DNA of 64,000 nucleotides from Pontibacter diazotrophicus (GTDB lineage: Bacteria; Bacteroidota; Bacteroidia; Cytophagales; Hymenobacteraceae): the NCBI RefSeq assembly GCF_003367245.1, contig NZ_QRGR01000004.1:248001-312000 (forward strand). Direction: 5' to 3'. Shown here one piece after another: positions 1-64,000 of this stretch. Both the position numbers and the translations under genes were made by a program. Under the pieces are notes generated by a model. It was not told the DNA's origin, ran no database searches, and saw only the letters and a program-made list of their open reading frames with translations. Every line of letters begins with the position of its first letter. Within the stretch, counting starts at the first letter, position 1.

Positions 1-461
1 CAGCAGTACTGACTGAAGTTCTGAAAGATTACGCAGCTGCAGGAGGAAACTTTGTTTATGGCTGCTGCCTATACCCTACGGCACCGCTTGTAAAAATTCC
101 TTCTATCAAAGAAGCATTTGAACTAATGACTTCTCAGCAATATAACACAGTTTTACCTGTCCTCCGCTACAGCTACCCCATCTGGCGAAGCCTGAAGATG
201 GAGGGAGACAAGGTGTTGATGAACTGGCCAGAGCACCGTCTTAGCCGCTCACAGGATCTTCCTGCTTCTTTCCATGATGCCGGACAATTCTACTGGTTCA
301 ACGTAAAGGCTTTTATGGAGAAGCAGGAGCTTTTTACAAATAACACAGGCGCTATTGAACTTAGTGAACTGGAGGTGCAGGATATTGACAACTTAAGCGA
401 TTGGAAATTGGCTGAGTTGAAATATAATCTAATAGCAACAGAAGGTATCAAAGATGAATAA
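1..461 (+). CDS. pseF: Pseudaminic acid cytidylyltransferase PseF, C-terminal part (5' end outside window)
   Basis: Reading frame 3 is open from the window edge to the TGA at 459-461, so this is the last ~152 residues of a protein usually ~230 long. PseF activates pseudaminic acid with CTP to give CMP-pseudaminic acid in the cytoplasm. Seen: a YPTAPLV stretch near the start of the fragment and the DAGQFYW segment at about two thirds, both characteristic of the PseF/NeuA-like cytidylyltransferase family; the N-terminal nucleotide-binding signature lies off the window. The stop overlaps the next start by 8 bases, so it is translated in one operon with the pseG-pseH and pseI genes downstream, which is strong contextual support. 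An ATG at 126 is internal, because conserved sequence precedes it. Confidence 0.85.
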   Translation, partial: AVLTEVLKDYAAAGGNFVYGCCLYPTAPLVKIPSIKEAFELMTSQQYNTVLPVLRYSYPIWRSLKMEGDKVLMNWPEHRLSRSQDLPASFHDAGQFYWFNVKAFMEKQELFTNNTGAIELSELEVQDIDNLSDWKLAELKYNLIATEGIKDE

Positions 462-1929
462 TAAGCGTCGGATAATATTCAGGGCAGACGGTAACAGTCA
501 CATTGGCTTAGGGCATGTGGTGCGGTCTCTTGCGCTGGCTGCCATGCTACGTGAGGAATTTGAATGTGTGTTTGCCATTCAGGCGCCAACCTATGAGTTG
601 CAGGAGCAAATCCGTAAAGTATGCCATGGAATAATCCACCTTCCGCTCTGTGCCCCAACCGAAGAACGCTTTATACATGAGCTTGACGCCTATATTTCTG
701 CCGAGGAAATGGTGGTGCTCGACAGCTATGATTTCAACGCAACTTACCAGGAAAGCATTAAAAGCAAAGGCTGTCCATTGGTTTGCATAGATGATATACA
801 AGCCTTTCATTTTTTGGCGGATGCCATCGTGAACCCGGCAGGCGGTGTGAAACCGCACCTCTACAGCAGATCTTCTTATACCAAGCTTCTCTTAGGGCCA
901 AAGTATGCGCTGCTTCGATCACCCTTTCTAAAGGCCTCGAAAACAGAAAGAATGCTACCGGAGGGTAAACCTGCTATACTTCTGAATTTAGGTGGTGCCG
1001 ACCCCGGAAACAAAACGCTGCACCTGGCAAAAGAACTGGTTCAAAGCAGGGGCATTGAACGCTTGAATATAGTGGTAGGTGCGGCCTACCGTCATTTAGT
1101 GGAGCTTCAATCATGGTTACAGGATAAGGAGCAAGTTATACTGCACCACAATCTTTCAGCTGCAAAGTTGCAAGACCTGATGCAGCAGTGTGCTTTCGCT
1201 GTGACTTCTGCAAGTGGCGTAGCCTATGAATATGCTGCCGTGGGAGGTATACTCTCTGTGCTACAGACAGCCGATAACCAGGATGCTCTATATCATTTCT
1301 TAATCGAAAGCGGTGTTGCTCATGAATACCAGGATTTACCTCAGCTTTTGAGCAATAATTCGCTGAAGAAGCATTTCCAGGAGCAGGTTGCTACCCAGCG
1401 GCAGCACTTCGATGGCCATAGCGATGTACGGCTGAAGCAACTGTTCCGGAAACTCAGCCTTGGCGCAAGTCTAAACCTGAGGGCTGCCACTGAGCAAGAC
1501 ATGATGCAACTCTTTAACTGGGCCAGTGACCCGGAGGTGCGAAAAAATTCATTTAACCAAAACCCCATCACATTAGAAAATCATACGCGCTGGTTTCATA
1601 CTGTTATGGAGGATGAGCAAACGGTTCTTTATATTGCAGAAGCAAACGGAAAACCTGTAGCGCACATACGTTTTAACATCAGTGCAGGGAAAGCGATGAT
1701 AAGTTACCTGATAGACGCTGATTTTCGGGGACAGGGACTAGGGCTTCACCTGCTCCAAAAAGGCATGCAGGCACTGGCAGCGCAACGAAAAGATGTAGAG
1801 CAGATAGAGGGTTTGGTGCAACGGGAGAATATTGCCTCTGTCCGTTCCTTCGAAAAAGCAGGCTTCAGCTATGGGCAACCCGACAGACAATACCCTGAAG
1901 CACATCGTTTCATCTTGCCATTGAAGTAG
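454..1929 (+). CDS. pseG: Fused PseG-PseH: UDP-sugar hydrolase plus GNAT N-acetyltransferase
   Basis: A 491-residue two-domain protein. Residues ~1-335 match PseG, the hydrolase that removes UDP from UDP-2,4-diacetamido-trideoxy-altropyranose: the GLGHVVRS motif at 18-25 holds the likely catalytic His, and the LLNLGGADPGN and SASGVAYEYAA segments are GT-B-like nucleotide-binding parts. Residues ~340-491 are a GNAT domain with the acetyl-CoA loop RGQGLG at ~425-430, as expected for PseH, which acetylates the 4-amino group one step before PseG. Start overlaps pseF by 8 bases; pseI follows after 26 bases. Fusion of two consecutive pathway enzymes is the notable feature; in Campylobacter and Helicobacter they are separate genes. 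Assignment of the GNAT half as PseH is from context. Confidence 0.88.
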   Translation: MNNKRRIIFRADGNSHIGLGHVVRSLALAAMLREEFECVFAIQAPTYELQEQIRKVCHGIIHLPLCAPTEERFIHELDAYISAEEMVVLDSYDFNATYQESIKSKGCPLVCIDDIQAFHFLADAIVNPAGGVKPHLYSRSSYTKLLLGPKYALLRSPFLKASKTERMLPEGKPAILLNLGGADPGNKTLHLAKELVQSRGIERLNIVVGAAYRHLVELQSWLQDKEQVILHHNLSAAKLQDLMQQCAFAVTSASGVAYEYAAVGGILSVLQTADNQDALYHFLIESGVAHEYQDLPQLLSNNSLKKHFQEQVATQRQHFDGHSDVRLKQLFRKLSLGASLNLRAATEQDMMQLFNWASDPEVRKNSFNQNPITLENHTRWFHTVMEDEQTVLYIAEANGKPVAHIRFNISAGKAMISYLIDADFRGQGLGLHLLQKGMQALAAQRKDVEQIEGLVQRENIASVRSFEKAGFSYGQPDRQYPEAHRFILPLK

Positions 1930-1955
1930 CAGGTGGCAAAACACTAACCTTCAAA

Positions 1956-2999
1956 ATGATACAGGAAATAAATATAGGCGGTCGCTTAGTAGGGCAGCAC
2001 CACAAGCCATTTATTATTGCGGAGATGTCCGGCAACCATAATCAGTCGCTGGAGCGGGCACTGGCCATAGTAGATGCAGCCGCTGACGCTGGCGCCGATG
2101 CCATCAAACTCCAGACCTACACCGCCGACACCATGACGCTGCCCGGTGCTTTTACCATTGAGGATGAGGCTTCACTTTGGAAAGGCAGGGAATTATATGA
2201 CCTATACGAGGAGGCCCATACTCCCTGGGAGTGGCACAAGCCTATCTTTGAGCGGGCAAAGGCACGTGGTATGCTGGCTTTTTCCTCCCCTTTCGATGAA
2301 ACTGCCGTTGATTTTTTAGAGGACCTGGGTGCACCTGCCTATAAGATTGCCTCTTTCGAAAACACAGACCATCCGTTGATACGCAAAGTTGCCGCCACAG
2401 GAAAACCGGTTATCATCAGCACCGGGGCAGCAACCGTGGCAGAGTTAGACGAGGCCGTGCGGGTACTCCGTGCAGCAGGTTGCCAGCAGTTTATCATGCT
2501 CAAATGCACCAGCACCTACCCTACTACACCAGCTAACACTAACTTAGTTACCATTCCGCACATGCGGGAGCTCTTTGGCGTGCAGGTGGGTCTTTCTGAT
2601 CATACCATGGGGGTAGGCGTTCCCGTGGCTGCTGTGGCTTTGGGAGCAACTGTCATAGAAAAGCATTTCACCCTCAGCAGGGCCGATGGTGGCGTAGATT
2701 CCTCTTTTTCGCTGGAGCCTGCTGAATTGCGCGCCCTTGTAGTAGAAACGGAAAGAGCCTGGGAGGCCCTTGGGTATGTGCAGTATGGCGTACAACGCGC
2801 TGAGGAAAAGAGCCGTTTGTTCAAACGCTCCGTTTATGTTGCCCAAGATGTAAATGCCGGTGATACCTTCACCAAGGAAAACATCCGTGTTATTCGGCCC
2901 GGTCTGGGTCTGGCTCCTAAATTTTATGAAGGGTTGATAGGGAAGCCGGCAAAGCAGGACATAAAAGCAGGAACGCCACTAAGCTGGGATCTGGTGTAG
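1956..2999 (+). CDS. pseI: Pseudaminic acid synthase PseI (NeuB family)
   Basis: 347 residues, normal for the family. PseI condenses the PseG product with phosphoenolpyruvate to make pseudaminic acid. Seen: NeuB barrel start with FIIAEMSGNHNQ near residue 20, AGADAIKLQTYTADT, KCTSTYPT, GLSDHTMG and the EKHFTLSRADGGVDS segment, all typical of sialic/pseudaminic acid synthases; a C-terminal SAF (antifreeze-like) domain covers about 288-347. It follows the pseG-pseH fusion and is followed 3 bases later by the next gene, so these four are one operon. NeuB (sialic) and LegI (legionaminic) are close relatives; the linked PseF/PseG/PseH functions favour PseI. Confidence 0.9.
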   Translation: MIQEINIGGRLVGQHHKPFIIAEMSGNHNQSLERALAIVDAAADAGADAIKLQTYTADTMTLPGAFTIEDEASLWKGRELYDLYEEAHTPWEWHKPIFERAKARGMLAFSSPFDETAVDFLEDLGAPAYKIASFENTDHPLIRKVAATGKPVIISTGAATVAELDEAVRVLRAAGCQQFIMLKCTSTYPTTPANTNLVTIPHMRELFGVQVGLSDHTMGVGVPVAAVALGATVIEKHFTLSRADGGVDSSFSLEPAELRALVVETERAWEALGYVQYGVQRAEEKSRLFKRSVYVAQDVNAGDTFTKENIRVIRPGLGLAPKFYEGLIGKPAKQDIKAGTPLSWDLV

Positions 3000-3002
3000 T
3001 AC

Positions 3003-4280
3003 ATGAAACAGTGGTACGCCCTCTATAGCAATATCCTGTACATGCATTTTTCCGAAGGTTTCTACAACCTACCGGAAAGCGCCAAAAATGCGGCTTCCCC
3101 GCAAAGCCACCTAAAGCGCCTGCTACGCATAGCAGGATATACCTTTCTGCGTTTATTCGGCAATCTTTTTCAGTCAGTTGAAAAGCCTGAGAAACTACGG
3201 GGGAAGGTCTGGCTCTATGTCGTGAGTCAGAATAATTACGACAGCCTGCAGTTTGTGCACCAGGGAATGCCAAGGGCTGTTTTTGTAGCGGGCCAGAGCA
3301 AGGACATTGGCAAGTATAAAAATGCAGTCGAAAGGCTTTCGCTACGCCGCAAGCTATTTTACTACTATAAGTTTCCCATCCTGTTGCTGCAGTTCCTGAA
3401 ACACAAAAAGAAGAGCACCCTCCGCTTCTATGATTTACTCTATGACGCCATCGGGTTTTATGAAATCTACTATCAGAAGCTTCAAAAATACTCCCCTGCT
3501 GCTGTTGTTTTTGCCAATGACCACAATGCCGACGCCCGCGCGATGCTTTTAGCGGCAAAAGCATTAAGCATCAAAACTATATACATACAACATTCAAGTG
3601 TAAGCCCCATATTCCCGCCACTTAGTTTTGACCTTAATCTTTTGGAGGGACAGGACTCTTTAGACAAGTACAGACAGTGTGGTCCGGTACAGGGGAAGGC
3701 AGAGCTGATAGGAATGCCTAAAGCAGATGCTTTTGTAACCATGCGAAATTTCAGCCATACTATACATACCGTCGGCATCGGGTGTAATCTGCTTGATGAC
3801 CTGAAGGAGGTAGATATTCTACTGCGCAGGCTAACTGTTGCATTTCCAGATATTACATTCATACTTCGCCCCCACCCCCGCGACACCAGAAACTTAGCCA
3901 GTCTTCTCAACATAGCAAACAATGTTCAACTTTCAGACAGCCGAACGGAGCCTGTTTTCAACTACCTGCAGCAGTTGGATGTACAAGTAAGCAGCAACTC
4001 TGGCATTCACCTGGAAGCAGTGCTGCTGAATGTGTGGAGCCTCTTCTATGATTTTAACCCGAAAGAGCAGTTACATGATTACTACGGTTTTATCAATCAT
4101 GGCTTAGTGGATGTAATAGAATCACCTGAACATATGATTCAGGCCTTATCCTCCCATCTAAAAAATAAGCCACAGGTGTTTGAAAGAGCACAGTATTATA
4201 ATGCAACTGTTGCAACAGAGTATGATGGTAAAAGCTCAGAAATTGCAACGCATTCAATCAGAAGATTTATTGAATGTTGA
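3003..4280 (+). CDS. Probable GT-B-type glycosyltransferase, candidate pseudaminic acid transferase
   Basis: 425 residues, no signal peptide. I do not recognise a named family. Seen: a basic N-terminal half, YIQHSS at ~194-199, and in the C-terminal half RPHPRD at ~289-294 followed by SSNSGIHLEA at ~330-339. The His/Arg-Pro-His-Pro plus Ser-rich pair is the pattern seen in the second Rossmann lobe of CDP-glycerol glycerophosphotransferases, polysialyltransferase-like and Kdo-type GT-B enzymes, where it contacts the CMP/CDP donor. The start lies 3 bases after pseI, so it is cotranscribed with synthesis of a CMP-activated sugar. Inference: it transfers that sugar to a glycan or protein. Confidence is good for a transferase fold, low for the substrate. 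Confidence 0.5.
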   Translation: MKQWYALYSNILYMHFSEGFYNLPESAKNAASPQSHLKRLLRIAGYTFLRLFGNLFQSVEKPEKLRGKVWLYVVSQNNYDSLQFVHQGMPRAVFVAGQSKDIGKYKNAVERLSLRRKLFYYYKFPILLLQFLKHKKKSTLRFYDLLYDAIGFYEIYYQKLQKYSPAAVVFANDHNADARAMLLAAKALSIKTIYIQHSSVSPIFPPLSFDLNLLEGQDSLDKYRQCGPVQGKAELIGMPKADAFVTMRNFSHTIHTVGIGCNLLDDLKEVDILLRRLTVAFPDITFILRPHPRDTRNLASLLNIANNVQLSDSRTEPVFNYLQQLDVQVSSNSGIHLEAVLLNVWSLFYDFNPKEQLHDYYGFINHGLVDVIESPEHMIQALSSHLKNKPQVFERAQYYNATVATEYDGKSSEIATHSIRRFIEC

Positions 4281-4346
4281 AACCTACATATTTATATATT
4301 TAGGTTTACTTTGTATCTTAGCTTTATCAGTTAACTCTAAGTCTAC

Positions 4347-6359
4347 ATGTGCAAAACTTATAAGCCTCTCTATCGCTTTATCATTTTTTTACTTTCTTGT
4401 CTAATCCTAATTCCCACATTAGTCTCGGCTCAGGGTGCTAAAGGTGCTATACAGCTGGATGGGTATAATGATTACGCTGAATTTAGCAATGACAACAGAG
4501 GTATAACAAATCAGGTTACTGTAGAAGCCTGGATCAAAACAAATTCTATGGGACATCATCATATTATGAGTAAATATGATCGTGACTCAGAAAACGGTTT
4601 CCAGTTGCTCATCCAGAATGGCAAAGCCTGTGTAGCAGGCAGAGATGGTTCTGGCAACTACAGGCTTTCAGGATATTCTACCTCCATAGTAGCCGACAAT
4701 AAGTGGCACCACATAGCGGGAGTAGTACACGATGGAATCTGGAAGATATATGTTGATGGCGTACTGCAAAACCAACTCGATACAGGATATAGAAACCCTG
4801 TGTTAAATAGTAGAGAAAAACTTCTACTAGGAAATTTTTACTATGTACACCTTGGGAATCACTTTTACGCTGGAGCAGTAGACGAAGTAAGACTTTGGAA
4901 AAGAGCGCTTACGGAAGAGGAAATAAGGCAAAATATGTGCAGATCACTTCCAGCTAATTCTCCAGACTTAGTTGCTTATTTAAAGTTGGATAATATAGCC
5001 GGGGGAGTAATTATTGACAGTAGCCCTTTAAGAATGAATGGCAGGTTAACAAATACTACTCCAGCACTTGCTGCCATTACCTCCGGGGCTCCAATTGGGG
5101 ACAGAAGCGTTTACAGGTATACAAACAACTGGAATTCCTCTCTTGAAATGCTCACTGATATAGCCAATTTTTCTGTTATCAAGGTAGATCCTGCTATTCA
5201 GGGCTTCCATTTATATTCTATTCAATCACCCCCTTCTTCTACAAATGGTATAACCTCACCGCAGGAGGTCGAAGAATACTATGGCTTATTTAAAGTTGGC
5301 GACGCCAGTAAAAAATACAAGGTTTATTTCAAACAATACGGGATGAACTGTGGAGGCAATCTATACCGCAGACCCGATAATACAGTAGCAAACTGGAATC
5401 AGGTGGCAGATACAACTGCATCACCAATTATGTTATACAACACTACGGCAAATTATGGAGAATTTGCCGCTACAAGTAAAGCTGCTCCCACAGTAACAAT
5501 CAGTGGGCCCACTAGTGTATGTGCTGGCTCTCCTGTAACGCTTAGTGTATCATATGCGGGCGACGGACAGATTCAGTGGAATACCGGAGAAACGACCAGA
5601 GACATACAAATAACACAGGGAGGCAGGTATGAAGTGGATATAAAAGAAGGTAGCTGTGAATTATCAGCTTTTATAAATGTTCAAAGCACTTCACCAGTAA
5701 GCTTTAGCCTGGGCAAAGATATATCGCTGTGCCCCGGTGAGTCGCAGGTGCTATCAGCTCCAGGTGGAATGGACGCATATACCTGGAATACAGGAGAAAC
5801 AACTCAAAACATCAATGTAACAACTGGTGGTACGTATTGGGTGGAGGTAATAACACCAACAGGTTGTACCTCGAGAGATGAAATTGTTGTTTCGGGCGCC
5901 AATGAACCTGAATTCAATTTTCCGACAGAAGTGTTCGCTTGTTATGGTGAATCTGTCACCCTTGATGCAACCACAGCAGGAGCCTCTTATCTTTGGAGCA
6001 ATGGCAGGATAACTCCAAACATCGAGGCAGGCGCCTCGGCTGATTACAGCGTAGCAATAACGGTAGATGGTTGCACTTACTTACATCAGTTTACAATCAA
6101 ACGCGACGAATGCCCGATCATTCCAAACGTAGTAACACCCAATGGCGATGGGAAAAATGATGCCTTTGTGGTGCAGGGAATGGAGGAAAACTCGCTGGAA
6201 CTGCAAGTGTTTAACCGCTGGGGGAAACCTGTCTATCAAAACAACCGGTACGATAACAGCTGGTCTGCAACAGCTATGCCAGCTGGGATATATTATTATC
6301 ATCTAACCAGCAGTCGCACGCAAAAAGTATTCAAAGGTTGGGTAGAGGTTATAAGGTAA
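4347..6359 (+). CDS. Secreted LamG-domain protein with type-B T9SS C-terminal domain
   Basis: 670 residues. An N-terminal signal peptide ends near ...LVSAQG (~residue 28). Residues ~35-190 form a LamG/concanavalin-like domain (AIQLDGYNDYAEF start, DEVRLWKRALTEEEIRQN end). About 385-590 hold three Ig/PKD-like repeats, each with a Cys, a Pro/Gly-Glu turn and a WNTGETT or WSNGRIT strand. Residues ~589-670 are the gliding-motility-associated (type B) sorting domain, with VVTPNGDGKNDAF, FNRWGKPVY and PAGIYYY. Such domains direct export through the type IX secretion system to the cell surface. It sits between the glycan operon and a flippase gene, so it could be a glycosylated surface protein (inference). 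The start at 4347 was chosen for the signal peptide; the other ATG at 4180 belongs to another frame. Confidence 0.85.
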   Translation: MCKTYKPLYRFIIFLLSCLILIPTLVSAQGAKGAIQLDGYNDYAEFSNDNRGITNQVTVEAWIKTNSMGHHHIMSKYDRDSENGFQLLIQNGKACVAGRDGSGNYRLSGYSTSIVADNKWHHIAGVVHDGIWKIYVDGVLQNQLDTGYRNPVLNSREKLLLGNFYYVHLGNHFYAGAVDEVRLWKRALTEEEIRQNMCRSLPANSPDLVAYLKLDNIAGGVIIDSSPLRMNGRLTNTTPALAAITSGAPIGDRSVYRYTNNWNSSLEMLTDIANFSVIKVDPAIQGFHLYSIQSPPSSTNGITSPQEVEEYYGLFKVGDASKKYKVYFKQYGMNCGGNLYRRPDNTVANWNQVADTTASPIMLYNTTANYGEFAATSKAAPTVTISGPTSVCAGSPVTLSVSYAGDGQIQWNTGETTRDIQITQGGRYEVDIKEGSCELSAFINVQSTSPVSFSLGKDISLCPGESQVLSAPGGMDAYTWNTGETTQNINVTTGGTYWVEVITPTGCTSRDEIVVSGANEPEFNFPTEVFACYGESVTLDATTAGASYLWSNGRITPNIEAGASADYSVAITVDGCTYLHQFTIKRDECPIIPNVVTPNGDGKNDAFVVQGMEENSLELQVFNRWGKPVYQNNRYDNSWSATAMPAGIYYYHLTSSRTQKVFKGWVEVIR

Positions 6360-6454
6360 AAATGGGGATCTCCAACAAAGAACTTCTTACAGTTTCTGTC
6401 TTTTTTAATATGCCACTATAACCATATTCCTTCTCCTATATTATTAGAATCCGC

Positions 6455-6462
6455 TACCTTTG
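6455..6462 (+). promoter_or_regulatory. Bacteroidota -7 promoter element for the flippase gene
   Basis: TACCTTTG, an exact TAnnTTTG, ending 18 bases before the flippase start. No clear -33 TTG at the right spacing. Predicted leader is only about 12 bases. Confidence 0.55.
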
Positions 6463-6480
6463 TAGTTCTGAGCTTTTTTA

Positions 6481-7965
6481 ATGAGGAAATTACAGCGCGA
6501 AGGTATCTGGAACACCACCATCTCGTATGCCGGCATCGTTATCGGCTACGTGAACACCATCCTGCTTTTCCCCAACTTCTTGGATGAAGCGGAGGTGGGG
6601 CTCACGCGCCTCCTGCTCACAATATCGGTTATGTTCGCGCAATTCTCGGCGCTTGGGTTCGTGAACATGAGCACCCGCTATTTCCCCTACTTTAGGGATA
6701 AAGCGCAGCAGCACAATGGTTTCCTATTCCTGCTGTTGGCTGTTCCAATATTGGGATTTGCCATAGCAACAGGCCTGTACCTGCTGCTGAAGCCTGCCGT
6801 GATAGATTATTACGAAGAGAAGTCACCGCTAATCCTCGATTATTATTACTATATCATTCCGCTGGCACTTTTTACGCTGCTGTACAACATGTTCACAGCC
6901 TACCTGCGGTCATTATATAAAACCATTGTTTCCTCCTTTGTGCAGGACTTCCTGCTTCGTATTCTCACCACGCTGTTGATAGCTATTTACGCATTGGGCG
7001 TGATAGATTTCCGGCAGTTCGTGCTGCTTTACATTATCATCAACTCGGCAGGCGCATTGGTACTGGTGGCGTATACCATCTGGCTTAAACAGCTTTACCT
7101 GCGCCCCTCATGGGCAGGTCTGCGTATCATCCCGTTGCGGGAGATGCTGTACTATGGTTTCTTCACATTTCTGGGAAATCTTTCTACCACCATCATCACC
7201 ACAGTTGACCAGGTCATGATCAGTGCCTATAGCCTGAGTGCCAATGGCATCTACACCACTGCTTTTTTCATGACGAGCGCCATTATGGTGCCAGCAAGGT
7301 CTATTCTTAAAATTGCCTCTCCTCAGGTAGCCGACTTCTGGAAGGATAAAAACATGGAGGGAATGGAGAAGCTGTACAGGCACGTGACGATGGTGAACCT
7401 GATTGTGGGGCTGCTGCTCTTCATTGGCATCTGGGCAAACATTGATAACCTCTTTTCTTTTATGCCGGAGACATACCGTGCAGGAAAGTATGTGGTTCTT
7501 TTTCTCTCCTTCGCCCGTATTGTGGATTTGGCGACAAGCCTAAACGGAGTCATTTTAGCGACCTCTGATAAATTTCGATGGGACCTTGTCTTCAACATTG
7601 CGCTGGCCATACTCACTGTCGGGACGAACTGGTACTTTATTCCGCGCTACGGCATCAACGGAGCAGCGCTGGCCTCCATGCTGTCCTATGTATTCATGAA
7701 TCTCACCCGCCTATTCTTTGTACAGTTCGTTTATAAAATTCAGCCTTTTACGTGGAGCTCAGCTCAAATTGTAGTCATAGCAGCCGTTGCATTGGGCGTT
7801 TCTTACCTGGTGCCTTATCTACAGAATGTGTTTGTTGACATGCTGGTGCGCTCCCTCCTGATAACAGCTGTATATGGCAGCCTGAGCATCGGCTTGAACA
7901 TATACCCGGAGATGAATGCATGGCTGAAGAAGGTGGTGTTTGGCTTTACTGGCTGGAGGTTTTAA
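6481..7965 (+). CDS. Wzx-like polysaccharide flippase (MOP superfamily)
   Basis: 494 residues with about twelve to fourteen hydrophobic helices spread over the whole length and no signal peptide. The start region GIWNTTISYAGIVIGYVNTILLFPNFL is typical of oligosaccharide flippases, which move lipid-linked sugar repeat units across the inner membrane. A conserved-looking loop lies around IPRYGINGAALASMLSYV in the last third. It has its own promoter 18 bases upstream and lies between the pseudaminic-acid genes and, convergently, a sugar aminotransferase; a role in exporting that glycan is inferred from position only. Confidence 0.8.
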   Translation: MRKLQREGIWNTTISYAGIVIGYVNTILLFPNFLDEAEVGLTRLLLTISVMFAQFSALGFVNMSTRYFPYFRDKAQQHNGFLFLLLAVPILGFAIATGLYLLLKPAVIDYYEEKSPLILDYYYYIIPLALFTLLYNMFTAYLRSLYKTIVSSFVQDFLLRILTTLLIAIYALGVIDFRQFVLLYIIINSAGALVLVAYTIWLKQLYLRPSWAGLRIIPLREMLYYGFFTFLGNLSTTIITTVDQVMISAYSLSANGIYTTAFFMTSAIMVPARSILKIASPQVADFWKDKNMEGMEKLYRHVTMVNLIVGLLLFIGIWANIDNLFSFMPETYRAGKYVVLFLSFARIVDLATSLNGVILATSDKFRWDLVFNIALAILTVGTNWYFIPRYGINGAALASMLSYVFMNLTRLFFVQFVYKIQPFTWSSAQIVVIAAVALGVSYLVPYLQNVFVDMLVRSLLITAVYGSLSIGLNIYPEMNAWLKKVVFGFTGWRF

Positions 7966-8045
7966 TCTACCATCAAATATTATTATACAGCTACACTTTA
8001 TTCACTAAACACCATGCTGGTACCACTTGCATAAGAGCAGCAACC

Positions 8046-9167
8046 TCAGGCGTGGCGATGAACAAAGTTCAGCACGTGGTGGCAAATATATTCCAGCTGG
8101 TCCTGTTTCAACTCCGTGTGCATGGGTAGCGACAGCACGCTCTGGGATAGCTTTTCTGACACAGGAAAATCACCCGGTTTATAGTTCAAAGAAGCGAATC
8201 TTTGCTGCAGATGCAGGGGTTGTGGGTAATACACTACACTCGGTATATAGTTGTTGCGCAGGTATTCCTGTAAGCCATCTCTTAATTCAGGGGCCACCCG
8301 AATGGTGTACTGCTGGTACACATGTGAACTGTAAAGGGCGCGGATAGGTGCCTGCACCAGTTCGGTATCAGCAAAGGCATCATCATAAAATTGAGCCACT
8401 CCTTCCCGCTTGCTGTTGAAGGCATCCAGGATTTTGATTTTCACCTCCAGCATCGCTGCTAGTAAAGTGTCTAAACCTGCATCGCTGCTGCCTCCCCCCG
8501 CTATTTCAGGCTGAAGAAATAGCTTTATTCTTTCAGCAAGTATTGCATCATTCGTAAACAGCGCAGCGCCTTCCCCTGCATCGGGCAAAGGTTTGGTCGG
8601 GAAAAAGGAAGTGACACCTATGTGCCCTTTACTCCCGGCTTTGATTGCCTGCTTACCTGGTTCCGCATACATGGCGCCCAGGGATTGGGTAGTATCCTCC
8701 ACTACAAACAGCTCAAACTCCTGTGCCAATTCCATGAAAGGGTTCATCAAAGCACACTGCCCGAACAGATGCACCGGGATAATAGCGGAAGTGGCAGGCG
8801 TAATAACCTTTTCTACGGACGCAGGATTCAGGGTGAAAGTATCTGGCAGCACATCCGCAAAAATGGGTTTTAATCCTAAAGCTTCCACCACTTCAGCCGC
8901 TGAGGTATAATTGAAAGCTGGCAATACCACCTCTACTCCTTCCGGTAGTCTCAAGACCTTTAGGGCAAGCTGAAGGGCAAAGGCACCATTAGCACAGGGT
9001 ATGGCATGGCGCACCTGCAGATACTCCTCCAGCTTTGTTGCAAAACTGCTAACCTGTGCCCCGTTCTTAAGCTGCATGCTTTCCATTACAGCGTTGAAGG
9101 CAGCATCCAGTTCAGGCTTTAGGTGCGCATACGCAGCCTTTGTGTTTGCCATTTTTATGTCTTCCAT
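8046..9167 (-). CDS. DegT/DnrJ/EryC1-family aminotransferase, divergent
   Basis: 373 residues, PLP-dependent sugar aminotransferase fold close to the WbpE type. Seen: CANGAFALQLALKVL (PLP phosphate site), IIPVHLFGQ, VEDTTQSLGA and the Lys-bearing FFPTKPL segment, where canonical members have FFPSKNLG. After this Lys the usual Gly-Asp-Gly-Gly and His-Gly/Asn-x-Arg-Leu-Asp signatures are weak: the sequence has DAGEGAALFTND and then AGLDTLLAAMLEVKIKILD. Catalytic Lys is kept, so it is probably active but with altered substrate contacts. The start is placed at ATG 9165-9167, because the longer frame from 9194 would begin inside the -7 promoter element. Converges with the flippase; may serve the same glycan, possibly the PseC step (uncertain). 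Confidence 0.75.
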   Translation of the reverse strand: MEDIKMANTKAAYAHLKPELDAAFNAVMESMQLKNGAQVSSFATKLEEYLQVRHAIPCANGAFALQLALKVLRLPEGVEVVLPAFNYTSAAEVVEALGLKPIFADVLPDTFTLNPASVEKVITPATSAIIPVHLFGQCALMNPFMELAQEFELFVVEDTTQSLGAMYAEPGKQAIKAGSKGHIGVTSFFPTKPLPDAGEGAALFTNDAILAERIKLFLQPEIAGGGSSDAGLDTLLAAMLEVKIKILDAFNSKREGVAQFYDDAFADTELVQAPIRALYSSHVYQQYTIRVAPELRDGLQEYLRNNYIPSVVYYPQPLHLQQRFASLNYKPGDFPVSEKLSQSVLSLPMHTELKQDQLEYICHHVLNFVHRHA

Positions 9168-9191
9168 GCCTTTACATTTTACAGGTATGAA

Positions 9192-9199
9192 CAAATATA
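9192..9199 (-). promoter_or_regulatory. -7 element for the DegT aminotransferase gene
   Basis: TATATTTG on the minus strand, an exact TAnnTTTG, 24 bases before the chosen ATG at 9167. It overlaps the longer alternative start at 9194 and thus decides the start. Confidence 0.5.
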
Positions 9200-9323
9200 G
9201 GCATTGCAGGAGGCAAAACAGCAGAATAGCTCCTTTAACAATCTAAAGACAGCTGCCCTGCCTGCCGCACGTAACCATGAAGTTTGAGATGCGTTACTAA
9301 ACATCAACAATAAATTATATTCT

Positions 9324-9983
9324 ATGCTTCACAAAATCAAACTTATAGCAATTGCTTTTTGTCTGCCACTACTGGTATCCTGTAACACCGAAAACGATCA
9401 GCAAACGGCTGAAACTGATGCAGCATATCAAGATTACCAAACGTTTGTGACAGACTTTGAACGGGATTCGCTTACAGAAACAGAGTTGCGGGCTATTGAG
9501 TCGGAAACTTATGACAGTGCGGAATGGGAAGCCATGAAAGAAAACAGGCAGCAGCAGTTTATTCAGCGGCTTCAGGCAGTGGAACAAAATCAGGACCAAT
9601 ACACAGAGGAGCAGCGTCAGGAAATACTGGACCTTGAGAACAGGTATAACCAGGCCGCGGAAACACGCGATCAACAATACGAAGATGCCAGCAGAAGGTA
9701 TAGATTACGAAGAGAGCTTTTAGGCCTGGAAATAAATCAGGACGACTTAAGTGACATCACACAGGAAAACATTGCCGGGACATATCAGCGATTTGTAGAC
9801 ACTGTTGCTGAGAAAGGACAGAATTACGAAGGGCGTGACTGGGAAATGATTGAAGGATGGTGGACTTCTCTGAACAACCGCTACAGAAGCCTGCAGGGAG
9901 AATTACCACAGCAATCGCGTAATACTATTGAACAAGCCCAGGAACGTTACCGGGAGCTCAGATCACAGTTTAACATTCAGTAA
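9324..9983 (+). CDS. Lipoprotein of unknown function, coiled-coil rich
   Basis: 219 residues. A signal peptide ends in the lipobox LVSC with the lipid Cys at residue 20, so the product is anchored to a membrane after export. The mature part is highly charged and Gln/Glu rich with long helix-forming stretches, and repeats a W-E-M/W-E-A pattern. No catalytic motif seen. I do not recognise a named family with confidence; it resembles short lipoproteins common in Hymenobacteraceae. Stands alone between a divergent aminotransferase and the convergent ftsE. Confidence 0.7.
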   Translation: MLHKIKLIAIAFCLPLLVSCNTENDQQTAETDAAYQDYQTFVTDFERDSLTETELRAIESETYDSAEWEAMKENRQQQFIQRLQAVEQNQDQYTEEQRQEILDLENRYNQAAETRDQQYEDASRRYRLRRELLGLEINQDDLSDITQENIAGTYQRFVDTVAEKGQNYEGRDWEMIEGWWTSLNNRYRSLQGELPQQSRNTIEQAQERYRELRSQFNIQ

Positions 9984-10098
9984 CCTCATGACATGGTAGA
10001 GTCCTTATTGCTACAAAGCATTCTTGCTGAATTGATTACTCTATATGTCAGCCAATGTCAGGCTGTTTACATAAAGGTATTTAAGAAGAAGGGCTCAT
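9984..10098. other. Intergenic, convergent genes
   Basis: Between the lipoprotein and ftsE stop codons. I see no strong hairpin or gene. Confidence 0.4.
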
Positions 10099-10809
10099 TC
10101 AGAATCCGTTTATCAGATTAAATTCCTGTACCTGAGAGTCAAGCACTTTGCCTTCCAAACACTTCAGGACACGCTTTGGATAACGGTTAATGATTTCATA
10201 ATTATGCGTAGCCATCAGAATGGCTGTGCCGCTGTTGTTGATCTCTGAGAAAAGATGCATGATACCATCGGCCACCATTGGGTCCAGATTACCGGTAGGC
10301 TCATCGGCAAACAAGATCACGGGCTCATTCAGCAGGGCACGGGCAATGACAATGCGCTGCTGCTCACCACCTGAAAGCTGATGTGGCATTCTGCTGGCTG
10401 CGGCATCAAGGCCAACACGCATCAGCACATCAGAAATCCGTTGTTTTATTTTGGACTTGTCTTTCCAGCCAGTTGCCCGCAGCACAAAGGTCAGGTTCTC
10501 TGCTACTGAGCGATCAAAAAGTAACTGGAAGTCCTGAAAGATAATGCCGATTTTACGGCGCAGGTAAGGCACCTGCTTACGGGGCAGCTTCGTCAGCTTA
10601 AAGTCAGCGACAGATCCGTGTCCTGCCAGAAGTGGCAGGTCCGCGTAAAGGGTTTTAAGCAGCGAGCTTTTGCCACTTCCGGTACGGCCGACCAAATACA
10701 CGAATTCCCCTTTCTCAACATCAAAACTGACATTACTGAGAATGGTGTTCACGTCCTGAAAGACGGCAACATCGCGCAGCGATACCACAGGGGTAGAGGA
10801 AAAACTCAT
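10099..10809 (-). CDS. ftsE: Cell division ABC transporter ATP-binding protein FtsE
   Basis: 236 residues. Walker [10 protein letters not shown] at 41-49, signature LSGGEQQR, Walker B VILFADEP and the switch His in ATHNYEI are all present. The Gly-Arg-Thr-Gly-Ser-Gly-Lys-Ser loop, FQDFQLL Q-loop and [16 protein letters not shown] are typical of FtsE, which with membrane partner FtsX controls septal peptidoglycan hydrolases. No ftsX lies beside it here, which is common in Bacteroidota. It starts 5 bases after the stop of a 67-residue protein, so the two are cotranscribed. Confidence 0.85.
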
Positions 10810-10814
10810 AAAAC

Positions 10815-11018
10815 TTAAATTTCTAACTTCTGAAGCTTGCCAAAATCAAGAGATGCAATAACGGCCGCTAAGGCATCCTCCTTCCCTTCCAGCCCATACC
10901 GGTCCAGGTTCTTGAGCGGGCGGTCAGCTCTAAAATAAGCGATCAGCACAAAATTACTGTCCCGCAGCTGGATATAATCCGGAATTTTGGCCTTGCCTTT
11001 TACTTTGATGATGTACAT
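10815..11018 (-). CDS. Small conserved-looking protein upstream of ftsE
   Basis: 67 residues, basic N-terminus (MYIIKVKGKAKIP) and a C-terminal amphipathic helix, no signal peptide, no Cys. It probably folds as a small alpha/beta unit. Its stop is 5 bases from the ftsE start, so it is the first gene of that operon. Function not recognised; link to division or FtsE is by position only. Confidence 0.65.
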   Translation of the reverse strand: MYIIKVKGKAKIPDYIQLRDSNFVLIAYFRADRPLKNLDRYGLEGKEDALAAVIASLDFGKLQKLEI

Positions 11019-11143
11019 CTTTCTAAATTATGAATTAGAAATTATGAATTAGAAATTATGAATTATGAATTCATAAACGTTCAGTAAGTTATGTTATGAC
11101 CACCAAACATTCAAAATTCATAATTCATCATTCATAATTGAAC
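11019..11143. repeat. AT-rich tandem and inverted repeat block (AATTATGAATT type)
   Basis: Between the transaldolase-like gene and the small protein. At 11026-11070 a 15-base unit, AAATTATGAATTAGA, is repeated about twice and then degenerates; at 11115-11140 the opposite orientation (AATTCATAATTCATC) recurs, so the arms can pair. A similar block with GAATTC units lies at 24290-24385. No coding sequence. Confidence 0.7.
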
Positions 11144-11800
11144 CTACTTGTTTCCTTTGGCGTGATCAGCGAGGAAAGTTGCCAGTCCGCTGTCAGTCAA
11201 CGGGTGCTTCAGCAAGCCTGTGATAACAGACAGAGGGCATGTTACCACATCCGCGCCGATTTCAGCACACTGCACCAGGTGCATCACGTGGCGAACAGAG
11301 GCTGCCAGAACTTCAGTCTGGTAACCGTAGTTATCGTATATCTGCACGATCTGCTCTATCAGATTCAATCCGTTCGTTGACACATCATCCAAACGACCCA
11401 CAAAAGGAGAAACGTATGTAGCGCCCGCTTTTGCAGCTAATAAAGCCTGTCCGGCAGAGAATACCAATGTGCAGTTTGTCTTGATACCTTTGTCACTAAA
11501 GTAACGGATAGCCTTAATTCCTTCACGGATCATCGGCACTTTTACAACGATATTAGGGTGTAGGTCAGCTAAGGCCTCTCCTTCCCGTACAATTTCATCA
11601 AAGTCAGTCGCAATAACTTCAGCGCTGATGTCGCCATCTACAATCTCGCAGATCTTCTTATAGTGCGCCATTACATTATCATGGCCAAAAATGCCTTCTT
11701 TTGCCATCAGGGAAGGATTAGTGGTCACGCCATCCAAAACGCCTAAGTCAGATGCTTCCTGTATGTCTTGCAGGTTAGCCGTGTCAATAAAAAATTTCAT
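11144..11800 (-). CDS. Transaldolase-like / fructose-6-phosphate aldolase family protein
   Basis: 218 residues, the short single-domain length of the TalC/FSA subfamily (true transaldolase B is ~317). Seen: MKFFIDTAN start, [12 protein letters not shown], the VVKVPM segment with the Schiff-base Lys, [31 protein letters not shown] in two successive motifs, and ADVVTCPL. It catalyses aldol transfer or cleavage of sugar phosphates in the pentose phosphate region. Many Bacteroidota use this protein as their transaldolase. It has its own -7 element 25 bases upstream and is read toward the ftsE operon. Confidence 0.85.
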
Positions 11801-11824
11801 AATGCTTGAGTGTTGATTTGTTCA

Positions 11825-11832
11825 CAAATCTA
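11825..11832 (-). promoter_or_regulatory. -7 element for the transaldolase-like gene
   Basis: TAGATTTG on the minus strand, exact TAnnTTTG, with the ATG 25 bases downstream. No TTG at the -33 position. Confidence 0.5.
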
Positions 11833-11911
11833 ACGCATTAATCGAGAATCAGGAAAGTAAACAGGGGGAAATTTGGAGAAAGCGAAATGCTTCAGGATAG
11901 GGCAAAAAAAA

Positions 11912-12005
11912 GTGGCAAACCGACATCGCGCCGCTCAACCGCCTACCCTTGCTACCTTCCGGTCCTGGGGGAGTTCAGCGGGAGCTGGCCGTGCCGATTT
12001 GCCGT
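11912..12005 (-). ncRNA. ffs: Signal recognition particle RNA (small bacterial type)
   Basis: About 94 bases on the minus strand. The minus-strand sequence contains AGGACCGGAAGGTAGCAAG, which is the universally conserved domain IV of SRP RNA with the GGAA tetraloop closing the symmetric internal loop that binds Ffh. The ends pair: GGCAAATCGGC at the 5' side against GTCGGTTTGCC at the 3' side. A run of eight T follows the 3' side (11904-11911), acting as terminator. A perfect promoter sits just upstream at 12008-12037. No protein-coding frame overlaps on this strand. The RNA joins Ffh to target membrane-protein-synthesising ribosomes. Confidence 0.9.
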
Positions 12006-12007
12006 TG

Positions 12008-12037
12008 CAAAGGTACAAAAAAAGATATGCAGTGCAA
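12008..12037 (-). promoter_or_regulatory. Promoter of SRP RNA, consensus Bacteroidota type
   Basis: On the minus strand TTG (12035-12037), 19 bases, then TACCTTTG (12008-12015). Both boxes and the spacing are exact. The predicted start of transcription falls at the first bases of the SRP RNA helix. Confidence 0.85.
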
Positions 12038-12249
12038 ACCTACCAGCTAAAAAAAACAGATTTCTTCATTGCTATAAGCTAGTTCATTCAGAATCAGCGG
12101 CTTTAATGAAACAAAAAAACGTTTCATCAAGCAACGGGAAGAGCTTATGCAATACTAACACTGTTCGCCTATAATAGAATAGCTTTCCCTCTCCTAATTG
12201 GATTTGCTTCGATGCAGCTTTCCTCAACTGATGCATATATCTAATAAAA

Positions 12250-12281
12250 TTGGCAAAAACTGTAAAAGCACCTTACCTTTG
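12250..12281 (+). promoter_or_regulatory. guaA promoter abutting the start codon
   Basis: TTG at 12250-12252 and TACCTTTG at 12274-12281, spacer 21. The guaA ATG begins only 3 bases after the -7 box, so the transcript would have no or almost no leader. Confidence 0.6.
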
Positions 12282-12284
12282 CAC

Positions 12285-13814
12285 ATGCCAGAAAAAATTC
12301 TCATTCTCGATTTTGGCTCCCAATACACCCAGCTAATTGCCAGAAGGGTGCGCGAGCTAAATGTATATTGCGAAATATACCCTTTTAATAATGTGCCACC
12401 CCTTACAGAAGAAGTGAAGGGTGTTATATTCTCGGGCAGCCCCTGCTCGGTACGTGACGAAGAGCACCCTACTTTAGATTTAAGCCAGTACCTTGGCAAA
12501 CAGCCGGTTCTAGGCGTGTGTTATGGTGCGCAGCTCATCGCACACGAGCATGGTGGAGACGTAACGCCATCTACTATCCGTGAGTATGGCCGTGCCCGCC
12601 TCAGCGAACTGCACAACGCAGACCGCCTGCTGAAAGAGCTTACCCTTGGTTCCGTGGTATGGATGTCGCATGGAGACACCATCAAAGAAGTTCCGGAAAA
12701 TATTGAAGTTATTGCCAGCACACCAAGTGTGCGCGTGGCTGCTTACAAGCTGCGCGGACAGGAAACCTATGGTATCCAGTTCCACCCGGAGGTGACACAC
12801 TCAGACGAAGGAAAAACGCTGCTTCGTAATTTCGTGGTGCACATCTGCGGCTGCCAGCAGGACTGGACAGCAGAGCAATTTGTGGAAGGTACTGTGGCAC
12901 AGCTGCAGGAGAAGTTAGGAAACGACAAAGTTGTACTGGGCTTGTCCGGAGGTGTTGATTCCAGTGTGGCTGCCATGCTGATTCACCAGGCTATTGGCAA
13001 GAACCTTTACTGCATCTTTGTAGATAACGGCCTGCTCCGAAAAGACGAGTTCGAAACTGTGCTCGACTCTTACAAGCACATGGGCTTAAACGTGAAAGGC
13101 GTGGATGCAAAAGACAGGTTCTATGCCGCTTTAGAAGGTATCAGAGACCCGGAGCTGAAGCGTAAAGCCATTGGCAGAACTTTTATAGAAGTGTTTGATG
13201 ACGAGGCACACCAGATTGAAGATGTGAAATGGCTGGCGCAGGGCACCATTTACCCGGACGTAATCGAATCCCTTAGTGTGAACGGTCCGTCAGCTACTAT
13301 TAAGTCGCACCACAACGTGGGCGGACTGCCGGATTTTATGAAACTGCAGGTAGTAGAGCCGCTGAACACGCTATTTAAAGACGAAGTGCGTTTAGTAGGC
13401 AGGACGCTGAAGATAGAAGAAACGATCATCGGCCGCCACCCATTCCCTGGGCCTGGCCTGGCAATCCGCATTCTGAGCGATATCACACCGCAGAAAGTAC
13501 ACATCCTGCAGCAGGTGGATCACATCTTCATCAGCAGCCTGAAAAGTGCAGGGCTATATGATGATGTTTGGCAGGCAGGTGCTATCCTTACGCCGGTACA
13601 GTCAGTAGGCGTGATGGGCGACGAACGTACCTATGAGCATGTGGTGGCGCTTCGTGCCGTAGCCAGTGTGGATGGTATGACAGCCGATTGGTGCCGTTTA
13701 CCGTACGACTTCCTGGCAGATGTGTCGAACGACATCATCAACAAGGTAAAAGGTGTGAACCGCGTGGTGTATGACATCAGCTCCAAACCACCTGCTACTA
13801 TTGAGTGGGAATAA
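12285..13814 (+). CDS. guaA: GMP synthase (glutamine-hydrolysing) GuaA
   Basis: 509 residues, normal length. It converts XMP, ATP and glutamine to GMP. Domains in order: class I glutamine amidotransferase (nucleophile Cys in GVCYGAQL, His/Glu in QFHPEVTHS), ATP pyrophosphatase with PP-loop GLSGGVDSS, and the C-terminal dimerisation domain ending in KPPATIEWE. The start at 12285 ([16 protein letters not shown]) is the family start; an in-frame ATG at 12198 adds 29 unrelated residues and lies upstream of the promoter, so it is rejected. The start is 3 bases downstream of the -7 element. Confidence 0.97.
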
Positions 13815-13835
13815 CGTTAAGAAGAAAGACTTTTC

Positions 13836-13884
13836 GACAAAGGAGGAAATAAGGGTTCAAAAAACTTGTCTTTCATCCTTTGTC
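13836..13884. other. Inverted repeat between guaA and the next gene
   Basis: GACAAAGGA (13836-13844) and TCCTTTGTC (13876-13884) pair perfectly with a 31-base loop, followed by a T/C-rich stretch. It could be a weak terminator or attenuator; not certain. Confidence 0.3.
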
Positions 13885-13907
13885 TTTTCTCCTTCATCAA
13901 AAAAGAC

Positions 13908-15608
13908 ATGATTCAAAGCTTTTGGAATAAAGCCGCAGGCCTTTTGCTGCTCGGTGCGCTGGCTATGCCGGCGCAGGCGCAGGTACAGGATGCCAACGCA
14001 AACTATAACAATGGTAAAATACTCCTGCAGCAGCAGCGGTATGACCTGGCAATGGCAGAGCTTTTGCCTCTAACTGGCAGCGATAGCCCGTATGCACCGG
14101 AAGCTTCCTATTTTTATGCCTTAGCGGCCTTAAAAAACAACAAGCCCGACGAAGCGTACCAGATGCTGCTGCAGCTGCAGAACCAACATCCGAACTGGCG
14201 CGGAATGGCAGATGCCGATTACCTGCTGGCAAACATTTTATTTGAACAGGGCAATTATGAGCGGGCGCTGAGCAAACTTCAGGAACTGAAAGGCAGTGCT
14301 TTGGCAAATGATGCAGAAGGACTGAAGCGGTTTTACCTGAACAATCTGAATGACAAAGCGACTTTTGAGCGCCTGCTGCAGCGTTACGGAGATGATAAAA
14401 TTCTGGCACAGGTATACGCCGACAAGCTCATCGGAGGATGGTACCAGCCGCAGGATCGCCAGAGGCTGGAGAACCTGGTTGCAAGGCATAACTTAGACCG
14501 CAGCCGTTACCTGAATCCCAGCGTGCTGCGCGGCCAGGGTTATGATATCGCCTTGCTCCTCCCCTTCCAGCTGAACCAGGATTTACAGCAGACAGCCCGC
14601 AAAAGCCAGTTCGTAACGGATATGTATGCCGGTATGAAGCTGGCGCAGGATTCGCTGCAGAAGCAGGGAATCGACATCAATTTGTTTACGTACGATACCA
14701 GCGCCGATACTATGAGCGTCAAAAGAGTGCTGGACACGCCGGAGATGAAACAAATGAGCCTTTTGATCGGGCCCATCTACAAATCAACGGCAAAAGTGGC
14801 GGCACGTTTTGCAGCACAACACAACATCAACGTAATCAACCCGCTGTCTCAGGATCTGGATGTGGCAGAAGGTAGTAGTAATGTGTTCTTATTTGAATCC
14901 TCTGTCGCTACACAGGCAAAACAGGCGGCAGCTTATGCGTATCAGAATTTCTCACCAAAAACAGCGGTTATTGTTTACGAGGACACAAAAGACGATACCA
15001 ATTTTGCTAACCTTTACCGGCAGCATTTCGAGAAGCTGGGAGGTAAGGTAAGGACATTCAATAAAATCAAATCCAGCGAGACAACTGCTACGGCCACTGC
15101 GTTCAGAGGTCTTAATCTGGAGGATGCAGGCCATATGGCGGTTTTCTCAGATAGAATGACAGCAGCCGTAAACACGACAAGCCTTCTGCAGGGAAAGGCC
15201 CGTACGCTGCCACTGGTTACATATGATAAATGGCTGGATATAAATCAGATTAGCCTGCGGCAGCTCGATGACCTGGAGGTTTTCTTCATCAGCCCGAAGT
15301 ATGTAAACAAGCTGAACCCGCTAAACGATTGGTTTAGAAAGCAGTATATCAGCCAGTATAACCTGCCACCGTCCATATATGCTTATGCAGGCTTCGAGAT
15401 GCTGTACTACTTTGGTACGATGTTAAAGAATTACGGTCCGCAATTTAACCAGCAGCTGGCACAGTCCGGTTCCAGGTTAGGGGTGTTTTACCCGGGCATG
15501 AGCTATACGGATGCAAACAACAGAAACGAAGCACATCCTGATAACCAATATGTACCCATCACTAAATTAGAGAACTTGCAACTTACTGTTGTCAACCCTG
15601 TTCTTTAA
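13908..15608 (+). CDS. LpoA/PBP1-type periplasmic binding protein with N-terminal TPR
   Basis: 566 residues. The signal peptide MIQSFWNKAAGLLLLGALAMPAQAQ gives the start at 13908; the longer frame from 13866 is rejected. Residues ~30-190 are helical repeats of TPR style (NYNNGKILLQQQRYDLAMAELLPL, YERALSKLQELKG). Residues ~210-560 are a type I periplasmic binding domain (YDIALLLPFQL, LLIGPIYKSTAKVAARFAA, INVINPLSQDLD). The combination matches bacterial LpoA-like/leucine-binding relatives, which bind ligands or activate penicillin-binding proteins; no transporter gene is nearby, so a cell-wall or regulatory role is more likely than transport. Follows guaA, with hemL 30 bases downstream. Confidence 0.7.
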   Translation: MIQSFWNKAAGLLLLGALAMPAQAQVQDANANYNNGKILLQQQRYDLAMAELLPLTGSDSPYAPEASYFYALAALKNNKPDEAYQMLLQLQNQHPNWRGMADADYLLANILFEQGNYERALSKLQELKGSALANDAEGLKRFYLNNLNDKATFERLLQRYGDDKILAQVYADKLIGGWYQPQDRQRLENLVARHNLDRSRYLNPSVLRGQGYDIALLLPFQLNQDLQQTARKSQFVTDMYAGMKLAQDSLQKQGIDINLFTYDTSADTMSVKRVLDTPEMKQMSLLIGPIYKSTAKVAARFAAQHNINVINPLSQDLDVAEGSSNVFLFESSVATQAKQAAAYAYQNFSPKTAVIVYEDTKDDTNFANLYRQHFEKLGGKVRTFNKIKSSETTATATAFRGLNLEDAGHMAVFSDRMTAAVNTTSLLQGKARTLPLVTYDKWLDINQISLRQLDDLEVFFISPKYVNKLNPLNDWFRKQYISQYNLPPSIYAYAGFEMLYYFGTMLKNYGPQFNQQLAQSGSRLGVFYPGMSYTDANNRNEAHPDNQYVPITKLENLQLTVVNPVL

Positions 15609-15638
15609 TTTGATATCACAATTTGATCTAAATTACAT

Positions 15639-16937
15639 ATGATTCAAGCACATGTAAGTAACGAGCTGTTCCAGCGCGCGCAAAACAGCATTCCGGGTGG
15701 AGTTAACTCCCCTGTCAGAGCTTTCAGAGCCGTTGGGGGTAATCCCCGGTTTATGGTGTCTGCCAAAGGACCTTATTTGTTCGATGAAGATGGCAACCAA
15801 TTCCTTGACCTGATTAACTCCTGGGGTCCTATGATTCTGGGACACGCTGCGGAAGTAGTACAGGAGGCAGTGCAGAAAGCTATTCCGGACTCCCTCTCCT
15901 TTGGAGCCCCAACACGCAAAGAAATTGAAATTGCGGAGCTCATTGTGAGCATGGTGCCTAGTATCGAGAAAGTGCGCATGGTGAACTCCGGTACGGAGGC
16001 AACCATGTCTGCTATACGTGTGGCGCGCGGCTATACCGGCCGGGATAAAATCATCAAGTTTGAAGGCTGTTACCACGGCCACGGCGACTCTTTCCTGATT
16101 TCTGCAGGCAGCGGTGCCATTACTTTAGGTGTTCCGGACAGTCCGGGCGTAACCAAAGGCACTGCCAATGATACCCTCACCGCACCTTACAATAACCTGG
16201 ATGCCGTGAAAATGCTGGTAGAGGCAAATAAGGGACAGGTGGCAGCAATCATATTAGAGCCTGTGGCTGGAAACATGGGGCTTGTTACTCCACAGCTGAG
16301 CTTCCTGCAAGGCCTACGCGAACTATGTGATAAGGAAGGCATTGTGCTTATTTTTGATGAGGTAATGACAGGCTTCAGGCTGGCCCCGGGTGGCGCGCAG
16401 GAAGTATACGGTGTTACCCCAGATATGAGCACCTTAGGCAAGATTATAGGAGGCGGTATGCCGGTGGGCGCTTATGGAGGCAAAAAGGAGCTGATGGATT
16501 ATGTAGCACCGGCGGGCCCTGTTTACCAAGCTGGCACTTTGTCTGGCAACCCTATCGCCATGTCGGCGGGTATGGCGATGCTCACATACCTGAAAGATCA
16601 CCCGGAAACCTATACGCAGCTGGAGCAAATCTCTGCCAAAATGGTAGCCGGCATGCAGCAGAATTTGCAGCAGTTAGGCCTGAACTATACCATCAACCGC
16701 ATCGGCTCCATGTTCAGCATCTTCTTTACCCAGGAAAAAGTGGTTGATTTCGACACGGCAAAGACATCAGACACAGCTTTATTCGGTCGCTACTTTAATA
16801 GCATGCTACAACGAGGTATCTACCTCGCTCCTTCTCAGTACGAGGCGCTGTTTGTTTCAACAGCTGTTACCGAGGATCTGGTAGCGCAATATGTGCAGGC
16901 CAACCTGGAGGCCCTTCAGGAGGCGCACCAGGGATAA
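15639..16937 (+). CDS. hemL: Glutamate-1-semialdehyde 2,1-aminomutase HemL
   Basis: 432 residues, normal. PLP enzyme of the C5 pathway producing 5-aminolevulinate for haem and corrin synthesis. Seen: NSIPGGVNSPVRAF at the N-terminus, MVNSGTEATMSAIRVARGYTGR, YHGHGDSFL, IIFDEVMTGFR-type segment (LIFDEVMTGFR) and the Lys-bearing LGKIIGGGMPVGAYGG. Start ATG is preceded by a plain AT-rich leader without an obvious -7 element, so it may be read from the upstream gene. A hairpin follows at 16962-16996. Confidence 0.95.
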   Translation: MIQAHVSNELFQRAQNSIPGGVNSPVRAFRAVGGNPRFMVSAKGPYLFDEDGNQFLDLINSWGPMILGHAAEVVQEAVQKAIPDSLSFGAPTRKEIEIAELIVSMVPSIEKVRMVNSGTEATMSAIRVARGYTGRDKIIKFEGCYHGHGDSFLISAGSGAITLGVPDSPGVTKGTANDTLTAPYNNLDAVKMLVEANKGQVAAIILEPVAGNMGLVTPQLSFLQGLRELCDKEGIVLIFDEVMTGFRLAPGGAQEVYGVTPDMSTLGKIIGGGMPVGAYGGKKELMDYVAPAGPVYQAGTLSGNPIAMSAGMAMLTYLKDHPETYTQLEQISAKMVAGMQQNLQQLGLNYTINRIGSMFSIFFTQEKVVDFDTAKTSDTALFGRYFNSMLQRGIYLAPSQYEALFVSTAVTEDLVAQYVQANLEALQEAHQG

Positions 16938-16961
16938 TTTGAAAAGTAATTAAGCTTGTTA

Positions 16962-16996
16962 ACAAAAGCAGCATCTTCTACAGGTGCTGCTTTTGT
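16962..16996 (+). terminator. Terminator after hemL
   Basis: ACAAAAGCAGCA pairs with TGCTGCTTTTGT around a short loop, followed by GTTTTA. Reads as an intrinsic terminator for hemL. Confidence 0.7.
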
Positions 16997-17014
16997 GTTT
17001 TACCTATCACCGAA

Positions 17015-17074
17015 ATGAAAACCATGAAGGCGACAGCCAACATTGTACTTCTCATTGCAGCCTTGATGCTATGA
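17015..17074 (+). CDS. Tiny hydrophobic peptide, possible
   Basis: A 19-codon frame encoding a Lys-rich start followed by a hydrophobic stretch (NIVLLIAALML), like a single membrane helix or an orphan signal peptide. It sits alone between the hemL terminator and dcd, with no clear ribosome binding site. It may be the remnant of a lost secreted-protein gene or chance. Confidence 0.2.
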   Translation: MKTMKATANIVLLIAALML

Positions 17075-17153
17075 AACAATCCAGCAATCAAATTCAAACC
17101 TTGTCTTATAGCAGCATATTTGCTTATTTTACAGACTATTTTTTAGCCACACC

Positions 17154-17690
17154 ATGATATTAACAGATAAGCAGATTTTATCGGAAATTGAAAAGGGGAC
17201 CATCCTCGTGGAGCCATTTAACCGCGACTGCCTGGGTACAAACTCTTATGACGTGCACTTAGGGCGATACCTGGCAACCTATAAAGATGAGGTACTGGAT
17301 GCCCGCAAACACAATGAAATAGACGTTTTTGATATTCCGGAGGAGGGCTATGTCCTTAGGCCGGGTACTTTGTACCTGGGCGTCACACTGGAATATACCG
17401 AAACGCATGCACACGTCCCTTTCCTGGAGGGAAAATCAAGCGTAGGACGGCTGGGAATAGACATACATGCCACAGCGGGAAAAGGAGATGTTGGCTTCTG
17501 CAACACCTGGACACTTGAGATTTCTGTGTCGCACCCGGTGCGTGTATACTACAGTATGCCTATTGGCCAGCTTATTTATTTTGAAGTAAGTGGCGGTATT
17601 GAGAACTACTATAACACCAAGCAAAATGCAAAGTATAACAACCGCACCACCAGACCTGTAGAGTCGATGATGTGGAAGAATGAGTGGTAA
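17154..17690 (+). CDS. dcd: dCTP deaminase
   Basis: 178 residues, normal. Deaminates dCTP to dUTP, feeding dTMP synthesis. Seen: MILTDKQILSEIEKG start, NSYDVHLG, FLEGKSSVGRLGIDIHATAG and the GDVGFCNTWTLEIS segment carrying the catalytic Glu, then PIGQLIYFEVSG; the fold is the trimeric dUTPase/dCTP deaminase barrel. A strong palindromic terminator follows at 17704-17751. Transcribed alone. Confidence 0.92.
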   Translation: MILTDKQILSEIEKGTILVEPFNRDCLGTNSYDVHLGRYLATYKDEVLDARKHNEIDVFDIPEEGYVLRPGTLYLGVTLEYTETHAHVPFLEGKSSVGRLGIDIHATAGKGDVGFCNTWTLEISVSHPVRVYYSMPIGQLIYFEVSGGIENYYNTKQNAKYNNRTTRPVESMMWKNEW

Positions 17691-17703
17691 TTTTTAGTAA
17701 GTT

Positions 17704-17751
17704 TATGCCAGAAAAGCCGTTTTTTAGCTAAAAAACGGCTTTTCTGGCATA
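17704..17751. terminator. Long palindromic terminator after dcd
   Basis: A 22-base stem, TATGCCAGAAAAGCCGTTTTTT, faces its exact reverse complement with AGCT at the centre. Near-perfect palindrome, can end transcription in either direction. Confidence 0.8.
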
Positions 17752-17862
17752 ATATATGTACTATATTAGGCGTTACAGTGAAACAACAAAGTCCGGAATT
17801 TTTTAATAAGTGGCTGCGTTCTTCACAAAAGCAATTACACAAAACTAAGAAAGGAATAAATT

Positions 17863-18312
17863 ATGAAAAAACTATTGATAATAACTTGCATGGTATTCAG
17901 TGGAGCATTCGCAGCTTCGGCACAAGACACACCAGAGATTTCTGCACAGGAGAGAGCAAAAAATCTTTCCCATGAGATGATTCGTGATTTGAGGCTGAAT
18001 AACTATCAGTCAACTAAGGTAAGCGAGATAAACCTTGATGTCGCCAAGCGAATGTTAGCTATTGAGAAACAATATGCAGGCAACCAGGAGAAAATAAATG
18101 AATTATGTAATGGCGTATGTGCCGAACGTGACCAAAAGTTAGAGAATGTACTGAGCACTGTACAGTATAACGAGTACTTTGGGGACCGTAAGAATCTGGT
18201 GGCTCTTGACAGACAATTTATGAGCGATGCCGCCAACAAATCCCGTGGTGGTAACGGTGTAGCATCATCCGAGACTGCATCAAGCGCATCACGAACAGTA
18301 AGTATCAACTAA
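17863..18312 (+). CDS. Small secreted helical protein, paralogue 1
   Basis: 149 residues. Signal peptide MKKLLIITCMVFSGAFAASAQ, then a mature, mostly helical, charged protein. The core LSHEMIRDLRLNNYQSTKVS...ENVLSTVQYNEYFG is shared with the gene at 18544. Resembles periplasmic Spy/CpxP-like helical proteins in style, but the LTxxQ repeats are not seen, so I do not claim that family. Ribosome site AAGAAAGGA lies 9 bases before the ATG. It is followed by its own terminator. A Ser-rich C-terminal tail differs from the second copy. Confidence 0.65.
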   Translation: MKKLLIITCMVFSGAFAASAQDTPEISAQERAKNLSHEMIRDLRLNNYQSTKVSEINLDVAKRMLAIEKQYAGNQEKINELCNGVCAERDQKLENVLSTVQYNEYFGDRKNLVALDRQFMSDAANKSRGGNGVASSETASSASRTVSIN

Positions 18313-18350
18313 TTTCCATGCAAGGATAAATCTTTAGTTTTTCTGAAGTA

Positions 18351-18394
18351 TAAACAACAAAGCCGCTCTTGAAAAGGAGCGGCTTTGTTGTTTA
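18351..18394 (+). terminator. Terminator after the first small secreted protein
   Basis: An 18-base stem (TAAACAACAAAGCCGCTC and its complement) with an 8-base loop. Confidence 0.75.
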
Positions 18395-18543
18395 TCACCA
18401 CACCAGCTAATCTTTTAATGTGCCATGTGCGCACTACAGCAGCTAAAAGAGCTTATTAAAGCCTCTGCCCCTATCTAAACCAACCTGATTTACGTATAAG
18501 AAAGAAGACAAAAACTAAACATTCACAAAGAAAGGACATCACA

Positions 18544-18996
18544 ATGAAAAAAATATTGGTAATGGCTTGTATGATGTTTGGTTCAACTTTAGCGACGAAT
18601 GCCACCGGAACAAAAATGGCTACAAAAGCCCCCGGCGACAAATCGTCTAAAACTTTGGCAAGTTCAAGAGCGAAACACCTGTCAGATCAGATGATTCGCG
18701 GGTTGCATCTAAATAACTATCAGTCAGAAAAAATAAGAGAAATTAATTTAAAGGTTGCAGAGCAGATTACCGCTATTGAAGAGGAAAATGCTGGCGACCA
18801 GTCAAAAATTGACGCACTAAGCAACAAAGTATACGCACAGCGGGATCGCTTTCTCGAAAACGTGTTAAGTACAGTGCAGTATAACGACTATTACGGCCAT
18901 CGCAAAGATTATACAGCCATGGACAAAGAGTTTGCTGCCAATGCTGATGAGGAAGAAAATACCGGTGAAGCTACAGCTAGTACTTCTGAAAGGTAA
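18544..18996 (+). CDS. Small secreted helical protein, paralogue 2
   Basis: 150 residues, the tandem copy of the gene at 17863. Signal peptide MKKILVMACMMFGSTLATNA, then the same core motif (LSDQMIRGLHLNNYQSEKIREINLKVAEQ, ENVLSTVQYNDYYGHRKDY). Mid-protein identity is high and both ends differ, showing an old duplication. The leader also repeats CACAAAGAAAGGA-type sequence. The C-terminal tail is acidic. Function unknown; the copies have separate terminators, so they can be expressed independently. Confidence 0.65.
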   Translation: MKKILVMACMMFGSTLATNATGTKMATKAPGDKSSKTLASSRAKHLSDQMIRGLHLNNYQSEKIREINLKVAEQITAIEEENAGDQSKIDALSNKVYAQRDRFLENVLSTVQYNDYYGHRKDYTAMDKEFAANADEEENTGEATASTSER

Positions 18997-19030
18997 AAGC
19001 GCTTCGTGTAAGAACAAGTAACAATTTAAG

Positions 19031-19078
19031 ATAAAATGACAGTGCCGCCCCGTAATCGGGGCGGCACTGTCATTTTAT
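19031..19078. terminator. Bidirectional terminator between paralogue 2 and gldC
   Basis: 22-base perfect stem (ATAAAATGACAGTGCCGCCCCG and complement, loop TAAT), lying between two convergent stop codons. Confidence 0.8.
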
Positions 19079-19080
19079 GC

Positions 19081-19425
19081 CTACTGCTTGTCATTCTGCT
19101 GACGTTCCTGCTCTACATGTGTCATCAACTCTTCGCAGAGCGCCTGTATCTTTTTTGCCATTACCTGGTCACTGGTAGCGGTGGCAATGCTTTGTGCCAT
19201 AGCCCCCATGGTATCAATGTAAAAGTACTTCATCTCATCCACCGGCATATCCTTCGTCCATAAATCAATTTTCATGGTGCCTGCCTCGTCTCTGTCCCAG
19301 AGGGAGATATTGATGGCTTTTGCAAAATGAATCTTATCTCCGGCATCCGTGGCACGCCAACTGATGGCTTCCGGTACACGATTATCATCTAAGGCAATGC
19401 TAAAATATATTTCAGATTTTTTCAT
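19081..19425 (-). CDS. gldC: Gliding motility protein GldC
   Basis: 114 residues, matching the family length. Seen: ISLDDNRVPEAISWRATDAG-type start (ALDDNRVPEAISWRATDAG) and the nearly invariant LWTKDMPVDEMKYFY. GldC is a small cytoplasmic protein needed for normal gliding in Flavobacterium, with no known enzyme activity. Its -7 promoter element lies at 19490-19497, immediately in front of the divergent nuclease-family gene. Confidence 0.85.
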   Translation of the reverse strand: MKKSEIYFSIALDDNRVPEAISWRATDAGDKIHFAKAINISLWDRDEAGTMKIDLWTKDMPVDEMKYFYIDTMGAMAQSIATATSDQVMAKKIQALCEELMTHVEQERQQNDKQ

Positions 19426-19489
19426 TTGTTCAATTTTTAAACTTTATAGTGTATGAATCTCGTAATATTCTTATTCAGATATATGAGCA

Positions 19490-19497
19490 CAAAGTTA
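19490..19497 (-). promoter_or_regulatory. -7 element for gldC
   Basis: TAACTTTG on the minus strand, 65 bases before the gldC start and 5 bases before the divergent ATG at 19502, an unusually compact divergent arrangement. No -33 TTG at 19 bases. Confidence 0.4.
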
Positions 19498-19501
19498 CAC
19501 G

Positions 19502-20545
19502 ATGCACCACGGAATTAAAACCCTCACCCTTTTTTTTACCTTTATCCTGCTTGTTGGATGTTCCCGGTCACCTATATCCTCTCAGAGAGAGAGGCTTTAT
19601 ACCGTTGCGTTCTATAATACAGAGGAATTCTTCGACGCAGAGAACGATCCTCAAACCGCAGATGAAGCCTATACTCCAACGGGTGTCAAGGAATGGACGC
19701 AAGAGCACTACAGCACAAAATTAGAAAACATAGCCTCCGTTATAGCTGGTATAGGAGGCAAAGCAGGCCCGGCTATAGTTGGCCTTGCCGAGGTGGAAAA
19801 CAAACAAGTAGTAGAAGAACTCGTGAATACACCTCCGCTAAAAAAGTTTGACTTTGGCATTGTTCACCATGATATGCCAGATGATCAGGGAATGGATGTA
19901 GCGCTTATCTATCAGCCTAAACATTTCAAACCCACTTATACCGAATCCATTCCTATTAACTTTGGCGGGAACTACAATTCTCGGGGCATTCTACAGGTAA
20001 AAGGAGAGCTGAGAGGTGAATTGGTGACAATCTATGTCACCCACTGGCCTCCGCGCAGCCGGACTAGGGCTGGTAAGCAGGATGATAGCCGGCTGCGTAG
20101 TGCTGCAAAAACGCTACGCCAGCAAATAGACCAGCAGCAAGCTGCTGATGAAAACGCTAAGATCATCGTTCTGGGAGATTTTAACACAGAACCTGACGCT
20201 GCTGTCATGAAACAGGTGCTGCAGGCTACCGGACGACCAGATCCTTCTTATAATGAAGAACTGTTTAACACGCATTACCTGCCATTCGTTAACGGCTTAG
20301 GCTCCTATGCCAGCCAGGGCAATTTTCAGATGCTGGACCAAATTCTCGTTTCCAAGGCCTTGCTGAATGATGAGGCGGGGCTGCAGTATGTGCGTGGGTC
20401 CGCTGGCATCTACGATCCAGACTTCATTAAACACCTGTTCGGCAAGTACAGAGGCACTCCGAACCGCACCTTCTCCGGTAATCTATATCTAGGCGGCTAC
20501 AGCGATCATTTTCCGGTCTATATCCAATTGCGCAGGAAGCGGTAG
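19502..20545 (+). CDS. Endonuclease/exonuclease/phosphatase-family lipoprotein
   Basis: 347 residues. Signal peptide with lipobox LVGC, Cys at residue 20, so probably membrane-anchored and exported. The body is the EEP fold (DNase I / inositol phosphatase superfamily): AFYNTEEFFDAEND for the first metal site, VGLAEVENKQVVEEL with the catalytic Glu, THWPPRSR, VLGDFNTEPD with the Asp-x-Asn pair and GYSDHFPVYIQL with the terminal Asp-His. All catalytic residues are present, so it is likely active on nucleic acid or a phosphodiester. Substrate unknown. A convergent terminator at 20561-20610 separates it from dnaN. Confidence 0.85.
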   Translation: MHHGIKTLTLFFTFILLVGCSRSPISSQRERLYTVAFYNTEEFFDAENDPQTADEAYTPTGVKEWTQEHYSTKLENIASVIAGIGGKAGPAIVGLAEVENKQVVEELVNTPPLKKFDFGIVHHDMPDDQGMDVALIYQPKHFKPTYTESIPINFGGNYNSRGILQVKGELRGELVTIYVTHWPPRSRTRAGKQDDSRLRSAAKTLRQQIDQQQAADENAKIIVLGDFNTEPDAAVMKQVLQATGRPDPSYNEELFNTHYLPFVNGLGSYASQGNFQMLDQILVSKALLNDEAGLQYVRGSAGIYDPDFIKHLFGKYRGTPNRTFSGNLYLGGYSDHFPVYIQLRRKR

Positions 20546-20560
20546 GGCAGCATGTATGAT

Positions 20561-20610
20561 CATATAACAAAGAAAGACGAGCCTTGCGGCTCGTCTTTCT
20601 TTGTTATATG
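20561..20610. terminator. Bidirectional terminator between the EEP lipoprotein and dnaN
   Basis: 23-base stem CATATAACAAAGAAAGACGA... and its exact complement around a 4-base loop. Confidence 0.8.
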
Positions 20611-20639
20611 ATAAGTATCATAAACTTATGTATCCCTAC

Positions 20640-21764
20640 TTAAACGTAATTGTTAAGCATAACCGGCATTACAAGCATCAAAACGTTCTCGCTGTCTTCG
20701 TTCACGATTGGCATCAGCAAACCAGCACGGTTTGGCGTGGAAAGCTCGAATGTAATCTCATCAGAATCAAGGTTGTTCAGCATCTCCATCAGGAATTTAG
20801 CATTGAACCCGATTTCCATGTCCTCTCCTTCGTACTGGCAGGTCAGGCGCTCATTGGCTTCATTGGAGAAATCAAGGTCCTCGGCAGAGACATGTAATTC
20901 AGAACCATTCAGTTTCAGACGTATCTGGTGCGTAGTTTTGTTTGAGTAGATAGAGATACGCTTTACGGAGCTTAAGAGGTCCTGACGGTCTATTACCAGT
21001 TTGTTCGGGTTCTGTACCGGAATAACATTCTCGTAATCAGGATAACGCTCATCAATCAGGCGGCAAATCATTCGGATATTGTCGAAGCTGAAGAAAGCAT
21101 TGGACTGGTTGAACTCCATGCGTACAGCCGTGGCCTCTGAAGGTAGTGTAGACTTCAGCAGCGTGAAAGCTTTACGCGGTATGATAAGAGACGCTTCCTG
21201 GGTTGTTGCCACATCCGTACGGCGGTAGCGCAGCAGGCGGTGACCATCCGTAGCCACGAAGGTAACGCTGTCAAAACGCAGCTGCACGAAAATACCCGTC
21301 ATAGCCGGACGAAGTTCGTCGTTACTTACGGCAAATATTGTCTTGTTGATAGCTCTTGCCAGTGCGTTAGATGGAATCTCAATGGCATTGGCCCCCTGCA
21401 CCACTGGCACACGCGGAAAATCCGTCGCATTTTCGCCAGACAGTTTGTAGCGGCCGTTCGAAGAGCTAATCTCAATGGTATAGGTCTCTTCGTCGATGGT
21501 GAACGTAACCGGCTGGTCAGGCAGGTTTTTCAGCGTTTCCAGCAGAATCCGGGCAGGAGCGGCAATACGTCCGTTCTCCTTTGCCTCTACCGGCAGCTCT
21601 GTGATCATGGATGTCTCCAGGTCACTTGCTGTGATGGTGAGGGTGCTGTTGTTAATCTCGAATAAAAAGTTCTCGAGAATTGGCACGACCGGGTTGTTGG
21701 TAACCACTCCGTTGATGCTGGATAACTGCTTCAGAAGCGCAGATGAAGAGACGATAAATTTCAT
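20640..21764 (-). CDS. dnaN: DNA polymerase III beta clamp
   Basis: 374 residues, normal. The sliding clamp encircles DNA and tethers polymerase III. Three clamp domains of about 120 residues each; typical segments are the N-terminal MKFIVSSSALLKQL, ILENFLFEI, FVATDGHRL, SKRI-like KRISIYSN in the third domain and the C-terminal LMLVMPVML. Not next to dnaA here, as in many Bacteroidota. A -7 element lies 26 bases upstream. Confidence 0.95.
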   Translation of the reverse strand: MKFIVSSSALLKQLSSINGVVTNNPVVPILENFLFEINNSTLTITASDLETSMITELPVEAKENGRIAAPARILLETLKNLPDQPVTFTIDEETYTIEISSSNGRYKLSGENATDFPRVPVVQGANAIEIPSNALARAINKTIFAVSNDELRPAMTGIFVQLRFDSVTFVATDGHRLLRYRRTDVATTQEASLIIPRKAFTLLKSTLPSEATAVRMEFNQSNAFFSFDNIRMICRLIDERYPDYENVIPVQNPNKLVIDRQDLLSSVKRISIYSNKTTHQIRLKLNGSELHVSAEDLDFSNEANERLTCQYEGEDMEIGFNAKFLMEMLNNLDSDEITFELSTPNRAGLLMPIVNEDSENVLMLVMPVMLNNYV

Positions 21765-21789
21765 TATTCTACCTATAATGTTATTCGGA

Positions 21790-21797
21790 CAAAGTTA
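21790..21797 (-). promoter_or_regulatory. -7 element for dnaN
   Basis: TAACTTTG on the minus strand, 26 bases before the ATG. No good -33 box. Confidence 0.5.
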
Positions 21798-21871
21798 TAA
21801 ATATTTCGCATTTCTCCTACGCCTTTCGCAAGTCCTTTTTCGCGTCCTGCTGTATAAGAGGCCGATAAAAT

Positions 21872-23563
21872 TTAGAAGCGTTCATATTTGCGCTTCCGCA
21901 GATAGTATCGGCCTACGCCAAATATACCCAACAGCACGATGGGTGCCACCAGGTTCAGCAACTGCCAATAGGTTTTCTCCTCCCGTACACGCACCCTATC
22001 CAGCGGCCGAAGCTCAATTTGCTTGCTCCGCACATTTATTAAACCCTCTGAGTCGAGCAGGTAATGAATGGTATTCATGGCCAGGTCTCTGTTCGCAAAG
22101 GTAATGTTGTTATAGCGGTCGAAGCCCAGTTCATACGCCTGCCCTGTCCGTGGGTTGACTTCGTTACGCACCAGGTCACCGTCTGAGAAAACGGCAATTT
22201 TGGTGGGCACCCCCTGCTCCTTCACTTGCGTGTCCTGTACTCCTGCCGGGGCCCGTCGGTTGCGGAACAGGGATGTAAACGCCCCCTCCAGCAGATAACC
22301 GACAGGCTGCGGTCCTGCCTGGAACAGTTCCGGGTTCACTTCCATACGGGCTTCTTCTAAAGTGATGGGTACAGGAGGCTCCAGCACTCTGGAATAGGGT
22401 GAGGTAAACACCAGCGGTGTCTTCGTGATTCCTTCCGCTCTAACAGTATCGATGGTGCCCACAAACCGGGTATAAACGGCATCCAGGTTGCGGGTTATGG
22501 GGTGCTCGCTAAAGTTATTCAGCAACGGGAAAAAGCGCCAGTTAATCATCTCCGTCTGAGGCCTGTCACCTGCATAGCCTGTTACCATGGGTATGAATCC
22601 TGAGTTCAGATCCATGACCAGCGTTGGGTTTAAGCGTACGCCATAGCGGAACATCAGGTCATCCAGGCTGAGGTTATAAGGCACAGCAAACATGCCTCCT
22701 GCACCAACGCTATCCATGTTCGCGTTCAGGGCATCCACAAAGAAGACAGCTTTGCCGCCATTCATTATAAACTGATCAATTTTGTACTTATCAGCCTCCG
22801 TAAACTGGGAAGTAGGTTTTGCCACGATGATCAGGTCGAGACCCTGTAACGTTGGAATCTCCCTTAACTCTCCCCGCGCCACCCGGTAATACTCCTGCAG
22901 AGACCCTAGTAGGTCGGTTACCTGCTGCATCTCCAGCTCTCCCTGACCGGTGATATAGCCAATCACTTTATTGCCCTGGAAAGCCACTTTACGGATAGCA
23001 CTCGCCAACTCATACTCCACTCCTTCCACCGATTGGTTCAGGCGCTCATCCGGCGAGGCGGCCAGGTTCCCTCTTAGCAGGTTTACAGCTGTCTCTTTGC
23101 CATTATACCGGACTATAGCCCCCGGAAACACCAACCGCTCTACCTGCTTGCCTTCTTCTGTTGCTCTTAGATTAGTAGGATTGATGCCTTTCTGAGCCAG
23201 GTTTGTAATAAATTCTGTGCGCTGCTCCTGATCAGATATCTCGTTCGGATCTATAAAGTTAAAGCGCAGGTTGCCACCGGAATAAATTCGGAACTCATCC
23301 AGCGTCTCGCGTACTGTCTGCTGCAGGCGTTTAAAACCAGCGGGGAAATCACCCTCCAGGTATACATCCACCACTACTTCGTTGTCCAGGCTGCCCAGCA
23401 TCTGTTTTGTAACCGGGGCGATGGTGTATCGCTTGTCCTCTGTAAGGTCTAGACGGAAGAAAAAATTAGCCGCCAAAACGTTCAGCAGAATGATGCCGGC
23501 TACCCAAGCAATAAACTTAAGGATATCGCTGCTACGCCTGCTCTTATTTTGCACTGTTACCAT
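21872..23563 (-). CDS. gldG: Gliding-associated ABC transporter substrate-binding component GldG
   Basis: 563 residues. One N-terminal membrane helix after a Lys/Arg-rich start, a large extracytoplasmic domain of the ABC-type uncharacterised-transport (GldG) family, including VIGYITGQGELEMQQVTDLLG and VDALNANMDS, and a C-terminal helix LLNLVAPIVLLGIFGVGRYY followed by a basic tail. GldG with GldA and GldF forms the transporter linked to gliding motility. Its start overlaps the end of gldF by 7 bases, so they are translationally coupled. Confidence 0.9.
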   Translation of the reverse strand: MVTVQNKSRRSSDILKFIAWVAGIILLNVLAANFFFRLDLTEDKRYTIAPVTKQMLGSLDNEVVVDVYLEGDFPAGFKRLQQTVRETLDEFRIYSGGNLRFNFIDPNEISDQEQRTEFITNLAQKGINPTNLRATEEGKQVERLVFPGAIVRYNGKETAVNLLRGNLAASPDERLNQSVEGVEYELASAIRKVAFQGNKVIGYITGQGELEMQQVTDLLGSLQEYYRVARGELREIPTLQGLDLIIVAKPTSQFTEADKYKIDQFIMNGGKAVFFVDALNANMDSVGAGGMFAVPYNLSLDDLMFRYGVRLNPTLVMDLNSGFIPMVTGYAGDRPQTEMINWRFFPLLNNFSEHPITRNLDAVYTRFVGTIDTVRAEGITKTPLVFTSPYSRVLEPPVPITLEEARMEVNPELFQAGPQPVGYLLEGAFTSLFRNRRAPAGVQDTQVKEQGVPTKIAVFSDGDLVRNEVNPRTGQAYELGFDRYNNITFANRDLAMNTIHYLLDSEGLINVRSKQIELRPLDRVRVREEKTYWQLLNLVAPIVLLGIFGVGRYYLRKRKYERF

Positions 23564-24285
23564 TTTCTGCTTCTTAAGACAAGTTTAGTAGCCAAAATCA
23601 TGATAGCGATGACGCTCAGGAAGTAGAGTACATCCCGGGAATCGACAAGACCTTTGCTGATGGAGCTATAGTGATAGGAAATGCCTAATTGGCTGATCAA
23701 ATAACTGTAGCTGCCCCACACCGGCATGGACGCAATCAGGTCGAAACCGGTGTAGATGATGTAGCATAGAAAAACGGCAATCACGAAAGAGATAATCTGG
23801 TTGTCTGAAATGGAAGAGGCAAACACGCCAATGGCAGCGAATACACCCGCCAGGAAAATTAAACCAAGATATGACCCTACCACTGCCGCAGAATCGACGT
23901 TGCCCTGCGGGTTGCCTAACTGATACACTGAATAGTAGTACAGCAAAGTAGGGAGCAGCGCGAACAAGGCCAGCAGCAAGGCTGCGAAATATTTACCCAG
24001 TATTAATTCCAAGTCAGCCAGTGGCTTAGTCAGCAGCAGCTCAATAGTTCCTTCACGCTTTTCTTCGGCAAACGTACGCATGGTAATCGCCGGAATCAGG
24101 AAAAGGAACAGCCAGGGCGCCATGTTGAAGAGCGTCTGTAAATCGGCAAAGCCGTATTCCAGCACACTGCTTTCCGGGAAAACCCACATAAACATCCCAA
24201 TCGCCACCAGGAAAACCGTGATGACAATGTAGGCGATAAGCGAGTTAAGAAAGCCGTTGAATTCTTTTTTAAGTATGGAGAGCAT
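23557..24285 (-). CDS. gldF: Gliding-associated ABC transporter permease GldF
   Basis: 242 residues from the ATG at 24283-24285 (MLSILKKEFNGFLNSL). The longer frame from 24354 would translate the GAATTC repeat and is rejected. Six hydrophobic helices; the loop FAEEKREGTIELLLTKP is the conserved permease coupling motif of the ABC-2 type. The partner ATPase is gldA directly upstream, the substrate-binding component gldG directly downstream. Confidence 0.88.
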   Translation of the reverse strand: MLSILKKEFNGFLNSLIAYIVITVFLVAIGMFMWVFPESSVLEYGFADLQTLFNMAPWLFLFLIPAITMRTFAEEKREGTIELLLTKPLADLELILGKYFAALLLALFALLPTLLYYYSVYQLGNPQGNVDSAAVVGSYLGLIFLAGVFAAIGVFASSISDNQIISFVIAVFLCYIIYTGFDLIASMPVWGSYSYLISQLGISYHYSSISKGLVDSRDVLYFLSVIAIMILATKLVLRSRKW

Positions 24286-24289
24286 TTCG

Positions 24290-24385
24290 TTTAATTCTGA
24301 ATTCTGAATTCTGAATTCTGAATGTGGGGCCATTAAAAGTGAGGCTTCATGCATTCATATCATTCTGAATTCAGAATTTCTAATT
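24290..24385. repeat. GAATTC-type tandem repeat block between gldA and gldF
   Basis: TTCTGAA is repeated four times around 24295-24321, and the complement-like TTCTGAATTCAGAATTTC at 24363 forms an inverted partner. Sits inside the presumed gldA-gldF-gldG operon. Resembles the block at 11019-11143 in AT-rich character and position between genes. Confidence 0.7.
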
Positions 24386-24390
24386 CATCA

Positions 24391-25302
24391 TTACTTCGTG
24401 AGTTGTTGGAATATTTTTTCGAGGGAATTTTCTTCCTGCCGTAGCCCCACCAGCGGCCAATTTCGTTCTGCTGCTATCCGGAAAACGTTGGAACGGATAT
24501 CAGCATCCCTGCGGGAGGTTACACGGTAGGTATGGCCAGCGGCAGGCGCTACACGCAACACACCCGATATTGTTTGCAGCACTTCCACCTCTACCGGTTG
24601 CTCAAACTCCACCAGCGTCACCTTTTCGGTGCTCTGATCCGCCTGCAGGCTCGCCACATCACTGTCGGCTACCAATTTGCCCCTGTTAATAATCACGACA
24701 CGGTCACAGATGGCGGCTACCTCCTGCATAATGTGTGTCGAGAAGATAACGGTTTTGTTTTGACCGATGCGCTTGATAAGGGAACGGATCTCAACAATCT
24801 GGTTCGGATCAAGGCCGGTAGTCGGTTCATCCAGGATCAGCACCTGCGGGTCGTGGACCAGCGCCTGTGCCAGCCCCACCCTTTGGCGGTAACCTTTGGA
24901 AAGCGCACCTATTTTCTTGCCCTGCTCTAGTGCCAGGCCACATAATTCTACCATTTCCTGTACCCGTGCTTTTGCAATTTTGCCCTTCAACCCGTATACA
25001 GAGGCCACAAATGCCAGGTATTCGTGCACATACATATCCAGGTAGAGGGGGTTGTGCTCGGGCAGGTAGCCCACAATGCGTCGCACCGCCATCGGGTCCT
25101 GCACCACATCGTGGCCATTCACTATAATAGTACCCGCACTGGGCGGCAGATAACAGGTGGCTATCTTCATGGTCGTGGACTTACCGGCACCATTCGGCCC
25201 CAGGAAACCTAGGATCTGCCCCTGCTCTACTGTAAAAGATATATCATCCACAGCGTGCTGCGCACCGTAGATTTTAAAAAGATTCTTTACTTCAACAGAC
25301 AA
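24391..25302 (-). CDS. gldA: Gliding motility ABC transporter ATP-binding protein GldA
   Basis: 303 residues. Walker A GPNGAGKST, Q-loop GYLPEHNPLYLDM, signature LSKGYRQRVGLAQAL, Walker B VLILDEPTTGLDP and switch His in FSTHIMQ are all present; a C-terminal ~80-residue extension follows, as in ABC-2 type ATPases. It powers the GldF/GldG transporter. The upstream region 25303-25500 is AT-rich. Confidence 0.88.
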   Translation of the reverse strand: MSVEVKNLFKIYGAQHAVDDISFTVEQGQILGFLGPNGAGKSTTMKIATCYLPPSAGTIIVNGHDVVQDPMAVRRIVGYLPEHNPLYLDMYVHEYLAFVASVYGLKGKIAKARVQEMVELCGLALEQGKKIGALSKGYRQRVGLAQALVHDPQVLILDEPTTGLDPNQIVEIRSLIKRIGQNKTVIFSTHIMQEVAAICDRVVIINRGKLVADSDVASLQADQSTEKVTLVEFEQPVEVEVLQTISGVLRVAPAAGHTYRVTSRRDADIRSNVFRIAAERNWPLVGLRQEENSLEKIFQQLTK

Positions 25303-25688
25303 TGTATATTGTTCTAGTTATTAATAGGTTAACAATTTATATGTATTCTAAACCCTGAGAAAATGCTTCAGAGCTTAAGTATCCTGCCCATCTTCAAAAT
25401 CAAAAAGCCAATCTTATAATCAGAAGGAAGTCCGCACAAAAAGCAAGTAGTAAAACAGTAGCAGTTAACAATACTTTTTTTCTATTTGGATCATGTGCAT
25501 CCTCTCATTAAGTTAATCCTGATCCGCAAAGCTACAAAAGACGGGCCATTTTATACTTAGTTCGTGCGCTTACCTTTTGGTATCAGTCGCCGAAAACGAT
25601 GTTGACGTGATGGTAATTGAAGAATAGTAAAGGCCGCATCGTATTCGGGCTAGCAGAAACAACCTACTATCATTTTCCAAAAGCTAAT
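25303..25688. other. Intergenic region upstream of gldA
   Basis: 386 bases between the gldA start and the stop of the TrpF-like gene. AT-rich at the gldA end. I see no convincing gene, RNA or terminator. Confidence 0.4.
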
Positions 25689-26347
25689 TCAGGCCTTCTC
25701 AATGACTTGAAAAAATTTCTCCAGCTTGTAGAAGTCCAACTGACCATTGGTCCGCACGCCACTGCAAAGATCAATACCGAATGGCCGCACCACCTCCAGG
25801 GCCTCTCTTACATTGGCTGCATTCAGCCCACCTGCCAGAAAAACAGGCTTACTAACGCTCTCACAAATCCTCCGGCTGATAACCCAGTCATGGATACGGC
25901 CGGTACCGCCTAATTCCTTCACTTCCAGGTTAGGGTTTCCGGAGTCTAAGAGTATAGCATCTACCTGCTCCGCTACACGCTGCGCCTCCTCCACCGATGC
26001 TTCTCCCTGCACATGCACCACCTGCACCAGCTTAACGCCCGCACAGCCGCCCTGATCTGCTGGTAAGCGCCTACTGGCAGGGCATCCACAAACTGCAGGG
26101 TATTCGCCTGTGTGCGTTGGTGGTGCTCTATAATACTTTCGACAGCAGTACTGGAAGTGAGCAGGAAGGTAGCTACAGGCGGAGGTACAGTCATCACGAT
26201 CTCTTTGATCCTGGCATCTGGAATTACACCTGGTCCGCTGGGCATTTCGCCGACCAGGCCCAGCGCATCCGCACCGGCAGCTATAGCCAGCTGCGCTTCC
26301 TGTACACTACTGATGCTGCATATTTTAACACGAGGCTTTATACGCAT
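25689..26347 (-). pseudogene. TrpF-like phosphoribosylanthranilate isomerase, frameshifted
   Basis: Two frames encode the halves of one ~218-residue (beta/alpha)8 protein. The first half, from ATG 26347, has RVKICSISS with the catalytic Cys and GADALGLVGEMPSGPGVI; the second has VQVVHVQGEA, ILLDSG with the catalytic Asp, and FLAGGLNAANVREAL with PFGIDLCSGVRT. They join only if a base is missing near 26035-26045 (the V-R-A to V-K-L-V junction). Both catalytic residues survive, so the break is recent or a sequence error. The GEMPSGPGVI variant marks a stand-alone TrpF-like subgroup rather than a trp operon enzyme; no other trp gene is nearby. Confidence 0.75.
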
Positions 26348-26408
26348 AACAACTAATTGGCTATCAGGATATTGAGATAAAACAATTCAACATAAACTAT
26401 AGATTTAA

Positions 26409-27128
26409 TTATAGCCTATACAGCAGGCCAAGGCGCAAGACTCGGGAATATAACTCCGGATTACTCCCATCATATCCCCTCAAGTAGTTAGTGAACCCAT
26501 GGGCGTAACTGGCACTAAAGCCAACGTGATGGTAATATGCCGTAACACCCACACGTGCTCTTACATCTGTTTCAGGAGTGTTCCTTTCCCGATCGACGGA
26601 GTAAGTTGTGCGGTCCGCTGCTGTAGCCTCTCCTTTTTCGCTGCTACCCAAACCAATTCCTATATCCGGGCCTAGGAGTAGATCAAGGTCTACTGTTCCG
26701 GCTTTCAATCGGTAACCGAGGTACGGATACAGGTTAAGGAACTCATTCCTGGTAGTTGCCTTTCCAGTGGCTTCCTTTCTTTCTAAGTAGCTGCTGTTTG
26801 GCATGTCCAATACATAAACCTCGTTGATGCTCACCCTGCTACGCAACACTTCAGCCCCTGCCTGTGCACCTATCAGTAAGTTGTTGCCGCTTACCCGTTG
26901 CACATGTAAGTGCGCGCCATAAGAGAGAGCAAATTTCTTCCCGTATGGGTTAGCGGTTTGATTCCAAGAGTTGTCGAATGCAAAGCAATTCATGACTGTT
27001 GTTCCGGTGGCTGATTTTCCTCCAAATGCTGATACTCCGGTATGCAGCTGCCCTGCGAACTCTACCTTCTGCCCAAAAGAACTGGTAGCACAGACCAGAC
27101 ACAGGAAAAGTACTTGAAGTGTTTTCAT
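26409..27128 (-). CDS. Outer-membrane beta-barrel protein
   Basis: 239 residues from ATG 27128. Signal peptide MKTLQVLFLCLVCATSSFGQ (two residues longer if the ATG at 27134 is used). The mature part alternates polar and hydrophobic residues, rich in Tyr and Gly, and ends in an aromatic LYRL typical of barrel C-termini (YSRVLRLGLLYRL). Probably 8-10 strands. Function not recognised; alone between the TrpF-like pseudogene and an SDR gene. Confidence 0.7.
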   Translation of the reverse strand: MKTLQVLFLCLVCATSSFGQKVEFAGQLHTGVSAFGGKSATGTTVMNCFAFDNSWNQTANPYGKKFALSYGAHLHVQRVSGNNLLIGAQAGAEVLRSRVSINEVYVLDMPNSSYLERKEATGKATTRNEFLNLYPYLGYRLKAGTVDLDLLLGPDIGIGLGSSEKGEATAADRTTYSVDRERNTPETDVRARVGVTAYYHHVGFSASYAHGFTNYLRGYDGSNPELYSRVLRLGLLYRL

Positions 27129-27267
27129 AAGCATCAGATAAAGTATTGAATATCAATCAAATCAAAAACACCAATTATAGAAAAACATGAGATGCTTTAT
27201 ACTTCCATGGCTCCCACACTAATAGCAGTGCAATGCAGCCCTTTTCTAGTATTATTCTTCAGCTTTA

Positions 27268-27975
27268 CTACAAATCTCCTAACTGCGGCCTGATAAGCAA
27301 TTCTTCTACCACACTATTCTCTGATAAGGTATAGGCATTGAACATGGCCATGGCTACATCCTCCGGCTTTATGAAACGCTCTGGTGGCAGGTCAACACCT
27401 TCCCAGCTGGCTGTTAGCGTAGCCCCCGGAAGTATTGCCGTTACCCGTACGTTGTGTTCTTTTAGTTCCTCGCGCAGCACCTGGCTCATCCCATACATGG
27501 CAAACTTTGATATGCAGTAAGACCCGCCGTTTATGTAGGGGGTGATACTGGCAGTAGAGCAAAGATTGAAGATGTGCCCGGAGCGGCGCTTTATCATATC
27601 CGGTACTATTCCTTTGGTTATATAATAAGCACTGTAAAGATTCGTTTGTATCATGAACGGCAGCGCCTCATCGTCTTCCTCCGTAATCTTACCTGGTATA
27701 AATAAGCCGCTGTTGTTCACCAGCACATCCACTTTCACGTTCAGTTTCTTTACAAAGTCCAGAAAAGACCGCAGGGACTTGCCGTCACTCAGGTCGGCTT
27801 CCTGAAATAAAACTTTCGAAAAAGTGTATTTCTGCTCTATCTCCAACTTCAACTTTTGCAAGTCCTTTTCGTTTCGGGAACAGGTAATGATATGAAAGCC
27901 TTCTTTGGCGAACTGTTCAATAACGGCTTTGCCAATCCCTTTTGTACCACCTGTTACCAGAATGTATCGTTGCAT
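27268..27975 (-). CDS. Short-chain dehydrogenase/reductase
   Basis: 235 residues. Rossmann NAD(P) motif TGGTKGIG near residue 8-15, NNSG at ~87-90, catalytic Ser in CSTASITP and the Tyr-x3-Lys pair in GSYCISKFAMYG. The C-terminus is full length. Classical SDR with NADPH preference suggested by the Arg after strand 2 (CSRNEKD). The substrate is not evident; divergent from the lipid ABC genes. Confidence 0.85.
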   Translation of the reverse strand: MQRYILVTGGTKGIGKAVIEQFAKEGFHIITCSRNEKDLQKLKLEIEQKYTFSKVLFQEADLSDGKSLRSFLDFVKKLNVKVDVLVNNSGLFIPGKITEEDDEALPFMIQTNLYSAYYITKGIVPDMIKRRSGHIFNLCSTASITPYINGGSYCISKFAMYGMSQVLREELKEHNVRVTAILPGATLTASWEGVDLPPERFIKPEDVAMAMFNAYTLSENSVVEELLIRPQLGDL

Positions 27976-28032
27976 AAATATTTATAGTTTAGTATGTTTT
28001 GCAATTTTGTACGTAATATAGGTATTTAACAG

Positions 28033-28040
28033 TATTTTTG
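28033..28040 (+). promoter_or_regulatory. -7 element for the MlaE-like operon
   Basis: TATTTTTG, exact TAnnTTTG, 48 bases before the ATG at 28089. The nearest TTG (28007-28009) leaves a 23-base spacer, longer than usual. Confidence 0.4.
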
Positions 28041-28088
28041 TTTAAGATCATCTGGAATAGCATGATTTAACCAGCTTCAAAACCCTTT

Positions 28089-28820
28089 ATGCTGCAACAC
28101 TTCGGAAAATATTTACTCTTTATGTCCAGCCTCCTCTTTCGTGGAGAGTCGCCCCGTATATTATTTAACCGGACGATGGATGAAGCTATTTTAATAGGCA
28201 TCAACTCTATTTTTATTGTTGCCATTGTATCTACGTTCATAGGCGCGGTAACAAGCGTGCAAATATCATATAACCTGGATAATGCCTTTATACCGCGCTC
28301 CACTATAGGCTTTATGGTGCGCGAAATGACACTCTTGGAACTGGCTCCCACCATCACCTCTATTGTGCTTGCCGGTAAAGTAGGTTCCAGTATTGCAGGT
28401 GGCCTGGGAACCATGCAGATAACAGAGCAGGTGGATGCGCTTGAGGTAATGGGCATAAACTCTACTTCTTATCTCGTGCTGCCTAAGGTAATTGCCGCAA
28501 TCCTTGTTTTCCCGATGCTTGTCATACTGGCCATGTTTTTGTCCATAGGTGGCGGCTTCATTGCCGGCGTACTTTCTGGAGAAATTACACAGCAGGAATA
28601 TATCTCCGGTATCCGCAGCGACTTTATACCTTATAACATTTTGTTCGCTCTTATAAAGTCGGTTGTGTTTGCGTTTCTTGTCTCCTCCATTTCCTCTTTC
28701 AAAGGGTATTATACCTCAGGAGGTGCCTTAGAAGTAGGAAAGGCAAGCACAGGAGCCGTGACAAACAGTGTAATTGCCATTTTAATTGCCGACTTTGTCC
28801 TGGCAAACCTGCTGCTTTAA
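28089..28820 (+). CDS. MlaE-family ABC transporter permease
   Basis: 243 residues, about five to six membrane helices. Seen: FIGAVTSVQISYNLDN, LELAPTITSIVLAGKVGSSIAGGLGTM and TEQVDALEVMGINS, the central MlaE/TTG2B family motif. Together with the downstream ATPase it would move phospholipids between membranes. No MlaD or MlaB partner follows, since a terminator comes after the ATPase; partners may lie elsewhere. Confidence 0.9.
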   Translation: MLQHFGKYLLFMSSLLFRGESPRILFNRTMDEAILIGINSIFIVAIVSTFIGAVTSVQISYNLDNAFIPRSTIGFMVREMTLLELAPTITSIVLAGKVGSSIAGGLGTMQITEQVDALEVMGINSTSYLVLPKVIAAILVFPMLVILAMFLSIGGGFIAGVLSGEITQQEYISGIRSDFIPYNILFALIKSVVFAFLVSSISSFKGYYTSGGALEVGKASTGAVTNSVIAILIADFVLANLLL

Positions 28821-28853
28821 GATGACAAGCGGCTCTATTAAGCACATATTACG

Positions 28854-29636
28854 ATGATAGAAATACATAACATACATAAATCCTTTAATGGTGTAAAAGT
28901 ACTGGATGGCATTAGCGGTGTTTTCGAGACAGGTAAAACAAACCTGTTGCTTGGCGCCAGCGGCACAGGTAAAAGTGTACTGCTGAAATGCATTGTGGGG
29001 TTGGTGAAGCCGGATATTGGCAGCGTTACTTTTGACGGCACTTACTTCACTAATAATAAACTCGGTATTAAGCAGGAAATTCGCCGCAAGATAGGCATGC
29101 TCTTCCAGAGCTCTGCTCTTTTCGACTCAATGACGGTGGAGAAGAACATCGAGTTCCCGCTGAAAATGCTGGGAGATATGGAAAAAGATGAGCGCATAGA
29201 TCGGGTAAATACAGTTTTAAAGCGCGTTGGCCTGGAGGGTGCAAACAAGAAAATGCCATCAGAACTAAGTGGGGGTATGAAAAAGAGAGTAGGTATAGCC
29301 CGGGCTATTGCCCCACACTGTACCTATCTGTTTTGCGATGAGCCCAACTCTGGCCTGGATCCCTTAACAGCTTTAAAAATAGATGAACTTATAAAGGAAA
29401 TCACAGAGGAGTATGGCATCACCACCATTATTGTAACCCATGACATGAACTCTGTAATTGAAATCGGAGATAAAATATTCTTTCTCTATAAAGGCAAAAA
29501 GCTATGGGAAGGCACCCGCGACGCTATCCTTGATACAGATGTAAAGGAGTTGAATGAGTTTATCTTCTCGAACCGCCTAATGCGCGATGCTAAAAAAATA
29601 GAGGACGAAGAGGAAGAAACAGAAAGCAACCGCTAA
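28854..29636 (+). CDS. MlaF-like ABC transporter ATP-binding protein
   Basis: 260 residues. Walker A GASGTGKSV near residue 36, Q-loop MLFQSSALFDS, signature LSGGMKKRVGIARA, Walker B YLFCDEPNSGLDP and THDMNS switch. MLFQSSALFDSMTV is typical of MlaF. It ends in a strongly acidic tail (DEEEETES). Spaced 33 bases after the permease, one operon. Confidence 0.9.
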   Translation: MIEIHNIHKSFNGVKVLDGISGVFETGKTNLLLGASGTGKSVLLKCIVGLVKPDIGSVTFDGTYFTNNKLGIKQEIRRKIGMLFQSSALFDSMTVEKNIEFPLKMLGDMEKDERIDRVNTVLKRVGLEGANKKMPSELSGGMKKRVGIARAIAPHCTYLFCDEPNSGLDPLTALKIDELIKEITEEYGITTIIVTHDMNSVIEIGDKIFFLYKGKKLWEGTRDAILDTDVKELNEFIFSNRLMRDAKKIEDEEEETESNR

Positions 29637-29661
29637 CAATATCATGTGTCATATCTTTTGA

Positions 29662-29720
29662 TACACTCCAAGTAAAAGGGCTCCCGCTATCAATGTGGGA
29701 GCCCTTTTACTTGGAGTGTA
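29662..29720. terminator. Bidirectional terminator between the MlaF-like gene and nupC-like gene
   Basis: 24-base stem (TACACTCCAAGTAAAAGGGC... and its complement) with an 11-base loop between convergent genes. Confidence 0.8.
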
Positions 29721-29725
29721 GTTAT

Positions 29726-31030
29726 TTATATAGCGTAAAGCATGCCTGACACAGTTGCTGTCATCATACAGGCTAAGGAAGCGCCTAGTAAAGCAAGAAA
29801 GCCAAGTTTAGACAGGTTGCCCTGCTGGCTTGGTGCCATACTTCCGATACCACCAATTTGTATAGCAATAGAACTAAAGTTAGAGAAGCCACAAAGCGCG
29901 TAGGTAGACATCACAATTGCCTTTGGTGATAAAGTGCCGGCAGCCTTCATTTCAGCCAGGTCCAGGTAAGCCACAAACTCATTAATAGCCGTTTTCTGGC
30001 CAAGCAAGCTTCCGACCTGTAAGGTATCAGCCCATGGCACGCCCATAATAAAGGCGAAGATCCTGAAAATCTGGCCCAGAATATACTGAAGTGAGAAGCC
30101 TTGAAAGCTGCCATTTGTGCTCGCTACCACCCATTCATTCAGCCCGGTCCAGTCACCAACTAGATCGGTTAGCAGGTAGTTGACAAGTGCAATAACGGCT
30201 ATAAAGGCCAGCAACATACCTCCCACGTTCGCAGCAAGCCTTAAACCGTCAGCGGCTCCACGGGAGAGGGCATCCACTAGGTTTACACCTAACTGCTCTT
30301 CGTTTACCTCCAGCTTAGTGGTAATCTTTTCCGGCTCAGTCTCGGGCACCAGGATTTTAGCCAGTACAATACCTGCCGGTGCATTCATGATAGAGGCTGT
30401 GAGCAGGTGCGCCGCAAAAATAGCCTTCTGAGCAGGATCATCCCCACCCAAAAAAGCGACATACGCCGCCAGTACTCCACCCGCAAGGGTAGCCATACCA
30501 CCAGTCATCAGGCACATCAGCTCAGAGCGCGTCATAACGCTGATAAAAGGCCGAACAAGCAACGGCGCCTCCGTCTGCCCCAAAAAGATATTCCCGGCAG
30601 CAGACAAGCTCTCAGCCCCTGAAAGCCGCATACCTTTGGACATAACCCAGGCAATACCCCATACTATCTTTTGTAAAATACCCAGGTAGTACAGCCCGGA
30701 GGAGACAGTGGAGAAAAAGATGATCGTAGGGAGTACATTAAAAGCGAAGATATAACCCAAGCCGCCATTTTCTGCAGGATTGGCAAGGTTACCGAACAGG
30801 AATTCGGCACCAGCCTGAGAGAAGTCAAGAAAAGTAACGAAACCGCGGCTAACAATCGCAAAGCCATCTGCCACCAGGGGCACCTGTGTCACCAAAACCC
30901 CGAAAAGTATCTGAAGAAAAACACCAAAGCCTACCAGCTTCCAATCAATGCGTTTCTTTTGTTTTGAGAATAGGAAAGCAATGGCTAATAAGAGAGCTAA
31001 ACCGATAACTCCTCTAATAATATCGTACAT
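29726..31030 (-). CDS. Concentrative nucleoside transporter (NupC/CNT family)
   Basis: 434 residues, hydrophobic throughout. Seen: GNIFLGQTEAPLLVRPF (CNT gate/nucleoside motif), SIMNAPAGIVLAKIL, FSNFSSIAIQIGGIG. It imports nucleosides with sodium or protons across the inner membrane. The start was moved to ATG 31028-31030 (MYDIIRGVIG): the longer frame from 31072 would include the promoter, which is an exact TTG-N19-TACTTTTG ending 19 bases upstream. Confidence 0.9.
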   Translation of the reverse strand: MYDIIRGVIGLALLLAIAFLFSKQKKRIDWKLVGFGVFLQILFGVLVTQVPLVADGFAIVSRGFVTFLDFSQAGAEFLFGNLANPAENGGLGYIFAFNVLPTIIFFSTVSSGLYYLGILQKIVWGIAWVMSKGMRLSGAESLSAAGNIFLGQTEAPLLVRPFISVMTRSELMCLMTGGMATLAGGVLAAYVAFLGGDDPAQKAIFAAHLLTASIMNAPAGIVLAKILVPETEPEKITTKLEVNEEQLGVNLVDALSRGAADGLRLAANVGGMLLAFIAVIALVNYLLTDLVGDWTGLNEWVVASTNGSFQGFSLQYILGQIFRIFAFIMGVPWADTLQVGSLLGQKTAINEFVAYLDLAEMKAAGTLSPKAIVMSTYALCGFSNFSSIAIQIGGIGSMAPSQQGNLSKLGFLALLGASLACMMTATVSGMLYAI

Positions 31031-31049
31031 GCTGAGGGCCAAAATTTGC

Positions 31050-31079
31050 CAAAAGTAAGCCTTATAACTCATAAAACAA
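31050..31079 (-). promoter_or_regulatory. Consensus promoter of the nucleoside transporter gene, overlapping a terminator
   Basis: On the minus strand TTG (31077-31079), 19 bases, TACTTTTG (31050-31057). The TTG is in the T-rich tail of the hairpin that ends the upstream bfn gene. Confidence 0.75.
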
Positions 31080-31112
31080 AAAGTCCCGGACCATGCAGGT
31101 CCAGGACTTTTT
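31078..31112 (-). terminator. Terminator after the bifunctional nuclease gene
   Basis: Hairpin of AAAAAGTCCCGGACC against GGTCCAGGACTTTTT with one mismatch, then a T-rich tail. Belongs to the etfB-etfA-bfn operon. Confidence 0.75.
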
Positions 31113-31133
31113 CATCTAATACTTTATATAAAA

Positions 31134-31742
31134 TCAGTTTCGCTTGTTCAGCTCGTCTCGTATCTTGGCGGCCCGTTCATAATCCTCTTTCTCGAGGGCC
31201 TCGTTTAACATCTTATTCAACTCATCCACAGATGTTTGATTAAGGGGCTCTTTGGAACTGGAGCTCGATGACGTGGAAGACGAGGTGCTTTTCACAGTCA
31301 ACTCATCGCTTTCATCTTCGTCCTCTTCCAGGTCGCTCAAAATAATCCCTGCCTCCGACAGCACACTCTCTACAGTATAAATCGGCACTCCGAAGCGAAG
31401 CCCGATGGCAATAGCATCCGAAGGACGTGAATCCAGCTCAAACTCCTTTGTACCATCCGTGCACATGATCTTGGAGTAAAAAACCCCTTCCTTCAAATCA
31501 GATATCAGAATCTCTGTGATGGTGACATCCATCTGCTCGGCAAAGGTTTTGAACAGGTCGTGCGTGAGCGGGCGGTTCGGGTTTATCTTCTCAATCTGAA
31601 TAGCGATAGACTGCGCCTCAAACATACCTATGATGATAGGCAACCTCCTGTTTCCCTCTTTTTCCCCAAGTACAAGTGCAAATGAGCCCGTCTGTGACTG
31701 GCTTGATGAGAGACCAAGTATCTCTAACTGAATTTTCTCCAC
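31134..31742 (-). CDS. Bifunctional nuclease family protein (DUF151) with C-terminal UVR motif
   Basis: 202 residues. Seen: ALVLGEKEGNRRLPIIIGMFEAQSIA and ELDSRPSDAIAIGLRFGVPIYT, the DUF151/BFN domain (~1-125); an acidic Ser-rich linker follows; the tail LNEALEKEDYERAAKIRDELNKR is a UvrB/UvrC motif. BFN proteins have been reported to degrade RNA and DNA. The start codon is GTG. It starts 13 bases after etfA, so it is cotranscribed. Confidence 0.85.
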   Translation of the reverse strand: MEKIQLEILGLSSSQSQTGSFALVLGEKEGNRRLPIIIGMFEAQSIAIQIEKINPNRPLTHDLFKTFAEQMDVTITEILISDLKEGVFYSKIMCTDGTKEFELDSRPSDAIAIGLRFGVPIYTVESVLSEAGIILSDLEEDEDESDELTVKSTSSSTSSSSSSKEPLNQTSVDELNKMLNEALEKEDYERAAKIRDELNKRN

Positions 31743-31755
31743 AGTTTATATTATT

Positions 31756-32730
31756 CTATTTGTCTAAAGCCTTGGCGGCTTCTATTAATTTCGGAACAAC
31801 CTCAAACGCGTCGCCTACTATGCCGTAATCTGCGGCTTTAAAGAAGGGCGCTTCAGGATCCTTATTAATAACGACAATTACTTTAGAAGAGTTAACCCCT
31901 GCCAGGTGTTGTATGGCACCAGAAATACCAATGGCAATGTAAAGGTTAGGGCTCACGGTAATACCTGTCTGGCCCACGTGCTCATGATGCGGTCTCCAGT
32001 CCATGTCAGACACAGGCTTGGAACAGGCCGTAGCAGCACCCAGCTCTTTGGCCAGATCCTCTATAAGGTGCCAGTTCTCAGGGCCTTTCATGCCGCGGCC
32101 ACCGGAAACCACAATCGCTGCCTCTGGCAGCAGCACACCGTCTGTCTCCTGCATCACCGTTTCTTTCGGCTTCTCTGAGAAATCAGCATCCGTTAATTCA
32201 GCAGAAATGTTTTCTACGGTTGCGGTACCTCCCCCGGATGTAATGTCGATGGAGTTTTTCTTAATGGCGATTATTTTCGGGTCAGCGGTTAGCGCCACAT
32301 CGGCAAGTGCTTTGCCTGAGAACACCCCGCGCGTTACAGTAAAGCTGTCTCCCTCTATTTTTGGAAGTGCTGTTACGTTGGTGGCCAGCGATCCGTTTAA
32401 CCGCACGGCCAGCTTGGCACCGATGGCAGCCCCGATATTAGAATTAGAAAAAACCAGCACTCTGGCATTTTCCTGCTCCACCGCTTTGGCAATTACCTTT
32501 ACATAAGCGTTCGCTACAAACTGGCTCAGGCGCTCATCACCGTCATACAATACTTTACTGATCCCCTGCTCGCCCAGCCGGGCCAGGGCATCTTCCTTCA
32601 CCTCGCCGATAGCAACGGCAGTGACAGTAGTACCCAGTTGCTGTGCCACCTGGCTACCATAGGTTGCAGCCTCCAGCGAGGACTTCTTGACCTCTCCGTT
32701 AAGACCTTCTACAAATACTAATACAGACAT
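31756..32730 (-). CDS. etfA: Electron transfer flavoprotein alpha subunit
   Basis: 324 residues, normal. FAD-binding subunit of the heterodimer that passes electrons from acyl-CoA dehydrogenases. Seen: the N-terminal alpha/beta domain, VVSGGRGM, and the C-terminal VGQTGITVSPNLYIAIGISGAIQHLAG segment with FAD contacts (GQTG, GISGAIQH), then VVINKDPEAP. Located 3 bases after etfB. Confidence 0.95.
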   Translation of the reverse strand: MSVLVFVEGLNGEVKKSSLEAATYGSQVAQQLGTTVTAVAIGEVKEDALARLGEQGISKVLYDGDERLSQFVANAYVKVIAKAVEQENARVLVFSNSNIGAAIGAKLAVRLNGSLATNVTALPKIEGDSFTVTRGVFSGKALADVALTADPKIIAIKKNSIDITSGGGTATVENISAELTDADFSEKPKETVMQETDGVLLPEAAIVVSGGRGMKGPENWHLIEDLAKELGAATACSKPVSDMDWRPHHEHVGQTGITVSPNLYIAIGISGAIQHLAGVNSSKVIVVINKDPEAPFFKAADYGIVGDAFEVVPKLIEAAKALDK

Positions 32731-32733
32731 ATC

Positions 32734-33474
32734 TTATAGTACTTTAGCTTCGTTTCTCAATAATTTTATTAATTCTCCAGCATTCTCAGGATCAATCATC
32801 TTCACCCCGCCTTTTTTCTCAGGCTTGCTGTAATTTACGTAGTCCACTTTGGTGTCGGCGCCTGTTGGCTCCACTACTTTAAGAGGTTTGGTGCGTGCCG
32901 TCATAATACCGCGCATATTCGGGATACGGGGCTCAGACATAGGCTGTTGTGCGCTTGCTATAAAGGGCAGCTTCACCTCTACCACCTCTTTCCCTCCTTC
33001 AATTTCACGCTCCAGCCGGGCCGTGCTGTCGTCCAGCAGGTCAAGCTTAAAGGCGGGCACCACTGCGGGTATGCCCAGCAGCTCCCCCACCATGTTGTGC
33101 ACCTGAGAACCGTTGAAGTCAATGGACTCCTTCCCCATCAGGATAACATCATAGCTGTTCTCTTTCGCTACGGCTGCAATCTGCTGCGCAACAAAAAAAG
33201 AATCTTTCGGGTAGGCATTTACACGTATGGCATCGTCTGCGCCAATAGCGAGAGCTTTGCGAATGTTGGGCTCTGAATCGGCCTCTCCTACGTTTAATAC
33301 TGTTACAGTGCCACCTTTTGCTTCTTTCAGCTCAATGGCTCTTGTCAGCGCATACTCATCCCATGGATTTATCACATACTGCACGCCAGTTTTGTCAAAC
33401 TCCTTGTTGTCAGCTGTGAAATTGATTTTGGATGTAGTATCCGGTACGTTACTAATGCAAACTAATATTTTCAT
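32734..33474 (-). CDS. etfB: Electron transfer flavoprotein beta subunit
   Basis: 246 residues, normal. Seen: VCISNVPDTTSKI start, INPWDEYALTRAIELKE, GKESIDFNGSQV and the ETF beta C-terminal tract. Heads the etfB-etfA-bfn operon and is divergent from a TPR gene. Confidence 0.95.
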   Translation of the reverse strand: MKILVCISNVPDTTSKINFTADNKEFDKTGVQYVINPWDEYALTRAIELKEAKGGTVTVLNVGEADSEPNIRKALAIGADDAIRVNAYPKDSFFVAQQIAAVAKENSYDVILMGKESIDFNGSQVHNMVGELLGIPAVVPAFKLDLLDDSTARLEREIEGGKEVVEVKLPFIASAQQPMSEPRIPNMRGIMTARTKPLKVVEPTGADTKVDYVNYSKPEKKGGVKMIDPENAGELIKLLRNEAKVL

Positions 33475-33500
33475 GGTTAGAAATGTTAGCTTTTTAAATT

Positions 33501-33508
33501 TAGATTTG
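33501..33508 (+). promoter_or_regulatory. -7 element for the TPR gene
   Basis: TAGATTTG, exact TAnnTTTG, 33 bases before the ATG at 33541. Confidence 0.45.
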
Positions 33509-33540
33509 TGCGAAGTTAATTAAAATATAGTCAATCCGAA

Positions 33541-33873
33541 ATGAACGAAAACAGACTGGAACAGCTCTTCAAGTTTCTTGAAGACGACCCAAACGACCCT
33601 TTTACATTGTATGCCATTGCCACTGAGTACCGCCAGGCTGATAAGGAAAAAGCGCTCAATTATTATGAGCGGCTGCTGGCAGAACATGAGAACTATGTCG
33701 GCACCTATTACCACGCTGCTAAGCTATACGAGGAGTTAGGGCAGAACGATGTAGCAGAACAGACTTACAAAAAAGGAATGAAGATTAGCCGGCAAGAGGG
33801 CAACCTTCATGCTTTCTCTGAACTGCAGCAGGCATACAACAAAATGATGGGCCTTGATTATGAGGATGATTAA
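33541..33873 (+). CDS. Tetratricopeptide repeat protein
   Basis: 110 residues, no signal peptide. About three TPR units (DPFTLYAIATEYRQADKEKALNYYERLL, YVGTYYHAAKLYEELGQNDVAEQTYKKGM). A small soluble scaffold for protein contacts; a specific role is not visible. Divergent from etfB. Confidence 0.75.
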   Translation: MNENRLEQLFKFLEDDPNDPFTLYAIATEYRQADKEKALNYYERLLAEHENYVGTYYHAAKLYEELGQNDVAEQTYKKGMKISRQEGNLHAFSELQQAYNKMMGLDYEDD

Positions 33874-34080
33874 TCCCCTATCCTTCTTCCTTACATCTCA
33901 TTTACTCAAATATAGTATGCATGCAGCATAATTCCAAATCTATACTTTAGAACTGATATAAGGTAAAAAGGTTGCTGATTTCCTTAAATGAGGGAAAATG
34001 AGCTGATGAAGTTTAATTTTGTATAGCAGGCGGCAAGGTGCTGAGAAGCGTGCAGCAGCAGTACACGGCAAAAAATGGCA

Positions 34081-35157
34081 TCAAGCTGTACCGGAAGCTT
34101 CTGAAACTAGCCTGTTGGCCTGTTCTAAAGCGTCTGAAGCGTCATTAGCATAGCCGTCTGCTCCTATCTCTTTCCAAAGGCCTGGTGCAATGTTAAATGG
34201 ATGTCCTCCTACCATAACCTTTATATGCTGTAGGTCAGGATCAGTGTGCATAGCCGTGATAAGCTCCGTAATGGCGTGTAAGTGATACGTCATGGTGGCA
34301 GACAGAAGCAACAGATCAGGCTTTTGCTCGTGCAGTGTTTTGATGATGCTGCTTTTAGGCATATTTGCTCCCAGATAATATGTATGCCAACCTTCCATCT
34401 CCAGAAAATCTGACACCATCCGGATGCCGATTTCATGCATGTCGCCTTCGACACAGGCAGCTACCACTTTATGGTGGTTTTTCTCTGAACCCACAACTTT
34501 ATAGTAAAGCTGCGACATGATGAGTTGCGTAGCTGCGGAGCAATAATGCTCCTGGGCTATGGTAAGCTTGTCCTGCTGCCACAAACGCCCTATCTCATAC
34601 TGCACCGGCTGGAACACATGCATATAAATAGCCTTTACAGAGGTACCCGCATCCACTTCGTCCAAAATAAGCTTACTTGCCGCACCACGGTCCCCTTCCA
34701 GCAGGAGATTCATGTACTGTGAGGCCAGGCTGCTCAGCGGCGCATCCTCCTCCAGGTAAGAAGACTGCCGCGTCACCTTCTTTTCCAGTTGCAGCAGAGC
34801 ACTGTTCATGTATTTAGCTGCAATCACATAATTTTCTATTGGCAGGCGCTGCGCCAGAATTTCTTTCACGCAGTTCAGGTTTACAGCCAGGTCACTGGCT
34901 GGTATATTTCGTGCTGCCAGTTTTTCCTGTGCCCATGCAACGTAGTTTTTGAACAAAGCCTGGCTGGAGGCAAGTATTGCTTCAGACAGGTGTGCCAGAT
35001 GGTCACGCACACCCTGCAGACTCGCAGTGCGGCCTGCTTTACCGTATTGCGCTTCGAGCTCCGGTCTCTGCTTAAAGAATAATTCTGTAGCAGCTGTGGC
35101 TATGTCCAGCTCCTCATCGGATATTTTCTCCGCCGTCTGCTTCTTCACTATTCCCAT
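34081..35157 (-). CDS. CarH-type B12-binding photosensor without a MerR domain
   Basis: 358 residues. The middle, ~140-225, has W193-x9-E203-H204 (LWQQDKLTIAQEH), the helical-cap pattern that in the CarH photoreceptor contacts adenosylcobalamin (there Trp131, Glu141, His142). Then comes a B12-binding Rossmann domain with GDMHEIG (His241, the cobalt-ligand position) and LLLLSATMTYHLHA, VGGHPFN. The N-terminal ~130 residues are helical and lack the MerR helix-turn-helix; their VRDHLAHLSEAILASSQALF stretch resembles RsbR-type N-terminal sensor domains (inference). So light sensing is probable but output must differ from CarH. Divergent SDR and photolyase genes follow 256 bases away, fitting light-controlled repair. 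Confidence 0.8.
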   Translation of the reverse strand: MGIVKKQTAEKISDEELDIATAATELFFKQRPELEAQYGKAGRTASLQGVRDHLAHLSEAILASSQALFKNYVAWAQEKLAARNIPASDLAVNLNCVKEILAQRLPIENYVIAAKYMNSALLQLEKKVTRQSSYLEEDAPLSSLASQYMNLLLEGDRGAASKLILDEVDAGTSVKAIYMHVFQPVQYEIGRLWQQDKLTIAQEHYCSAATQLIMSQLYYKVVGSEKNHHKVVAACVEGDMHEIGIRMVSDFLEMEGWHTYYLGANMPKSSIIKTLHEQKPDLLLLSATMTYHLHAITELITAMHTDPDLQHIKVMVGGHPFNIAPGLWKEIGADGYANDASDALEQANRLVSEASGTA

Positions 35158-35413
35158 CCAATAATTTTATCTTTAACCACGCGTACTCACAAGTACCTCT
35201 AGTACAATAATTTTTTTATGCAGCACCCGCTTTCATGCCTTTCTTATCTCATGAAACGAGGCTCTCTATCATCATTCGCAAAAATGCATTAGGATACAAT
35301 CCTGTAGCTACGAGAAATATATTTTATAGGGTTATGGATATATTGAGATAACAATTACTCCATCGGCGGGTTAAGACTGAACTAAAGCTTGTTCAAAAGA
35401 AATCCAGCAAATC
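35158..35413. promoter_or_regulatory. Divergent control region between the B12 photosensor and SDR/photolyase genes
   Basis: 256 bases. Close to the sensor gene three GTAC sites occur at 35183, 35193 and 35202 (10 and 9 bases apart, on one helix face); near the SDR start GAAC-N8-GTTC at 35379-35394 is a palindrome with AAGCTT core. No TAnnTTTG is seen on either strand. Candidate operators for a light- or stress-responsive regulator. Confidence 0.35.
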
Positions 35414-36133
35414 ATGACATTCAAAGATAAAAACATACTGGTTATTGGAGGAACCTCCGGTATTGGTCTCGAAACAGCCCGCCAACTGAAAGAAAAAGGT
35501 GCAAACGTGATAACGGCATCCCGAAAGAATGCTGAAGAAGCTGAAAGTGCAGGCCTGCAGCACATCGTATTAGATGTCATGGAACTCGACAGCAATCTTA
35601 CGGCACAGCTCCCGGATGTACTGCATGGTTTGGTTTACTGCCCTGGTACTATAAAGCTGAAGCCTTTTGAGCGCCTGCAAATAGCAGATTTCAGAAACGA
35701 TTTTGAGCTGAATGTGCTGGGTGCCGTGCAGGTGCTAAGGGCAGTTATACCCTTACTTAAAAAAGCAGAGGGAGCCAGCGTTGTATTATTCAGCACGGTG
35801 GCAGCGCAACTCGGCATGCCTTACCATGCTTCCATCGCCACCGCAAAGGCAGCTATAGAAGGATTAACCGTTGCGCTGGCCGCAGAGTATGCCTCTGCAC
35901 AAATTCGCTATAATGCTGTGGCTCCTTCACTTACAGACACCCCGCTTGCCTCTTCCCTGCTTAGCACCTCCGATAAAAAGGAAGCAGCCGGAAAGCGCCA
36001 CCCGCTAGGCAGAGTAGGTCAGCCACAGGATATGGCACAGGCCGCCATCTTTCTTTTATCAGATGATTCAAGTTGGATGACAGGCCAGGTGCTGCACGTA
36101 GACGGCGGCATGAGTTCGGTGAAACTTATTTAA
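35414..36133 (+). CDS. Short-chain dehydrogenase/reductase in the photolyase operon
   Basis: 239 residues. IGGTSGIG nucleotide motif near residue 12, catalytic Ser-Thr segment LFSTVAAQLG followed by the Tyr-Lys pair in PYHASIATAKAA (here Tyr-His-Ala-Ser-Ile-Ala-Thr-Ala-Lys, so the usual Y-x3-K is shifted), and VDGGMSSVKL at the end. Family 'SDR'. The catalytic Tyr/Lys spacing is atypical, so activity is uncertain. It stands 44 bases before the photolyase gene, probably cotranscribed. Substrate unknown. Confidence 0.75.
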   Translation: MTFKDKNILVIGGTSGIGLETARQLKEKGANVITASRKNAEEAESAGLQHIVLDVMELDSNLTAQLPDVLHGLVYCPGTIKLKPFERLQIADFRNDFELNVLGAVQVLRAVIPLLKKAEGASVVLFSTVAAQLGMPYHASIATAKAAIEGLTVALAAEYASAQIRYNAVAPSLTDTPLASSLLSTSDKKEAAGKRHPLGRVGQPQDMAQAAIFLLSDDSSWMTGQVLHVDGGMSSVKLI

Positions 36134-36177
36134 ATTTATTCCATAATTAATTTCTAACCTATCATACCTCCCATCAG

Positions 36178-37479
36178 ATGCTGCTCTTCTGGTTCCGTCG
36201 CGACCTCCGCCTGCACGATAATGCAGGCTTGTACCATGCTCTTGAAACCGGAAAACAAGTACTACCCATTTTTATTTTTGATACCGAAATATTAGACAAG
36301 CTCAGCAACCGCCGTGATGCCCGGGTAGACTTTATTTATCAATCCATAACAAACCTGAAGAAGCAGCTGGAAAAAGAAGGCAGCACCCTGCTTGTACGGT
36401 ATGGGAAACCCACAGAAGTGATAAAGGAGTTGCTGCTGGAGTATGAGGTGGAAGGTATCTATACAAACCGTGATTACGAGCCTTACGCACGAGAGCGCGA
36501 TGAGGAGGTAAAGGCGCTTCTAAAAGAGCCAAGCCTTGATTTCATACGTTTTAAGGATTCCGTTATTTTTGAGCGCAGCGAAATATTGTCTTTAAGTGGT
36601 ACGCCTTACAAAGTGTATACCCCCTACAAAAAGACCTGGAAGAAAGCCTTTAAAGAAAAAATGGCAGCGCCTTTTCCCTCTGAGCAACATCACGATAAGC
36701 TCCTGTCCCACCACAAAACACCACTGCCAACGCTCCAGCAAATGGGCTTTGAACCTGCTGACATACCCACACCAGATCCTAACCTGGCCGAGGAGGTATT
36801 GCACCGTTACGAGGATACCCGCAATCTACCTGCCCTCGATGCCACCACACGCTTGAGCCCGCACCTGCGGTTTGGGACGGTAAGTGTTCGCGAAGCCGTT
36901 CTGTTAGCGCTACAGCACTCTGATACCTGGCTGCAGGAGCTCATTTGGCGTGAGTTTTTCATGCAGCTGCTCTTTCACTTCCCGACGTCTGCCCAGGAAA
37001 GCTTCGCTCCTAAATTCAGGCACATTGCCTGGCGCAACAATGAAGAGAACTTTCAGCGGTGGTGCGAAGGCAAAACAGGATTTCCTTTAGTAGATGCTGG
37101 TATGCGCGAACTGAACAGTACCGGCTTTATGCACAACCGGGTCAGAATGGTAGTGGCTAGTTTTCTGGTGAAAGACCTGCTCATAGACTGGCGCTGGGGA
37201 GAAGCCTACTTTGCAGAAAAGCTCCTGGATTATGAGCAAGCAAGCAATGTGGGCAACTGGCAATGGGCAGCAGGCACAGGCGCTGATGCCCAACCCTATT
37301 TCCGCATCTTTAACCCTGATAACCAGGTTAAAAAATTTGACAAGGCCCACACCTACATCAGGCGCTGGGTGCCAGAATTTGGAACCTCAGCTTACCCGGA
37401 ACCCATGGTAGTCCACAGCATGGCCCGCGACAGAGCCATTGCGGCTTATAAAAAGGCTATTGCTTTGGCCGCAGGGTAA
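36178..37479 (+). CDS. phr: DNA photolyase (cryptochrome/photolyase class I)
   Basis: 433 residues. N-terminal photolyase alpha/beta domain (LLFWFRRDLRLHDNAGLYHAL) and C-terminal FAD helical domain: LIWREFF, GFPLVDAGMRELNSTGFMHNRVRMVVASFL, and the flavin/tryptophan signature NWQWAAGTGADAQPYFRIFNP with its final KFDKAHTYIRRW. Repairs cyclobutane pyrimidine dimers with blue light. Adjacent to a B12 light sensor and an SDR. Confidence 0.93.
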   Translation: MLLFWFRRDLRLHDNAGLYHALETGKQVLPIFIFDTEILDKLSNRRDARVDFIYQSITNLKKQLEKEGSTLLVRYGKPTEVIKELLLEYEVEGIYTNRDYEPYARERDEEVKALLKEPSLDFIRFKDSVIFERSEILSLSGTPYKVYTPYKKTWKKAFKEKMAAPFPSEQHHDKLLSHHKTPLPTLQQMGFEPADIPTPDPNLAEEVLHRYEDTRNLPALDATTRLSPHLRFGTVSVREAVLLALQHSDTWLQELIWREFFMQLLFHFPTSAQESFAPKFRHIAWRNNEENFQRWCEGKTGFPLVDAGMRELNSTGFMHNRVRMVVASFLVKDLLIDWRWGEAYFAEKLLDYEQASNVGNWQWAAGTGADAQPYFRIFNPDNQVKKFDKAHTYIRRWVPEFGTSAYPEPMVVHSMARDRAIAAYKKAIALAAG

Positions 37480-37492
37480 GGAATCAATTCTG

Positions 37493-37500
37493 TATCTTTG
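37493..37500 (+). promoter_or_regulatory. -7 element abutting the DUF2279 start
   Basis: TATCTTTG, exact TAnnTTTG, ending 5 bases before the ATG at 37506. The transcript would be almost leaderless. Confidence 0.55.
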
Positions 37501-37505
37501 AGCTG

Positions 37506-38408
37506 ATGCTCCGGAAACCACTGTTTGCGCTCCTACTCGCCCTGCTCCTACTGAGCAGGCAAAACCTAGCTATAGCCCAGGTAAAACCGGACACCACCAC
37601 CGCCAATACTTCCCGGCTGATTGCCATGGGCGCCACCTTTGCCGCGGGTTATACTGCCATGCTAGTGTCGCTGAACAACTCCTGGTATTCAGGAGAGCGT
37701 ACAAGCTTTCACTTTTTTAACGACAACAGCCAATGGAAGCAGGTAGACAAGGCGGGGCATTTCTGGGGTGCTTTCCAAGAAAGCCGTGCGGGCATAGACA
37801 TGCTGCGCTGGGCAGGGGTGCCGGAGAAAAAAGCGATTCTCCTCGGAGGACTTACAGGCATTGTCCTGCAAACCCCCATCGAGGTTTTTGATGGCTACCA
37901 GCCGGAGTATGGCGCCTCTGCAGGAGATTTGATTGCCAACACAGCAGGCTCTGCCGCTGTAGTAGCACAGGAACTGGCCTGGGGCGAGGTGCGCCTCATG
38001 CCTAAATACTCCTTCCATACCACCCGGTTTGCTGCTGTACGCCCCAATGTGTTGGGAAACAGCCTGGCAGAACAGGCCCTGAAAGACTATAACGGGCAAA
38101 CATACTGGCTTTCTGTGGATATGGGTGCCTTTCTGAAGCAGGAAACAAAATACCCGAAGTGGCTGAATATAGCCGTAGGCTACGGTGCAGAGGAGATAGT
38201 GTATAACCCGGAAGGCGCCAACAGTGCCAGCGGTTTTGATGCACACCGGCAGTACTACTTAAGCCCTGACCTAAACCTGATGCACTTTAAAGGCCCAAGT
38301 AAATTCCTGAATACTGCTTTATATGTGCTCAGCATTATCAAAATACCTGCTCCTGCCCTGGAGTACAACCGAAAAAATGGTTTCAGGATGCACGCGCTGT
38401 ACTTTTGA
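37506..38408 (+). CDS. DUF2279 family periplasmic/outer-membrane protein
   Basis: 300 residues. Signal peptide MLRKPLFALLLALLLL...AQ, then the DUF2279 signature WKQVDKAGHFWGAFQESRAG and LLGGLTGIVLQTPIEVFDGYQPEYGASAGDLIANTAG. This family (YfiM-like) has no settled function; it carries several short hydrophobic segments. It follows phr by 26 bases and carries its own promoter. Confidence 0.75.
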   Translation: MLRKPLFALLLALLLLSRQNLAIAQVKPDTTTANTSRLIAMGATFAAGYTAMLVSLNNSWYSGERTSFHFFNDNSQWKQVDKAGHFWGAFQESRAGIDMLRWAGVPEKKAILLGGLTGIVLQTPIEVFDGYQPEYGASAGDLIANTAGSAAVVAQELAWGEVRLMPKYSFHTTRFAAVRPNVLGNSLAEQALKDYNGQTYWLSVDMGAFLKQETKYPKWLNIAVGYGAEEIVYNPEGANSASGFDAHRQYYLSPDLNLMHFKGPSKFLNTALYVLSIIKIPAPALEYNRKNGFRMHALYF

Positions 38409-38487
38409 TTTTTCTGGCTTTGATATTCTGAACCAAGAGTAAATTTACACATTCCCCGAACCCACGGCACGGGACTCGATAAATCCG

Positions 38488-38495
38488 TACCTTTG
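38488..38495 (+). promoter_or_regulatory. -7 element for the Smr gene
   Basis: TACCTTTG, exact TAnnTTTG, 78 bases before the ATG at 38574. No TTG at -33. Confidence 0.5.
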
Positions 38496-38573
38496 CATGT
38501 ATATAATTCGTCTGCTACCGCAATACATCCTTGCGCTGCAATGAACGAACAAGAATAAACGAACAACAAGAAC

Positions 38574-39524
38574 ATGAACGTAGGAGACCGCGTGCGCCTG
38601 ATGTCTGGCCGTGAGGAAGGCATCATTACCCGCATATTAGATAATAACATAGTAGAAGTAGCCATCGACAACGACTTTACCATACCTGTTGCCCGGCGGG
38701 AGGTGGTGGTCATTGCAAAGGAGGAGGCAACATACCTTAAGAATGACCCGGAGATAAAGCCAGTTGCCAAAAGAGAAACTTCAGCACCTGTTCTGGCAGC
38801 ACAGGGAATTTACCTGGCCCTGGTGCACCAGTCAGAAGAACTGTTAGCTGTTACCATCATCAACAATTTAGACCACGATGTGCTGTTTACCTCCGGCGAA
38901 GAACGTGAGAATAAATACCGTGGTCTTCAGAACGATAAACTGGCACCGAAGACAACCCGTGTCATCACCCATTACCATCTGAAGGATTTTGAGAAATGGC
39001 CCGGCCTGCTGGTGCAATTCATACAACACCGCAACGGCAGCCCCACTGTGTATGAACCTGTCACGAAAAAGGTGCAGTTCAGAGCCAACTCCTTTTACAA
39101 GAGCAAGAAAACCGCGCCTGTGCTGAATAAGGAAGCTTATCTGTTCCAGCTCGACCAGAAGCCTGTTGCCGTCGATACAGATAAAATTACGGAGCAACTG
39201 ATTGATGCAACTGCCAAGCATGAAAATTTTAAGCTGCAGGCACCGGACCATGAGGTAGATCTGCATATCGAGAAGCTGGTAGAAGACCACAGTGGCATGA
39301 GTAATAGCGCTATGCTCAAGCTGCAACTGGAACACTTCCAGGACAGCTTGGACAGGGCCTTAGCTGCCAATATGCACGAGATTGTGTTTATACATGGTGC
39401 TGGCAACGGGGTGCTTCGCAAGGAGCTTCAAAAAGTTCTCAGCCGCACACCCGGCATTAAGTTTTTCGAAGACGCCCGAAAAGAGAAATTCGGCTACGGA
39501 GCCACTTTGGTAAAACTGAAATAG
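38574..39524 (+). CDS. Smr-domain protein with N-terminal DUF2027
   Basis: 316 residues. N-terminal ~150: small beta-barrel start VGDRVRLMSGREEGIITRI (KOW/Tudor-like) and DUF2027-like middle. C-terminal ~235-316: Smr nuclease domain with VDLHIEKL, the HGAGNGVLRKEL motif (canonical HGxGxG) and YGAT at the end. Smr domains nick branched or stalled nucleic acids in MutS2-type proteins. Here it is a stand-alone form. A tandem repeat array and rnpB follow. Confidence 0.82.
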   Translation: MNVGDRVRLMSGREEGIITRILDNNIVEVAIDNDFTIPVARREVVVIAKEEATYLKNDPEIKPVAKRETSAPVLAAQGIYLALVHQSEELLAVTIINNLDHDVLFTSGEERENKYRGLQNDKLAPKTTRVITHYHLKDFEKWPGLLVQFIQHRNGSPTVYEPVTKKVQFRANSFYKSKKTAPVLNKEAYLFQLDQKPVAVDTDKITEQLIDATAKHENFKLQAPDHEVDLHIEKLVEDHSGMSNSAMLKLQLEHFQDSLDRALAANMHEIVFIHGAGNGVLRKELQKVLSRTPGIKFFEDARKEKFGYGATLVKLK

Positions 39525-39531
39525 TTTTACC

Positions 39532-39600
39532 AGTTAGAGAGTTAGAGAGTTAGAGAGTTAGAGAGTTAGAGAGTTAGAGAGTTAGAGAGTTAGAGAGTTA
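39532..39600 (+). repeat. Eight-base tandem repeat (AGTTAGAG)n
   Basis: About 8.6 copies of AGTTAGAG, nearly perfect. Directly after the Smr gene stop and before rnpB; an A/T-rich complement-like stretch (TAACTTTCTAACTTTTTAAC) follows at 39650-39670 and can partly pair with it. Confidence 0.9.
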
Positions 39601-39698
39601 AGGTTTACTGCTTTTGCCTGACTGAGGGTTACACTTCAAGTCTAGAATTTTAACTTTCTAACTTTTTAACATCCAAACTTTTTAACTGATAAATGTGT

Positions 39699-39706
39699 TA
39701 GCTTTG
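39699..39706 (+). promoter_or_regulatory. -7 element of rnpB
   Basis: TAGCTTTG, exact TAnnTTTG, immediately before the RNase P RNA. No clear -33 TTG. Confidence 0.65.
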
Positions 39707-39713
39707 CAGTACA

Positions 39714-40112
39714 GACAGTACAAAAAGCATAACAGCAAGCCATCTTATCGCTGCCCCTTTGGGGGGAGAGGAAAGTCCGGGCAACGCAGAGCATCCTACT
39801 TCCTAACGGGAAGGGTTCCGGGTAACCGGGATACAGCCAGTGCCACAGAAAATAACCGCCAGCAGCAATGCTGGTAAGGGTGAAAAGGTGCGGTAAGAGC
39901 GCACCAGCGGCTGGGTGACCAGTCCGGCTGGGTAAACCTTAGGAGTTGAAAGACCAAATAGGCTGACAGTGCCTCGCTTCGGCGGGGCTAAGGGCTGCTC
40001 GTCCGATGTCAGTGGGTAGGTCGATGGAGCCTGTGCGCGAGTGCAGGCCTAGATAAATGATAAGATCCCGATTTATCGGGAACAGAACCCGGCTTACAGG
40101 CTTGCTGTTTTT
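39714..40112 (+). ncRNA. rnpB: RNase P RNA (class A)
   Basis: About 400 bases. ACAGCAAGCC (39732-39741) pairs with GGCTTGCTGT (40099-40108) as P1. GAGGAAAGTCCGGGC at ~39768 and the ACAGAACCCGGCTTA block at ~40082 are the universal conserved cores CR I and CR V; GGTAAGAGCGCACC, GAAAAGGTGCG and CAATAGGCTG-type segments lie between. A T-run follows P1 (40108-40114). RNase P trims tRNA 5' ends. Exact end points are estimated. Confidence 0.9.
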
Positions 40113-40114
40113 TT

Positions 40115-40330
40115 GTACCCTTTCTCTTCACTTCTCTCCTGACACAGTTATTACATAAGTAAATCAACGGCTGCTGGGCCTGAAGAAAAAATCTTCTCCC
40201 TCATGCTTGCTGCTCTTCTGCCACAAAGCCTGTTTAACATATTATACCCACTAATGTCGCAGTACCTGTACATACATTCGGAACTCGATGCTCCTCTTGT
40301 TATCTTTGTGGCCAGAACAGATACAACCCC
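40115..40330. other. Region between rnpB and the zinc-motif gene
   Basis: 216 bases, containing the promoter element at 40301-40308 but no other gene that I can support. Confidence 0.5.
40301..40308 (+). promoter_or_regulatory. -7 element for the zinc-motif protein gene
   Basis: TATCTTTG, exact TAnnTTTG, 22 bases before the ATG at 40331. Confidence 0.5.
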
Positions 40331-41326
40331 ATGATTGACCTGACACTATACGACCCGTTCGAGAAAATGCAGTTTTCTGATAAAAACTGCTTCCTCTGCG
40401 GCACCATTATCACGCCCGACCACCGCACACCTGTTTTCGCTGAATGGCTTCAACAAAAATACGGTCTAAAAAACAAAGAACTTTTGCTACTGGATAAAAG
40501 CGTCACAACCTTTGATCAACTCACCATCCCCTGCTGTGACCGCTGCCATACACATTACCTGTTACCGCTGGAAGCAAAAGTAGAAGAGGCAGCAGCAAAG
40601 GGTATAGAAGGCATGAGAGCATTGGAAGCACAGGAACTTTTCCAGTGGATTGGCAAAATGTACTATGGCACCCTTGTCACTGAACTTATCAAAGAAACAA
40701 GTCCGCTCATTATGCCGCAATATGCGGTAAGCGAAGACCCGCTGATGCTAGGCAAGTTCAGAGCTTTCTTCCAGGTGCTGCAATCGTTGCGGGTACCCAT
40801 GGTATTTTCTGATTTCCTGCCTTGTTCGTTGTTCCTCTTAGAAATAGACCCAGCTGAAGACGAGCTTCCATTTGAGTACCAGGATGAACTCACCACCATG
40901 TCTTTCAGCATTAAGATAGGCACAGTCGCGGTTGTCTGCACCCTTTTAGACAATGGCATCATCCGTTCAGCAATGGGCAGGTTATACCAGCTCACACAGG
41001 GAAAAGCTTTGCACCCCATTCAGCTGGCCGAATTTAAAGCACGCGTATTTTATGCCGCCTACATATTTAATGTAGTGCCGGAGTATTTTGTGCGCCCAGT
41101 GAAGCCGGAGGATGACCACCTGGTGCTTGACACGCTGATTGACGACATCACCAATGAGATCTTCAACCCTTGGGAAATGCTGGCCTACGCCCATATGTTG
41201 GAAGAGATGCTAAAGCCCTGGAACATTCGGGAACAGGAGATTCTAAAGAACCCAAGGCAGCCGCTCAGCTTCCTGCTCGATGAAGAAAACAATTTTAAAG
41301 AAATGAAACACTACCAGAAGCCATAA
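40331..41326 (+). CDS. Protein with a CxxC...CxxCH zinc-ribbon pair, function unknown
   Basis: 331 residues, no signal peptide. Cys20-x2-Cys23 (NCFLCG) and Cys69-x2-Cys72-His73 (CCDRCHTHY) can bind one zinc, as in split HNH or zinc-ribbon proteins; the rest is mostly helical and acidic, with no nuclease His-Asn-His seen. I do not recognise a family. It is transcribed alone, from its own promoter to a perfect palindromic terminator. Confidence 0.65.
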   Translation: MIDLTLYDPFEKMQFSDKNCFLCGTIITPDHRTPVFAEWLQQKYGLKNKELLLLDKSVTTFDQLTIPCCDRCHTHYLLPLEAKVEEAAAKGIEGMRALEAQELFQWIGKMYYGTLVTELIKETSPLIMPQYAVSEDPLMLGKFRAFFQVLQSLRVPMVFSDFLPCSLFLLEIDPAEDELPFEYQDELTTMSFSIKIGTVAVVCTLLDNGIIRSAMGRLYQLTQGKALHPIQLAEFKARVFYAAYIFNVVPEYFVRPVKPEDDHLVLDTLIDDITNEIFNPWEMLAYAHMLEEMLKPWNIREQEILKNPRQPLSFLLDEENNFKEMKHYQKP

Positions 41327-41341
41327 TCAAGGAAGCTCAAA

Positions 41342-41381
41342 CAGAAGATGCGGCTGCAAATATTTGCAGCCGCATCTTCTG
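41342..41381. terminator. 40-base perfect palindrome terminator
   Basis: CAGAAGATGCGGCTGCAAAT followed directly by its reverse complement, no loop beyond the AATT-like centre. Between convergent genes. Confidence 0.75.
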
Positions 41382-41402
41382 GTATTTAATGCTAAATGCG
41401 AA

Positions 41403-42113
41403 TTATTCTATAATAAAGCTAACATCCACATTAGCCGTTACCACTACCTCACCGCCTGCGATGGAAGGCCCTCCGGCGCCATCATAAGCAGCTGACTCCA
41501 TCATAGCGGATTTATACATTGGTCTTGGGCCACCGCCACTTCCTCCTTCATTAATGGCATATACACGACCTATTTTTGCATCCAACTCAGCCGTAAGGGC
41601 GCTAGCTTTCTGTTTCGCATCCGCTACGGCTTTTTTCCGGGCTTCGGCCTTGTACTTTTCAAGGTCTGTTACCTGAAAATTGATACCATGTACATGATTA
41701 GCTCCAACGTTATATATCCCCGATAGTATCTCATCAAACCTGTTAAGTATTTTAATCGTAACGGTCATGTTTTTCTGCGCTAAATAAAAGTCCGGTGTTG
41801 TTCTACCGTACTCCCCGCCGTTATGCATGGGCTGGAGCGTTACATAGGACGTTTGAATATCCTTCGCATCTACACCCTGCTTTTTCAGGTAGTTGATAAT
41901 GGCTGCTGCCTTTTTATCTGTTTCAGAACGCGCAGCATCAAGGGTCTTCTCCCGTGTCTCCACGCCTAGGTTTACCACCACCTCCGTTGGCTGCACCTTT
42001 ACCTCTCCTACTCCGGACACATTAACGAGTGGCGGCAATGGCTGTTGCTGCGCCTGCGCCTGCAGCATCGTCATCGCAAAAAGCAGCAGGACTATCAGAT
42101 TTATCTTTCTCAT
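41403..42113 (-). CDS. SIMPL domain (DUF541) exported protein
   Basis: 236 residues. Signal peptide MRKINLIVLLLFAMTMLQAQAQ, then the SIMPL domain: NVSGVGEVKVQPTEVVVNLGVET, IQTSYVTLQP, KAEARKKAVADAKQKASALTAEL. Family members (E. coli YggE) are linked to oxidative stress protection. C-terminal VVVTANVDVSFIIE. Soluble, periplasmic. Confidence 0.85.
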   Translation of the reverse strand: MRKINLIVLLLFAMTMLQAQAQQQPLPPLVNVSGVGEVKVQPTEVVVNLGVETREKTLDAARSETDKKAAAIINYLKKQGVDAKDIQTSYVTLQPMHNGGEYGRTTPDFYLAQKNMTVTIKILNRFDEILSGIYNVGANHVHGINFQVTDLEKYKAEARKKAVADAKQKASALTAELDAKIGRVYAINEGGSGGGPRPMYKSAMMESAAYDGAGGPSIAGGEVVVTANVDVSFIIE

Positions 42114-42220
42114 TTCTTTTTCTTTAAATTCTAATGATAACGGAAATATAGTTGGTACCTATATAGATGCAGCTTAATCAAATCATGTGCCAGTTTGCTA
42201 TAGCATTTTCCATAAAAGGA

Positions 42221-42257
42221 AAAAGCCCCTGGCACGTCGCGTGCCAGGGGCTTTTTA
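42221..42257 (-). terminator. Terminator for the Asn-rich protein gene
   Basis: AAAAAGCCCCTGGCACG against its complement with loop TCG; T-rich tail on the minus strand. Confidence 0.75.
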
Positions 42258-42281
42258 AAAATTAGTTTGATATAAATCCCT

Positions 42282-42623
42282 CTAATCTAAATCAATATCA
42301 TCACCAATAGGTCCGTACTTTGTTAACAGAACAGCACCAATTGTTAAAGCGCCTGCAGCTACAACTAACTGCGTGGTAGTGAACCTACGGGAAGCTTTCA
42401 TGATGATCTGCCCGAGATCCTGCATCAACTCAGGAAGCTTCTCTGTACGGCCCTGGAACACATGCAACGCAGATTCCACTGTTTTAGACATGTCGTGCGG
42501 TTGCAGGAGCGTTAATACACTTTCCTCTTGCTGCCCCTGCTTTTTGTTACTGTTGTCTTTGTTACCTGAGCTGTTGTTATTAGAGTTATTGCTATTCTGG
42601 TTTTTTGAATTGTTGTCTTCCAT
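42282..42623 (-). CDS. Small protein with Asn-rich N-terminus and a C-terminal membrane helix
   Basis: 113 residues. First ~35 residues are Asn/Ser/Gly/Gln rich, disordered; then a helical part (MSKTVESALHVFQGRTEKLPELM) and one hydrophobic helix LVVAAGALTIGAVLLTKYG near the C-terminus. No signal peptide. Function unknown. Confidence 0.6.
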   Translation of the reverse strand: MEDNNSKNQNSNNSNNNSSGNKDNSNKKQGQQEESVLTLLQPHDMSKTVESALHVFQGRTEKLPELMQDLGQIIMKASRRFTTTQLVVAAGALTIGAVLLTKYGPIGDDIDLD

Positions 42624-42689
42624 AGTTTCTTAGTATGTTTCTAAAGTCAAAAATTTATATTTTTATATACGTGATGCTGGCGCAAAAAG

Positions 42690-42974
42690 CTACGCCACTC
42701 CCTGCTTCGGCCTGCCACCATGCTGCACCACCGTCTCCGTCAGGCGGCTCGCGAGGGTATCGATGTTCAGCATCATACTCGCCGGAAAGCCAATGCTCAG
42801 ATCATTCAACTCCAGTTCTTCCGTTTCTGGGTTGTAGTTGTATTTTCCGGACACTCCTTTTTCTTTAAAGCTTCCGCTGTTTTCGCTCAGGTCAATACCA
42901 TAGGCCTGTAGCTTGCTTTTAAATTGATCAAAGGCCTCTGGTTTTAGCCCTTCATAATGTAAATTCTTCGCCAT
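42690..42974 (-). CDS. Small soluble protein of unknown function
   Basis: 94 residues, no signal peptide. Start MAKNLHYEGLKPEAFDQFKSKL and a beta-rich middle (GVSGKYNYNPETEELELNDLSIGFP). Looks like a folded small domain, but no family is recognised. Confidence 0.55.
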   Translation of the reverse strand: MAKNLHYEGLKPEAFDQFKSKLQAYGIDLSENSGSFKEKGVSGKYNYNPETEELELNDLSIGFPASMMLNIDTLASRLTETVVQHGGRPKQGVA

Positions 42975-43127
42975 TTTTGCTATACGTCATGGGTTATAAA
43001 AGAATGCTTGTTTTAACGGATCATACACTTATTAGTTAATGTAAAGCGAACAATCTGCAGCATAAAAATTTTCAACCTGATTATCAATCATATCTATGAC
43101 CACAGTGCAATTATTTTACTCAACCGT

Positions 43128-43157
43128 TTGCACAATATAAATCAGGCCGTATCTTTG
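43128..43157 (+). promoter_or_regulatory. Consensus promoter of tRNA-Glu
   Basis: TTG at 43128-43130, 19 bases, TATCTTTG at 43150-43157. Exact match to the Bacteroidota -33/-7 pattern; tRNA begins 20 bases later. Confidence 0.85.
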
Positions 43158-43176
43158 CATCGCAATACAGCAACAA

Positions 43177-43248
43177 GGCCCGTTCGTCTAGGGGTTAGGA
43201 CGCCAGATTTTCATTCTGGTAACAGGGGTTCGATTCCCCTACGGGCTA
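43177..43248 (+). tRNA. tRNA-Glu (anticodon UUC)
   Basis: 72 bases. Acceptor GGCCCGT pairs with ACGGGCT (G-U at the end); D-arm TCGTCTAGGGGTTAGGAC; anticodon stem CCAGA/TCTGG with loop TTTTCAT, anticodon TTC; T-arm AGGGG-TTCGATT-CCCCT. CCA is not encoded. Confidence 0.97.
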
Positions 43249-43253
43249 CACGA

Positions 43254-43286
43254 AAGGGCCTCAGCAGCAGCTGAGGCCCTTTTTTC
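43254..43286 (+). terminator. Terminator after tRNA-Glu
   Basis: AGGGCCTCAG hairpin with CTGAGGCCCT followed by TTTTTT. Confidence 0.85.
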
Positions 43287-43640
43287 ATTTGCTTCGGACA
43301 CTATTCGGACACTAAAACCGCCACCTGTAAATTTAGCCCTTCCCGTTTTGGCCAATTTTTGTTTTTCTGGAGGGGGTAAAGCTTGGGTTATTTGCCTGAT
43401 TCCTTTTGTGCCATCCCCTACTGTTTGCCTTTAGGTGAATCCATCACTTAGCCAATGAACACCCTTTTCATGATATCTACAACGTCTCACTTACCCATCT
43501 CTTAAAACAAATCATTAGTATGATTTGCAAGAAGGCAAAATGAGACACATTACAGGCTGCAGGCAGGTTCCACAATCTAAACATTCCCACACTTTCCGGG
43601 ACGGTTGCTGTCAACCTGCATCAAGAAAAGACAAAGAGTG
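43287..43640. other. Non-coding region downstream of tRNA-Glu
   Basis: 354 bases. An 11-base direct repeat TTCGGACACTA occurs twice back-to-back at 43293-43303 and 43304-43314. I see no gene or RNA in the rest. Possibly the scar of an element that used the tRNA as an insertion site. Confidence 0.45.
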
Positions 43641-44708
43641 TCACGGAATCAAGCGGTCTTTGCGCAGTTGCGTGAACAGGTCGAAAAACGACTCGTCGGT
43701 TCTTTGGTATACCAGGAAGCCCAGCTTGCGGCTCTTGGACATATCGGTCATCACCTCAATCGGACGTCCCAGGTCCAGATCAGTGTGCCAGGGTGAAGCC
43801 AATCGGTTCAGATCAGGTTCTGCCAAGCTGTACCGCCCGGCAATCTCATGCCACAACGGACCATCCTGGGCCATTTGGTCCTCCAGGGGATGAACGGTGC
43901 CGTCAAAGCCAACAGGCTCCACACCGAACCAACCGGCCAGGCGCTTCCACAGCCATTTCCAGCGAAAGTATTCTCCGTTGACTACATTGAACGCTTCATT
44001 ACGGGCTGCTTCCGTGGTTGCTGCCCATATCAAATGCTTGGCCAGCACCCGTACGTCAGTCACATCCGATAGGCCGTTCCATTGCGCCTCTGAGCCTGGC
44101 CATCGGAACGGTCGCTTCGTTTCCCTGCAAATGGAGGCGTAAACGGCCAGGGTGGTTCCCAGGTTCATCTGGTTGCCTACTGCCTTGCCAATAACCGTGT
44201 GCGGGCGATGAATGCTCCAGGTAAAGCCATCACGGGCGGCAGCGGCATACACCTCATCTTCCTGGGCATAATAAAAGTTCTCTATATCCAGCCGGGGCTG
44301 CTCCTCGCGCAAGGGCGTTTCAGGCAGAAATCCTTCTTTAGCATAAGCTTCGAAAGGACCCAGGTAGTGCTTCAGTCCTGTTACCAAGGCCACATGCTGC
44401 ACAGAATGCTTCGGAGTCAAGGCATCCAGCAGGTTACGAACCATAGCTGCATTCACCCTAATGTTTTCTGCCTCCGACTCCATCCGCATCCAACTGGTGA
44501 AAAACACGTGCGTGGGCGCAACATCGGCAAGGGCAGATGACAAGCTTTCAGGGTTGAGCAGATCTGCTGCAACTGGCCGTAAACCATCTATGCTCACATG
44601 AGGATTTCGAGCCAGGCCATAGGTAGTCCACCCCTGCTTTACCAGTTCTTCTGCCAGGTTGCTACCCGTGATCCCGCTTACCCCCACCACTAAGGCTGTT
44701 CTGTTCAT
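43641..44708 (-). CDS. NAD(P)-dependent SDR of the PRISE (progesterone 5-beta-reductase-like) type
   Basis: 355 residues, extended SDR. N-terminal GVSGITGSNLAEELV (Rossmann), SIDGLRPVAADLLNPESL, HVFFTSW, LVTGLKHYLGPFEAYAKEG and FYYAQEDEVYAAA; the pattern VTGLKHYLGPFE with Lys and Tyr at the catalytic positions fits the iridoid-synthase-like PRISE group. Reduces activated C=C bonds of an unknown substrate. Last gene of the minus-strand block next to tRNA-Glu. Confidence 0.8.
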   Translation of the reverse strand: MNRTALVVGVSGITGSNLAEELVKQGWTTYGLARNPHVSIDGLRPVAADLLNPESLSSALADVAPTHVFFTSWMRMESEAENIRVNAAMVRNLLDALTPKHSVQHVALVTGLKHYLGPFEAYAKEGFLPETPLREEQPRLDIENFYYAQEDEVYAAAARDGFTWSIHRPHTVIGKAVGNQMNLGTTLAVYASICRETKRPFRWPGSEAQWNGLSDVTDVRVLAKHLIWAATTEAARNEAFNVVNGEYFRWKWLWKRLAGWFGVEPVGFDGTVHPLEDQMAQDGPLWHEIAGRYSLAEPDLNRLASPWHTDLDLGRPIEVMTDMSKSRKLGFLVYQRTDESFFDLFTQLRKDRLIP

Positions 44709-44885
44709 AATTCTTTTCCAGTTTTAAAATTCATCCAAGGCTTATAGGTACGACTTATAGCTCCAGGGGGCTACCAGCACATTCATTCTTTATCAAAAGT
44801 TGTACTTTTTATTTATGAGATAGCTTCTATTAAAATGGCCGTTTCTGGGGCAGGAACTTAAAGAATGAGACAGTGACTTCATAAG

Positions 44886-45917
44886 TTAGTCTTGCACATA
44901 CGGATAATCTTCCTGTACATAAACGTCTTCATAAAGCTCTTCAGGAGCTGGATAAGGAGATTCCTCAGCAAATTTAACCGCTTCGGTTATCTGGTCTTTG
45001 ATTTTTGCATCAATAGCATCTAAGTCAGCTCCTGTTGCATAATCGTTCTCCAAGAGAGTATAACGTACCATTCCAACTGGGTCCTGGTCCCGATAAGTTG
45101 CTAATTCCTCTTTTGTTCTGTACTTGGCTGGGTCGGACATGGAGTGGCCTTTGTAGCGGTAAGTTCTGAACTCCAGCAGGGTTGGTCCTTCGCCGGCACG
45201 CGCACGCTCAGCAGCTCTTGCTACCGCCTCATGCACATCCTCCACGCTCATGCCGTTTACAGGCTCAGAAGGCATGTCATACGCCTCACCTAAGGTGTAA
45301 AGATCAGTTACATTAGACGTACGCTGTACGGAGGTACCCATCGCGTAGCCGTTATTCTCTATTACAAATATTACCGGGAGTTTCCAGGTCATGGCCATAT
45401 TGAACGTTTCGTGCAACGCACCCTGGCGTACGGCACCATCGCCCATGTAGCAGATGCATAGGTTTTTGGTTTTGTTGTATTTTTCGGCAAACGCTAAACC
45501 TGCGCCCAATGGAATCTGAGCGCCCACAATACCGTGACCACCCACAAAGTTTACGTTCTTATCAAAAATGTGCATCGAGCCACCTTTGCCTTTGGAGCTT
45601 CCGGTAGCTTTGGCAAACATCTCAGCCATAACCGCTCCGGGCGAAGTACCTAACCCAAGTGGATGTGCGTGGCAACGATAAGCGGTTATCCACTTGTCGT
45701 CCTTGTTCAATGCAGTGATAGCACCGGCTGCACAGGCCTCCTGGCCAATATACAAATGGCAAAAGCCTTTTATTTTTTGTTGACCGTATAGCTGCCCTGT
45801 TTTCTCTTCGAACCTACGCATTAACTGCATCATCTCGTACCAGCGCAGGTAAGTCTCCTTTGAGAACTCTGTCGCTGTACCTTCCTTTTTATGTTTTTTT
45901 TCTTTTGTATTTGCCAT
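44886..45917 (-). CDS. pdhA: Pyruvate dehydrogenase E1 component, alpha subunit
   Basis: 343 residues from ATG 45917 (MANTKEKKHKK); an extension up to 46028 is rejected as it is unrelated to the family. Seen: MRRFEEKTGQLYG, GFCHLYIGQEAC, TAYRCHAHPLGLG, the thiamine pyrophosphate motif GDGAVRQGALHETFNMA ending in ENNGYAMG and FRTYRYKGHSMSD. It decarboxylates pyruvate in the PDH complex. The beta subunit is not adjacent, as often in Bacteroidota. Confidence 0.93.
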   Translation of the reverse strand: MANTKEKKHKKEGTATEFSKETYLRWYEMMQLMRRFEEKTGQLYGQQKIKGFCHLYIGQEACAAGAITALNKDDKWITAYRCHAHPLGLGTSPGAVMAEMFAKATGSSKGKGGSMHIFDKNVNFVGGHGIVGAQIPLGAGLAFAEKYNKTKNLCICYMGDGAVRQGALHETFNMAMTWKLPVIFVIENNGYAMGTSVQRTSNVTDLYTLGEAYDMPSEPVNGMSVEDVHEAVARAAERARAGEGPTLLEFRTYRYKGHSMSDPAKYRTKEELATYRDQDPVGMVRYTLLENDYATGADLDAIDAKIKDQITEAVKFAEESPYPAPEELYEDVYVQEDYPYVQD

Positions 45918-46099
45918 TATACTTTTGCTTCTAATTCTGTTTTGTGTGAGAAGATTGGCTGTCGGAGCGTCTGTGAAGGAAGAGGACTCTTCAGGAAGGA
46001 TTGGCCACTTGCTGCGGATGAAGGTCAAGTACTCTACCGTGAGATCATCCTGCGCCGGGGTGGGAAACAGTCCCTTCGAAGCACCCGTCCTGACATAAT

Positions 46100-46126
46100 G
46101 CAGTCAGCACAAGCTGTGCTGACTGC
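46100..46126. other. Hairpin between pdhA and the SDR gene
   Basis: 12-base perfect stem GCAGTCAGCACA / TGTGCTGACTGC with loop AGC. A T-rich stretch follows on the plus strand only, so terminator status for the minus-strand genes is unclear. Confidence 0.4.
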
Positions 46127-46136
46127 TGATTTTTCA

Positions 46137-46811
46137 TCAATACTCCTCTAAACCGCCCACTTCGATGTTCCAGAACTTTCCGCTTTCAGTGTTTTCGGTT
46201 AGCGCCTTATAAATACCAGTGACAGACTGTTCAACTGTAACCGGAGCGTTCTCGCCACCCATTCTGGTCTGTACCCATCCCGGGTGCAGTGGGGTTACCC
46301 TGATACTTTTTTCCGCTAACCTTTGCGCAAGTATAACTGCATACATGTTGATGGCAGCTTTGGACATTCTGTAGGCCGGGCCGTTTGGGCCTGCATTGCG
46401 GATAAGTGCCATAGCGGTAGAAAGAAACACAATATGAGCGCCGTCTTTTAGATAGTTCAGCACACCTTCGGTAAATAACACGGTGCCGGTCGTATTAACA
46501 GAAAATGATGTCTTCAGATGGTCTGCTGTTGGTACTTCGTCTCCCAAATCGGGACCTACACCTGCATTGTTTATCAGATAATCTATCTGGTTGGATACTT
46601 CCCCGATTTGCTCGATAGCCTTGTTGATACTCGCCTCATCACTAATATCTCCCTGTACAACGGTAAGGTTGGGGTGACTGTAATTCTCAATTTTACCGGA
46701 GCGGGTTACGGCGATAACATGAATGCCTTCGTTAAGCAGCTTTTCAGTAAGGAATCGTCCGATGCCGTTGCTTGCGCCGGTAATTATTGCTTTTTGAACT
46801 TCGTTTGTCAT
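46137..46811 (-). CDS. Short-chain dehydrogenase/reductase
   Basis: 224 residues. TGASNGIG motif near residue 12, NNAGVGPD, catalytic Ser in LSTAMALIRN with Tyr-x3-Lys in AYRMSKAAIN. Carbonyl-reductase style. Lies on the minus strand behind the hydrolase gene at 47084. Confidence 0.85.
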   Translation of the reverse strand: MTNEVQKAIITGASNGIGRFLTEKLLNEGIHVIAVTRSGKIENYSHPNLTVVQGDISDEASINKAIEQIGEVSNQIDYLINNAGVGPDLGDEVPTADHLKTSFSVNTTGTVLFTEGVLNYLKDGAHIVFLSTAMALIRNAGPNGPAYRMSKAAINMYAVILAQRLAEKSIRVTPLHPGWVQTRMGGENAPVTVEQSVTGIYKALTENTESGKFWNIEVGGLEEY

Positions 46812-47083
46812 AAAGAAAATTTGTTATTTTATTGGCCCTGTACTACATCCTTAAAAGCAGGAGTAGATTCAGGGTGATTATTAAAATTGTGTTGGATTTT
46901 GAATCAAGAGCGGGCTTAATGGCAAGGATCAGTAGCTCTCTTATATACTGGGGACGTCTGAGGCTTTCACATCGTCAACATATTGTCTGACGGCACTGTT
47001 CATGACAGTACTCAGTGCTAACGGATAGGTTATTTTGTTATGAAGTGATTTTTTGTTTTAGACCCTTTCCCTTTTCTTAGCAA
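46812..47083. other. Intergenic region
   Basis: 272 bases between SDR and hydrolase genes, no feature that I can support. Confidence 0.4.
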
Positions 47084-47818
47084 CTACTCACCCTTAAGCC
47101 ACGCTTCCAGGTCCATTAATACCCCACTGTTAATCTGATGTCCCATGTTATATTCGTGATAAGTTAAGGCCACACCCAGGTTCTGAAGGAACGCTTTTGC
47201 TTGTCTTGCGTAGTGAACAGGCAACGTCCCATCCTGAACCCCGTGGGCAACAAATACCTTCAAGCGGTGCAGTTCTTCGTTCTTAGTCACTATGGACTGA
47301 ATGTTCTCCAGAACCCTTCCGCTAAAGGCTATAACTCCGTCCACCTCCTTCGGATGGGTCAACCCTATACTGTAACTCATGATGGCCCCCTGGCTGAATC
47401 CACCAAGATAAACTTCCTGAAGACTGTACTTTTGTTTGATCTGCGCTAGAAACTCCCTGATGACTTCTCTGCTGGATAGTTCCTGCGCTGCATTGATGAG
47501 AGGTTTGCCTGTTGAAAAATCCACGTTGTACCAGGCAAACCTCTCAGGACCCACGGAAAATGGGCCACGGGCTGAAATAACAATGAAATCTGCAGGTAAG
47601 TGGTCTGCAAGGCTGAACAGATCCTGCTCATCGCTGCCTACACCGTGTAACAGAACAATAGCTTTGGTCTTTGAAGATTTAATTTTTGGCTCCCGCACAA
47701 GATAGTGCAGGACAAGATTGTCAGATGTTATGACGCTTTCTTTTACGGGTGTATATTTCATATAAGTACTGTCTGTTGGATAAGAGATGGAGAAGAAGAG
47801 GAGTAAGCACAGCAGCAT
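47084..47818 (-). CDS. Alpha/beta hydrolase, phospholipase/carboxylesterase type
   Basis: 244 residues. A hydrophobic N-terminus (MLLCLLLFFSISY) may be a signal or membrane anchor; an internal ATG (MKYTPVKES) is an alternative start. Seen: LLHGVGSDEQDLF oxyanion segment, nucleophile Ser in GGFSQGAIMS, Asp in AHGVQDGTLPV and His in GHQINSGV. Close to the LPG lysophospholipase/carboxylesterase family. Confidence 0.8.
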   Translation of the reverse strand: MLLCLLLFFSISYPTDSTYMKYTPVKESVITSDNLVLHYLVREPKIKSSKTKAIVLLHGVGSDEQDLFSLADHLPADFIVISARGPFSVGPERFAWYNVDFSTGKPLINAAQELSSREVIREFLAQIKQKYSLQEVYLGGFSQGAIMSYSIGLTHPKEVDGVIAFSGRVLENIQSIVTKNEELHRLKVFVAHGVQDGTLPVHYARQAKAFLQNLGVALTYHEYNMGHQINSGVLMDLEAWLKGE

Positions 47819-47934
47819 TTCCAGCCAGTTTTTAACAGTGTTAAGTTACCTCCCCAGTCAGAAGAGCTAAAGCCAGCTGGGTTAGCAACTGGCTTTAGGA
47901 ACATCCGCTTAGCGGGACTCTTCTCAGCAACAAA

Positions 47935-48585
47935 TTAATTGCCTTTAGTGGTGGCCGTTGCGCCTACAGGGGTAGTCACCAGCCTCAGGTCAATGATAAA
48001 CTCATTATCGATGGCTTTATCGCCCAAATCAGCAAAGAAAGAAGGTGAGCCATAGCGCACATCGAACTTGCTCCGGTCTACCTCAATTTTCGCTACTGCC
48101 TCGGCTGTATTCCCGCTGATTTTAACAGCGGCAGGAAAACTTACGGTTTCTGTCTTACCCTTAATGGTAAGGTCACCAGTGATCTGGTAGTTGTTTGCAC
48201 CTGCTTTGGCTCCGGTGATAGGCGCCGCCTTCGTAATTTTGAACGTAGCTTTCGGATGCTTTTCGACCCCAAAGAAGTCGTCTGACTTGAGGTGCCCCAC
48301 CAGCTTTGCATTGTAGTCGGCGTCTGTAATATCCGTATTGGTGATGCTGTTCATGTCTATATCAAAGGCACCTCCTACAAGTTTGTTCTGCGCTACCTGC
48401 AGTGAGCCGGAGGCCAGGGACACCTTGCCGGTATGCTCGCCGCCGATTTTCTTGCCCGCCCACACCAGGCTTGATTTCTGGGTGTCGGCTGTCAGGGTTT
48501 TACCCGCTCCGCTTTGAGCAGCAAGCTGGGTGGTCGTGAAGGCCAAGGTGGCCAGTACTGCAAAGAAATATTTGGTGATTCTCAT
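47935..48585 (-). CDS. YceI family lipid-binding secreted protein
   Basis: 216 residues. Signal peptide MRITKYFFAVLATLAFTTTQLAAQ, then the YceI lipocalin-like beta barrel: SSLVWAGKKIGGEHTGKVSLASGSL, FDIDMNSI, LVGHLKSDDFFGVEKHPKATF, TIKGKTETVSFP and the FDVRYGSPSFF region. Binds polyisoprenoid-like lipids; linked to stress. Confidence 0.88.
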   Translation of the reverse strand: MRITKYFFAVLATLAFTTTQLAAQSGAGKTLTADTQKSSLVWAGKKIGGEHTGKVSLASGSLQVAQNKLVGGAFDIDMNSITNTDITDADYNAKLVGHLKSDDFFGVEKHPKATFKITKAAPITGAKAGANNYQITGDLTIKGKTETVSFPAAVKISGNTAEAVAKIEVDRSKFDVRYGSPSFFADLGDKAIDNEFIIDLRLVTTPVGATATTKGN

Positions 48586-48679
48586 GTGTTAAAATGTATT
48601 TAGATGATGAAATAAATTGAATGATAAAATGATATCTCTTGAGGTGCTACAGCTACTATAGCAGGCATAACCCACTTTC

Positions 48680-49561
48680 TTAGCCAATTTTTACAGATGT
48701 CATGGTCAGTGAACCGCCTACTACCCTGTCGTTGAAGAATGACACATCCTCTTTGCTTCCCTTCAGCCCGAGGGTATAAAGAAGGGGCCAGTAATGTTCC
48801 GGGGTCGGGACAGCCAGCATGGCTTCCTTGCCCAGTTGCTCGTACTTTATCAGCTTATCGTGGCTCCCGTTACGGATAAGGTCTTTGAACTTCGTATTTA
48901 TCTGCACTGCCCAGTCAAAGCCATATTCAGGTTCGTTGATTTTATCCCAGGCTACCATGCGCAGGTTGTGCACCATGTTGCCGCTGCCCATAATAAGCAC
49001 CCCTTTCTTGCGCAGGCCTGCCAACTCCTTTGACAGCTCATAATGGTATTGCGGGCCTTTGGTATAGTCAATGCTTAGCTGCAGCACAGGGATGTTGGCT
49101 TGTGGGTACATGTGTCGGACAATCGTCCAGGCACCGTGGTCAAGGCCCCAGTCATGGTCCAGTTCTACTGCGGTGGAACTGATGATGGAAGCCGTTTCCC
49201 TGGCCAGCTCAGGGCTACCCGGCGCCTTGTACTGTACGTCGAACAACTCCTGCGGAAAGCCGCCAAAATCGTGTATGGTTTTCGGAGAGTCCATGGCCGT
49301 GACACGGGTGCCCTTGCTCAGCCAATGCGCTGAGATAACAAGCACCGCTTTAGGTGTTGGGATTTCTTTGCCCAGTTGCTTCCACTTTTGGCTGAACTCG
49401 TTATCCAGAATACCGTTCATGGGTGAGCCATGGCCAATAAACAAGACCGGCATCAGTTGCTCCTGCTCACCCAGGCTGTCTGTGAATCTATTGAAAGCGG
49501 ATAATGTGGACATACCTATTGCTCCAGTCATAAGTGTTTTAATGAATTGATTCCGTCGCAT
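48680..49561 (-). CDS. 4,5-DOPA dioxygenase-like extradiol dioxygenase (YgiD/LigB family)
   Basis: 293 residues. Leader MRRNQFIKTLMTGAIGMSTLSAF suggests export (no clean Tat pair); then FIGHGSPMN, VISAHWLSKGT, DFGGFPQELFD, HDWGLDHGAWTIVRHMYPQA and GSGNMVHNLR, carrying the conserved His residues of the LigB fold that bind iron. Family substrate is often catechol-type (DOPA); here unknown. Confidence 0.85.
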   Translation of the reverse strand: MRRNQFIKTLMTGAIGMSTLSAFNRFTDSLGEQEQLMPVLFIGHGSPMNGILDNEFSQKWKQLGKEIPTPKAVLVISAHWLSKGTRVTAMDSPKTIHDFGGFPQELFDVQYKAPGSPELARETASIISSTAVELDHDWGLDHGAWTIVRHMYPQANIPVLQLSIDYTKGPQYHYELSKELAGLRKKGVLIMGSGNMVHNLRMVAWDKINEPEYGFDWAVQINTKFKDLIRNGSHDKLIKYEQLGKEAMLAVPTPEHYWPLLYTLGLKGSKEDVSFFNDRVVGGSLTMTSVKIG

Positions 49562-49627
49562 AATAGCTTGGTCTGCTAAATCAAATGATGCAGCATCCTG
49601 CTCATTGATGAATTTTAGAGGAGTGGC

Positions 49628-50290
49628 TTATTGGTGTAGGATTTTCCATCCTGCCAGCCAATTGTAGTTATACTTCATGTTTAGCTGAATGAGCAAAAGC
49701 TGCATGTTCTCCAGGGTTCTGCTAACAGACAAGTCACCTGCTACAATAGGGTTAAACCCGGCAGTGCTCACCAGTTCAGAAGCTATCTGCAAAGCATCCT
49801 CATCATTGCCTGCTATAAAAGCGTCCGCTTGCTTGCCGTCAATCACCGGTGTTGCAAAATCGGCGGCAAAGGTGGTATTGAAGGCTTTCACTATTTTAGC
49901 GTTGGGCAACAGCTTTTGCAGTTCTTCTGCCGCACTGGTGTCAGGCGCTGTCACTAGTCCGTTGTAAGTGTCGTTTAGCGGATTGGATATGCTGATAACG
50001 ATCTTCTGGTTGGCTACCTCCTGAATTTTTTGCGCCACTTCTTTCTCCGCAGCAAAAGGAACCGCTACAACAATAATGTCTGCTTCCCAGGATGCCTCCA
50101 AGGAGCAATCTATTGACTTTACGTCCGCAGCAGGATGGCCGCTTTTGATCTCCTCAACTACTGCCTGCACCTTGTCTTGCCCTTGGGCACACAGGAGTAA
50201 TCGGTAATTGCCCTTTGACAGGCTTTTTGAAATGGCAGCCCCCATGTTTCCTGAGGCTCCAATGATGGCGATTGTCTGCATTGTCTTCAT
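49628..50290 (-). CDS. NAD(P)-binding oxidoreductase of the F420-reductase/COG2085 type (copy 1)
   Basis: 220 residues. Rossmann start IAIIGASGNMGAAISKSLSKG, conserved SNPLNDTYNG and FNTTFAADFATP. Such COG2085 enzymes resemble NADPH:F420 oxidoreductase; the host probably does not make F420, so the electron acceptor is unknown. A TAACTTTG element at 50311-50318 and a TTGAC-N4-GTCAA dyad stand in front, next to the Crp/Fnr gene. A related enzyme sits at 60114. Confidence 0.8.
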   Translation of the reverse strand: MKTMQTIAIIGASGNMGAAISKSLSKGNYRLLLCAQGQDKVQAVVEEIKSGHPAADVKSIDCSLEASWEADIIVVAVPFAAEKEVAQKIQEVANQKIVISISNPLNDTYNGLVTAPDTSAAEELQKLLPNAKIVKAFNTTFAADFATPVIDGKQADAFIAGNDEDALQIASELVSTAGFNPIVAGDLSVSRTLENMQLLLIQLNMKYNYNWLAGWKILHQ

Positions 50291-50310
50291 GATTTATATT
50301 TTCAACAATG

Positions 50311-50318
50311 CAAAGTTA
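50311..50318 (-). promoter_or_regulatory. -7 element of reductase copy 1
   Basis: TAACTTTG on the minus strand, exact TAnnTTTG, 21 bases before the ATG at 50290. Confidence 0.5.
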
Positions 50319-50374
50319 CCACCGCACCATGCCCCCATGCATTGCGCAAAGTCAAGAAAAACCATTGACTTTTG

Positions 50375-50388
50375 TCAATGAAACGGGA
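50375..50388. promoter_or_regulatory. Candidate Crp/Fnr operator in front of reductase copy 1
   Basis: TTGAC-TTTT-GTCAA, within a perfect 7+4+7 dyad CATTGACTTTTGTCAATG (50373-50390). The classic half-site spacing for Crp/Fnr. It lies about 65-75 bases upstream of the predicted transcription start, a typical activator position, and 8 bases past the stop of the Crp/Fnr gene. Confidence 0.5.
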
Positions 50389-50395
50389 GGTGGGT

Positions 50396-50974
50396 TTATT
50401 TCTGATCTGCCATTTTCTTCCTGATCCGGCTCAAGGTTTCCGGCTTTACGCCCATGAAGGAGGCAATCATGTGCTGCGGCACTCTTTGGGCAATATCCGG
50501 ATACATTTCTGTAAAGCTTGTATAGCGTTCTTCTACAGGTAAACTGATATTAGAGGTAAGGCGCCTTTGCAGGGCTATGTAGGCACCTGTTATGAGCAGC
50601 CGCATGTAGGTCTCATACTTAGGCTGCGCTTTCAAGAGCTCTTCGTGTGCACTCCTGGTTATCAGAACCAGTTCGGCGTCTTCCAACGCGTCAATATTAT
50701 AGGTGGCCTGCTCTCCGGTCAGGAAGCTGAACAAGTCTGAGATTGTCCAGCCTTCTATGGCAAACTGAAGAATGTGTTCGCTCCCATTCTCAACAGAGTA
50801 CTCTCTAAGTGCTCCTTTTTCTACAAAAGCGATGGCCTTGCAAACTTCTCCTTCCTGCAACAGGTACTGCCTTTTCCGTAGCTTTTTCGGGGTTAGGTAC
50901 GACTTGATCTGTTCCCGCTCTTGGTCAGTAAGCGGAACCTTCTCCTGGAGTTTTTGAAAGAATAAGTCATACAT
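50396..50974 (-). CDS. Crp/Fnr family transcriptional regulator (copy 1)
   Basis: 192 residues from ATG 50972-50974; the TTG two codons earlier is not needed. N-terminal cNMP-like beta barrel (LLQEGEVCKAIAFVEKGALREYS) and a short C-terminal helix-turn-helix MIASFMGVKPETLSRIRKK, typical of Bacteroidota members. No Cys cluster for an iron-sulphur centre. Related to the gene at 60880 (shared KRQY.LQEG, INDL/ISDL, IDALED, AxFxGxxPExLSRxRK). Autoregulation or control of the neighbouring reductase is suggested by the TTGAC dyad. Confidence 0.88.
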   Translation of the reverse strand: MYDLFFQKLQEKVPLTDQEREQIKSYLTPKKLRKRQYLLQEGEVCKAIAFVEKGALREYSVENGSEHILQFAIEGWTISDLFSFLTGEQATYNIDALEDAELVLITRSAHEELLKAQPKYETYMRLLITGAYIALQRRLTSNISLPVEERYTSFTEMYPDIAQRVPQHMIASFMGVKPETLSRIRKKMADQK

Positions 50975-51209
50975 AGGCAAGCAACAAATCGGTTTTGCAC
51001 ATCGGAAGATACTAGAAATAACAAGTGCTATTAACTGTGCATCAGCCTTCCTTTTAATGAAATGAATACTGCTTCATTTTGTTACACCTACACAGATAAG
51101 TTTCCAGAATACAAAAACTCTTCCGTTCGTAGAAGCTGCGAACTGATAGCCCATAGTGGGTTATGCGTAACAGCAAGCGTGCAAGAGGTAAAGTCACCCT
51201 CCACCTGAG

Positions 51210-51416
51210 CTAAAATCTTGACGCTACCCTATCAGCCATCTTTTTTGCGAATGGGATAATAAAGAAGGCTGTTACATAGGCAACCGGGGCCATCGCTGTC
51301 CATGAATGGAGAAGCTTTGAACCCCAACCCACATCAAAACCGTGGTTCCTGGCAACACTTACAAAGGCCATAATAAGAGTCATGGGAAGAACCACAAACA
51401 AGGTCTGGATGTGCAT
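51210..51416 (-). CDS. DUF2798-like small membrane protein
   Basis: 68 residues from ATG 51416 (MHIQTLFVVLPMTLIMAFV); a longer frame from 51494 is less likely. Two membrane helices (LFVVLPMTLIMAFVSVA and WTAMAPVAYVTAFFIIPFA). Fits DUF2798; function unknown. Confidence 0.65.
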   Translation of the reverse strand: MHIQTLFVVLPMTLIMAFVSVARNHGFDVGWGSKLLHSWTAMAPVAYVTAFFIIPFAKKMADRVASRF

Positions 51417-51593
51417 TAAATATTTCTTGTTCACGCTGTATAGAATGTGATGGTAGCCAAAGTATAAGTTAAACCTGCTGTTTGCTACTGTCAACCGGGC
51501 TGCTCAGGCTTCACTAGCTGTTCGGGAGTCTCCGGTTTTGGTACTTGCCAGTAATCTACCTGCAGCAGATCATTTTTAGCAGGAATATTCCTG

Positions 51594-52748
51594 CTATTCT
51601 GCAAGCCTGATTCCGGAAAACTGCCATTGATGCTGCGGATGGAAAAAGTTACGGTAGCTCTTCCGGCTGTGCCCGGCTGACGTAGCGACAGAAGCACCGC
51701 GGAGCACCATTTGGTTTACCATGAATTTCCCGTTATACTCCCCGACTGCACCAGCCGCCCTTTTGTAGCCCGGGTAAGGCAGGTAGGCACTATTGGTCCA
51801 CTCCCAGCGTTCCCCCCAGTTAAATTGATCTGCTGCGGCTTCCCATTCCGCCTCGGTCGGCAACCGCATCCCCTTCCAGGCCGCGAAAGCAGCTGCTTCG
51901 AAATAACTGATGTGGCAGACAGGTGCTGCAGGCTGAACTTCCTGTAACCCTGACAAGGTATAATGCATCCATTTGCCGTCCACTTCATGCCAGTACAAAG
52001 GGGCCGCACTACCCTTACTTTTCACCCAATCCCATCCCTCGGCATGCCAGTACCTGAAGTCCCTATACCCGCCTTCCTCCACGAACTCCAAATACTCCCT
52101 GTTTGTAACCAGACTCTTAGAGATATTGAATTCATGCAGGTAAACCTTGTGCCTGCCCAACTCATTGTCAAAGCAGAATCCTGTTCCCTCAAAGCCGATC
52201 TCATAAATGCCTTCCTTCATAGTCAGGTAAGCGCCTGTAGCATCATGCTGCTGATAAGACACTCCCTGGCGGGTATAGGCTGGCAATAGCGGGTTGTGCC
52301 CCAGGATGTACTTGATGTCTGTGTAGAGGAGTTCCTGGTGCTGCTGCTCATGATTCAGCCCAAGTGTGATAATCTCTGAAAGAGCTGCATCAAGTTCAGT
52401 AGTTTCCAACAAACGGGTCATTCCCTGGTCCACGTGGCTCCGGTAGCGGTAAACGTCATCTACATCAGGTCGGCTCAGGTTGCCCCTGTCCGTGCGGACC
52501 ACCCTTGCTCCCACTGTCTCATAGTAGCTGTTAAAGACGAAATTATACTGAGGGTCGAACTCCCGGTAGCCCGGCAATGAAGGCTTCAGCACAAAGGTTT
52601 CAAAAAACCAGGCAGTATGCCCCAGATGCCATTTTGGGGGGCTTACGTCCACCACTGGCTGCACCACGTAATCTTCTTTTTTAAGCGGTGCACAAATATC
52701 TTCCGTAAGCTTTCTTACAGCTTTATATTGGTCTAATATATTGTCCAT
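51594..52748 (-). CDS. egtB: Ergothioneine biosynthesis sulfoxide synthase EgtB
   Basis: 384 residues. N-terminal DinB-like domain with iron His motif (HLGHTAWFFE and HEQQHQELL) and C-terminal formylglycine-generating-enzyme domain (MRLPTEAEWEAAA, YNGKFMVNQMVLRGAS, SYRNFFHPQHQWQFSGIRLA). Joins a thiol donor (cysteine or gamma-glutamylcysteine) to hercynine. It starts 30 bases after the egtD stop, so the two are an operon; no egtC or egtE is nearby. Confidence 0.92.
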   Translation of the reverse strand: MDNILDQYKAVRKLTEDICAPLKKEDYVVQPVVDVSPPKWHLGHTAWFFETFVLKPSLPGYREFDPQYNFVFNSYYETVGARVVRTDRGNLSRPDVDDVYRYRSHVDQGMTRLLETTELDAALSEIITLGLNHEQQHQELLYTDIKYILGHNPLLPAYTRQGVSYQQHDATGAYLTMKEGIYEIGFEGTGFCFDNELGRHKVYLHEFNISKSLVTNREYLEFVEEGGYRDFRYWHAEGWDWVKSKGSAAPLYWHEVDGKWMHYTLSGLQEVQPAAPVCHISYFEAAAFAAWKGMRLPTEAEWEAAADQFNWGERWEWTNSAYLPYPGYKRAAGAVGEYNGKFMVNQMVLRGASVATSAGHSRKSYRNFFHPQHQWQFSGIRLAE

Positions 52749-52778
52749 GGAAATAGGTTAGTATAGAGTTGATAGGTA

Positions 52779-53768
52779 CTAAACTGCCTTCCAAAAGGCA
52801 TCCACAAACCAGCCTTTCGTATCGGGACAGCTGTAGACAGGCACAAAACCTGTTTCTCTGGCAAGGTTGTCTACCTCTTCCAGCGTATACTTTTGTGATA
52901 TCTCCATAAAGACAGACTCATCACGGCCAAATACAATCTTGCTATCGCCAATGGTGACAATTTGATCCTGCAGACTTACCAGGTGGCTTTTACAGGCGCC
53001 GCTACCCGGATCGTAGGTTTGATAGTGCTCGAACTGGTCCGGGTCGAAATCACCTTTAAGCTCCCGGTTGATGCGATGGAGCAGGTTGAGGTTAAATCTG
53101 CTGGTTAGGCCCGCGCTATCATTATAGGCCTCCCAAATTAGCTTTGGGTGCTTTTTCAGGTCAACACCCATCAGCACCAGGTCACCCGGTGCCAGGTGTG
53201 CCCGTAAATCTCTGCAAAACTCCTTCGCCTCCCGGGGTTCCATATTGCCGATATTGGCCCCCAAAAACATGACTATCTTGCGCCTGCCCGATAGCTCCGC
53301 TGCTATACGGAGCATCTCGAAATACTCCCCTTCCAGGCACGTGACATCTAAGCCTGTTATTTCATCCTTCAATCTCTTTTCAAGTACCGACAGGATGTTG
53401 CCGGATATATCGATGGGCATATAGGTGAAGGAAGCCTTCTGGTCTGAAAGGTACTTGAGCAGGTATTGTGACTTTGTAGCGTCACCGGCTCCAAGTTCAA
53501 TCAAATCAAATGTTCCGTTATCGGAGGTGATGATTTGTGCCAGATCCGCAGTCTTGCTTTGGAATATCTCCAGTTCACAGTTGGTTAAATAGTACTCCGG
53601 GCAAGCCATGATCCGCTGAAACAGCATGTCTCCTGTCTTGTCGTAGAAATATTTCGATGGAAGCCTTTTCGCTTTGCGATGCAACCCTGAGAGTACCTCC
53701 TCGCGAAATTTCCCCAGTAGGGTATCGTTCAGCGGATACAGACCCGCTGGATAATTATCTGAAATCAT
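52779..53768 (-). CDS. egtD: L-histidine N-alpha-methyltransferase EgtD
   Basis: 329 residues. SAM-binding DLIELGAGDATKSQYLLKYL, IDISGNILSVLEKRL, MFLGANIGNMEPREA and the FNLNLLHRINRELKGDFDPDQFEHYQTYD segment are family hallmarks. Trimethylates histidine to hercynine, the ergothioneine precursor. Start 22 bases after the stop of the alcohol-dehydrogenase-like gene. Confidence 0.93.
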   Translation of the reverse strand: MISDNYPAGLYPLNDTLLGKFREEVLSGLHRKAKRLPSKYFYDKTGDMLFQRIMACPEYYLTNCELEIFQSKTADLAQIITSDNGTFDLIELGAGDATKSQYLLKYLSDQKASFTYMPIDISGNILSVLEKRLKDEITGLDVTCLEGEYFEMLRIAAELSGRRKIVMFLGANIGNMEPREAKEFCRDLRAHLAPGDLVLMGVDLKKHPKLIWEAYNDSAGLTSRFNLNLLHRINRELKGDFDPDQFEHYQTYDPGSGACKSHLVSLQDQIVTIGDSKIVFGRDESVFMEISQKYTLEEVDNLARETGFVPVYSCPDTKGWFVDAFWKAV

Positions 53769-53790
53769 AATGTATGCTTTGATTTTGGCT

Positions 53791-54765
53791 TTATTCCCCG
53801 GTGAGGACCACTATCTTCCCGCCAGCCGAATTGCTTTCCATAAACTGATGTGCTGCTGCGATTTCACCAAGCGTAAACGATTTGCTTATGCTTAGTTGAA
53901 TGGCACCTGCTTCCACATCACGGATAAACTGCTGAAAGCTTTGCCCATCAACTCTGATCTGTCCGCTGTCGTAAATCGTGAGGTGTACAGTGGCGGGAAT
54001 GTATTCCATGGGTGCGAAATCCGCGACCGACCATTGTTCGGCCAGCATGCCCGTCATGCAGGCCGTGCCACCCGGAGCCGTACAGTGCAGTGAGTCTTTC
54101 AACATGGAGGTACCAACGAGCTCCAGCACCTTGTCTACGCCTTCGGGATAAATGGCCGTTACTTTTTCTGCCAGGCTGCCGTCATCAATAAGTACATAGT
54201 CAGCGCCGTTGCGCAACAGCAGCTCCATCTTCTCCTCTTTCCTGGTGGTAGCGATGACGGTAAGGCCGCTGTTCTTGGCCAGTTGGGTGGCCAGCATGCC
54301 TATGGAGGAAGTACCGCCTCTAATAAGAATCGTTTCCCCTGCCTTTATTTTCAGCGCCAGGTGCAGTGACCCAAAGGCAGTCTGGAACATCTCCGGCATG
54401 GCTCCCAACTGTTCCCAGCTTAGATGGCTTTCAAAAGGACAAAGCAAGGACTGGGGAAGCATTGCATACTCCGCGTAGCTTCCGTCGAATTCCCGGCCCA
54501 TGCCTCCCATGAAGGCCGCTACCTTCTGGCCTGGCTCAAACTCCCCTGTTGGGTCAAGCTCCACCTCACCCACGCACTCAATGCCCAGCACCCTTGGAAA
54601 GGTGACGTTTGGCGAAAGGCCTTTGCGCGTCATAAGCTCTGAGCGGTTCAGGCCGAAGGCTTTTACCTTCACCAGTACCTGCCCGGCCTCGGGAGTGGGT
54701 TTGGGCCTGTCCTCCAGGATGAAGTTCTCGGGACCACCGGACTTATGTATAACGGCTGCTTTCAT
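53791..54765 (-). CDS. Zinc-type alcohol dehydrogenase family (quinone reductase-like) protein
   Basis: 324 residues from ATG 54763-54765 ([15 protein letters not shown]); the longer 5' frame is rejected. MDR superfamily: [50 protein letters not shown] nucleotide-binding motif, [16 protein letters not shown]. No zinc-site Cys cluster seen, closer to the quinone oxidoreductase branch. Reduces electrophilic carbonyls or quinones. Confidence 0.85.
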
Positions 54766-54861
54766 AGGTGTTTTTTTTGGTGAATAAAGGTGGCTACCGC
54801 TTCCGTGCATTGTTGAAGAGGTTACGGAAAATGTTCCACTCATCCTGCTCAATACGGAAGA

Positions 54862-55656
54862 TTATGCCTTGTTAAGGCAATGGACCACAAGGTCTTTTAG
54901 CTGCTCCGGGTCGAATATATGTGCCAGGTGTCCCTGGTTTCTCACTGGGTACATGGTGATGCCGCGGACCCTTGCCACAAGTGCAGCTGACGCTGTTCGT
55001 ATCCCAGGTTGCGTCTCCGTCCCCAACAACAAATACGTTACCGCTTCTATGGCATCGGTTTCGGTTGACGTGGGGGTAAGGTTATCCAGCGCCTCAAGTT
55101 CACGAAGGAAAACCTTCGTCATTTTTGTGAACTCAATCCAGGCAGCGCTTGCTCTGGAAGCCTCTACAGCCGCAGGATCAAATCCAACTATTCTTGTTTG
55201 GGTCAATACCGTGGCCTCGTCCATTCTACCGGCCTCGACTAAGGACGATAACTGTGGAAGGAACCCCTGACTTATTTTCCCATAGATGCTGTTCATCGGC
55301 TCATAAAAGATGACATGTCCTTTGAAACCTGATTGGATTATGTAGGCCAACGCTACACCGCCACCGTAGGAATGACCAACGATTGATGCGCCAGGCCCCG
55401 CCAAGTCTACCATGGAGGCAAGGTCATCAACCTCCCTTTGAAAGGAGAACAGGCTCTTGTCATCAGGGCTTTGGCCTCGCCCTCTGCGGTCGTAGACATA
55501 AACGGTATTGGTTGCAGCCAACAGGCTTGCGAACTGAAACCAATGGCTCTGCACAGTATAGCTACCATGTACGAGTACCACTGCCGGGCCACTGCCAAAT
55601 TTGGTGTAGCCGATTTTAAGCCCATCTCCCGATACTAGATAGTCATTGCTGGTCAT
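54862..55656 (-). CDS. Alpha/beta hydrolase
   Basis: 264 residues, no signal peptide. Oxyanion VLVHGSYTVQ, nucleophile Ser in VGHSYGGGVAL, His in NQGHLAHIFDPE. Haloalkane dehalogenase/epoxide hydrolase-like core. Substrate unknown; 21 bases after the SnoaL-like gene. Confidence 0.82.
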   Translation of the reverse strand: MTSNDYLVSGDGLKIGYTKFGSGPAVVLVHGSYTVQSHWFQFASLLAATNTVYVYDRRGRGQSPDDKSLFSFQREVDDLASMVDLAGPGASIVGHSYGGGVALAYIIQSGFKGHVIFYEPMNSIYGKISQGFLPQLSSLVEAGRMDEATVLTQTRIVGFDPAAVEASRASAAWIEFTKMTKVFLRELEALDNLTPTSTETDAIEAVTYLLLGTETQPGIRTASAALVARVRGITMYPVRNQGHLAHIFDPEQLKDLVVHCLNKA

Positions 55657-55676
55657 TATTTTGTATCCAAGTGTGA

Positions 55677-56069
55677 CTATTGTTCCTTCACATTATTGAA
55701 GGTGTAGCGGAAGATCTTCCACTCCTCCTGCTCTTTACGGAGAACAAAAAAGTCCTGGCTGGTATGCAAAGCCTCCTTGTTGGCTTTCAGGTCAGTAGCC
55801 ACTGTTTGTGCGGTGGCCTGCACGAAGGCGTATCTGCCGTCAACTACCATGTTTTGAACAGAGTAACCAATCTGAAAGCCTTTTCCCCTGAAATAATCTT
55901 CCCCTCTCCTCTTCAACTCGCTTGAAGTGGTTGTTTTCAAACCCTCAGGCATAAACTGCCCATCGGCTGTATAATAAGATGGAATAGAGGCTGTATCGGC
56001 TGAGTTCAGGACCTGGGCGTATCTGCCGAGCAGTTTTTCAACTGCTTCTCTTTCAGTTTGCGTGCTCAT
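55677..56069 (-). CDS. SnoaL/NTF2-like protein (copy 1)
   Basis: 130 residues. Start TEREAVEKLLGRYAQVLNSADTASI, a cone-shaped NTF2-like fold (SgcJ/EcaC type): YYTADGQFMPEG, FVQATAQTVATD and a C-terminal WKIFRYTFNN. Role unknown, often small-molecule binding or isomerase-like. Confidence 0.75.
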   Translation of the reverse strand: MSTQTEREAVEKLLGRYAQVLNSADTASIPSYYTADGQFMPEGLKTTTSSELKRRGEDYFRGKGFQIGYSVQNMVVDGRYAFVQATAQTVATDLKANKEALHTSQDFFVLRKEQEEWKIFRYTFNNVKEQ

Positions 56070-56146
56070 CTGTTTTCTTGTTTCTGGTTAATCATCAACT
56101 CCCTACCCATTTCAGTGTTTGCTGATGAGATAAAAGCCTCTCACCC

Positions 56147-56503
56147 TTACTCTGCCAGCCTGTAATCGGCCACTGTATGGAACCTGATTTTATCGCCTTC
56201 CAGGAAAAAGGTATCTGTACCCATAGGTATTTTGGCAACTGCCGATTCACTTGCCCATGCTATATAGGCAACATTGCCAGTAACTGTCAGTTGCTTCATT
56301 TCAAAGGCAGAGCCCGTGGGAATCGCTATGAAAAAGTCTTCGAAGAATTTACGGATAGCGGCAAGCCCTTTCAAAGGGCCCTCTGGTGTTAGCACTTCCG
56401 ACTCCGCTGTATAATCTTTCATGATCCCATCAAGGTCGTTGTTGCCAAAGGCAGTGAGGTGATGTGTTAATATGTCTCTTGTTACTGTTTCGCTGGTTAG
56501 CAT
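56147..56503 (-). CDS. SnoaL/NTF2-like protein (copy 2)
   Basis: 118 residues. Seen: HHLTAFGNNDLDGIMKDYTAESEVLTPEGPLKGLAAIRKFFEDFF, the standard SnoaL start. Separate from the copy at 55677 by 77 bases; the two are only distantly alike, so they are two family members, not a recent duplicate. Confidence 0.78.
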   Translation of the reverse strand: MLTSETVTRDILTHHLTAFGNNDLDGIMKDYTAESEVLTPEGPLKGLAAIRKFFEDFFIAIPTGSAFEMKQLTVTGNVAYIAWASESAVAKIPMGTDTFFLEGDKIRFHTVADYRLAE

Positions 56504-56557
56504 TATAATCTGGGTTAAAATTGGGGTGATACAGTAATCTGTTGATTGTGAATAGCA

Positions 56558-57427
56558 CTACTGCTCCAGGAAGGGAAGTATGCTTGTCCACACAGCCGGA
56601 AAGTTTTCTAAGAAAACAGCGTGTGTGCTGTTGGGTATAATGCTTAACTGGCTGTTGGGTATCAGTTGGGCGGTGTTCACCACCCGCTGTACCGAGTTCG
56701 ACTCGTCACGGTCTCCTGCCATCACGAGCACCGGGCTCTTAATGGTGCCAAGCAGTTCTTTTCCAACCGTGAGACGATTATACATGCTGCCCAGCTTGGT
56801 GAACATTTCCTGCAGTCGTTGCGGCTCGGGCATCAGCGTAAACTGCTGCTTCCAGTATGCACTGTCGAGTGCTACTGCCTGTTTGGCATCAAACTCAAAG
56901 TTCCGGACACCGGGGTACAACTCGCTGGCACCTATGGCAATCAGTTTCTTTACCCTTTCCGGGTACATGCTTGCCAGCTTCAGGCCAGTATAGCCACCAT
57001 CGCTAAAACCAAGGACAACCACGCTGTCTTTGGTTACCGCGTTGATCACAGCCATCACATCATTGGCCTTTTGCTCATAGGTAATTGGTTTGGTACCAAG
57101 TTCAGACTTGCCATGGCCGCGTGTGGAAACAGCGATCACCTGGAAGTCTTGTTTCAGGCTGTCAATAAACTGGTGCATTTCATAGGTAGAGCCAAAAATA
57201 CCCCCATGAAGAACAACAACAGGCTGCCCTTTGCCATATACCTCATAATAAATTCTTGCATCCCCTGCTTTCACATAATGCCCCGCTCTGGGATTGTTGC
57301 CGTAGGGTATGGCATGAGCCGGTGAAGGCGCCTTTTGCATAAAGTGTATCAGGCGCTGGGGTGTTTGCGCCTGGCTATCTACAAAGGCAAGCGAAAGCGC
57401 TAATAGGAAAAATAAAATGTGTTTCAT
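56558..57427 (-). CDS. Secreted alpha/beta hydrolase
   Basis: 289 residues. Signal peptide MKHILFFLLALSLAFVDSQAQ; hydrolase core with VVLHGGIFGSTYEMHQF, VVLGFSDGGYTGL nucleophile Ser, AGDRDESN Asp and STHAVFLENFP His. Substrate unknown. Confidence 0.82.
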   Translation of the reverse strand: MKHILFFLLALSLAFVDSQAQTPQRLIHFMQKAPSPAHAIPYGNNPRAGHYVKAGDARIYYEVYGKGQPVVVLHGGIFGSTYEMHQFIDSLKQDFQVIAVSTRGHGKSELGTKPITYEQKANDVMAVINAVTKDSVVVLGFSDGGYTGLKLASMYPERVKKLIAIGASELYPGVRNFEFDAKQAVALDSAYWKQQFTLMPEPQRLQEMFTKLGSMYNRLTVGKELLGTIKSPVLVMAGDRDESNSVQRVVNTAQLIPNSQLSIIPNSTHAVFLENFPAVWTSILPFLEQ

Positions 57428-57460
57428 TCGTATTCGTCTGTTAAAAAATAGCCTAATCCT

Positions 57461-57486
57461 GCAATAAGCGGCACACCGCTTATTGC
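57461..57486. other. Hairpin between hydrolase and lectin-like gene
   Basis: GCAATAAGCGG pairs with CCGCTTATTGC, loop CACA. No T-tail on the minus strand, so not a plain terminator. Confidence 0.35.
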
Positions 57487-57567
57487 AAAAACTTAGACTT
57501 CGTATGCTGTGAGTCCCTTTTCGCTGAATTTAGAGGGGGAGTTAGTTTTGCCGTTTGGTACCGCACA

Positions 57568-58245
57568 TCATTCGTTGCGGACCTTCAGGTCGGTAAAGAA
57601 TCCCTCCGTCCCGACATCCACCCACAGGCCGATGGCCCCCGAAGTGTTGGCACCGTGCTTCAGGTCATTGACAATCAAGGAGGGATGTTCCTGGCCGTTT
57701 ACAAAGAGCTTGGCCTGCTGGCCCTTCACCTCTATTCTAATTTTGATCCATTCATTCAACCCCATGTCCGCGTAAGACTCATACCGTTCCGGGGCTTCCT
57801 TCCTGAGCCGGTCAAATTTGTAGTCGGGGTAAGCGTAATATTGAATGGAATGGTTGCGTCGTACCTGGTCTTCCGACCTGCTATTGGTTGGGCGGACATA
57901 AATACTTTCATACTTTGTATTATTGTCGTTGATCCTGAAGGCAATCCCGATGAAGCCGCGTGCAAAGTCGGGCGCATCCTTGAGCAGCCTGCTCAGCACC
58001 TTTACCTCGATTGTGCCGTCTTGAAAGTCAATCCCTTTTATCCTGACAAAGGTAGGCTCGTCAAACTCCTTCACTGCAGTGTCCTTGACCACTCTAACGA
58101 CCTCTTTGTTCATTAGCTTTTGAATGGACATGGATACATTAACCGGCTCCAGTCTGTCTTTATTAAGTTTGACTACCTGAGAGTACAAGTCAGTTGGTAT
58201 TAGCAGCAGCAGACTTACGATTGCAAGTAATATGCTTCTCATCAT
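57568..58245 (-). CDS. Secreted concanavalin-like (DUF1080-type) protein
   Basis: 225 residues. Signal peptide MMRSILLAIVSLLLLIPTDLYSQ (either of two adjacent ATGs could start). The rest is a beta-sandwich: FQDGTIEVKVLSR, GFIGIAFRI, ESIYVRPTNSR, WIKIRIEVKGQQAKLFVNGQEHPSLIVNDL, IGLWVDVGTEGFFTDLKV. Probably binds or cleaves a sugar polymer; no catalytic residue assigned. Confidence 0.7.
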   Translation of the reverse strand: MMRSILLAIVSLLLLIPTDLYSQVVKLNKDRLEPVNVSMSIQKLMNKEVVRVVKDTAVKEFDEPTFVRIKGIDFQDGTIEVKVLSRLLKDAPDFARGFIGIAFRINDNNTKYESIYVRPTNSRSEDQVRRNHSIQYYAYPDYKFDRLRKEAPERYESYADMGLNEWIKIRIEVKGQQAKLFVNGQEHPSLIVNDLKHGANTSGAIGLWVDVGTEGFFTDLKVRNE

Positions 58246-58261
58246 TCATTTTTTAGATTAA

Positions 58262-58292
58262 GTCTGCAGGCTGCAAGGAGCAGCCTGCAGAC
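58262..58292. other. Hairpin between lectin-like and DinB genes
   Basis: 13-base perfect stem GTCTGCAGGCTGC / GCAGCCTGCAGAC, loop AAGGA. A-rich rather than T-rich follows on the minus strand, so a terminator is doubtful. Confidence 0.4.
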
Positions 58293-58354
58293 AAGGGTAC
58301 AGGTGTTTTACGGAGGAGGGGCATTGGCTGCCCTTCTCCCTGAAACTTTACTGA

Positions 58355-58885
58355 TTAGAACAGCTTCTCTTGCGGCGGAGTCACGCCTGCCAGGCGCAGG
58401 TAAACAGTAGTCTGCCCCCGATGGTGCGTCTGATGCTCGAAGAGTTTGCTTAGGGCGGCTCCCTTCGTCATCTCAAACTGATTAAATAGCTTGATCTTCT
58501 CATTCAGCTGGGCAGGCGTCATTCTCTTCGCGTTGTTGATGACAAAGTCATAGCCTGCCATCACCTGCTTAGTGACACTTGCCTTTGATTTATCCGCCGA
58601 CTTCTCTGATTCACCCTGGCCTACGGGGCTTTTTGCGCCTGTTGCCGCAGCGGCAAAGCCATAGTTGGCGTCCGTTAAATGCAGCATCTGCTCAGCAAAG
58701 GAGCGCATCTCAGGCGTGGGTTTAAAGGCATAGCCGGTCTCTGGCATGGCATCCAGGAACTCTTTGGTGTAGGCTTTGGCCCTTTCCCATTCTTTGACTG
58801 TTTCATCAACAGATGTTTGTGCCTGCGCAAAACCGCTAAGACTTAAGAAGAGAAATAGTGCTGCAAAAAGATTTTTAGCATTCAT
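58355..58885 (-). CDS. Secreted DinB-family protein
   Basis: 176 residues. Signal peptide MNAKNLFAALFLFLSLSGFAQAQ, then a four-helix bundle: MRSFAEQMLHLTDANYGFAA, MAGYDFVINNAKRM, LFEHQTHHRGQTTVYLRLAGV. The HxTHH motif supplies metal ligands, typical of DinB thiol-dependent enzymes. Export of a DinB protein is less common. Confidence 0.82.
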   Translation of the reverse strand: MNAKNLFAALFLFLSLSGFAQAQTSVDETVKEWERAKAYTKEFLDAMPETGYAFKPTPEMRSFAEQMLHLTDANYGFAAAATGAKSPVGQGESEKSADKSKASVTKQVMAGYDFVINNAKRMTPAQLNEKIKLFNQFEMTKGAALSKLFEHQTHHRGQTTVYLRLAGVTPPQEKLF

Positions 58886-58920
58886 TTTGTTTTGTTTATG
58901 ATGTGGAAAATTGATAATGA

Positions 58921-60051
58921 TTATTTAGTGAAAAGGCCTGCTCCAAGATTGGCACCCGGTGTGCCTGGCTTCAGATGGAGGTAGTTGCGTTTGGTCTGGT
59001 CTTCCACGACTTCCACCCTGGCATCTTTTCTGATGTTGACATTCTCTCCAAGCTTCAACCGCTTCGGGTTGGCTTTTACACCGAAGTCTTTTGGCCCGCC
59101 TCCTTTATGCACCAGCTCATTATATCCTAAGACCATGGAATTGGATAACTTGTACGTTCTTTGCTCCTCCTTGTCCAGCACCCAAAATATGTTGGCGTTG
59201 GCGACCACATTGTTGTAGTACTTGAAGTCTTCTGCAGGAGACCAGGTCCATACTGCCGCGCCATAGTTGCCTACAATCAGGTTGTGGTGCATCTGGCAGT
59301 TCTCTGCAGGCCGGTCGGAATTCCAGAAAACAACGGCATCCTTTACATTGTAAAATACGCAGTGATCTACGACCACGCCATGTCCGCTGGCAAGTATAGC
59401 CACGTGGTTTGGAATGGCATGCCTGTCACCAATGAACAGACACTGTGTGATTCTTAAATCATCCAGATGGATTCCTTCCCGAACAATGGGGTAGTTTCTG
59501 CGAACAGCATCCGAATCCGGTTGCTCATGTACCGGTGTTCCCAGCACCCGCATGCCCTGTATTGTGACATGGCTGGTTTCAATTTGAATACCGTAAGAGG
59601 TGCCTTTAAGGGGATCCTTATTCCCATAAGGCTTAAAATTGAGTGGCATGGTAGAAACGATCACGGGCATCTTGGCCGGGTCCCAGTCGGCATCATCAGG
59701 TAAAATCTCGGCACGGATGGTCAGCCGGTTCTCTCTGGTAAAATGCCAGTTTACGGGGTGAAAGGTAACCGTAGCATCCAGGCCATAAATACCTGGGGCA
59801 AGATACAGGGTAAGTGCTCCTTTCCCATTAGCCCCGTTCACCCGGCGGGCTGCTTCAAGAAGGGAACTAAGTGGGCTGTCTTTGGTGCCGTCATTGGAAT
59901 CTTTGCCCACTTCAGGGTCTAAATAGAGCGTACCGTCCTGGGGGATGGAGGCAGTATGTTCATACCGCTGTCCAAAAGCAAGATGGGAAACTATGAAGAA
60001 AATTCCCGTTAGCAAGAGTAGTAAGGGCTGTGTTGTTTGGCTTTTGTTCAT
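58921..60051 (-). CDS. Secreted right-handed parallel beta-helix protein
   Basis: 376 residues. N-terminal membrane/signal helix PLLLLLTGIFFIVSHLAFGQ, then YLDPEVGKDSNDGTKDSPLSSL and repeated beta-helix coils (IQGMRVLGTPVHEQPD, GVVVDHCVFYNVKDAVVFWNSDRP, MHHNLIVGNYGAAVWTWSP). Fold of pectate-lyase type; no catalytic residues assigned. DUF1565-like start region suggests a surface polysaccharide-related role. Confidence 0.75.
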   Translation of the reverse strand: MNKSQTTQPLLLLLTGIFFIVSHLAFGQRYEHTASIPQDGTLYLDPEVGKDSNDGTKDSPLSSLLEAARRVNGANGKGALTLYLAPGIYGLDATVTFHPVNWHFTRENRLTIRAEILPDDADWDPAKMPVIVSTMPLNFKPYGNKDPLKGTSYGIQIETSHVTIQGMRVLGTPVHEQPDSDAVRRNYPIVREGIHLDDLRITQCLFIGDRHAIPNHVAILASGHGVVVDHCVFYNVKDAVVFWNSDRPAENCQMHHNLIVGNYGAAVWTWSPAEDFKYYNNVVANANIFWVLDKEEQRTYKLSNSMVLGYNELVHKGGGPKDFGVKANPKRLKLGENVNIRKDARVEVVEDQTKRNYLHLKPGTPGANLGAGLFTK

Positions 60052-60113
60052 GATGTATGGTTAATGCTTTTCAATAGCTTGATTGCTTTGTTATGAATGC
60101 CCCTGAACAGGGC

Positions 60114-60791
60114 TTATACCCTCTCCTTTGCTTCCGGTGTAGTAACCGTTTTGCCGAGTGCACCAAATTCATGCAGGTCGCCGAAAACCTCGATACGAAT
60201 AGATTGACTAATGCCACCGACACCTACAGGCTCAAAACCACTGTCACGGATTAGTTGCTCAATCTCACCGTTAATGCCGGTGTCATCTGTAGCATAGAAA
60301 AGCACTGCAGGCTGTGGCTTTTGGAAAGCCGCACCGGTAAGTGAGGAAAGGCTTAATGAGCCTAAGGCTTTGGCTAATTTTGCATCTTTAGGAAGAAGTG
60401 CAGAAAGGATTTCGCCTGCAGATTGCTCTTTACCGATGACTTTTTTGAATCCTCCTTTATCATCCGGTGCAATGGGATTGGAAGGGTCAACAATGATTTT
60501 TCCCTGAAGTTCTGTCGCATATTTGTTTAGCAGCTCTCTTATTGCATCAAACCAGACGGCAAATACAACAATGTCTGCTTCTTTAATGGCAGAGGGGATT
60601 TCCATCGGCTGCGCCAAGCCACCTAACTTCTCGGAGAGCTTATTTGCCCTCTCGATTCTTCTGTCTGCAACAATAACAGGGCGGTTGCCTTTTACCAGGT
60701 TTTTGGCAACAGCATTGCCGATATTGCCAAGGCCGATAACAGCAACTTTCGATTTGTTAGAATTTATCGGTGACACAGCTATTTCTTCCAA
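60114..60791 (-). CDS. NAD(P)-binding oxidoreductase of the F420-reductase/COG2085 type (copy 2)
   Basis: 225 residues. Starts with TTG (no in-frame ATG precedes KVAVIGLGNIGNAVAKNLVKG, and the upstream frame closes at a TAG). Conserved VDPSNPIAPD and SLSSLTGAAFQ. Distantly similar to the gene at 49628, each placed directly after a Crp/Fnr gene. The -7-like GATATTTG (60817-60824) is one base off TAnnTTTG. Confidence 0.78.
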   Translation of the reverse strand: MEEIAVSPINSNKSKVAVIGLGNIGNAVAKNLVKGNRPVIVADRRIERANKLSEKLGGLAQPMEIPSAIKEADIVVFAVWFDAIRELLNKYATELQGKIIVDPSNPIAPDDKGGFKKVIGKEQSAGEILSALLPKDAKLAKALGSLSLSSLTGAAFQKPQPAVLFYATDDTGINGEIEQLIRDSGFEPVGVGGISQSIRIEVFGDLHEFGALGKTVTTPEAKERV

Positions 60792-60816
60792 TTGGTTAAC
60801 GGTTAATTTGTGGATA

Positions 60817-60824
60817 CAAATATC
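60817..60824 (-). promoter_or_regulatory. Weak -7 element of reductase copy 2
   Basis: GATATTTG on the minus strand, 7 of the 8 positions of TAnnTTTG style, 26 bases before the TTG start. Confidence 0.3.
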
Positions 60825-60869
60825 CGTCTCTGGGCAGCGTTCCCCAATGACCTAGGTTAAGAAATAGCC

Positions 60870-60883
60870 TTGATCTAGATTAA
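60870..60883. promoter_or_regulatory. Candidate Crp/Fnr operator in front of reductase copy 2
   Basis: TTGAT-CTAG-ATTAA, one base from the Fnr consensus TTGAT-N4-ATCAA; larger dyad CTTGATCTAGATTAAG (60869-60884) overlaps the last codons of the Crp/Fnr gene. Mirrors the site at 50375. Confidence 0.4.
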
Positions 60884-61521
60884 GATTTGGCCCTGGGTGT
60901 TTTACTGAGCCTCTTGCGCAAGCGGCTCAGGAACTCCGGCGTGATGCCCAGGAACGCAGCAATTTGTACCTGCGGAAGGCGGTTTGATAAGTGTGGGTAA
61001 ACTTCAAAAAAGGACTGATACCGTTCCTCTGCTGTAGAGCTGATGTTTTGCAGTAACCGTTTCTGGAGTCTGATAAAACTGTTTTCTACCAGAACCCGAA
61101 AAATACGGTCAAATTTTGGAGCCTGCATATAGAGTTCTATCAAATCCTTATGGCTGATCTGCAGCACCATGGTGTCTTCCAGTGCATCAATGTTCAGTTC
61201 AGAAGGCTTTATACTATGAAAGCTTCCCAAATCATTAATCCAATAATTTTCGGCCGCAAATTGAAGGATGTGTGTGACACCCTTGTCATCTACTTTATAC
61301 ATGCGCAAGCACCCGCGGACAACAAAATAGAACTGCGTACAGACGTCACCTTCCTGAAGCGCATACTGCCGTTTGCGATAGAGACGCGGGTGAAACTTTT
61401 CAGCGATCAGCTCCTTCTCCACTCTGTTTAAGGGAATGAGCCGATCAAAATAATCGAGCAATGGCTGAATAGAAGCTTCAGATTGATTTCCCTTCATCTG
61501 CGTTGTATCGCTATCATGCAT
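60880..61521 (-). CDS. Crp/Fnr family transcriptional regulator (copy 2)
   Basis: 213 residues. Beta-barrel sensor RKRQYALQEGDVCTQFYFVVRGCLRMYKV and C-terminal HTH VQIAAFLGITPEFLSRLRKRLS. Related to the gene at 50396 along the whole length. Stop lies within the TTGAT dyad. Next gene on the same strand is the paired reductase, 88 bases away. Confidence 0.88.
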   Translation of the reverse strand: MHDSDTTQMKGNQSEASIQPLLDYFDRLIPLNRVEKELIAEKFHPRLYRKRQYALQEGDVCTQFYFVVRGCLRMYKVDDKGVTHILQFAAENYWINDLGSFHSIKPSELNIDALEDTMVLQISHKDLIELYMQAPKFDRIFRVLVENSFIRLQKRLLQNISSTAEERYQSFFEVYPHLSNRLPQVQIAAFLGITPEFLSRLRKRLSKTPRAKS

Positions 61522-62083
61522 ATTTCATCTACTAAGGTGATTTAACGCTGGCTCACAAGATATACAAGAGCCCGTGAAAGAAGCAAAATTCCAGTCCTCC
61601 AGTTGCTTAAAGACACTTTCGCTTAAAACACTTCTTATGCAAAACAAAGGGTTTTAAATGAATATGACATCTACAAATTTAGTGCTCCTCTCCTACCTGC
61701 AGATACTTATCCATTGCCACTTAGTATTTGTGGATAGGCTTTCATAATTCAGTCTTGAGTGCTACAGGGAAGCCATCAGCAGCAATCTGCAAAAGTTACT
61801 TTATTAACTCCTTGTGTCTATCTTCTGGCACTACATAAGCTTGAATAAAAAAGAATTAAAAGCGCCCTTATTACAAATATAATATCCCAAACTTCTATTA
61901 TTTCATCTATTAAGATAGGAGCTTAATTATTTCTTTAGTCAATAACCACTCTTGTAGCCTAGAGTCGTATCCCCACAGCATAGTGTCTAATTTTAATGCA
62001 TCTCAAATTATATATATTGATTTCATAAAATCTTGCCAGCATTTTGTTACCTTAAGCCTTTGTTAAAACACCGAGTATATTAC
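61522..62083. other. Intergenic region before hsdM
   Basis: 562 bases, AT-rich in its right half (61840-62040). I see no gene, RNA or consensus promoter. A composition shift occurs at hsdM. Confidence 0.5.
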
Positions 62084-63703
62084 ATGGCTAAGAACACTAC
62101 CCACACCCCCGCCAAACCCAAGGCGGATATAGATTTTGAAAACGAACTCTGGAACGCCGCCAACGAACTGCGTGGCGCTGTAGCCGAAAACCAGTACAAG
62201 GATTACGTGCTCTCGCTGCTGTTTGTGAAGCACCTCTCTGAGCGCTACGAAGTACGTAAACAGGAACTGCAGCTCTCCTTCTCCGACCCCGAAAGCGACT
62301 ACTATAATATAGAAAATCACGAGCAGGCGCAGGTGCTGGAAGACGATCTGGAGTACCAGGTAAAGAATGTGTACCGCCTGCCGAAGGAAGCCACCTGGGA
62401 GTACTTGCGCGAGAACGCCGAACAGGACGACATAAAAGTGAAGGTGGACCAGGCCTTTGTGCTGCTGGATGAATTGCTGGCCAAACGCAACCCCGACTAC
62501 AAAGGCGTGCTGGAGCCTATTTTCGTGAAAAGCCAGCTCTCTCCTACGCAGGTGGCGGGGCTCATCAACCTGTTCTCCAAAGACAAGTTCTCCGAAATAA
62601 ACAACCCTGAATCCGACATCTACGGCCGCGTGTATGAATATTACATTGGCAAGTTTGCCATGGCCGAAGGCTCCGGTGCGGGGCAGTTCTTTACGCCCGG
62701 CTCGGTGGTGCGTTTGCTCGTGGAAATGCTGGAGCCGCTGAAGGGCCGCATCATGGACCTGGCCTGCGGCTCGGGTGGTATGTTTGTGCAAAGCCTGAAG
62801 TTTCTGCAGGCGCACGGCGGCGACAAAAACGACATCTCCATTTATGGGCAGGAGCGCTACGAAGGCACACTGCGCCTCTGCAAAATGAACCTGCTGCTGC
62901 GCAACCTCTCCTTCGACGTGAAGCTGGGAGACTCGCTGCTGCAGGACCGCTTCGCTGACCTGAAGGCCGACTATGCCCTCATGAACCCGCCGTTCAACAT
63001 CTCGAACTGGCACCCGGAGCTGCTGCCCGACAACGACCCGCGCCTCTTCGGCTCCAAAGACACCTTTACCACGCAAGGCAACGCCAATTACATGTGGTTC
63101 CAGACGCTGTGGCACCACCTGAGTGAGCGGGGCACTGCAGGCGTGGTGATGGCCAACGGTGCCATGACTACCGGAAGCGCCGGCGAAAAGAACGTGCGCG
63201 AGCACATGATTCAGCAGGGCATGGTAGACTGCATTGTGCAGATGCCCGACAAGCTGTTCCTTACCACCGGCATCCCCGCCTGTATCTTTATCCTGAGCAA
63301 GAACCGCGACGGCAAAGACGGGGAGCACCGCGAGCGCAAAAAAGAAATTCTCTTTATTGATGCCCGCAAACTGGGCACCATGGCCAGCCGCCGCCTGCGC
63401 GTGTTCGAAGATGCCGACGTGGCCCGCATTGCCGACACCTACCACAACTGGCGCAACCTAGGCGGCAGTTACTCCGACACCGAAGGATTCTGCAAAGCCG
63501 CTACCTTAGACGAGGTGGCCGCCAACAATTACGTACTCTCGCCGGGCCGCTACGTGGGGTCCGAAGCAGAGGAAGACGATGGCGTTCCGTTTGAAGAGAA
63601 GATGAAGCTGCTGACTACCGAACTGGCCGCTCAGTTTGAGGAAAGCGCACTGCTGGAGAAGCGGATTCGGGAGAATCTGGAGGAGATTGGGTTTGATATG
63701 TAA
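62084..63703 (+). CDS. hsdM: Type I restriction-modification system DNA methyltransferase subunit HsdM
   Basis: 539 residues from ATG 62084 (MAKNTTHTPAKPK); the extra 17 codons upstream are rejected. N-terminal HsdM domain (NAANELRGAV), then the N6-adenine methyltransferase domain: GQFFTPGSVVRLL, motif I DLACGSGGMFVQ (~225-236) and motif IV NPPF (~301-304). GC-rich relative to the AT-rich flanks, suggesting transfer. HsdS and HsdR must lie further right. Confidence 0.95.
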   Translation: MAKNTTHTPAKPKADIDFENELWNAANELRGAVAENQYKDYVLSLLFVKHLSERYEVRKQELQLSFSDPESDYYNIENHEQAQVLEDDLEYQVKNVYRLPKEATWEYLRENAEQDDIKVKVDQAFVLLDELLAKRNPDYKGVLEPIFVKSQLSPTQVAGLINLFSKDKFSEINNPESDIYGRVYEYYIGKFAMAEGSGAGQFFTPGSVVRLLVEMLEPLKGRIMDLACGSGGMFVQSLKFLQAHGGDKNDISIYGQERYEGTLRLCKMNLLLRNLSFDVKLGDSLLQDRFADLKADYALMNPPFNISNWHPELLPDNDPRLFGSKDTFTTQGNANYMWFQTLWHHLSERGTAGVVMANGAMTTGSAGEKNVREHMIQQGMVDCIVQMPDKLFLTTGIPACIFILSKNRDGKDGEHRERKKEILFIDARKLGTMASRRLRVFEDADVARIADTYHNWRNLGGSYSDTEGFCKAATLDEVAANNYVLSPGRYVGSEAEEDDGVPFEEKMKLLTTELAAQFEESALLEKRIRENLEEIGFDM

Positions 63704-63769
63704 GGCGGACAAAAACTCATTTTTGAAGAAAATATTCATTTTAAAACTTTATCAACTTTTTTACAAGCT

Positions 63770-63952
63770 ATGGAAAAACAACTACCACCTGATCAAGCAC
63801 TTAGTGAACAAATTGCGAAATCATTGATTGAAGAAGGTTTAATTGAGAACGATGACTGCTTTAAGCAGTTATTAACAGATGGTAGGGTTAAAGAATCTGA
63901 TTGGAAACTTGCTTTTGAAAATATAATTCAATCTAAAGAGCAAGCGCAATGA
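63770..63952 (+). CDS. Small protein between hsdM and the next RM-locus gene
   Basis: 60 residues, AT-rich gene. Charged, helical, no signal peptide or known motif (MEKQLPPDQALSEQIAKSLI start). Its TGA overlaps the next ATG as ATGA, giving translational coupling. Function unknown; could be an antitoxin-like or accessory factor of the RM locus. Confidence 0.6.
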   Translation: MEKQLPPDQALSEQIAKSLIEEGLIENDDCFKQLLTDGRVKESDWKLAFENIIQSKEQAQ

Positions 63953-64000
63953 AGTTCTTTAAATTAGAATTAAACAAGTTCCGAGGTGCCACACAACCTT
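63949..64000 (+). CDS. Start of a further gene, probable AAA/ATPase (3' end outside window)
   Basis: Only 17 codons are seen: MKFFKLELNKFRGATQP. The start is coupled to the previous gene by ATGA. The pattern of a short hydrophobic-basic strand followed by NKFRG is common at the N-terminus of SMC/RecF-like ATPases, but the fragment is too short for a firm call. Confidence 0.35.
   Translation, partial: MKFFKLELNKFRGATQP

Follow-up and report, generated by a model that had tools for sequence, protein, structure and literature searches.

To our knowledge, few transferases have been described for pseudaminic and legionaminic acid, and this scarcity blocks both the reading and the building of glycans that carry these sugars. 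In Tannerella forsythia, according to the accessible portions of two papers, gtfS (Tanf_01245), judged by locus tags, is the gene after pseI (Tanf_01240), and a knock-out mutant no longer has the terminal pseudaminic acid derivative; knock-out of the legionaminic-acid-type counterpart, TFUB4_00887, likewise loses the nonulosonic acid, and cross-complementation failed (PMC6120980, PMC6388019). In Acinetobacter baumannii, KpsS1 is a retaining Pse5Ac7Ac transferase that founded family GT118. The same source states that cytidine is bound by a (K/R)xHP motif in both sialyltransferases and retaining Kdo transferases, that a YE pair is found in KpsS1 and KrkA, and how QxxxD, the motif of the nucleophile in the retaining group (GT99, GT107, GT118, GT140), is defined (PMC12887879). 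SpsB of Bacillus subtilis is encoded beside genes for CMP-legionaminic acid and carries HP and DEG motifs, yet in the part of the report at hand it is unneeded for legionaminic acid transfer (PMC7439481), a warning for neighbour-based inference of the kind used here.

The protein considered here, P0001, is encoded by a 425-aa reading frame with an ATG start at positions 3003-4280 (forward strand) of the 64,000-nucleotide stretch of Pontibacter diazotrophicus DNA that was analysed (the window). Judged from sequence and gene context, P0001 is probably a GT-B glycosyltransferase with a CMP-nonulosonic acid donor, here CMP-pseudaminic acid. It would most likely attach this sialic-acid-like sugar to a surface glycan, and its family is a defined candidate for a pseudaminic- or legionaminic-acid-type transferase in environmental bacteria. 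P0001 resembles GtfS and TFUB4_00887, which the accessible text describes as about 445 aa long, of GT-B type, placed after pseI by locus tag and provided with an HP motif; GtfS, compared by description only, differs in its DXD and D/E-D/E-G motifs and its stringent donor choice (PMC6120980, PMC6388019). The D/E-D/E-G sialyltransferase catalytic motif is absent from P0001, and triplets of this type occur in 4/14 rows of the family alignment (A3), at residues 399-443 near the C-terminus. KpsS1, itself a pseudaminic acid transferase, shares the YE pair with P0001 but is described, in the excerpts available, as related to WbbB, KpsC and KpsS (PMC12887879), whereas P0001 has neither a PF05159 match nor QxxxD. 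The Maf flagellin transferases (MptE-like, PF01973), proposed in the source text at hand as nonulosonic acid transferases of flagellin systems, differ from P0001, which has no PF01973 match at E ≤ 1. The bacterial polysialyltransferase 5wc6, which we take to belong to family GT38, is GT-B like the P0001 model (Z 16.5, rmsd 3.9, 274 aligned) but shares only 8% identity with P0001, which has no D/E-D/E-G motif.

The pse run and its last gene

The P0001 gene is the last of a same-strand run, pseB-pseC-pseF-pseGH-pseI-GT (locus L139). In the window, on the forward strand, the run comprises pseF, the CMP-pseudaminic acid synthetase (3-461; TIGR03584, 305.8 bits for the whole gene, cut-off 205.7), a pseG-pseH fusion (454-1929; TIGR03590, 182.6 bits, cut-off 153.55) and pseI, the pseudaminic acid synthase (1956-2999; TIGR03586, 502.7 bits, cut-off 340.25). 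The 5' part of pseF lies before the start of the window, and pseB and pseC are further upstream. PseB (533.7 bits) and PseC (474.8 bits), like PseF, PseG and PseI, pass their curated equivalog cut-offs; the PseH half of the fusion is under its own (44 versus 93.1 bits). Because complete CMP-pseudaminic acid pathway genes precede P0001, with only the PseH half scoring below cut-off, no biosynthetic step remains for it. The preliminary description had placed the gene 3 bases after pseI, and this position is exact: the pseI stop codon TAG occupies 2997-2999 and is followed by TAC and then by the ATG of P0001. From this spacing, the gene is presumably cotranscribed with the pse genes. The P. diazotrophicus genome contains one match to P0001 at E ≤ 1. 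The reading frame is not a chance one, since it is conserved in 77/390 genomes of the window's order (E ≤ 1e-5) and has invariant residues.

Downstream on the same strand are a LamG-domain protein with a T9SS type B sorting domain (4347-6359) and a Wzx-like flippase (6481-7965; PF01943, 37.5 bits, cut-off 28.2). The LamG protein, possibly a cargo that bears or binds glycan, also lies between transferase and flippase in several other Pontibacter loci. A GT4 gene whose product has a YYWPP motif lies upstream of pseB (L139:7091-8413). Such a gene is present in 6/13 Pontibacter loci, and in an unrelated genome one adjoins a transferase of BFO_1060 type (L140:9280-10581). Another contig of P. diazotrophicus carries a second NeuB-family synthase (G000 C47:69207-69929), and the organism may therefore make a second nonulosonic acid.

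Co-occurrence and neighbourhood across genomes

In the window's family, the P0001 gene is found in 72 genomes and is missing from 7, all of one genus. PseI is matched (E ≤ 4.7e-134) in 72/72 genomes with the gene. Of the seven without it, only G228 exceeds the PseI cut-off; the match in G291 is weaker (6.9e-68), and the other five show nothing at 1e-60. The association has a Fisher p of 2.5e-8 with genomes counted as independent, a table that shared ancestry inflates. G228 carries a pse cluster without the P0001 gene (L109). In the order sample, PseI is over its cut-off in 148/390 genomes and the P0001 gene is present in 74 of these 148; thus, the family is not the order's general pseudaminic acid transferase. 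In the phylum sample a P0001 match at E ≤ 1e-8 occurs in 11/395 genomes, four of them within the window's family. Of 20 stretches taken downstream of PseI elsewhere in the order (L157 itself is without PseI), four (L152, L160, L169, L170) contain a weak MptE-like gene, picked by eye, that starts ≤2.4 kb after PseI and scores 24.5-27.7 bits against a cut-off of 34.6. These Maf-type genes are a possible alternative transferase.

The neighbourhood was counted in 66 loci from named genomes. The preliminary description had named pse genes beside homologues as a check, and PseI lies upstream of the transferase on the same strand in 64/66 loci, with a gap of 5-2015 bases between match segments (≤500 in 54 loci); a flippase relative is present in 65/66. 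One of the two loci without an upstream PseI, L072, starts at base 3 of its contig and so cannot show the gene. In the other, L039 from Pontibacter ummariensis, the transferase is open over its full length and still has beside it the flippase and a PseB relative that is 85% identical. No pseC to pseI genes were found between the PseB relative and this transferase, and a search of the genome gave no PseI over the cut-off; we propose that this transferase is an orphan or uses another donor. In the Hymenobacter translucens locus (L044), 0/7 neighbouring ORFs scanned match another GT family. Four GT4/GT2 probes gave no match in the 53 non-Pontibacter loci, a weak test.

Ten marker proteins were used to examine all 12 matches outside the window's family (order and phylum samples). 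In 7/12, the fetched stretch includes a PseI- or NeuB-type synthase. When the relatives are split, a division made after the matches had been seen, the synthase is found in 7/8 of those matching into the N-domain (L098-L104), and 0/4 of those matching only from about residue 266 (L105-L108) have any nonulosonic acid marker. L101 has PseB, C, F, GH and I with the transferase directly after PseI, L098 has PseI and PseGH, and L104 has PseI (492.9 bits) and a PseGH-like match. L100 combines PseB, PseC and PseF with a NeuB-type synthase, and L099 has NeuB (494.4 bits) with NeuC and NeuA relatives. L102 and L103 contain NeuB-, NeuA- and aminotransferase-type genes, which suggests legionaminic acid or a related sugar. 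At L097 none of the ten markers was found beside the transferase. As a control, at least 7/204 PF00534 (GT4) glycosyltransferase genes in nine genomes lie ≤10 kb from a NeuB-family gene, a lower bound counted by eye on NeuB contigs among the matches listed, versus 8/9 for the P0001 family. Pseudaminic acid, the donor originally proposed, keeps its place as one of several: the family accompanies several nonulosonic acid pathways, with both PseI- and NeuB-type synthases.

Family, motifs and predicted fold

P0001 passes none of the curated models scanned, and the original label 'unassigned' holds in this sense. It scores 39.3 bits against BFO_1060_trans (NF046086; cut-off 200, residues 267-423 only), 26.9 bits against surf_polysacc (TIGR04396; cut-off 125) and 12.8 bits against Glyphos_transf (PF04464, CDP-glycerol transferases; E 0.059, gathering score 22.1). 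It has no match at E ≤ 1 to PF05159 (Capsule_synth) or PF02350 (Epimerase_2). Of 14 family members scanned, 9 have weak similarity to BFO_1060 and 10 to surf_polysacc (E ≤ 0.01). Based on hhalign profile comparison, with the alignment of 14 family members (A3) as the profile, the BFO_1060 set scores 97.9% (E 5.2e-13), aligned from residue 162 to the C-terminus with the first 161 residues of P0001 unaligned; the BFO_1060 model had picked out the 11 sequences of this set, and 8 score above its cut-off. Three epimerase-type sequences score 95.4% (E 1.9e-8), three CDP-glycerol transferases 84.6% (E 6.9e-6, 86 columns, C-domain only) and GT4 18.3%. The comparison sets are small and of unequal size and depth, so this ranking is a guide only; the searches for them, among 41 genomes, found PF05159 members in 2 and PF04464 members in 3. 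By profile, then, the nearest relatives of P0001 are the BFO_1060/TIGR04396 families, a distant relationship that refines the earlier reading, and P0001 credibly belongs to a new, unnamed family of a known enzyme kind, distant from both.

Like P0001, the BFO_1060/TIGR04396 proteins have (K/R)xHP (11/11 rows of A4), but most BFO_1060-type rows, judged by eye, are without the NDH motif of P0001. The BFO_1060 model has matches in 28 genomes, and seven loci were inspected (L140-L146). PseI-, NeuB- or other pse-type genes are nearby in L140, L142 and L143, which are over the model's cut-off, and in L144 and L145, which are under it (L145 is over the TIGR04396 cut-off). L146, also under the cut-off, has a NeuA-like gene only, and L141, over the cut-off, has no nonulosonic-acid-type gene at the locus. 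These families are thus also often found in nonulosonic acid clusters. In a literature search with subscription journals mostly outside its coverage, no paper was found joining 'Hymenobacter' and 'pseudaminic acid', and none returned mentions 'BFO_1060'.

The two motifs of the preliminary description are located at residues 289-294 and 330-339. RPHPRD (3867-3884, forward strand as for all four motifs) contains the nucleotide-binding (K/R)xHP, which is found in 14/14 rows of A3 and 37/37 rows of A1. SSNSGIHLEA (3990-4019) combines a Ser/Thr with EA where helix 335-341 begins, with S/T333, E338 and A339 kept in 14/14 rows, and is a likely phosphate contact. R289, H291, P292, E338 and A339 are invariant in the alignment of 37 sequences. 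An N262-x-x-D265 motif (3786-3797; N262 in 14/14 and D265 in 12/14 rows) occupies the loop after the first C-domain strand. NDH (residues 172-174, 3516-3524; 13/14 rows) ends an N-domain strand (167-171 in the model), and its D173 could serve as the catalytic base. Each of NDH, N262, HP and S333 directly follows a strand in the model. A YE pair at residues 153-154 is found in 8/14 rows.

From these features we propose the following course of reaction. The donor would be CMP-pseudaminic acid, supplied by the PseB, C, F, GH and I enzymes encoded in the same run, and RxHP and the Ser/Thr...EA loop would hold its CMP in the C-terminal domain. Transfer would be aided by acids that are conserved and appear to face the cleft: D173 of NDH, D265 of NxxD and possibly E154 of the YE pair. 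The enzyme would be cytoplasmic and may tolerate more than one nonulosonic acid; the acceptor is probably lipid-linked and would be flipped by the nearby Wzx.

The AlphaFold2 model of P0001 (from 37 sequences; mean pLDDT 89.2, pTM 0.86) has a GT-B fold, in agreement with the GT-B-like character first ascribed to the protein. The best fold matches, also in the Foldseek search, are UDP-GlcNAc 2-epimerases (Z 22.1, rmsd 3.9, 311 aligned), followed by MurG (Z 18.0, rmsd 4.8, 305 aligned), WaaA (Z 17.6, rmsd 5.4, 305 aligned) and TarL (Z 16.8, rmsd 4.6, 304 aligned). When the C-domain is modelled alone (pLDDT 95.1), an epimerase (Z 14.1) and TagF (13.5) are effectively tied, and epimerases, TagF/TarL (Z 12.9-13.5), a capsule multienzyme and WaaA fall within about 2 Z units, leaving the candidate families unseparated. 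The fold thus supports GT-B, but by itself it does not name the reaction. GT52/GT80 sialyltransferases were unrecognised among the fold matches listed, which carries no weight against them. Searches of solved structures gave no usable match with the P0001 sequence (E 0.5 and 0.79) and, with A3, a sole PDB profile match (C-domain, E 0.43) to 8csd, an 'N-acetyl glucosaminyl transferase' that we take to be a WbbB entry.

Module exchange and competing readings

Three types of sugar-making module precede the transferase. Type 1, with PseGH, is found in 47/66 loci and is a loose class, taking in any PseGH match without type-2 or type-3 genes (in L085 this match is only 26%). Type 2 (10/66 loci) has PseGH, a divergent PseI, a hexapeptide acyltransferase and a PIG-L deacetylase, the last two being present in all 10 type-2 loci and 0/56 others. 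Type 3 (6/66 loci) has an ATP-grasp/GNAT protein and a HAD phosphatase without PseGH. L039, L054 and the cut locus L072 fit no type. In the type-2 loci (L045, L052, L056, L063, L076, L077, L079, L081, L091, L095) the hexapeptide and PIG-L genes lie between PseI and the transferase, and the gene content suggests an N-deacetylated, re-acylated nonulosonic acid.

We had expected the pairwise distances of transferase and synthase to be coupled. No such coupling was found (r 0.34 for transferase and PseI, r 0.93 for transferase and flippase), and this led to a new result: the transferase tree calls for at least six switches of the sugar-making module in Hymenobacter, through which the transferase keeps its flippase. 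Based on trees of a quick kind (63 loci), the type-2 label changes at least 6 times along the transferase phylogeny and 8 times along that of the flippase; on the PseI tree it changes once, because the label was first set by PseI divergence. Shuffled labels gave 9.5 changes on average (7-10). The observed 6 is therefore fewer than random, as expected with occasional exchange. A test of whether all type-2 transferases form a single clade rejects that grouping (p-AU 0.0002, for a group named before the tree was made). L076 (type 2) and L085 (type 1) share 91% of the transferase and 96% of the flippase but 59% of PseI. The change may have run in either direction, and either part may have moved. 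The exchange suggests that the enzyme either tolerates different donors or adds a neighbouring sugar that stays constant.

The first of these, a new class of donor-tolerant CMP-nonulosonic acid transferase that is fixed with the flippase while sugar modules of at least three types are exchanged like cartridges, is a possibility that we hold tentatively. The main rival to P0001 as a CMP-nonulosonic acid transferase is that it adds a constant sugar of another kind, with a different enzyme adding the exchangeable nonulosonic acid and the flippase, not the pse genes, as its functional partner. This reading accords with transferase distances that follow the flippase and not the synthase, with donor modules that change around the transferase, and with a P. 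ummariensis locus that retains transferase and flippase without PseI. We nevertheless consider it unlikely and prefer donor tolerance, because the seven ORFs scanned in the H. translucens locus include no other candidate for the nonulosonic acid step, distant relatives adjoin PseI- and NeuB-type synthases in other families, and (K/R)xHP points to a cytidine donor. Against a CMP-nonulosonic acid transferase stand, besides the distance correlations, the SpsB precedent in the accessible part of its report (PMC7439481), the P. ummariensis genome without PseI over the cut-off, L097 without an adjoining marker, the epimerases at the top of the fold matches, the missing D/E-D/E-G and the half of the order's PseI carriers that are without the gene. 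If donor tolerance is true, such an enzyme contrasts with the stringent Tannerella enzymes and would be useful for glycan building, and Hymenobacter species would change the charged tip of a surface glycan but retain the enzyme responsible for attaching that tip. Natural pairs with about 90% of the transferase shared and different donor modules would permit a direct test of donor choice.

The remaining readings concern the reaction itself. A retaining mechanism with a covalent Asp-sugar adduct, as in GT99, GT107, GT118 and GT140, would leave the donor unchanged and is a variant of the preferred reading. The 8csd match, a Foldseek match of the C-domain to KpsC (6mgb, E 6.8e-5) and the YE pair, as reported for KpsS1 and KrkA in the excerpts of PMC12887879, speak for it, but QxxxD is found in 0/14 rows of A3 around residues 245-280, neither YE nor FE occupies the 153-154 site in L099, L100, L101 and L103, and there is no match at E ≤ 1 to PF05159. 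We regard membership of that retaining group as improbable; the mechanism may be inverting or retaining. KpsC and KpsS are presumably members of PF05159. That P0001 is an epimerase or hydrolase of GT-B fold, acting on a nucleotide sugar of the nonulosonic acid pathway, seems very unlikely to us despite the leading fold matches and the profile score of the epimerase-type set. The pathway is complete without P0001, the BFO_1060 set is closer by profile, and the GT-B fold is common to UDP-GlcNAc 2-epimerases and many transferases. The comparison with non-transferases that had been suggested is thus ambiguous: epimerases lead by fold, yet P0001 has no Epimerase_2 match at E ≤ 1, and its relatives L103 and L104 reach 17.6 and 23.4 bits, under the gathering score of 30.6. 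It is just as hard to see P0001 as a TagF/TarL-like polyol-phosphate transferase using a CDP-alcohol. The Glyphos_transf match and the TagF/TarL fold matches would fit such an enzyme, but the former is under the Pfam cut-off, the profile similarity is confined to the C-domain, and teichoic-acid (TarF/TarL) models match better to the two C-terminal-only relatives scanned (L105 and L107), which lie outside nonulosonic acid clusters. The candidacy of P0001 for CMP-pseudaminic acid transfer, as put forward in the preliminary description, is thus supported by pse linkage, by co-occurrence with PseI in all family genomes that carry the gene, by the predicted GT-B fold and by (K/R)xHP.

Relatives of a DUF7033 protein (about 460-490 aa) occur in 60/66 loci. 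Its gene lies between transferase and flippase in L044 (9239-10720) and L045 (9279-10667) and in similar places elsewhere.
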